22,874 bases of DNA, from the IMG/VR virus record IMGVR_UViG_3300032084_000510, positions 1 through 22,874 of that record, one strand, 5' to 3'. This DNA is from a virus. A model generated the notes under the pieces. It was not told the DNA's origin, searched no databases, and was given only the letters and a program-made list of their open reading frames with translations. The translations under genes were made by a program, and so were the position numbers. This document shows positions 1-22,874 of this stretch, one piece after another; the stretch's first letter is position 1; every line of letters begins with the position of its first letter.

Positions 1-578
1 CCAATCATCTCTGTGATCTTGCGTAGACCACGAGCGATAACTCGTGCCGACACGCCGATCTGTGAGTTAGGATCATAACTACCTTCGACCTCTGCCCGTG
101 CTGGGGTTGCCGCAACGCTATCCCAAACGATACACACCAAACGATCTGGTGCTTTCTGCCTTACATTGGCAATAACATTCTCGATTGCTTGGAAGGTATC
201 CTCCAGGGTTTGCGTTTGCAAGTACAAGAAATCTTCATCAGTGCTGAGTCCTAGATTAACCATCCACCCAGGGTCGCTGGCGTTCTCAGTATCAATATAG
301 ATAGCAATCCCGCCTTTCTTCTGTGTGTTAGCCAAGATATGCGTAGCGATCAAACTCTTGCCACTTTGTGACTCACCTGCAATAGTGGTGATTTTCCCTA
401 CAGGGATACCGCCATCTTGTCGGTTTGAAATCACTAGGTCCAACACAGTAGAGCCAGTTGAGATCCAAGTCTTGACTTCTGTAGGGTTTTCACCGTGCAA
501 GTCATAAGCGATTGTGTGTTTTGCTTGCTTGTTGAGGGAGTTCCTCAAGTCACTTACAAGTGCATTAGTTTTTGCCAT
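1..578 (-). CDS. uvsX: RecA/UvsX-like recombinase, 3' end beyond window
   Basis: Strand-exchange ATPase that coats single-stranded DNA for recombination-dependent replication and repair. Only the first 192 codons are in the window; the frame is open to the left edge. Translating the minus strand gives a Walker A loop GESQSGKS at residues 68-75, a DTEN segment at 96-99 where RecA has its catalytic glutamate, and a Walker B strand ending in VWDSVAA at 151-157. The following ARAEVEG and SARVIARGLRKIT segments are closer to bacterial RecA than to T4 UvsX. Two consecutive ATG codons (581 and 578) follow AGGAGG; I chose the second because the first is only one base from the Shine-Dalgarno. It lies downstream of the FKBP and gp32-like genes, a usual partner set for gp32. 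Whether it is called RecA or UvsX is a naming choice. Confidence 0.93.
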   Translation of the reverse strand, partial: MAKTNALVSDLRNSLNKQAKHTIAYDLHGENPTEVKTWISTGSTVLDLVISNRQDGGIPVGKITTIAGESQSGKSLIATHILANTQKKGGIAIYIDTENASDPGWMVNLGLSTDEDFLYLQTQTLEDTFQAIENVIANVRQKAPDRLVCIVWDSVAATPARAEVEGSYDPNSQIGVSARVIARGLRKITEMI

Positions 579-597
579 CATTCCTCCTAGTACTGAT

Positions 598-626
598 ATT
601 ATACACTAAGATTCTACTGCTGTAAT
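598..626 (-). promoter_or_regulatory. Candidate sigma70-like promoter for the recombinase gene
   Basis: On the minus strand a perfect TATAAT (603-598) lies 17 bases downstream of ATTACA (626-621), which matches TTGACA at four of six positions. It sits about 20 bases before the recombinase start, so the leader would be very short. The -35 part lies inside the 3' end of the FKBP gene. The same ATTACA element recurs upstream of the FKBP and gp32-like genes. This is read by eye only. Confidence 0.35.
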
Positions 627-1025
627 TTCAAAGTTAAGATTCTTGCCCGCCATTGGGTGGTTGAAGTCAAGAGTTATCTTAGTATCTTCAACGTTGACAA
701 TCTGTGCAGTTACAGGCTCTCCATTCTCTCCTTGACCAGAAACATACTCACCAACCTGAAAGTTGAAGCCTTCATCAAATGCCTCTTTGCCAACCTCCTG
801 AATGAGCGTGGGGTTAGTTGGTCCATAGGCGTCTTCTGGACGTAGGCGGATCTTTTTAGTTTGTCCAACCTCCATCTCCGATACAGCCTGCTCGAAGCCA
901 GGGATTAGTTGTCCAGCGCCTACTTGAACTTGCAAGGCATCGCCACGGCTCTTGGAATCATCAAATACAGTGCCGTCATCGAATGTGCCCACATAATGGA
1001 CGCTAAGTGTTTTGTTGGTAGTCAT
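606..1025 (-). CDS. SlyD-like FKBP-type peptidyl-prolyl isomerase
   Basis: Predicted cytoplasmic prolyl cis-trans isomerase and folding helper. The 139 residues follow the SlyD plan: an N-terminal FKBP half with VHYVGTFDDGTVFD (9-22), LIPGFE (40-45) and AYGP (66-69); an inserted chaperone flap at about 71-118; and a returning FKBP strand with DFNHPMAGK (120-128) and a final NFEI. The histidine- and cysteine-rich metal-binding tail of E. coli SlyD is absent. The start has AAGGAG nine bases upstream. The gene sits between the gp32-like and recombinase genes, so it is presumably made with the replication proteins. Its substrate is unknown: folding of an abundant phage protein or action on a host factor are both guesses. 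The family assignment is firm. Confidence 0.92.
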   Translation of the reverse strand: MTTNKTLSVHYVGTFDDGTVFDDSKSRGDALQVQVGAGQLIPGFEQAVSEMEVGQTKKIRLRPEDAYGPTNPTLIQEVGKEAFDEGFNFQVGEYVSGQGENGEPVTAQIVNVEDTKITLDFNHPMAGKNLNFEITAVES

Positions 1026-1048
1026 TATGCTACTCTCCTTTATAAAAT

Positions 1049-1078
1049 ATTATCCCCGAAGGGTGAGGCACCTGTAAT
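1049..1078 (-). promoter_or_regulatory. Candidate promoter for the FKBP gene
   Basis: Minus strand ATTACA (1078-1073) is followed after 18 bases by GATAAT (1054-1049), about 25 bases before the FKBP start. The ATTACA is within the loop of the hairpin described at this place, so a promoter and an RNA structure would overlap here. The call rests mainly on similarity to the elements upstream of the recombinase and gp32-like genes. Confidence 0.25.
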
Positions 1079-1088
1079 CCCGTGCCTC
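1054..1088 (-). promoter_or_regulatory. Tandem hairpins between gp32-like and FKBP genes
   Basis: In the 85-base gap after the gp32-like gene the minus-strand RNA would form a 7-bp perfect stem (GAGGCAC with GTGCCTC, 1088-1082 and 1071-1065, 10-base loop). A small CCC-UUCG-GGG hairpin (1063-1054) follows, then AUAAUAUUUUAU. There is no clean U tract, so this may be a leaky terminator, an mRNA end-stabiliser or a processing site that lets the binding protein be made in excess of the FKBP protein. Confidence 0.45.
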
Positions 1089-1110
1089 CCTGCGGATTAG
1101 CGAAGGTCAA

Positions 1111-1860
1111 CTACGCCAGTAGATCATCAAACGCTTTGTCGATGTCATTGGTTTCTGCTTCAGCTTTACCGCCATACTTGGCTGTACCTTCTGAAACATC
1201 GGTGGAGCCGCCCTCAAGAGTCTGATCGAGTAGCTTTTGTGCATCCTCGGTCGTGGTCTCAGGGAATACTTCGCTGAAGACGGGCATAGTTTCTAAGATC
1301 GTATCGATTTCCTTATCGGTCTTAGAAAGCTTAGATGCCTTACGCATTGGGCGAAGCTCGGTGGTTGGATACATCTGTCCAGCCTTTTTACCGTACTCCA
1401 AACGAATATCAGTGCCCGTGTGTGGGTCAGTGATATCACCGTACTCAGGATCGAGAACGATGTTTAGCAAAGACTCATAAGTGGTCTTCGAGAAGCCCCA
1501 GATGCGAACGCCTTTGTCCTCTTCGCCACGAACGACGACGGGTGCAAATACTCGCATACGAGGGAAGAAGTTCCGAGCCTCTTGCTTGGAAGCTTCCGTG
1601 CCTTCGTTCCACAACTGATTGCCGAACTCAGCGATCGGATCGACCCGACCAAAGGTGCGTGGGCTAATCATGCTGGTGTTGTTATCAGCGCCCATGCGGT
1701 AATGGAAGAGGTAGTCACGGAATGGATCGCCATCCTTCGGACAAACGATACGAATAGTCTGTGTCCCCTCTTCTGGTTTCCAAAAGGTGTCGTTTGAGCC
1801 GCCACCCTTATTAGTCAAGGCAGAGTGCTTCTGCCGCATCTTACTTAAGTCAATACCCAT
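1111..1860 (-). CDS. 32: gp32-like single-stranded DNA-binding protein
   Basis: Predicted to coat single-stranded DNA at the replication fork and to cooperate with the recombinase and polymerase. The 249 residues show the T4 gp32 plan: a basic N-terminal arm (LSKMRQKHSAL, 5-15), an OB-fold core with the FFPRMRVFAPVVV strand at about 98-110 and a VRIWGFSKTTYESLL segment at 118-132, and an acidic C-terminal tail ending DIDKAFDDLLA, which in T4 gp32 recruits partner proteins. T4 gp32 is about 300 residues and binds zinc through a Cys/His cluster. This protein has a single cysteine (residue 40), so the zinc module appears lost. AAAGGAG lies seven bases before the start. The FKBP and recombinase genes follow. 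Confidence 0.9.
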   Translation of the reverse strand: MGIDLSKMRQKHSALTNKGGGSNDTFWKPEEGTQTIRIVCPKDGDPFRDYLFHYRMGADNNTSMISPRTFGRVDPIAEFGNQLWNEGTEASKQEARNFFPRMRVFAPVVVRGEEDKGVRIWGFSKTTYESLLNIVLDPEYGDITDPHTGTDIRLEYGKKAGQMYPTTELRPMRKASKLSKTDKEIDTILETMPVFSEVFPETTTEDAQKLLDQTLEGGSTDVSEGTAKYGGKAEAETNDIDKAFDDLLA

Positions 1861-1897
1861 TGTATTTCTCCTTTACTGGTTAGTTGACCTTGAGACC

Positions 1898-1926
1898 ATA
1901 TTAGCACACTTTTTACGGTGTGTAAT
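1898..1926 (-). promoter_or_regulatory. Candidate promoter with inverted repeat before the gp32-like gene
   Basis: Minus strand ATTACA (1926-1921), 17 bases, then TAATAT (1903-1898), about 40 bases before the gene start. An inverted repeat (plus-strand GCACAC 1904-1909 and GTGTGT 1918-1923, 8-base loop) fills the spacer and could act as an operator or hairpin. T4 gene 32 is controlled through its leader RNA; any similar control here is inference. Confidence 0.35.
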
Positions 1927-1963
1927 GCTTTTAAAATCTTTTTTGTTTTTACTGGCAATGCAG

Positions 1964-2173
1964 TTAGTTGTAGTGATCGTTGTCTTCAAGAAGCTGACGC
2001 ACAGCCTTGAGCCTGTATATAAAATAGAATATGGCAAAGATATATCCAAAAGTGAATCCTGTGACTTCAGTTACTACTATGTCATAAAAAATGCAGGCTG
2101 TCAAGAAAATAAGTATAAAATAATACCCACTAAGAAATGCCATGGCTCGATTTGTCAGTTTACCATTTTCCAT
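1964..2173 (-). CDS. Small membrane protein with two predicted TM helices
   Basis: I do not recognise this 69-residue protein. It has a short polar N-terminus, a hydrophobic segment at about residues 11-35 (AFLSGYYFILIFLTACIFY and onward), a second at about 40-57 (FTFGYIFAIFYFIY), and a basic then acidic C-terminal tail, consistent with a two-helix inner-membrane protein. The frame continues upstream to a TTG at 2248, overlapping the preceding gene. I prefer the ATG at 2173 because the upstream part is basic and not hydrophobic. Its Shine-Dalgarno is poor, and a perfect 10-base palindrome AAGTATACTT (2179-2188) lies just upstream. A longer open frame runs antisense. A holin-like role is possible from topology only. 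Existence is moderately likely. Confidence 0.5.
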   Translation of the reverse strand: MENGKLTNRAMAFLSGYYFILIFLTACIFYDIVVTEVTGFTFGYIFAIFYFIYRLKAVRQLLEDNDHYN

Positions 2174-2216
2174 ACAGTAAGTATACTTCAGGTTATTCTC
2201 TTTGTAAAGAAATATT

Positions 2217-2630
2217 TTAGTCGAATTTGATTTCGAGGATCTTCTCAAGTATTACTGGTATCGCCTTTAGGGTGTTCCCGTGCGATACTATAACATGACT
2301 TCTGTATTTTTCCCAGTCAAGTTTTAGGTGTTTGCCACGCTGACCGTCATGCTCTGCTTCAATTGCTAGATTGAGTCCGTTGATTGTATAAAGAGTATTG
2401 GTTTTCTTTTTGCGGTGCACCCTAATGGTGTAATACTCGTTCTTTATAATTGCCTGCCCTTGTAGGGATGAGTTATATGTTATAATTTTTTTCTTTGGGT
2501 CGGACTTCTGTGATAGTACAAAAATGAATTTATTAGTTAGAGTTACTGTGTCTAGTATTTTATTTATTGCTTTCTCTATTTCTTCTTCTTCGCCACGAAC
2601 AAATGTAGCCAGTAAAACTCCTCTTTCCAT
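2217..2630 (-). CDS. Uncharacterised 137-residue protein
   Basis: Not recognised. The protein is soluble-looking, mixed alpha/beta, with an N-terminal VLLATF strand, a helix EEEEIEKAINKILDTV (about 14-29), a strand FIFVLS (35-40), an IITYN segment (49-53), and a striking basic stretch TIRVHRKKKTNTLYTINGLN (68-87) that looks like the most constrained part. It ends with an amphipathic helix. There are no cysteines, signal peptide or membrane segments. The start follows AAGGGGGTG. It lies 40 bases after the FtsZ/tubulin-like gene, and its 3' end is close to the small membrane protein gene. The basic TN-rich segment might contact nucleic acid, which is only a guess. Confidence 0.75.
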   Translation of the reverse strand: MERGVLLATFVRGEEEEIEKAINKILDTVTLTNKFIFVLSQKSDPKKKIITYNSSLQGQAIIKNEYYTIRVHRKKKTNTLYTINGLNLAIEAEHDGQRGKHLKLDWEKYRSHVIVSHGNTLKAIPVILEKILEIKFD

Positions 2631-2670
2631 TATTACTTCACCCCCTTATATATTGAAACTTCTCGTTCTT

Positions 2671-2680
2671 TTATAAATAG
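2671..2680 (-). promoter_or_regulatory. Weak match to the late-promoter box, before the 137-residue protein gene
   Basis: Minus strand CTATTTATAA (2680-2671) shares seven leading bases, and eight of ten in all, with the CTATTTACTA boxes of the virion region, about 40 bases before the next start. It also encodes the last codons and stop of the upstream gene, so the match may be accidental. Confidence 0.2.
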
Positions 2681-3501
2681 GGTGTGGATTGTGGAATGTC
2701 CGTTAAGTACAAAGAATATCTAACGCTGATCTCTCCCTTCATTGAGTAAGCCTTAAAATATGTACTTGAATTTTGAGCGAGCTTGAGCGTTTGATGGTTC
2801 TTTATCTCCATTAGGGCTGTGGTTGTAAATTCATCCTCTGGAATCCCAAAATAATAAATTCTCTCTTTTACATCTTCTTCGTCAATGGGATAAAGAAGGT
2901 GGTCTTCTCCAGAGTCTGAGAAGTACCCTAGACTAACAATTCTAGTGGACTGTCGAGTAGCTTCATAATTTGTTCGGTCTGGGGTTACATGATCCATGTA
3001 TATCAGCATACTGACCAAGGAGTATATCTTGTTGTTTAGTTCCGACTCCACCTCCTTGAGAGTTACTTTATCTATATGCTTTTCCATTTCTTCCATTGAA
3101 ATAATGTAGAAACGCTCAAATTGACCAGATCTAGTCATTTCTTGCAGAACACCAAAAGTTATCTTATTATTAATTTTTTCTGTTGGGCTGCACCAAGTTA
3201 TGCTTGGGTATAAGTAAAGAATTGAACATGAACAACGTTTTATCATTTCAGCGATTCGCAACAAGCTGCCGTTAGATGCCGACGAGCCGCTGACTATTAT
3301 TAGTACCTCGTCGTTCTTCCTATACTTCTTGAATACCTTGGCTAGACTTTTAGAGTCGAACTTCTTTTCATACGTCTCCATATCTGCATGAGCACCAAGG
3401 GTCTCATCGTCAATCACGTCAACTAGATAATTCTTTTCCCTCTTGAAGGCTTCTGCTGTTTTGCACGCTGCGGTACCGATACCCAATATTCTATAAGCCA
3501 A
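2671..3501 (-). CDS. Divergent FtsZ/tubulin-fold protein
   Basis: No specific family is recognised, but the 276 residues run in FtsZ/tubulin order. A first strand and T1-like loop RILGIGTAACKTAEAF lie at 4-19, a strand VDVID at 27-31, and a strand plus T4-like loop VLIIVSGSSASNGS at 66-79, where FtsZ has GGGTGTG. Then come a strand SILYLYP (93-99), a helix and strand FERFYIISMEEMEKHI (128-143, like the FtsZ strand before its IPND motif), a long core helix (148-170), a T7-like loop near DRTNYEAT (175-182), a LGYFSDSGE segment (191-199, compare MGYAMMGSG in FtsZ), and a C-terminal beta domain ending ISVRYSLYLTDI. The glycine-rich nucleotide loops are degenerate, so GTP binding is doubtful. The start is TTG at 3501 after GAGGAAG, overlapping the polymerase gene by 11 bases. 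It could be a filament-forming, structural or decoy protein. Confidence 0.6.
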   Translation of the reverse strand: MAYRILGIGTAACKTAEAFKREKNYLVDVIDDETLGAHADMETYEKKFDSKSLAKVFKKYRKNDEVLIIVSGSSASNGSLLRIAEMIKRCSCSILYLYPSITWCSPTEKINNKITFGVLQEMTRSGQFERFYIISMEEMEKHIDKVTLKEVESELNNKIYSLVSMLIYMDHVTPDRTNYEATRQSTRIVSLGYFSDSGEDHLLYPIDEEDVKERIYYFGIPEDEFTTTALMEIKNHQTLKLAQNSSTYFKAYSMKGEISVRYSLYLTDIPQSTPYL

Positions 3502-4708
3502 GTTTCGTCTTCCTCATATCGCCATAGTTCTTACCAATGCTAACATTGACGCCGTACTGACCATACCTAGTTTGCGCCATGACATTCATCATTTTTTCTA
3601 GCAACGGTCTGTCACTCAGGGATAAATCAACAACAATCGCATCATGCAGAACAAAAGCCACCTCGCTGTTGGTGCCCCTGATGATATCCCAAACTTTCCT
3701 AAACTGCTCATAGCACAAATCAGCCGTCGTCGATTGGATTAGATAGTTGATAAACAAACGCTCGCTGGCTGCGATCTCTCTATGATATGGGGTCATAATC
3801 ATATCAACATCCAGATGTTTGGATTTTAGCGTCCTAGTGTTATAAACCTTCGACAGTGAACTTCTCCACTTTTTCAATTCTTCCGAGCCAGACCCATACA
3901 GCCACGAAAAGAATAATACTTTTGATTCTTCTCGTGAAACCTGGCTATCAAAAACGTTTTTTACATTCCAATCATGCACATCACCAGTTGGTTGCTCCTG
4001 TCCGCTAAGAGCTAGCAGAGTCCTCAACTCAGCACCGTTAAAATCCAATTCAACAAACATATCATTTGAAGGCACGATGATTTCACGATGCTGCTTCTTT
4101 AAGGTGAATATTGGGAAGGATCTTTGTGTGCAAGTTAGCCTACCTGTTCTGGTGGAAAACAGGTTGTATTTAATTTTTGTGTAACCTCTGCTGAGTCTAT
4201 CAAGTACCAATCTAGCAGTTGGCTCATTTTTAATGGCACGAACCTTTAGGGGATCAATATTAATATCGTAAGCTTCAACATCACGAAGCATTTCCAAAGT
4301 AGATAGCAAGTGTTTATAATTTGGTGGTCGTTTTGTGTTCTCGATAACCCAGTCACTGATCAGGTTTTTCATATTACACAGGTCTTTTAGAAACTTCTCT
4401 GGGATCAATTCAAACAAACAATGTTGCGATGTGCTGATCTTGGCAGTGGCATTTGCCTTAAAGAAAGCCTGCATTCTTTCTTTAACAATCTTCCACTCAT
4501 CCTGTAAGTGCTCTGGGCATATCTCATCGAGTGTCTTACCTAGAGCATATATCTCCGCATAGTCAACCCCTCTGTAACCTTCCATGGATGCTGTATACTT
4601 CCATGTTCTGGTCAGGTCATCAGGGAACTCTTCTGGGTTGTAGGTCATACTGCCACCGTGAAAGATGCCAGAACATTCTTTTTTATCGTCTATGGTTTGG
4701 AATAACAT
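3491..4708 (-). CDS. Stand-alone family A DNA polymerase domain
   Basis: Predicted replicative or repair DNA polymerase. At 405 residues it is about the size of the Klenow polymerase domain alone, with no room for a 3'-5' or 5'-3' exonuclease. Visible motifs are TGRL (188-191); motif A DFNGAELR (222-229, metal ligand D222, E227 matching Pol I E710); motif B with R259, K263, F267, Y271 in the RxxxKxxxFxxxYG spacing; IQSTTADL (324-331); and motif C LHDA (354-357). Motif C keeps the catalytic D356 but has alanine where Pol I has E883. The first 185 residues would form the thumb and have no clear motif. T4 itself uses a family B polymerase. AAAGGG precedes the start. The FtsZ/tubulin-like gene overlaps the 3' end. 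A separate exonuclease gene is expected elsewhere in the genome. Confidence 0.88.
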   Translation of the reverse strand: MLFQTIDDKKECSGIFHGGSMTYNPEEFPDDLTRTWKYTASMEGYRGVDYAEIYALGKTLDEICPEHLQDEWKIVKERMQAFFKANATAKISTSQHCLFELIPEKFLKDLCNMKNLISDWVIENTKRPPNYKHLLSTLEMLRDVEAYDINIDPLKVRAIKNEPTARLVLDRLSRGYTKIKYNLFSTRTGRLTCTQRSFPIFTLKKQHREIIVPSNDMFVELDFNGAELRTLLALSGQEQPTGDVHDWNVKNVFDSQVSREESKVLFFSWLYGSGSEELKKWRSSLSKVYNTRTLKSKHLDVDMIMTPYHREIAASERLFINYLIQSTTADLCYEQFRKVWDIIRGTNSEVAFVLHDAIVVDLSLSDRPLLEKMMNVMAQTRYGQYGVNVSIGKNYGDMRKTKLGL

Positions 4709-4746
4709 AATCCCTTTCTACCACATAAAATATGTTTTGTTCAATA

Positions 4747-6030
4747 TTAATAGTTCGGAATCGGTGAAAATAGGTCATCATCTTCATCCTGCATACCCCT
4801 GGGCAATGGAGCAAAGGGTCCAATTATCTCATTTTCTATAGTTCTAACAGCTTCCCTATATCCCTCAATGCTTGGTGCCTGACTGGGCGTCATTGCATCC
4901 ATGATGTTGTATAAGTGGCGAAGCCTTTTCTTATCCTTATGAAGATCTATTTTAATGCCCCGTTCAAACATTCTCATATAATAGTGACTTCTCACTGCCC
5001 AGCGGTATTTGTATTCACCAGTCACAAACGACTCATCCATCACTGCATCGCCAATCTGATCTCTTTCGTATACTCTACTAACTGAACCACACTTGTGGTC
5101 TTCTTTCATAATCTGCTCAAACAAGTATGGATTTCTCTCGACATACGCATTATACATATCCTTTAGATAGGCTGCTAGGATGTTCATATCAACAGGGCTA
5201 GTTATCTTATACATCGAATCCTGAATTATTGCAATGTTTTCTAGTATATTGTCTGTCAGCACAATACCGCTTTTTGCTGCATAGCGTTGCATAGCAGCGG
5301 AGCCCAAATTAGCAATCAAACGCCAAGGGGCGTTCCTATCAACAAAAAATCCAAATTGTTTTGCCGTATCAGCGAAAAATAAAAAGTTTGGATCATTGAT
5401 GTAGGTTGCAGATTTCTCAAAATCATCCGAATAGTCTCCCCTACCTATATCAATCACCAATCCTGTAGTATATGGAGTACAATAAGTGCTCTCAACAAAT
5501 CCAGTTCTCGTAAGCGGCAATAGTTTACCTAAATGCTTTGAAAATCCGCCAAAAACCTCTAAAAATCCAGAAAAGCCTTTTATTCTTTCGTTTTGTTTGC
5601 TAAAAATAAGGAATTGCTCTACAAATACGCTAAAAATTTGATCTTTCATGAATCTATCGTACTCTTGGTTGACACTGCTCCACCCACGGACCACTTCCAA
5701 GTTAGCAAATGGACCTCTAGGTACTATTTTGCCTTCTTTCATGCAAGCATCCAGTTTATCAACTAAATCACCGAAAGCATCGGCTATAAAGTTTGGTGCG
5801 AACATAGCAGCGTTGTTTTTAGTTGCCTTTAGTGGTGAAAGAGTACTTTCTCTAAGTGTTATAATCTCATTATCCATATTTACTCTACCATATAACCTGT
5901 TGTCATCCCATAGAGATATGTGATTTGGAATGAGGTCCTCAGGGAAAACCTGTTCATAGTAAACCTTTTTCTCCCTGAAGCTATCTGATGAGCCAAGCGA
6001 ATTGTTTCCAAAAGATACTGGTCTGGTCAT
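4747..6030 (-). CDS. Probable virion protein of unknown function
   Basis: Not recognised. It has 427 residues, is soluble, rich in aromatic residues, and without signal peptide or membrane helices. Notable segments are HISLWDDNRLYGRVN (about 37-51), an AAMFAPNFIADAFGDL stretch (74-89), GFSGFLEVFGGF (about 152-163), a GFFVDRNAPWRLIANLGSAA core (about 227-246), and an acidic, proline-containing tail. Its ATG overlaps the TGA of the hub gene (ATGA) and has AGAGGAG nine bases upstream, so it is translationally coupled to the last baseplate gene. This makes a baseplate or tail-associated role more likely than a replication role, although the polymerase gene follows. I cannot assign it to a T4 baseplate protein. 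Confidence 0.82.
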   Translation of the reverse strand: MTRPVSFGNNSLGSSDSFREKKVYYEQVFPEDLIPNHISLWDDNRLYGRVNMDNEIITLRESTLSPLKATKNNAAMFAPNFIADAFGDLVDKLDACMKEGKIVPRGPFANLEVVRGWSSVNQEYDRFMKDQIFSVFVEQFLIFSKQNERIKGFSGFLEVFGGFSKHLGKLLPLTRTGFVESTYCTPYTTGLVIDIGRGDYSDDFEKSATYINDPNFLFFADTAKQFGFFVDRNAPWRLIANLGSAAMQRYAAKSGIVLTDNILENIAIIQDSMYKITSPVDMNILAAYLKDMYNAYVERNPYLFEQIMKEDHKCGSVSRVYERDQIGDAVMDESFVTGEYKYRWAVRSHYYMRMFERGIKIDLHKDKKRLRHLYNIMDAMTPSQAPSIEGYREAVRTIENEIIGPFAPLPRGMQDEDDDLFSPIPNY

Positions 6031-8687
6031 TTATTACTACTCCTCTTGCTGGCGCTTTTTGGAGCAACCTCTTTATATGCCTGCCATCGGCAATCGAGCG
6101 TTGTTTTGAAATCACCCTCATTGAGATCATGAGTTACTTTTGTAATAAAATAATACCCACCAATGCCAATATTTATGGATGCGTTTTCCATAGCGTAGTC
6201 GGCATCGATATATACCATCTGACCCTGCCAAAAATGTGGAGCACCGACTAGATCGACCGTGGCATTTTGTGGCACTGTTGGAAAGTCTGCTGAACCATCA
6301 CGGATATTCATTGTCCTGATATGCTCCGACACATCCATCTCGCTGAACTTGATCGATTTAACGGGTCCTCTGCCTGCCGCAAGCACCAGGTGATAAATAC
6401 CCCTGCCGTTATCTACCTTCGCTTCTCCTGGGAGTGACGGATTTTGAACCATTGATAAAATTATGTAGTTGTTCAAATCTTCCATGTTGATACTACTCTC
6501 AGCTTCTCTCTTAACCGAAAAGCCTCTTGGGCTTGATGTGCTGGTATTGAATTCTACTGATGTTTTTGTATATTCTTTTCCTGGCTTCAGCGGTTTGCCA
6601 TTAATATTAGGCGCTGTGAATGGGACAATGAATGGCTCAAATTGAGAAGTACCCTCTCCAGTGAGTCCCGCATTTGACATCTCAGCGGCAACGAACTTCA
6701 TAAAGTCATCCAAGAATCCACGAAGAGGCACATTGGTTACGTTTCTCTTTACATATTTTTCAAAAAAGAAGTATTCAAATGCAGACAGTTGGATCGGAAT
6801 GTCTGCTAAGCTAAACGAGGTAACCCCCTCTTTTGGTAGGTCGATGAGAACGCTATCTAGGACAACCCTAAATGTACCCTCCTTTTTGTTGATATTATGA
6901 GTAAAGAATCCTGAACTGTGAAATGCTGTGTCTATTATGTCCCCAACTCGTACAAATGTAATCGGTACCAGGAAATTACTATTTCCATCTTTATCCTTAT
7001 TCTTGGCTGCTGCGGGTGACACAGTAAATGGCTGTGAGGAAGCCAAGCCGCCTCTTTGGTCTTTTCTCGCTTCCTTGCTTGACGCACCAGCAGCGTCGAA
7101 AGTCGCCGAACTGATCTGTGCCGCTACAAAATTTGGCGGGCTAGATAACCCACGCCCTCTTGATGCCGACGCATCAACAGAAGTAGATACTGACTCCTTA
7201 TCTGTATTTTCATCGCTAAGTTCAGCAGTAATCCCAAGCTCCGTGGCAGGGACCTGGAATGACATTACTCCTTTAGTTGCTTCGAGGCGTTCTAGAAAAT
7301 TCCTGTAAACGTTCCCTTTAATAGCATCACCAATTAGTTTGTGTATCTTTTTAAGCTTGCTCAGATTTTCACGAAGCTTGTTGAGTTCTTTGCCGCCGTC
7401 TGCTGATGATTGTAATTTAACTATTTCAATGTCCTTCTGAGTGATAGCGATTAAGTGCTTAGTAATCTCAGGGTCTAATCTTATTCTGGCTTTATTTTTC
7501 GACAGCACTGTTGCACTCTGCAAGGCTACCTTTTTTTGCTGTAGGAGGCTGTAAAAATATCCATCTTTTAGTTTCGCTCCTCTAAGCCTTGGCAAAGCAT
7601 TGAGATCAAGCTCATGAATTGGTTTACCAAATATTTCCGTAATCCGTAGCATGTTTTTTGTTTTTGTGTTAGTTACACCAATTGGATTGCCTGTGCGGTT
7701 TCTAACATTAGGGTGCGGTGTTGATCGCTGAACTTTCCACGGATTCATAAATATATTGGCATCGTTTGCAGACATACTATCGTCTGCATAACCAGTCATC
7801 TCTATAGATAATTTTATCTCACCCTGATCGCCAAAGTCAATACTATACTTATTAACATTAAGCAACAGTGTCAAGGCTGATCTTTCTAAGAAATTATATA
7901 AGTTTCTAGTTGGCACATTACCAGTACGATCTTGTGGTAAATCTTCACCTTTGTTTGTTGCCCAGCCGATTACAGCTTTAAGTGGTGCTGGGTCGAGGCG
8001 CTTAGCGACGGGTCTTACTTTCTCCGCTGGTCCTAACTGTACTCTCCCCGCCTTGTCTACCTTGAGTCTGGCTGCCATTGCTTTGCGCTCTTGAGCCAGA
8101 GCTTGCATTTTTGTCTTAGGGTTGTCCTGACCACCTTTATTATAGGGCTGGTTCTTCTTCATCAACTTTATCAAATGCAAATAAGGACCCTGTGAAAGGT
8201 CTGCCATATTCTTGAAGTATAGCTCCATGCTAGCTTGTACTGACTTAAACTTAAATTTATTGTCAATCGACACATGGAATCTAGTGATGCCCACATCCCG
8301 ACCTTTGGCTTGACTAGCAAATATATCTAGATTTCCGCCCTGAGTTGCTTGGCTATATGTGGCTGACGTATGCCCACTAAAATGAACAGGTATATCAGGT
8401 TTTGGCTTTCCATCAGTGCCCTCACCCTGTCTCAAGTATATTCTTATTTTTGGCATCAGACCACTCAACTGTGCTGGCAAAGCTCTCATGTAAGCCTCAA
8501 TGCCCGTAGTTTTATTAAATTGTGATACAAGCTCGCAAGGATCAAATTTCGTATGGACAAGATGTCTAGTAAATTTAGTGCCACGAGTCTTATGCATCGC
8601 TGGCTCTAAAACCTTCAGGCTGTTTATTAAGTAAGCCTGGATATTACCTCTCAGTATCGCACTATCTTGTTTATCGTTGCTGGCCAT
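6027..8687 (-). CDS. Large putative baseplate hub protein
   Basis: Probably part of the central baseplate hub to which the tube and spike attach. It has 886 residues. The C-terminal 70 or so (VDLVGAPHFWQGQMVYID, then IGIGGYYFITKVTHDL and FKTTLDCRW) resemble the end domain of gp27/gpD-type hub proteins, where a beta-rich domain ends with a G-x-Y-x-I-x-x-V-x-H strand. A second beta-rich stretch at about 570-610 contains FVRVGDIIDTAF. Between roughly 380 and 450 there is a charged helical insertion (RLDPEITKHLIAITQKDIEIVKL and onward), followed by a Ser/Ala-rich linker. It is much longer than T4 gp27 (391 residues). The gene follows the gp53-like gene by one base and is coupled to the next gene by ATGA. 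The hub assignment is inference from the C-terminus and position. Confidence 0.6.
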   Translation of the reverse strand: MASNDKQDSAILRGNIQAYLINSLKVLEPAMHKTRGTKFTRHLVHTKFDPCELVSQFNKTTGIEAYMRALPAQLSGLMPKIRIYLRQGEGTDGKPKPDIPVHFSGHTSATYSQATQGGNLDIFASQAKGRDVGITRFHVSIDNKFKFKSVQASMELYFKNMADLSQGPYLHLIKLMKKNQPYNKGGQDNPKTKMQALAQERKAMAARLKVDKAGRVQLGPAEKVRPVAKRLDPAPLKAVIGWATNKGEDLPQDRTGNVPTRNLYNFLERSALTLLLNVNKYSIDFGDQGEIKLSIEMTGYADDSMSANDANIFMNPWKVQRSTPHPNVRNRTGNPIGVTNTKTKNMLRITEIFGKPIHELDLNALPRLRGAKLKDGYFYSLLQQKKVALQSATVLSKNKARIRLDPEITKHLIAITQKDIEIVKLQSSADGGKELNKLRENLSKLKKIHKLIGDAIKGNVYRNFLERLEATKGVMSFQVPATELGITAELSDENTDKESVSTSVDASASRGRGLSSPPNFVAAQISSATFDAAGASSKEARKDQRGGLASSQPFTVSPAAAKNKDKDGNSNFLVPITFVRVGDIIDTAFHSSGFFTHNINKKEGTFRVVLDSVLIDLPKEGVTSFSLADIPIQLSAFEYFFFEKYVKRNVTNVPLRGFLDDFMKFVAAEMSNAGLTGEGTSQFEPFIVPFTAPNINGKPLKPGKEYTKTSVEFNTSTSSPRGFSVKREAESSINMEDLNNYIILSMVQNPSLPGEAKVDNGRGIYHLVLAAGRGPVKSIKFSEMDVSEHIRTMNIRDGSADFPTVPQNATVDLVGAPHFWQGQMVYIDADYAMENASINIGIGGYYFITKVTHDLNEGDFKTTLDCRWQAYKEVAPKSASKRSSNK

Positions 8688-8688
8688 C

Positions 8689-9033
8689 TCATGCCCTCAT
8701 AATTCTTAAGACTTGTTCCAATGGTAAGGGTATATAAACTGTCTCACCCAACACAAAATGAGCCTCTGTTGGTTTTTGATTAAACAAAGCGATGACCCAC
8801 CACAGTGTGGGATCATTATAATATTTATTAGCTAGATTGAATAGTCTGGACCTTGAGTCCCAGATAACCTCTATTATCTGAAGCTGGGCTATCTCATCAG
8901 TATCTGGATATCTGAATACAGGAGTGTCGTAATGATTGATTACTTTAGCGTCACGCTTGTTATCTAGAAATTCTCTTTTATAGTTTTCATCATCGTTGAT
9001 AATGACTTCTCTCTGGAAATATCTATTCTTCAT
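8689..9033 (-). CDS. 53: gp53-like (LysM-type) baseplate protein
   Basis: Predicted baseplate component that helps join wedges or hold the hub under the tube. The 114 residues have a short N-terminal part with repeated aromatic and Asp residues, then the signature of the gp53/LysM-like tail proteins: RLFNLANKYYNDPTLWWVIA (83 onward), LFNQKPTEAHFVLGETVYIPLP, and a final EQVLRIMR helix. T4 gp53 is longer, at about 196 residues. AGGAGG lies just upstream. It sits between the tube-initiator-like gene and the hub gene, the place where LysM-type proteins are found in contractile tail clusters. Confidence 0.72.
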   Translation of the reverse strand: MKNRYFQREVIINDDENYKREFLDNKRDAKVINHYDTPVFRYPDTDEIAQLQIIEVIWDSRSRLFNLANKYYNDPTLWWVIALFNQKPTEAHFVLGETVYIPLPLEQVLRIMRA

Positions 9034-9049
9034 TACTGCCTCCTATATC

Positions 9050-9973
9050 TTACTCTGGTCGAGTTAGGCCAACACGACCACCTGGGGTTAGTGCTGAGCT
9101 TGTAACCTTATTCTTTTTGGCTGCCTTAATCTTATCAGCTTTTCTATTTTTACTATCAGGCGAAGCGCCATCGGCGGTGGCATCCGTGCTTGGGGTAGCT
9201 GTCTGGTTGTTGGTAGCATTCAATTCAGCCATGGTCGGGGCAGAGCCTGCGGGTCTTTGAAAGTAAGCGCCATCTGGTAAATTGTTTGTGTATGGGTATT
9301 GTCCGTTCTTATCACCACGCCATTTCCAATTTGGTCCGTCCTTATACCATCCAAGCTCATGCTCGTGAAGAACATTGAATGTTGCATTCATGGTGTAGGC
9401 TTTTGGATATATAGACCCATCTTCCTCTATCAAAAAACCGTGCTCAAAATTCGGAGCAGTATTGACAACATTTATATATCCCAACAAACCCTCGTTATTC
9501 GAGCCCTGTATAAGATTGCCAAACTTTATCCTCATCAAAGGCGCTGCTGAGATTGTGCTCGTTCCAGTCTCACCGCTGCCATCATAGGCTGGGTACATAA
9601 AGCTCTCAAGGCGACTTATCTTCCCAAGGTTGAAATATGCATCTTCTTGCGAGTTTGCTACTATATCAAATGAAAAGTTAATTAGCCTGGTAGTTCCTGT
9701 ATAGACAGCAATCTGATCCATTCGCCCATAAACTTTTGTGCCCTGGAACTCTGCATTGAAACTGTCGTCAAATGAGGTTAGCATAGCTGCGAATGTAACA
9801 TGATAGCCAGTTGGTACATGTGTAAATGTTAATGTCAAACCCTGACCATATAAAGCCGAAATTGCGCCGCCTGGATCGACTGGCTGATCCATCAAGCCCT
9901 GGAGGGATTTTTGTTGTTTATCCGATTGAGAATCTGGCTTGGGTAGGTCTTGTGGTTTTATAGGCTTAGTCAT
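9050..9973 (-). CDS. Tube-initiator-like baseplate protein (gp54/gp48 type)
   Basis: Likely forms the baseplate-proximal ring on which the tail tube starts. The 307 residues have a disordered N-terminus (1-35), then a tube-like beta core: LTLTFTHVPTGYHVTFAAML (46-65), FDDSFNAEF, KVYGRMDQIAVYTGTTRLI (80-98), a FSFDIVANSQEDAYFNL strand and helix, and PLMRIKFGNLI (about 145-155). The tail after about 240 is Ala/Thr/Lys-rich and probably disordered. The core shares the tube-protein layout of gp19-like proteins, as expected of an initiator. It lies between the tape measure and gp53-like genes. The Shine-Dalgarno is weak and distant (GGAGAC about 16 bases up). An in-frame stop upstream prevents an earlier start. 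Confidence 0.55.
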   Translation of the reverse strand: MTKPIKPQDLPKPDSQSDKQQKSLQGLMDQPVDPGGAISALYGQGLTLTFTHVPTGYHVTFAAMLTSFDDSFNAEFQGTKVYGRMDQIAVYTGTTRLINFSFDIVANSQEDAYFNLGKISRLESFMYPAYDGSGETGTSTISAAPLMRIKFGNLIQGSNNEGLLGYINVVNTAPNFEHGFLIEEDGSIYPKAYTMNATFNVLHEHELGWYKDGPNWKWRGDKNGQYPYTNNLPDGAYFQRPAGSAPTMAELNATNNQTATPSTDATADGASPDSKNRKADKIKAAKKNKVTSSALTPGGRVGLTRPE

Positions 9974-9995
9974 AGTAGTTTATTGTGTCTCCATA

Positions 9996-12146
9996 TTAAG
10001 TAGCAACACTCATCTTTTCTTCTACCAAGTCGCCAACGACCTTACCAAGATTTATTCTATCTAACATCAAATTCACAGTTGAAGGTCCGCTAGCAACCTG
10101 GGCTGCTGGGGCTGGTGCTCTTTGCTGGCTACCTGCTGCATTGTTTGCAGCTATCCCTGTTCTCTGATTCGCCGCCTGAGACACCATATCATTTGCAAAC
10201 TGAACATTGGTTCCTGCTATGATTGTGTCTCCGTCGTTAAGGGCAACAAGGTCTCCCTTGTCAAATAGCATCCTATCACCATAAGAACTTGAAGTGCTGC
10301 CGCCCTTTGATACATAATCGTCTGCGCCGAAGACACTTCCTAAGAACCCTGATATACCACCCGTGATCGTGGCGGCTAACTTCTCCATTGGCTCGATAAG
10401 GAAGCTGGTAATATATTCAGATAGTTTGCCGATAGCCATCACCAACTCGCCTACAAGCTGAGTTGCGAAAGTAAAGACAGATAATATGGGGCTGATAATT
10501 GCCATTGCGATCTTGAAGGCATTAGCTAGGCTTTTAAACAGCCCCACAAGAATCTTGGCTCCACCGACCATGCCTGGGATCACTGAGTTAGCAAACGAAT
10601 CGGTCGAACTGCCTTCTCCAAACAAACTTCCCAATGTTTCTTCAAGGTCTTTTAGCACGCCTGAAGTAGCTAAAGCATTAAATACTTTATCAAAGGTAGC
10701 TGATATTTGCTTACCAACTTCCATAGCTTTCTTGGAGAGGCTTTCTAATGCTGTCTCCCCTGGGGATTTTGTATCAAGCTCGCCGCCTGAGAGTCCCTTT
10801 TGTAGCTCTGCCATATTAATACCTGATGTTTCTGCCAAAAAGCGGCGCTCTTGCATAGTCATTTCTTCAAAAGATTTTCCTGCATCCAATAAAGAATTTC
10901 TTAGTATGTCCATAGTTTCAGCAGGGTTTTCTGAATTTATAAGTTCCATGGCATCAACAGTTGTGCCAAGAACGCCATTCAATTTTCCAGCCATATCAGC
11001 AGCGCCTGAAAATGTTGTGGTTTTCTCAAATACGCCCATCATTGTATCTGCACTGATCCCTGTTCGAGCGGCAGCTTCCTGCACATCCTGGAATACATCC
11101 AAAGCACCTGACCCGAACTGAGCCAGACTACCCGACATTCTATTGAAATCTGAAACCATTGTTGCTGTTGACTTACCGACGATCTGACCTAGTTGTGTAA
11201 ATTGATCGCCAACCTGATCGACTTCGGATGCTGACATCCCCATACCTACAACCAGTGTATCAAATAGCTTTCCTGATTCGGCGGCAGAAACACCAAGATT
11301 ACTAAGGGCTGCTGCTTGTTCTATTAGCTTCCCTTTCATATCGTCCGATACAAGAGCGAACTGCCCAAAGCCATCGTTGAGTCCAGATAGTAATCTGGCT
11401 GTGGCTTCGGCGTCTAGTCCAAACTGATTTGTCGCAGCCACGTTGGCATATAACAATTGCTCGAAGTCTTGCAAGCCTGAGGATCTTATACCCTCTGCAA
11501 GTATACTTGACAACTTCATGGATGCGCCGATTAGTGCCGCCATTGCATCAAGCGCCAGATCAAGTGCAAATTCAAGGTAGTTTCCAGTGAGTACAGCCTT
11601 ACCAAGACCCATGGCAAAGTCGGCAGCGCCTGAAACCATGCCGCCCATTTCTGAACCAAGTGAAGAAGCGATACCCTGAGCTTTATTGAAACCCCCTTGG
11701 ACCTTATCCATTTTTTTCTTAAAGGCTTCTATTTCTTTTTTGCCTTGTTCAAGTTCATGATTTTGTTTTCTGATCTCTTCTGTTACATCTTCGTGCTCTC
11801 GTCGGGTCTTATCAAGTAAATTGGCTATGTCTCCATGCATATCTCTGGCTACTCGGATACCCTCCAATTTATTTTGATATGATATTTCTTCGGCGGTACT
11901 TATCGTCAGACCCTGTTTCGCTAGTTCTCTTTTCTTCTCCTCAATTTCAAAAGCCTCTTGCTGTAATAAGAGTGCCTCTTGTGCTGACTGTATATCTGCG
12001 TCGTCAAGATTACTAAGCATCTGCTTCGCTGTCGCCATATCTTGCATGGCTTGCGCACTTTGCTTATTCTGCTCAAGTATTTGCTTATTTTGCTGTATCA
12101 GCTTTTCATTGCGAGCTAATTCTTCTTCTGTGGGGAACATAGCCAT
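9996..12146 (-). CDS. Tail tape measure protein
   Basis: Sets tail length and occupies the tube lumen. The 716 residues begin with a long charged coiled coil (about 10-155, repeats such as EKLIQQNKQILEQNKQ). A Gly/Ala/Met-rich hydrophobic stretch follows (about 165-215), then a helical middle with many Gly-Met-Ser turns, a second hydrophobic block (about 530-610, including ILSVFTFATQLVGELVMAIG), and a low-complexity Ala/Gln/Pro linker before a short C-terminal segment ending LVEEKMSVAT. Such a coiled-coil plus hydrophobic composition, located after the tail tube and chaperone genes, is typical of tape measures; T4 gp29 is 590 residues. GAGGG precedes the start. Tail length scales with this protein, so the tail may be somewhat longer than that of T4. 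Confidence 0.85.
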   Translation of the reverse strand: MAMFPTEEELARNEKLIQQNKQILEQNKQSAQAMQDMATAKQMLSNLDDADIQSAQEALLLQQEAFEIEEKKRELAKQGLTISTAEEISYQNKLEGIRVARDMHGDIANLLDKTRREHEDVTEEIRKQNHELEQGKKEIEAFKKKMDKVQGGFNKAQGIASSLGSEMGGMVSGAADFAMGLGKAVLTGNYLEFALDLALDAMAALIGASMKLSSILAEGIRSSGLQDFEQLLYANVAATNQFGLDAEATARLLSGLNDGFGQFALVSDDMKGKLIEQAAALSNLGVSAAESGKLFDTLVVGMGMSASEVDQVGDQFTQLGQIVGKSTATMVSDFNRMSGSLAQFGSGALDVFQDVQEAAARTGISADTMMGVFEKTTTFSGAADMAGKLNGVLGTTVDAMELINSENPAETMDILRNSLLDAGKSFEEMTMQERRFLAETSGINMAELQKGLSGGELDTKSPGETALESLSKKAMEVGKQISATFDKVFNALATSGVLKDLEETLGSLFGEGSSTDSFANSVIPGMVGGAKILVGLFKSLANAFKIAMAIISPILSVFTFATQLVGELVMAIGKLSEYITSFLIEPMEKLAATITGGISGFLGSVFGADDYVSKGGSTSSSYGDRMLFDKGDLVALNDGDTIIAGTNVQFANDMVSQAANQRTGIAANNAAGSQQRAPAPAAQVASGPSTVNLMLDRINLGKVVGDLVEEKMSVAT

Positions 12147-12157
12147 CGACTAACCCT

Positions 12158-12496
12158 CTATCGCACTGGCCATTTCATGCCAGTCTCCTTCTCGAATAGT
12201 CTGATTGACTTCTCAAGTTTTGCACGGTTCTTAAATGTAAGCGGACTGTCTAAGCCATATTTCTTTATAGCAGTCATAAAACGCTTCTCTGCTACCAAGG
12301 TATCCGTAAAGCGCATGACCTCAAGTCTATTGCCCCTTACCTTGACTGGGACCTTGGCACCCATAAACATCTTCTCTAAAAGATACTGAACCCAAGCGGC
12401 GAATATACTAAGCACGCTTTCGTTTAAAGTTCCTCTTCTGTTAGCGCCCAAATCCATCACTACTGAGGATAAATCTTTATCTTGATCTTCTTTCAT
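12158..12496 (-). CDS. Small uncharacterised tail-cluster protein
   Basis: Not recognised. The 112 residues are mostly helical: a central hydrophobic helix ESVLSIFAAWVQYLLEKMF (about 26-44), a short basic beta part VPVKVRGNRLEVMRF, a TLVAEKRFMTAIKKYGL helix, and a C-terminal FEKETGMKWPVR. It is the first gene after a terminator and a candidate late promoter and is directly upstream of the tape measure gene, so a role in tail assembly or as a tape measure partner is reasonable but unproven. GTGAGG lies upstream of the ATG. Confidence 0.75.
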   Translation of the reverse strand: MKEDQDKDLSSVVMDLGANRRGTLNESVLSIFAAWVQYLLEKMFMGAKVPVKVRGNRLEVMRFTDTLVAEKRFMTAIKKYGLDSPLTFKNRAKLEKSIRLFEKETGMKWPVR

Positions 12497-12517
12497 GTGC
12501 AGAACCTCACTTATACT

Positions 12518-12527
12518 TAGTAAATAG
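12518..12527 (-). promoter_or_regulatory. Candidate late promoter box CTATTTACTA
   Basis: Minus strand CTATTTACTA, 22 bases before the start of the 112-residue gene and just downstream of a terminator. The wider 15-mer CAAACTATTTACTAA is identical to the one before the neck gene at 20157-20166. The position between terminator and gene start fits a promoter; the short leader would begin near the following AAGTATAAG. Confidence 0.6.
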
Positions 12528-12544
12528 TTTGCGAAAGTAAAATA

Positions 12545-12568
12545 AAAGAGGGGTGTTAGCCCCTCTTT
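12545..12568 (-). terminator. Rho-independent terminator after the small chaperone gene
   Basis: A 9-bp perfect stem (plus-strand AAAGAGGGG 12545-12553 and CCCCTCTTT 12560-12568) encloses a 6-base loop that contains the stop codon of the upstream gene (12558-12556). On the minus strand it continues TATTTTACTTT, giving a U-rich tail. The stem symmetry would allow function in both directions. Confidence 0.8.
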
Positions 12569-12765
12569 GCTTTGCGCATCGCTGCCCTATGCGCTTCATT
12601 CTCTTTCTTTATTTCTTCCGCTAACCTCTCTAAAAACCACCTTCTCAATTTGACTGGCAGATTGTATGCTTCAGTAAAGCTCCATCCGCCATGGTACTTC
12701 ATCAAGAAGAACTGCTCATAAAGCTGTGTAGCGTGCTCAGGCGTCAGGCCAAAAGAACCCCGCAT
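12556..12765 (-). CDS. Probable tail assembly chaperone, overlapping the gp26-like gene
   Basis: A 69-residue, strongly helical and basic protein with a YEQFFLMKYHGGWSFTEAYN segment and a LPVKLRRWFLERLAEEIKKE helix. I chose the ATG at 12765, with GGAGGT eight bases upstream, over the TTG at 12813. It overlaps the end of the gp26-like gene by 29 bases in another frame. A small helical gene overlapping the 3' end of another between tube and tape measure genes is the usual position of the tail assembly chaperone pair, often joined by programmed frameshifting. Fusion here would need a +1 (or -2) shift, and a UUU-U site is present in the overlap. Independent translation is equally consistent with the good ribosome site. 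Its stop lies within a terminator loop. Confidence 0.72.
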   Translation of the reverse strand: MRGSFGLTPEHATQLYEQFFLMKYHGGWSFTEAYNLPVKLRRWFLERLAEEIKKENEAHRAAMRKAKRG

Positions 12766-13591
12766 TGAGCGGGACCTCCATATCTGCGGAGTGACCACAG
12801 TTGCCACAGTCAAAGTCTGTGCTCAGTTCCACGTTTGGAACAGCCTTGGTATAAGTAATTCTTAGATGTCTTGCATCTCTTGCTGGCATGTTCTCGACAA
12901 AGCTATTGATCATAGCTCTATCCGAATTGCCGTTGATCTTTACAACCATCGTGCGAAGCATAGTCGTTAGCTCATTGTTAGCCATGCGATGTTTCTTCAT
13001 CTGCTTTCTTCTCTGAGCATTAGCAGTTTCGTCGGCGCCTGTCATCAAACGACAGCTTACTGTAGCCTTCGTCATTGGTAGCTGAATATCAAAGGTGCCA
13101 TCGTCATTCCAAACAATTTCAGATGCGTCAGCAGTCTTGACTGTCATAATGTCACTAACCATGTATTCTTCTTCTGAGTCTTCACCACAGGCAGGACATG
13201 TAATCTTTACATTATATTCTTCTCCATAGCCCGTAACTCTTGCTGCTATTAGAATAGCGTTTTTATCGCCGATTAGCAAAGCATTTGATGTAATGCGCTT
13301 ATCTACGATTACGCTGTCTACTAGACGATCTAGGACAATACCCTTGCGAATAAGTGCTTGTGAGGTGAGAATATCTTCTTCCTTTGCAGTCATGAAACGA
13401 ATCTCTACTGCGTCCTGTCCGTGAAGTGGGTGTCCTTCAGGATAATACTTTCCACCAGATGGCAAATCCACAAACTCAGTTGGGTTTGACCAACTGAATT
13501 CTTGTGTCTGTGAAGTTGCTGCTGCTGGGGCAGGAGGCGTTGCGTCCTGTTCTACCTTGGGCGCACTAGTGCGACTTTTATTGCGTGCCAT
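12737..13591 (-). CDS. 26: gp26-like baseplate hub/chaperone protein with zinc ribbon
   Basis: The 284 residues match the T4 gp26-type baseplate family: a disordered, Ala/Thr/Pro-rich N-terminus (1-35), then FVDLPSGGKYYPEGHPL (40-56), an IRFMTAKEEDILTS motif (64-77), and LIRKGIVLDRLVDSVIVDK (80-98). Two CxxC knuckles, C132-C135 (CPAC) and C262-C265 (CGNC), probably form one split zinc ribbon. T4 gp26 is about 208 residues and is described as a hub component; related proteins act in loading the tape measure. Position between the tail tube and tape measure favours the latter. CAGGAAAGG precedes the start, and a candidate late promoter lies 20 bases up. The 3' end overlaps the small chaperone gene. 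Confidence 0.78.
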   Translation of the reverse strand: MARNKSRTSAPKVEQDATPPAPAAATSQTQEFSWSNPTEFVDLPSGGKYYPEGHPLHGQDAVEIRFMTAKEEDILTSQALIRKGIVLDRLVDSVIVDKRITSNALLIGDKNAILIAARVTGYGEEYNVKITCPACGEDSEEEYMVSDIMTVKTADASEIVWNDDGTFDIQLPMTKATVSCRLMTGADETANAQRRKQMKKHRMANNELTTMLRTMVVKINGNSDRAMINSFVENMPARDARHLRITYTKAVPNVELSTDFDCGNCGHSADMEVPLNAGFFWPDA

Positions 13592-13610
13592 ATTATCGAA
13601 ACCTTTCCTG

Positions 13611-13620
13611 TAGTAAATAG
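13611..13620 (-). promoter_or_regulatory. Candidate late promoter box CTATTTACTA
   Basis: Minus strand CTATTTACTA, identical in all ten bases to the boxes at 12518 and 20157, in the 75-base gap before the gp26-like gene and 20 bases from its ATG. Confidence 0.58.
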
Positions 13621-13666
13621 ATTACCACAACATTTTATTTTTGTTTAGCTCTTTATAATACTAGAC

Positions 13667-14248
13667 TTAGCTTTTGACAACACCATCAGCGTCGGCTTGC
13701 TGTAGATCTGAGTCTATGCTGTAACCATTAGCTGGGGCGTGTGAGACCTGAAGCTCTGCCCAATCATAAGTGATCTCTAGAGTGATCTCACTCATATCAT
13801 CAGAGGTGTAATCCAAGTCGCCATATGTGACCTTAGATACAAATGCATTTCTAAGGACCCATTCTTCGACTGGATTGCCTTCACCATCAATCTGCTGAAT
13901 GGCAACACGACCCAATGCCTTAGTGGCATCTGCCTTGGTCATCGTTGTCTTAGCCTGGTTAGGATCTAGAGGATAACGATAGCCAGCATTGCGAATCATG
14001 TTCAAAGTCGTTCTGGCAAGATCTGGATCAAGAGGATCAACCAAGGTAACATTGATTGGGGAATCCCACGTCACACGTCCTGGGTACCTGAACTCATGAT
14101 TAAGGTACTGGTGAACAACTGGGTTCACAGTCACTGCTGGTTTCTGTACAGTTTTGACAACCCATACAGGGATATTATCAACCAGCAATTGAAATCTAAA
14201 CTTTCTTTTTGGATCAGAGTTTTGAGCACTCCAGAATATCTCAGCCAT
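13667..14248 (-). CDS. 19: Tail tube protein (gp19-like)
   Basis: Forms the inner tail tube through which DNA passes. The 193 residues match gp19: N-terminal KRKFRFQLLVDNIPVWVVKTVQKP (15 onward), then HEFRYPGRVTWDSPINVTLVDPLDPD, a short helix TTLNMIRNAGYRYP, an FVSKVTYGDLDYTSDDMSEITLEITYDWAEL strand pair, and a disordered 25-residue tail. T4 gp19 is 163 residues, so the C-terminal extension is extra. The leader TACGAGGAGAA followed by ATATAAATG is almost identical to that of the sheath gene directly upstream, fitting matched high expression of tube and sheath subunits. Confidence 0.93.
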   Translation of the reverse strand: MAEIFWSAQNSDPKRKFRFQLLVDNIPVWVVKTVQKPAVTVNPVVHQYLNHEFRYPGRVTWDSPINVTLVDPLDPDLARTTLNMIRNAGYRYPLDPNQAKTTMTKADATKALGRVAIQQIDGEGNPVEEWVLRNAFVSKVTYGDLDYTSDDMSEITLEITYDWAELQVSHAPANGYSIDSDLQQADADGVVKS

Positions 14249-14263
14249 TTATATTTTCTCCTC

Positions 14264-14273
14264 GTAATATATA
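14264..14273 (-). promoter_or_regulatory. Weak match to the late-promoter box before the tail tube gene
   Basis: Minus strand CTATATATTA agrees with CTATTTACTA at eight of ten positions, in the 39-base gap before the tube gene. It is AT-rich enough to occur by chance. Confidence 0.22.
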
Positions 14274-14287
14274 GAACTCACCTTAGA

Positions 14288-17200
14288 TTAATCTGCAAAC
14301 GATGCGCCAGATCTTGCGATACTGAAGTCGATTGCGAAGAACTCGGCAGTCCTGGTTGGTTTGAGAAGCACCTTAGCATAAATGATGTTTCTGTCAATCA
14401 GATCTGGAGTTGTTGTTGATTCATCCAAAATAAGTCTGAAGTCTTCTAGACCAAACTGTGCCTTGACGTTTCTGAGGATAGGCTCTGCTTCACCCAAGAA
14501 TCTATTCCAAGTTTCTCTGGTGTTTTGTGCAAAGACTACTCTAGCAGCTACACGGCTTATTTCACGTTTGATGAAGATCATTAGGCGACGGACGTTAACA
14601 CGATCAAGTGCCGATGGGGTAGTCTGTAGTGTCTTCTGCCCGAAGATCACAATACCCTCTGCTGGGAACTTGGCGATTGGGTTAATGCCTGCTGCGTATA
14701 GATCATCACGATCTTTCGAGGTGAGCTTCTTGGTAACGTCGATGATTGGTAGACCACCTGCGCCGTCAGAAAGACCGCCACGAGCTAGACCTGCTGGGGC
14801 GAACCATGGGGCACCAACTCGGTCTGTAAAGGACATTGCGCCCAGTGCAGGAATCGAAGGTGGTAGCCATAGTAGCTTGCCAGTTAGGGTGTCACGGGCA
14901 CGAACCCATGGGTAGTATGCAGCACCGTAGCTAGTGTTGATCTCACGGTTTGTAAGAGCATCAACAGCAGTTTTCACGGTGTTACCAGCACGAGTCTGGT
15001 AGTTGCTTGTATTCTCTGTTGAAGGTGTGAACACGCTCCCCAAGTCAATAACTGCAAGCATATCCCCACGATCTTCTGCTACTTCTAGCATCTTATCGGT
15101 GACTATGGTTGAGGTAATGCCTGGGACAGACAACAAGTTAGACTGAACATCTTCAGGATCTCGAACAAGATCAAGTGCTCTGACCACTGAGTGTAGAGCA
15201 TAGGCTGCCGTCTCATCAGTACCAAGTCTGGTGTTATTGAAAGGTTCTGACTCTTTGATGTTTAGACCGTCATGCCCACCATGCAGCACGGTTGTAAAGT
15301 TATTATAACCTGCGTCCAAAATCTTTTGGTATGAACCTGTTGTAAAGGAAGCTTCACGAGCACCTGTAGCGCCATGAGCGGCACCTGCGGTGTATGAGAA
15401 ACCAGCCTTTCTTAGACCATAGTAGTGCTTGGCTTCGCTGGCTTTGCCTGGAACTGGTCCGACATTATCAAGTGAGAACACGAATGAGTGTTGTCTAGCA
15501 GATGATCCTGCTGTACTTGTGTCTGCCTGGCGAACTGGGACATCGGGGGTTGCTGCTGTGTCGGCATTGACTTGTGCCAAATCCAACGATGCCTCCGCAG
15601 TGTAGTCCTTGAAGTTAACACTCAAGCTGCGAACGATGTCTGCAAGCTCTGGGTTGTAACGATTGTTTGCAATCGACTGCCCTGTGTACACACCAAAGTG
15701 TGTTACTTCTTTAGAGTTAGGTGAACCATAGGATGAACTAACAACCAATGGAAGCTCTGGGAATCGGATACTGGCAGTCATGTTAGCCTTACCCATATCC
15801 AAGATTTGGGTGTCTGTGGGCATAATGCCCGCTGTAGCATGACTCACCAATGTACCGAAGCCAGCGCCACCGCCGTCAAGCATACTATGGACGCTGCCGC
15901 CGCCTGCGGTGCCGCCTTGACCCTTACCATAAGCATGAAGCGAAGTTGAGCCACTAACGATGTCAACATCACGATACTTGGTTGGACCGAAGAAGCCGAA
16001 TGGCAATAGGCGTGGATCAGTTGCGCCACGTTCTACATCACCGTTCATCACTACTCTAACATAATCAGAGCGGTTAGCATACTCACCATATCGGCGGTTG
16101 CGCTTCTCAGCCGAATCATAAACATCATGTTGATCACCAATTCGATTAGCAATATAATCTGGTGATGCTGGGTTTAGATTACAAGCGGTGAATCTTTCTA
16201 GGACTCTTTGCCTATTATCGGTATCACGAATGTCACGAACTACAACATCAAACGTTCCGTATGGATCAGCGTTTGTGGTCGAAGCTTTGACATTTTGAAT
16301 CGATAGCTTAATACTTTTTTGTACTTGTTCACCAACGTCACGGGCTTCCAAGCGGAACAACCGTTGCTGGTTCTCGGCTGCATAAGAGCCTGAGGAGTCT
16401 GTCATATCCTGAGATATGAACCAACCCGTAGTAGCCTTAGTAGCAGAGAACTTGAAGTCGCCGTGCTCTTCAGCGGGAGTTTGTGGGTTTTGCAAGGGCA
16501 TAATAGCACCGAACATTACGTCGCCTGTATATGCCGCACCGTCAACAAATAACTCTCGGAAGGCGCTGCCTTTCAAGACCTTTCTTTCAAATGATTCACC
16601 AAGAACATAGTTGACACGATTGGTTCCATCTGCTAGTGTAGCAGTAGAAACGTCATCATTAACCAAGGTTGGATTCGTGTTGAATACTTTTCTGATGAAT
16701 CGATCACTTGCTGGATCGAAGTTGAATGTTACTCGCTCTGATGGATTGTGCTCATTCAAGTTAGAAGCACCATGGATCTGAGCTACGAACTCACCATTAG
16801 CGTCTGACTTAAACAATTGGCAACCAGAAGCGGTCATTGCGCCACGAGCATTCGTACCACTGAGAATAACTCTACCCTCTTCAACATAGAAGACGGCTGC
16901 TAGAGTACCAGAGATAGTGTAGCCGTTTGATGCAGCACTTCCTGATGGCCATACAAAGAGACCGTATGCGCCTTGCGAGGAGTTGCTATCATCAATGCCA
17001 TCAAATTCATAACCAGCAGCACCTGCGTTAGCAGCGCCATCGCTGACGTCTGGGTGTTGTTGTCCCAAAAGGCGGACGACTGTTACAGCGTTACTGTTCT
17101 TTAACCAAGCCTGTGCTGCAAAGCTAGCATAAGTTGGGGCAAGTTCATTACCGTCTCGCCAAACATCTCCGCCTTTGCCACCTGCTACAGGATCACCAAA

Positions 17201-17374
17201 GACTTGGATGAATTCTTCAAAAGAGTTAACTGTAGTTGGTCTAAAAGCAGGACCTTTGCGGGTTCGACCTATAATAACTGGACCGATTGGATCGGGTACC
17301 TTAGGGAGTTGGCTGTTATCTATTTCACTAGTAAAGACTCCTGGTGAAATAAACTTGAATTTGCGTTCTGACAT
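14288..17374 (-). CDS. 18: Contractile tail sheath protein (gp18-like), enlarged
   Basis: Forms the contractile sheath around the tube. The N-terminus FISPGVFTSEID (8-19) and the PIGPVIIGRTRKGPAF stretch (about 30-45) followed by SFEEFIQVFGDP are diagnostic. The C-terminal domain VNVRRLMIFIKREISRVAAR (about 926 onward), NTRETWNRFL and LLKPTRTAEFFAIDFSI is the conserved inner sheath core that makes the interlocking mesh and binds the tube. At 1028 residues it is about 370 longer than T4 gp18 (659). The extra length lies in the middle (roughly 110-700), is Ser/Gly/Asp-rich and probably forms surface domains. The gene begins a unit with a candidate late promoter in the 107-base gap upstream and a strong GAGGAG ribosome site, and is followed by the tube gene. 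Confidence 0.95.
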   Translation of the reverse strand: MSERKFKFISPGVFTSEIDNSQLPKVPDPIGPVIIGRTRKGPAFRPTTVNSFEEFIQVFGDPVAGGKGGDVWRDGNELAPTYASFAAQAWLKNSNAVTVVRLLGQQHPDVSDGAANAGAAGYEFDGIDDSNSSQGAYGLFVWPSGSAASNGYTISGTLAAVFYVEEGRVILSGTNARGAMTASGCQLFKSDANGEFVAQIHGASNLNEHNPSERVTFNFDPASDRFIRKVFNTNPTLVNDDVSTATLADGTNRVNYVLGESFERKVLKGSAFRELFVDGAAYTGDVMFGAIMPLQNPQTPAEEHGDFKFSATKATTGWFISQDMTDSSGSYAAENQQRLFRLEARDVGEQVQKSIKLSIQNVKASTTNADPYGTFDVVVRDIRDTDNRQRVLERFTACNLNPASPDYIANRIGDQHDVYDSAEKRNRRYGEYANRSDYVRVVMNGDVERGATDPRLLPFGFFGPTKYRDVDIVSGSTSLHAYGKGQGGTAGGGSVHSMLDGGGAGFGTLVSHATAGIMPTDTQILDMGKANMTASIRFPELPLVVSSSYGSPNSKEVTHFGVYTGQSIANNRYNPELADIVRSLSVNFKDYTAEASLDLAQVNADTAATPDVPVRQADTSTAGSSARQHSFVFSLDNVGPVPGKASEAKHYYGLRKAGFSYTAGAAHGATGAREASFTTGSYQKILDAGYNNFTTVLHGGHDGLNIKESEPFNNTRLGTDETAAYALHSVVRALDLVRDPEDVQSNLLSVPGITSTIVTDKMLEVAEDRGDMLAVIDLGSVFTPSTENTSNYQTRAGNTVKTAVDALTNREINTSYGAAYYPWVRARDTLTGKLLWLPPSIPALGAMSFTDRVGAPWFAPAGLARGGLSDGAGGLPIIDVTKKLTSKDRDDLYAAGINPIAKFPAEGIVIFGQKTLQTTPSALDRVNVRRLMIFIKREISRVAARVVFAQNTRETWNRFLGEAEPILRNVKAQFGLEDFRLILDESTTTPDLIDRNIIYAKVLLKPTRTAEFFAIDFSIARSGASFAD

Positions 17375-17414
17375 TTATATCATTCTCCTCGTAGTTTCAA
17401 CGTATATGCAGTAA

Positions 17415-17431
17415 TTGTAAATGCATTACAA
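17415..17431. repeat. Short inverted repeat in the sheath gene leader
   Basis: TTGTAA (17415-17420) and TTACAA (17426-17431) flank ATGCA. It lies between the candidate late promoter and the ribosome site of the sheath gene, where it would be transcribed as a weak A/U stem. It could equally be a protein-binding site or chance in an AT-rich gap. Confidence 0.3.
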
Positions 17432-17435
17432 TACA

Positions 17436-17445
17436 ATGTAAATAG
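17436..17445 (-). promoter_or_regulatory. Candidate late promoter box CTATTTACAT
   Basis: Minus strand CTATTTACAT keeps the CTATTTAC core of the other boxes, 62 bases before the tail sheath start, in the 107-base gap after the gp15-like gene. This gap holds no gene. Confidence 0.5.
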
Positions 17446-17481
17446 TGTGGCGATATGGCAAAATGCTCAGGGTAGGATTTT

Positions 17482-18363
17482 TTATCTTCTGATTTTATTA
17501 TCGATGTCAAGATGAAATGGTATTTCGTCTGATAATACTGCTCGCTCACGACCAATGATAATCTCTGCGGGGCTTTGTGTAACTTTGATAGCTGACTCTA
17601 TTTTCTCTTGGTCTAGGATATAGCCCAACACTTGGATAGTAATGTTGCTTGTAAACATTCTTTCGTCTGTCCCTAAAGAAGCTGCGTTGTTCTCTTGCGT
17701 AAAATCAGACTGCACAAAAGCCTCATAGCGGTGACCTTCATGTTCTAGAATAAAATAATTTCTAGCTCCGCCTGAGAGCATGAAGTGAGTAGACATTTCA
17801 TTCATCTGTTGAATATATTCTGACCTCATGCTGATCTGATATCCTATGTCGAGATAAACTGGTGCTGGTATGGTGTAGACATCGTACACTACCCTTGTGC
17901 TTTCCCTGGGGAATGTCTTTTTATTTGCATCGGTTCCGCTCGCAGAGCGCCTTACGGAGTCTGCGTTAGCCCTATCTCTAGTCTTGAGTTGGTTGACCGT
18001 TCTTGCTATCTCTATTCTACCCATCGAGCCGTCTGCATTTTGCGGCAAAGGAGAATAATATTTCCCTCTTCTTGTCACATCCTTGTTGACAGAAGTTCTC
18101 TGAATTGATATAAGAGGATATATCAGTGAATCATGGGCACCAAAGCCTGCTTCACGAAGATCTGGACTCTTCTTGACCATCACTGGTCTCTCTTGAGTCT
18201 GAAAGATGACTGGTACTCTCTTGTAGCCATCGTTAGTATCAACGTGTATATTTAGATTTTCTTTTATATAATTGAAAATAGCAAAGTCTATTGTCTCTAG
18301 CGTTGACGGACGAATAGGTATTGAAGTTTCAGTTATTTCATTTGTCTTAGTTCTTTTCGGCAT
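17482..18363 (-). CDS. 15: Tail terminator / sheath stabiliser (gp15-like)
   Basis: Expected to cap the finished tail and provide the joint to the head. The 293 residues follow T4 gp15 (272 residues): an N-terminal helix region ETIDFAIFNYIKENL (29-43), YKRVPVIFQTQERP (47-60, compare RVPITYASKEH in T4), a LIYPLISIQRTSV strand, then a VYDVYTIPAPVYLDIGYQIS strand (about 160-180) with a QQMNEMSTHFM helix, and a beta C-terminal domain. The extra loop at about 100-150 is charged and probably disordered. It starts inside the stop codon of the gp14-like gene (TAATG), a strong sign of coupled translation, and precedes the sheath gene. Confidence 0.78.
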   Translation of the reverse strand: MPKRTKTNEITETSIPIRPSTLETIDFAIFNYIKENLNIHVDTNDGYKRVPVIFQTQERPVMVKKSPDLREAGFGAHDSLIYPLISIQRTSVNKDVTRRGKYYSPLPQNADGSMGRIEIARTVNQLKTRDRANADSVRRSASGTDANKKTFPRESTRVVYDVYTIPAPVYLDIGYQISMRSEYIQQMNEMSTHFMLSGGARNYFILEHEGHRYEAFVQSDFTQENNAASLGTDERMFTSNITIQVLGYILDQEKIESAIKVTQSPAEIIIGRERAVLSDEIPFHLDIDNKIRR

Positions 18364-18863
18364 TATGGCATACCCTCAAATAGTCCTGCTCTTGCTTTTC
18401 TTACGGATGCAATAACCTCAACCTTGTGCCCGTCTAAGCCAGCATCTTGTCCGTAAATATATCTTGGCGAAGCAAGTTCTACTATTTCATAGTTTTTATT
18501 GTCATACTGGATATAATCCCCAACACGCACAAACAAATCTTGATCTTCTGTCAGTCGCCTGTTATGAAAGTGTATCTTAGCTGTGTCAAGTTTGTCAACA
18601 CCGAATTGTTCTGACGTTGTGGTGGAACCTTCATACTCAACCAAAACATGTACATGTACTGGCGGGAGGAACACTTTGCTAATTGCCTCGCCATACAAAG
18701 GATGAAAGTTGGTGGTTTCCATATCGATAGAAAAATATAATATTCTCTGCCCGACAATCTTTTCGACTATCTCATCCGTTATTTGCTTAGCAAAGTCCCT
18801 TTCCTTCTTACCAACAAACAGTGGTCCTGGGGGCGCTCCTGGCTGGCTCCATTCATTTGCCAT
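18363..18863 (-). CDS. 14: Neck protein (gp14-like)
   Basis: Predicted ring protein of the head-tail connector. The 166 residues follow the T4 gp14 order: ILYFSIDME near 42-50, NFHPLYGEAIS (53-63, compare PDLIFGEDL in T4), a FLPPVHVHVLVEYEGSTTTSEQFGVD stretch, a DYIQYDNKNYEIVEL segment (compare DLIYFPMDNSLFEINWV) and YIYGQDAGLDGHKVEV. T4 gp14 is 256 residues; the C-terminal part is missing here. It lies between gp13-like and gp15-like genes, as in T4, and shares stop/start bases with gp15. The Shine-Dalgarno AGGGTGAT partly overlaps the end of the previous gene. Sequence similarity is weak, but order and spacing agree. Confidence 0.75.
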   Translation of the reverse strand: MANEWSQPGAPPGPLFVGKKERDFAKQITDEIVEKIVGQRILYFSIDMETTNFHPLYGEAISKVFLPPVHVHVLVEYEGSTTTSEQFGVDKLDTAKIHFHNRRLTEDQDLFVRVGDYIQYDNKNYEIVELASPRYIYGQDAGLDGHKVEVIASVRKARAGLFEGMP

Positions 18864-18868
18864 CTATA

Positions 18869-20122
18869 TCACCCTACATAGATCCCATAGGGGACCTTCT
18901 GAAGTGTTGTGTTGACGTTATCCATAAGGGCAGTATCGCCTTCGGCTAACTTACCGTAAGTCAACTCATCCAGCACAGCCTTGAGTTCATCTCGTAAAGC
19001 AGTTTGTTCTTCTTTACCCTCAGAGATTAGGGCGCTACCATTCAACTGAACATCATTGCCTGGAATTGGAATCGATCCGAGCTTGGAACGTATTTGACCT
19101 AGCGTCTCCTTGCAGAGAGCTAATGCAAAACGCCTAATCCACTGCTTGCCGATACTGTTGATGTTTATATACGGCACATTTGGAAACGGAAGGGTATTCA
19201 TATTATTGATGCCTTCCGAGCCATACTTGCGATCACTTTCTTCATCGTAGGCTTCTTTATTAGAAACTCTAAACTTAACATAAAAGTTAAGCGGTGCATC
19301 TGATGAAGGGATGGGAAACACTCTTAGTCTATTATTCACTAACTCATAAGAATAGTGCGATGATCTCATCTTTATATTATTTTCATAAGCACTAGCTTGT
19401 AGCTCATGTTGCCATACTGGTATTAGCTCGAAGGTACTATCATCTGCATACATGCCATAAGATGATAGATTACCAACCATACCATGAGTTCCGCCGCCGA
19501 AGAAGCGCCATGATGATGCTGGTGTTTTATAATACACTTTCTCTATTAGTATTCTATCGTTGCCGATCGCTCCTGAAAACGGAGAGCCTGCTTCTAGCGA
19601 GGCGCTGTATATAATAGCCTGTAAATCATAATCTTGCTGGTCGTTGACTCTAGCAAAAGATGCCGAATATATTCTTTCATTTTGCCCTAGACCAATCTGT
19701 GAAGCCACTGATGACGCCACATGGCGAGCATATTCTAAAGTTAGTTTAGTAAATCTTAAGTTTGGTTTCAATTCCGTATCAGACCTGTAAGCAGAAAATT
19801 CACCATCCTGATTGAATGATCCTGTTGCGCCGCCCATCATATCAGATAGAACATTTTTTGCCTGATGCGTGTTAACAATGTAAGAATATTCTAGGCACGC
19901 TTCTTCATAAGCTTTATATACATTTGTTGTCTCTAACTCGATATCTAAAACATTACCACCAAGCTTTCCATATACATAGGAAACTTGATCTACAGCGCCG
20001 CTAACAAAGGGCGCAGTGCTGTATATACCAAAAGCCAAAGAACTGGCAACATCTGAATGTGTCCCAGTAGCTGGCAATACTAAAGCACTAGTAGTGCTGG
20101 ACGGGCTAAGGTCTGTTGGCAT
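18869..20122 (-). CDS. 13: Neck protein (gp13-like)
   Basis: Predicted head-completion/neck protein that closes the portal after packaging. With the ATG at 20122 (GGAGG eight bases upstream) it has 417 residues; a TTG at 20137 would overlap the ribosome site. The N-terminal part has VDQVSYVYGKLGGNVLDIEL, then AYEEACLEYSYIVN, the usual start of gp13-like proteins. The C-terminal part has WIRRFALALCKETLGQIRSK and IPIPGNDVQLNGSALISEGK, typical of this family. T4 gp13 is 309 residues, so the middle carries extra beta-rich sequence. The gene opens a unit behind a terminator and a candidate late promoter and is followed by gp14-like and gp15-like genes with almost no gap. Confidence 0.8.
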   Translation of the reverse strand: MPTDLSPSSTTSALVLPATGTHSDVASSLAFGIYSTAPFVSGAVDQVSYVYGKLGGNVLDIELETTNVYKAYEEACLEYSYIVNTHQAKNVLSDMMGGATGSFNQDGEFSAYRSDTELKPNLRFTKLTLEYARHVASSVASQIGLGQNERIYSASFARVNDQQDYDLQAIIYSASLEAGSPFSGAIGNDRILIEKVYYKTPASSWRFFGGGTHGMVGNLSSYGMYADDSTFELIPVWQHELQASAYENNIKMRSSHYSYELVNNRLRVFPIPSSDAPLNFYVKFRVSNKEAYDEESDRKYGSEGINNMNTLPFPNVPYININSIGKQWIRRFALALCKETLGQIRSKLGSIPIPGNDVQLNGSALISEGKEEQTALRDELKAVLDELTYGKLAEGDTALMDNVNTTLQKVPYGIYVG

Positions 20123-20156
20123 TCGCAAATCCTCCAAATAAGACAGGAGTAACCGT

Positions 20157-20166
20157 TAGTAAATAG
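20157..20166 (-). promoter_or_regulatory. Candidate late promoter box CTATTTACTA
   Basis: Minus strand CTATTTACTA, in the gap between the capsid-gene terminator and the neck gene, 35 bases before the chosen ATG. The surrounding 15-mer CAAACTATTTACTAA is shared exactly with the box at 12518-12527. Confidence 0.6.
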
Positions 20167-20192
20167 TTTGTTACTTTTGTCTTTGCCCAGAT

Positions 20193-20220
20193 AAAACAAA
20201 AGCCGCCCCGAAGGGCGGCT
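20193..20220 (-). terminator. Rho-independent terminator after the major capsid gene
   Basis: On the minus strand AGCCGCCC-UUCG-GGCGGGCT-type folding is visible: an 8-bp perfect stem (20220-20213 with 20208-20201), a UUCG tetraloop, then UUUUGUUUU. This is a strong intrinsic terminator about 30 bases downstream of the capsid stop codon. It would isolate capsid transcription from the neck and tail genes and protect the capsid mRNA 3' end. Confidence 0.92.
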
Positions 20221-20251
20221 AATGCCGTATTAGCTATGCACTAAATGACTA

Positions 20252-22063
20252 TCAGTCAGTTAGGTGCAAGCAGACAACTAGACCATACATGTCTGGGCGA
20301 ACCATCTTCTTAGCATAGCGAGTCATCACGCCCTTGCGGGGCACGAAGTCTTCGGTACCAAAGATGGTAGGCGTGACTTGTAGTGGGACGTAAGGAGCAT
20401 AAACATAGCCACTTTCGAGGAAGCTATTGCCCTTGCGACCAACGAGAACCACGTTGCGTGGGAAGTATGGATCTACCATAACGTCCATCTTGCGACTGAT
20501 GGTTCCAGCCTTGGAAGCACCCCAGTTACCACTGTTAGCTTCTGAATCGCCAGCGACGTCCGCACGGAACCCACTGGTGAACTCAAGAATAGCAGCAACC
20601 TCTGGTGATGTAACGATGAAGTTAGCGCCACCACGGAGGGTCTTACGATGAATGAGAGATGAAACATCATTGATATTCTCAAGGAGGGTTTCATACCATT
20701 CTGAAACAGTACCTGTAAAGTCAGGGGCAAGACTTGTTGTAATGTCTTTGCCTGTCTCACGATTCAAGAATTGACCTGGGCGGCGGCTCCAGTAACGAGT
20801 ACCAGCAGTTGCGCCGTTGATGAGGTCCTTAAGGATCTCTTGGTCAATTTCCAAACCAATGTGCTCAGAAAGAACACTTGTAAGCTCGACTTCAGCGTCG
20901 AGGTTATGATAAGCATTCAAGTCCTGTGCAAGCTCTGGGCTCCACTTGGCTTTGAGCTTACGAGTCTGAGCCGTAACAGCCGTGGAATCAATCTTAAGAT
21001 CGATTTCTGGGATGTCAGCTTCATTTTCAAAGGGCAATCCGCTGCTAGCAGCAAGGACTGAACCTGCTTCGCTGCCTTGACCAATGTTGTCAACGACAGC
21101 AAAGGTAGCGGCTGGAACACGGTTTTCAGCAACACCACGATCCATGCTGTCAACTTCGGCGTGGAAGCCAGCAGCGTCATCGCCATCTGCGGAACCCGTA
21201 GTACGAGCGACGACGATAAGACCTGTCGAACCACTTAGTGGGTCAAGCTGGGTCAAGCGTCGGACCTGAGTACCATGATCAAATGCAAGATCAAGTGCTG
21301 TGAGGTTGTTTGTGTCAAAGTTAGTCAAGTCAGAGACAAGAATCGATGAAACTGTAACAACCGAACCTGAAAGATCAGGATCAAAGCGGAGGAGCTTATT
21401 AAAGTCCTCTGCGGTGGAACCGTATGCGGAATCTACGAATACAATATCTGTAGCTGCAACGGTATCACTCGATGCGGTACCAACAGCAATGAGGGCACAA
21501 TCGACTGATGCGAGTGATGCTGTAGGTGCTGAGTAGCCACTGTTCAAGTTATAAAGACCACGCTCTGCGAGCAATGGGTCGTTAGCGCCTGCTGATGTGG
21601 CACCGTCTGCAAGCTGAACGCCTAGACGGAGGTCCGAACCAACACGACCACCGCCGTAGATGGACTGGCCATCAACAGCACCTGCTGCTGCTTTGCCTTG
21701 GCTATCACTGATACCACCACGGTCTCCGCTGTATACGAAGTCCATGAAGAATATGAGACCACTTGGTAGACTCATTGGTTGCACTGAAACTAGGTCCTGT
21801 GCAAGTAACCCGCCGAATACACGACGTACAATTGGGAATGCAACTGCGGCAAATCCCTCAACATCTTGGTTGCCCATGCTGCTTGCTTCTTTAAGTAGCT
21901 GTGCAGCTTGGTTCTCCAACAAACGTGCCATGCCGTTACGGGCAGTGTCGTCTGCTAGACCTTCTAGAAGACCAGTCTTTTCCCACTTGGTGAGAAGAGC
22001 TTCGCCTTCTGATGCTAAGGAACGTGCTCGAATGCCTTCTGTAAGCTTTTCTATTACGCTCAT
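20252..22063 (-). CDS. 23: Major capsid protein (gp23-like)
   Basis: Main head-shell subunit with the HK97 fold. The N-terminal 70 residues form the prohead delta region, containing LLENQAAQLLKEASSMGNQ. The mature protein then begins near EGFAAVAFPIVRRVFGGLLA (70-89) and QDLVSVQPMSLPSGLIFFMDF. After a Ser/Asp/Ala-rich insertion (about 120-345) come AQTRKLKAKWSPELAQDLNAYHNLDAE and a TRYAKKMVRPDMYGL ending. Possible cleavage sites for a gp21-type protease (L/I-x-E) are at 32-34, 48-50 and 57-59; which is used cannot be told. It has 603 residues against 521 for T4 gp23. TAGGAG precedes the start. It follows the scaffold gene by 24 bases and is closed by a strong terminator. Confidence 0.95.
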   Translation of the reverse strand: MSVIEKLTEGIRARSLASEGEALLTKWEKTGLLEGLADDTARNGMARLLENQAAQLLKEASSMGNQDVEGFAAVAFPIVRRVFGGLLAQDLVSVQPMSLPSGLIFFMDFVYSGDRGGISDSQGKAAAGAVDGQSIYGGGRVGSDLRLGVQLADGATSAGANDPLLAERGLYNLNSGYSAPTASLASVDCALIAVGTASSDTVAATDIVFVDSAYGSTAEDFNKLLRFDPDLSGSVVTVSSILVSDLTNFDTNNLTALDLAFDHGTQVRRLTQLDPLSGSTGLIVVARTTGSADGDDAAGFHAEVDSMDRGVAENRVPAATFAVVDNIGQGSEAGSVLAASSGLPFENEADIPEIDLKIDSTAVTAQTRKLKAKWSPELAQDLNAYHNLDAEVELTSVLSEHIGLEIDQEILKDLINGATAGTRYWSRRPGQFLNRETGKDITTSLAPDFTGTVSEWYETLLENINDVSSLIHRKTLRGGANFIVTSPEVAAILEFTSGFRADVAGDSEANSGNWGASKAGTISRKMDVMVDPYFPRNVVLVGRKGNSFLESGYVYAPYVPLQVTPTIFGTEDFVPRKGVMTRYAKKMVRPDMYGLVVCLHLTD

Positions 22064-22087
22064 TTTATTATCTCCTAAATAAGTTAA

Positions 22088-22873
22088 TTAGTCTCTGTTG
22101 AGACCTGCTAAAACCGCCCAACGATTTAACGCTGGATTTTGTTTTGGTGACGAAACTTCTTCTCTACGAGAACTGATTATTGTAGATGACCGTCTTGTAA
22201 CTGCCTCAGACAATGACTGTGAGCTTGGAGCCTTACGACCCGTCTCCATTGTCTTTTGAAGGGTCTCATAGACCGTCTTCGCTTCATCAACCGTGCGTGA
22301 CTCAGAGATCATTTCAGCAATTTTGTTCTTTTGCCGCTCATTCAGGGAGGTATCACCAAGCACCTTGTTTGTATAAAGCAGTCGTGCATTTGAAAGATTA
22401 AGTTTTTGTAACCCTTCTTTAGCCTCTGCTAATATATTCTTTAATTTGTTAATTGATTCGTTAAGGTCTAGAATCTCTGCATCCTTTTTAGCTAGTTCTT
22501 CCTTAACTTCTTCTTGCCCGTCTCTGGAGTTATCAGCCGTTTTGATTTCTGCGGCTTCTTCCTCATCAGATTCTTGCTCATCTTTTGTAATCTCTTCCAT
22601 GGCGAAGTCTGGGGCGGATACTTCGAGAGATTCCTGCTTCACTATATTCATGAGGGTGGAAAGAAGCTCTTCTTCATTCAACTCAACCTCTTCGTCTAGT
22701 TCCTCTGCTTCATCATCTTTTCTGTTGGCAGGAGCAGGCTCGGTAGAAACTTCTTCTTCGTCTGCCAACTCTGGTATACCAACATCCAGATCTTCTCTGT
22801 CAACCATATCATCTGCATCGGATGGTTCCATCTCTGCTTGGGCGATTAGTTGATCTAGCGGGATTTCGATCAT
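22088..22873 (-). CDS. 22: Prohead core scaffold protein (gp22-like), 5' end uncertain
   Basis: Internal scaffold around which the capsid assembles, removed by proteolysis. The visible 261 residues are very acidic at the N-terminus (about 15-130, many Glu/Asp runs). A coiled coil follows (about 125-165, ELAKKDAEILDLNESINKLK), then a conserved LLYTNKVLGDTSLNERQKNKI segment, a DEAKTVYETLQKTM helix, a Ser-rich linker, and a C-terminal NRWAVLAGLNRD. T4 gp22 is 269 residues, close to this. The ATG lies one base from the window edge, so no ribosome site can be seen and the gene may start further upstream. Location directly before the major capsid gene supports the call. Confidence 0.85.
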   Translation of the reverse strand: MIEIPLDQLIAQAEMEPSDADDMVDREDLDVGIPELADEEEVSTEPAPANRKDDEAEELDEEVELNEEELLSTLMNIVKQESLEVSAPDFAMEEITKDEQESDEEEAAEIKTADNSRDGQEEVKEELAKKDAEILDLNESINKLKNILAEAKEGLQKLNLSNARLLYTNKVLGDTSLNERQKNKIAEMISESRTVDEAKTVYETLQKTMETGRKAPSSQSLSEAVTRRSSTIISSRREEVSSPKQNPALNRWAVLAGLNRD

Positions 22874-22874
22874 T

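Follow-up and report, generated by a model that had tools for sequence, protein, structure and literature searches.

A predicted tubulin/FtsZ-fold protein encoded between a family A DNA polymerase and a single-strand DNA-binding protein in uncultured T4-related viruses

The window, which is the whole stretch of DNA analysed here, is itself a virus record and has 22,874 bases. At 20252–22063 it carries a major capsid gene of the gp23 type. Its product is nearest to those of LR756508, Microcystis phage Mel-JY01 and Flavobacterium phage immuto and, lower, to that of Rhodothermus phage RM378, the loose group often named far-T4. A run of minus-strand genes lies at the other end of the window, and the ORF at 2671–3501 is real and complete as called, with a TTG start and the 276-residue product given in the earlier note. 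Its first 11 nucleotides overlap the stop end of a polymerase gene, and it is followed by a 137-aa gene, a 94-aa gene and a gp32-like single-strand DNA-binding protein (SSB). The genes of this part of the window are as follows.

1111 to 1860, minus strand: gp32-like SSB (PF08804, E 4.5e-6; PHROG 1192, E 4.5e-19)
1964 to 2248, minus strand: 94-aa ORF without usable family match
2217 to 2630, minus strand: 137-aa gene, common to many far-T4 loci and, within the tubulin-fold family, present only in the window's clade (locus comparison)
2671 to 3501, minus strand: predicted tubulin-fold gene, 276 aa, TTG start (AlphaFold2 model; Foldseek and VIA matches to FtsZ, CetZ, TubZ and tubulin)
3491 to 4708, minus strand: family A DNA polymerase, 405 aa (PF00476, DNA_pol_A, E 4.6e-15; motif A, B and C residues)
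4747 to 6030, minus strand: 427-aa gene upstream of the polymerase (relatives in 155 collected loci, including L003, L014, L154 and L197)

The 137-aa gene also occurs in LR756508 and immuto. It was considered as a RegA gene, and this was rejected because PF01818 matched 0 of 6 records. A scan for promoters and terminators gave counts close to chance (16 against 13.0 expected, and 6 against 3.3).

The single 276-aa protein was of little use as a query. Pfam returned 0 matches, the best PHROGs matches were unusable (E 0.12 and 0.65), the PDB sequences gave one chance row (integrin, E 0.41), and tblastn against phage records found no match. Only three IMG/VR contigs were initially matched, with identities of 100, 100 and 86%. 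A scan with the neighbouring 137-aa gene found at least 571 relatives, of which the best 80 loci were fetched, and one of them (L014) has a homologue with 29% identity at the corresponding place. Once L014 was included, the polymerase and tubulin-fold alignments reached many further loci; other scans fetched the best 80 of 126 and the best 80 of 135 relatives. The iterated profile collected 97 ORFs, 74 of them distinct, and no sequence fell between E 1e-4 and 10. A further scan, made with a subgroup of 9 rows, raised the total to 177 ORFs. Members with the same residues 40–200 were merged, which left 118 distinct members (Neff 56 at 70% identity; stop-to-stop ORFs shorter than 60 aa were dropped).

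Uncultured viral contigs are the source of 117 of the 118 distinct members. When GTDB genome contigs were scanned with the subgroup alignment, one match was obtained, on the chromosome of a WOR-3 metagenome-assembled genome (L197). Masked runs border the phage genes there, so L197 could reflect a join made during scaffolding instead of a prophage. No match came from tblastn searches of 50,697 phage records with two family members. Exactly one match was found in each of the 7 group records (111–185 kb), and the gene was found in 0 of 8 other records, namely three viral contigs of the wider 137-aa group, LR756508, immuto, RM378, Mel-JY01 and phiKZ. At other far-T4 loci, the genes in the place of the tubulin-fold gene (19 ORFs inspected) were unrelated by eye and unmatched by the family model, and they were set aside.

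A first AlphaFold2 model of the window protein, built with 4 near-identical rows, was poor (pLDDT 38.8). With the 74-row alignment the pLDDT reached 93.8 and the pTM 0.92, with 248 of the 276 residues at 90 or above and the lowest values at the C-terminal residues. The model has the tubulin topology. Strands and helices alternate in an N-terminal nucleotide-binding domain, a 23-residue helix (residues 148–170) occupies the place of the core helix H7, and a C-terminal domain follows. Foldseek against the PDB placed FtsZ, CetZ and TubZ on top (E about 1e-11, probability 1.00), with 232 matches at E of 0.001 or lower, and all 50 matches listed belong to the tubulin/FtsZ superfamily. The best VIA match was CetZ 3zid (Z 23.7, 256 residues, 2.9 Å), and TubZ 4ei7 was aligned over 273 residues (Z 22.9, 3.2 Å), while FtsZ and tubulins scored about 21–22. 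All of the 704 aligned chains had a Z of 8 or above, and the other 296 of the 1000 chains were unaligned. The 50 VIA matches listed are FtsZ, CetZ, TubZ or tubulins without exception. Among the viral models of BFVD, the best Foldseek match was a 452-aa protein labelled 'FtsZ' from an uncultured phage (E 6.8e-11).

The matches to FtsZ, CetZ, TubZ and tubulin chains run over residues 1–276 and cover both domains, which bears out the proposal in the earlier note that the protein follows the order of elements of FtsZ almost from end to end and gives the result named there as support, a top match to this superfamily across both domains. The name FtsZ proved too narrow, since the four kinds of protein are about equally near (Z 21.1–23.7 among the 50 listed). 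From the predicted structure, it is nearly certain that the protein has the tubulin/FtsZ fold.

Comparison by sequence gave less. In profile-profile comparison the family scored E 1.8e-4 against PhuZ (probability 48%) and E 0.026 against FtsZ (probability 1.9%), and an unrelated polymerase profile used for comparison gave E 0.22. A global hhalign alignment with FtsZ was uninformative, with an overlap of 12 columns, and the family profile against PDB sequences returned only two matches attributable to chance (E 0.23 and 1.8). The tubulin model PF00091 matched in 0 of 6 group records and in 13 of 14 control genomes. As the controls worked, the family lies beyond that model. The fold claim is thus based on the AlphaFold2 model, which is a strong one, because the sequence-only profile support is weak.

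Some of the weak matches point elsewhere. Among the 74 members, 24 touched TrkA_N (best E 0.0061) and 5 touched Tubulin (best E 0.0055), and none of the 25 Pfam families listed had an E value better than 0.0038. The best PHROG was 24038, of unknown function, with 6 of the 74 members (best E 7.1e-5, at residues 170–247 of member L169), and 5 of the 74 weakly matched a UDP-glucose dehydrogenase family at the N-terminus (best E 0.0039). The TrkA_N and UDP-glucose dehydrogenase matches, together with the poor 4-row model, would suit a Rossmann-like protein without tubulin kinship that had been misassigned, or a structural remnant. The TrkA_N matches can probably be put down to the common GxGxxG strand-loop-helix. 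Both forms of this reading are contradicted by the deep-alignment model and by structural matches that extend over both domains and H7. The ORF is also kept in all 118 distinct members and is under purifying selection (pN 0.074 versus pS 0.78 between the window and L003; no ratio is given because pS is saturated). We regard a misassigned or remnant protein as very improbable, and the suggestion of a structural remnant in the earlier note is disfavoured by this selection and by the near-constant gene context.

The segments of the protein that correspond to the nucleotide site and to the longitudinal contact of FtsZ are listed below with their positions in the window.

3463 to 3483, minus strand: T1 loop, residues 7–13 (GIGTAAC; mostly GLGxxGC in the family)
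3259 to 3291, minus strand: T4 position, residues 71–81 (SGSSASNGSLL; the commonest family forms are GSGxISGASL-like)
3124 to 3144, minus strand: residues 120–126 (QEMTRSG), at the end of helix 106–124
3094 to 3096, minus strand: T6 position, residue 136, aligned to FtsZ N165; N in 103 of 118 members, M in the window (profile alignment, residue census)
2992 to 3060, minus strand: predicted helix at the place of core helix H7, residues 148–170, with guanine-side positions 151/152 and 156 (AlphaFold2 model)
2941 to 2991, minus strand: T7/H8 region, residues 171–187, with no helix in the model
2674 to 2940, minus strand: C-terminal domain, residues 188–276, mostly beta (AlphaFold2 model, VIA)

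The exact string GGGTG[ST]G, which is named as the T4 signature in the text available from PMC2875224, was found in 0 of 118 members and in 6 of 6 FtsZ rows. The T7 motif of FtsZ, N.D[FL].[DE], gave the same counts. PhuZ rows carry the T4 string in 0 of 8 cases and the T7 motif in 1 of 8. Since both strings are mostly missing from PhuZ too, their absence alone excludes neither the fold nor filament formers. The family has patterns of its own at these places. In T1 the pattern is G7-x-G9-x-x-G12-C13 (G9 in 117, G12 in 110 and C13 in 112 of the 118 members), and T4 is most often G-S-G-x-[IV]-S-G-A-S-L-like, with G72 in 114 of 118 and L81 in 118 of 118. The degenerate loops pointed out in the earlier note are present in the window, but the loss is only partly specific to it: by these counts the missing T4 and T7 strings are a trait of the family, and the altered guanine contacts described below are a loss in one clade. 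Because the T4 signature is absent, the family is not classed with the canonical FtsZ-tubulin GTPases, on the motifs.

The guanine contacts were followed through a profile alignment with FtsZ. This alignment is weak and is not a superposition of coordinates; it places column 136 at N165, column 152 at F182 and column 156 at N186. The trio was defined as N or D at 136, Y, F, H (or W) at 151 or 152, and N or D at 156. With the positions mapped in this weak way, the trio is kept in 103 of 118 members, or in 102 of 118 without His and Asp. The 15 members that lost it are one 14-row group that includes the window, plus L170. The window has M136, V151/E152 and N156 at these positions, where most members have an aromatic residue at 151 or 152, and residue 136 is never N in the five-row subclade of the window. 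An acid at residue 173, just past H7, occurs in 82 of 118 members and is replaced by T in the window. N or H at 171 together with D or E at 173 occurs in 78 of 118 members, and this pair could be a shortened T7.

The phylogenetic tree divides the family in the same way. Clade I has 14 rows including the window (branch support 100/99), and the trio is lost in all of them. Clade II has 104 rows, and the trio is kept in 103. The tree is rooted only at its midpoint, and the tool warned of long branches that come together inside the trio-less group and at its base. The trio label needs two changes on this tree. Loss is the simpler direction because FtsZ, tubulin and most of the family have the site. 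The 137-aa gene lies downstream of the tubulin-fold gene in 9 of 9 testable rows of clade I and in 0 of 79 of clade II; a less strict count found it in 13 of 104 members, all 13 in clade I. With each trait confined to roughly one branch, the association between trio loss and the 137-aa gene is a lead and not a statistical result. Judged from these residues, most members probably still bind nucleotide, and the clade of the window probably works independently of it. The GTP independence proposed in the earlier note is thus suggested for that clade, whereas the great majority of the family keeps the guanine trio.

Three residues at the end of helix 106–124, Q120, R124 and S125, are invariant in all 118 members. 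We know of no counterpart in FtsZ. By topology they would be expected to face away from the nucleotide. A comparison of the conservation of the two faces (2.28 and 2.43 bits versus 2.12 and 2.02) was discarded, as the difference is too small to carry weight and the groups were picked after the alignment had been viewed.

Whether the protein forms a cytomotive filament is the main alternative to the interpretation given below. In this reading a PhuZ- or TubZ-like polymer positions or segregates the phage DNA or its replication sites, and the clade of the window is atypical and perhaps differently fuelled. The predicted fold is that of the filament-forming TubZ. Most members keep a glycine-rich T1 and the guanine trio, and the residues at 171 and 173 are a possible source of the T7 acid. 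As PhuZ is mostly without the T7 motif, the absence of this motif weighs less against filaments; given the 171/173 pair and the missing strings of PhuZ, hydrolysis and filaments are conceivable for most members. Against a filament stands the complete lack of both canonical strings in a family whose FtsZ relatives have them in every row compared. In addition, H8 is seemingly missing from the model of the window protein, the one member that was modelled, with no helix between the end of H7 (residue 170) and the start of a strand (residue 188). According to the available text of PMC3678025, the longitudinal contact in phiKZ TubZ, tubulin and FtsZ is formed by loop T7, the base of H8 and S9. With H8 seemingly missing, the canonical head-to-tail contact would have to differ. 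The window protein also has no acidic C-terminal tail of the PhuZ type, no repeat array of the TubC kind was found in 1800–5200 of the window (only two-copy repeats), and a search with the phiKZ shell protein as query, which had no positive control, found a chimallin-like match in 0 of 6 records. Taken with the predicted model, the missing strings and the lack of H8 argue moderately against the usual fast GTP-driven filament. We consider a cytomotive filament rather unlikely.

The gene context of the family is nearly constant. Of the 104 distinct members for which 1.3 kb or more of upstream sequence is available, 103 have a family A polymerase gene on the same strand no more than 3 kb upstream, so the coupling to a polymerase gene noted for the window extends through the family. 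In L235, the sole exception, the gene is preceded by an unrelated ORF, and this locus appears to be an odd contig. In the loci fetched with tubulin-fold patterns the count is 61 of 62, although the seeds of these patterns were polymerase-linked loci. Conversely, 79 of 80 loci fetched with the polymerase carry the tubulin-fold gene, and the remaining contig breaks off within the polymerase gene. In 88 of 88 members, and in 57 of 57 of the loci fetched with tubulin-fold patterns, the SSB gene follows downstream at a distance of no more than 2.5 kb. Loci that are short upstream (14 of 118) or downstream (30 of 118) were excluded from these counts. Gaps were measured in 68 of the 79 loci with start codons assigned by us. 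The polymerase and tubulin-fold genes overlap by 1–16 nt in 45 of the 68, lie within 156 nt in 66 and are about 1.1 kb apart in 2.

All of the linked polymerases (104 of 104) retain D, E and R of motif A, R and K of motif B, and H-D of motif C. Pairwise distances of polymerases and tubulin-fold proteins are correlated (r 0.85, 104 pairs), and none of 1000 permutations gave a value as high. Such a correlation is also expected from plain co-inheritance, so it shows joint inheritance and not contact. The placement between polymerase and SSB, the often overlapping frames and the joint inheritance suggest a role in replication. Among the roles considered in the earlier note, organising replication fits this context best.

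The same context bears on another reading, in which the protein acts as a decoy or cap for host FtsZ. With one face normal and the other altered, the protein would bind FtsZ and stop division, and the altered T7/H8 side of the window model would suit such a capping protein. Phages such as T7 do target FtsZ, by other proteins (Gp0.4). Apart from the mimicry of the fold, nothing further was found in favour of a decoy. No similarity specific to FtsZ was seen, as CetZ and TubZ are equally near, and a host-takeover gene would not be expected to keep a place between polymerase and SSB at almost every locus or to co-vary with the polymerase. A decoy for host division, also raised in the earlier note, is not suggested by this context and seems improbable to us.

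The family is not filed as FtsZ, PhuZ, TubZ or CetZ. TubZ is a plasmid and phage tubulin of partition and serves extrachromosomal DNA. The model shares its fold over the aligned residues given above, but the identity in the structural alignment is 14%, the canonical T4 string and the FtsZ-type T7 motif are absent from the family, and the gene is encoded with a DNA polymerase and an SSB, with no repeat array seen nearby; the other neighbours are unassigned. CetZ, the best structural match, is an archaeal and hence cellular protein that keeps the GTPase motifs, and its identity to the window protein is 12%. The likeness to FtsZ lies in the fold, the order of elements and the top Foldseek rows. 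The window protein differs from FtsZ in lacking GGGTGTG, the T7 motif and, in its model, H8, and it is about 30 residues shorter than the core chains of S. aureus FtsZ (304–308).

PhuZ is also phage-encoded and of the tubulin fold, lacks the exact T4 string and mostly the T7 motif, and gave the best score of the three sequence profiles tried. In contrast to PhuZ rows, which end in acidic tails, the window protein is shorter and ends in LTDIPQSTPYL. The group records searched whole (111–185 kb) are not those of jumbo phages, and in phiKZ the PhuZ gene (31.9–32.9 kb) does not adjoin the annotated DNA polymerase (40.6–42.8 kb). The phage tubulins of the literature consulted belong to the PhuZ and TubZ kinds. 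In the text available from each source, two distinct representatives from jumbo phages are named (PMC7824862), PhuZ homologues occur in huge phages (PMC7162821), and the biology of PhuZ is described (PMC13282480). FtsZl1 and FtsZl2 are earlier divergent families of the superfamily that were likewise recognised from distant comparison and context. They were found via the GTP-binding signature region and tied to membrane remodelling, and phages are unmentioned in the available text of PMC2875224. The uncultured-phage proteins labelled FtsZ or tubulin in BFVD (for example A0A6J5RW92, A0A8S5UFG9 and A0A8S5USZ9) have the same predicted fold (Foldseek E 6.8e-11 to 4.9e-6), but they are 347–452 aa long and 11–12% identical, in a comparison by predicted fold alone. 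On the predicted structure, the family is a new, minimal and divergent branch of the tubulin/FtsZ fold. Among the open-licence papers listed, no title or opening of an abstract described the coupling of a tubulin-fold gene to a DNA polymerase gene in a phage.

The explanation that we favour, with a confidence just short of even, is that this tubulin-fold protein serves as an accessory to the replication machinery of the phage itself, binding nucleotide in most members and probably independent of it in the clade of the window. The protein would bind or position the polymerase or the replication complex. In this role a scaffold or short assembly is more likely than a fast GTP-driven filament. 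In clade II, where the guanine site is kept, nucleotide would probably act as a stabiliser or a switch. In clade I, including the window, the guanine contacts are lost and the protein would most likely work without nucleotide. Neighbourhood does not prove a physical partner, because phage operons also group genes by the time of expression. A bolder form of the replication accessory is put forward only tentatively. There the tubulin fold would be a standing subunit of the replisome and the obligate partner of the family A polymerase in a large uncultured T4-related group, and in the clade of the window it would have become a nucleotide-free, static protein-protein module instead of a GTP-driven polymer.

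The family is a widespread, divergent variant of a known fold. It would be a further kind of phage tubulin, in T4-related phages, tied to replication genes and not to a nucleus or to partition. Its members suggest that the tubulin fold may persist after its signature motifs are lost, and they would offer a natural series, from guanine site kept to guanine site lost, within one gene neighbourhood. A cytoskeletal fold would thereby be linked with replication, and this link can be tested directly with purified proteins.

The genes around the tubulin-fold gene were examined in the window, and four of them are considered here:

3491-4708, family A DNA polymerase, 405 aa
4747-6030, gene for a 427-aa protein, 5' of the polymerase
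2217-2630, gene for a 137-aa protein, downstream of the tubulin-fold gene
606-1025, FKBP-type peptidyl-prolyl isomerase (PF00254, E 5.5e-19)

Pfam showed no 3'-5' exonuclease domain in the 405-aa polymerase. Conservation covers its N-terminal 170 residues. Among the 104 polymerases linked to a tubulin-fold gene, motif B ends in Y-N in 89 and in Y-G in 15. The 427-aa protein has relatives at 155 of the collected loci; no Pfam match was found for it, and its best PHROG match reached an E of only 0.19.

The 137-aa protein is a member of a protein family of far-T4 phages (the loose group around LR756508, immuto and RM378), which is apparently large, at least 571 relatives being found in one scan. 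The position of its gene corresponds to that of regA in T4. When PF01818 was tested for this gene, none of six records gave a match. The FKBP-type gene lies close to that of the gp32-like single-strand DNA-binding protein (SSB), and in the related locus L235 the SSB gene is followed by an FKBP-like ORF, identified by eye.

Varied large ORFs (about 550-850 aa) occupy the slot between the polymerase and the 137-aa gene in many loci that have no tubulin-fold gene at this place (L015, L047, L048 and similar far-T4 loci). The slot is perhaps an insertion hot spot.

Phage replication genes including a tubulin-fold gene were also observed within a WOR-3 MAG chromosome (L197:2514-7873), flanked by masked runs and cellular-looking genes; this stretch may be a scaffolding join. 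Apparently ordinary bacterial ftsZ was matched in many phage-filed records (H101-H126), which is probably host contamination. Residues 170-247 of the L169 tubulin-fold protein match PHROG 24038 (function unknown) with an E of 7.1e-5, and 6 of the 74 tubulin-fold members match this group. Judged from these sequence matches, PHROG 24038 is possibly a related family from known phages.
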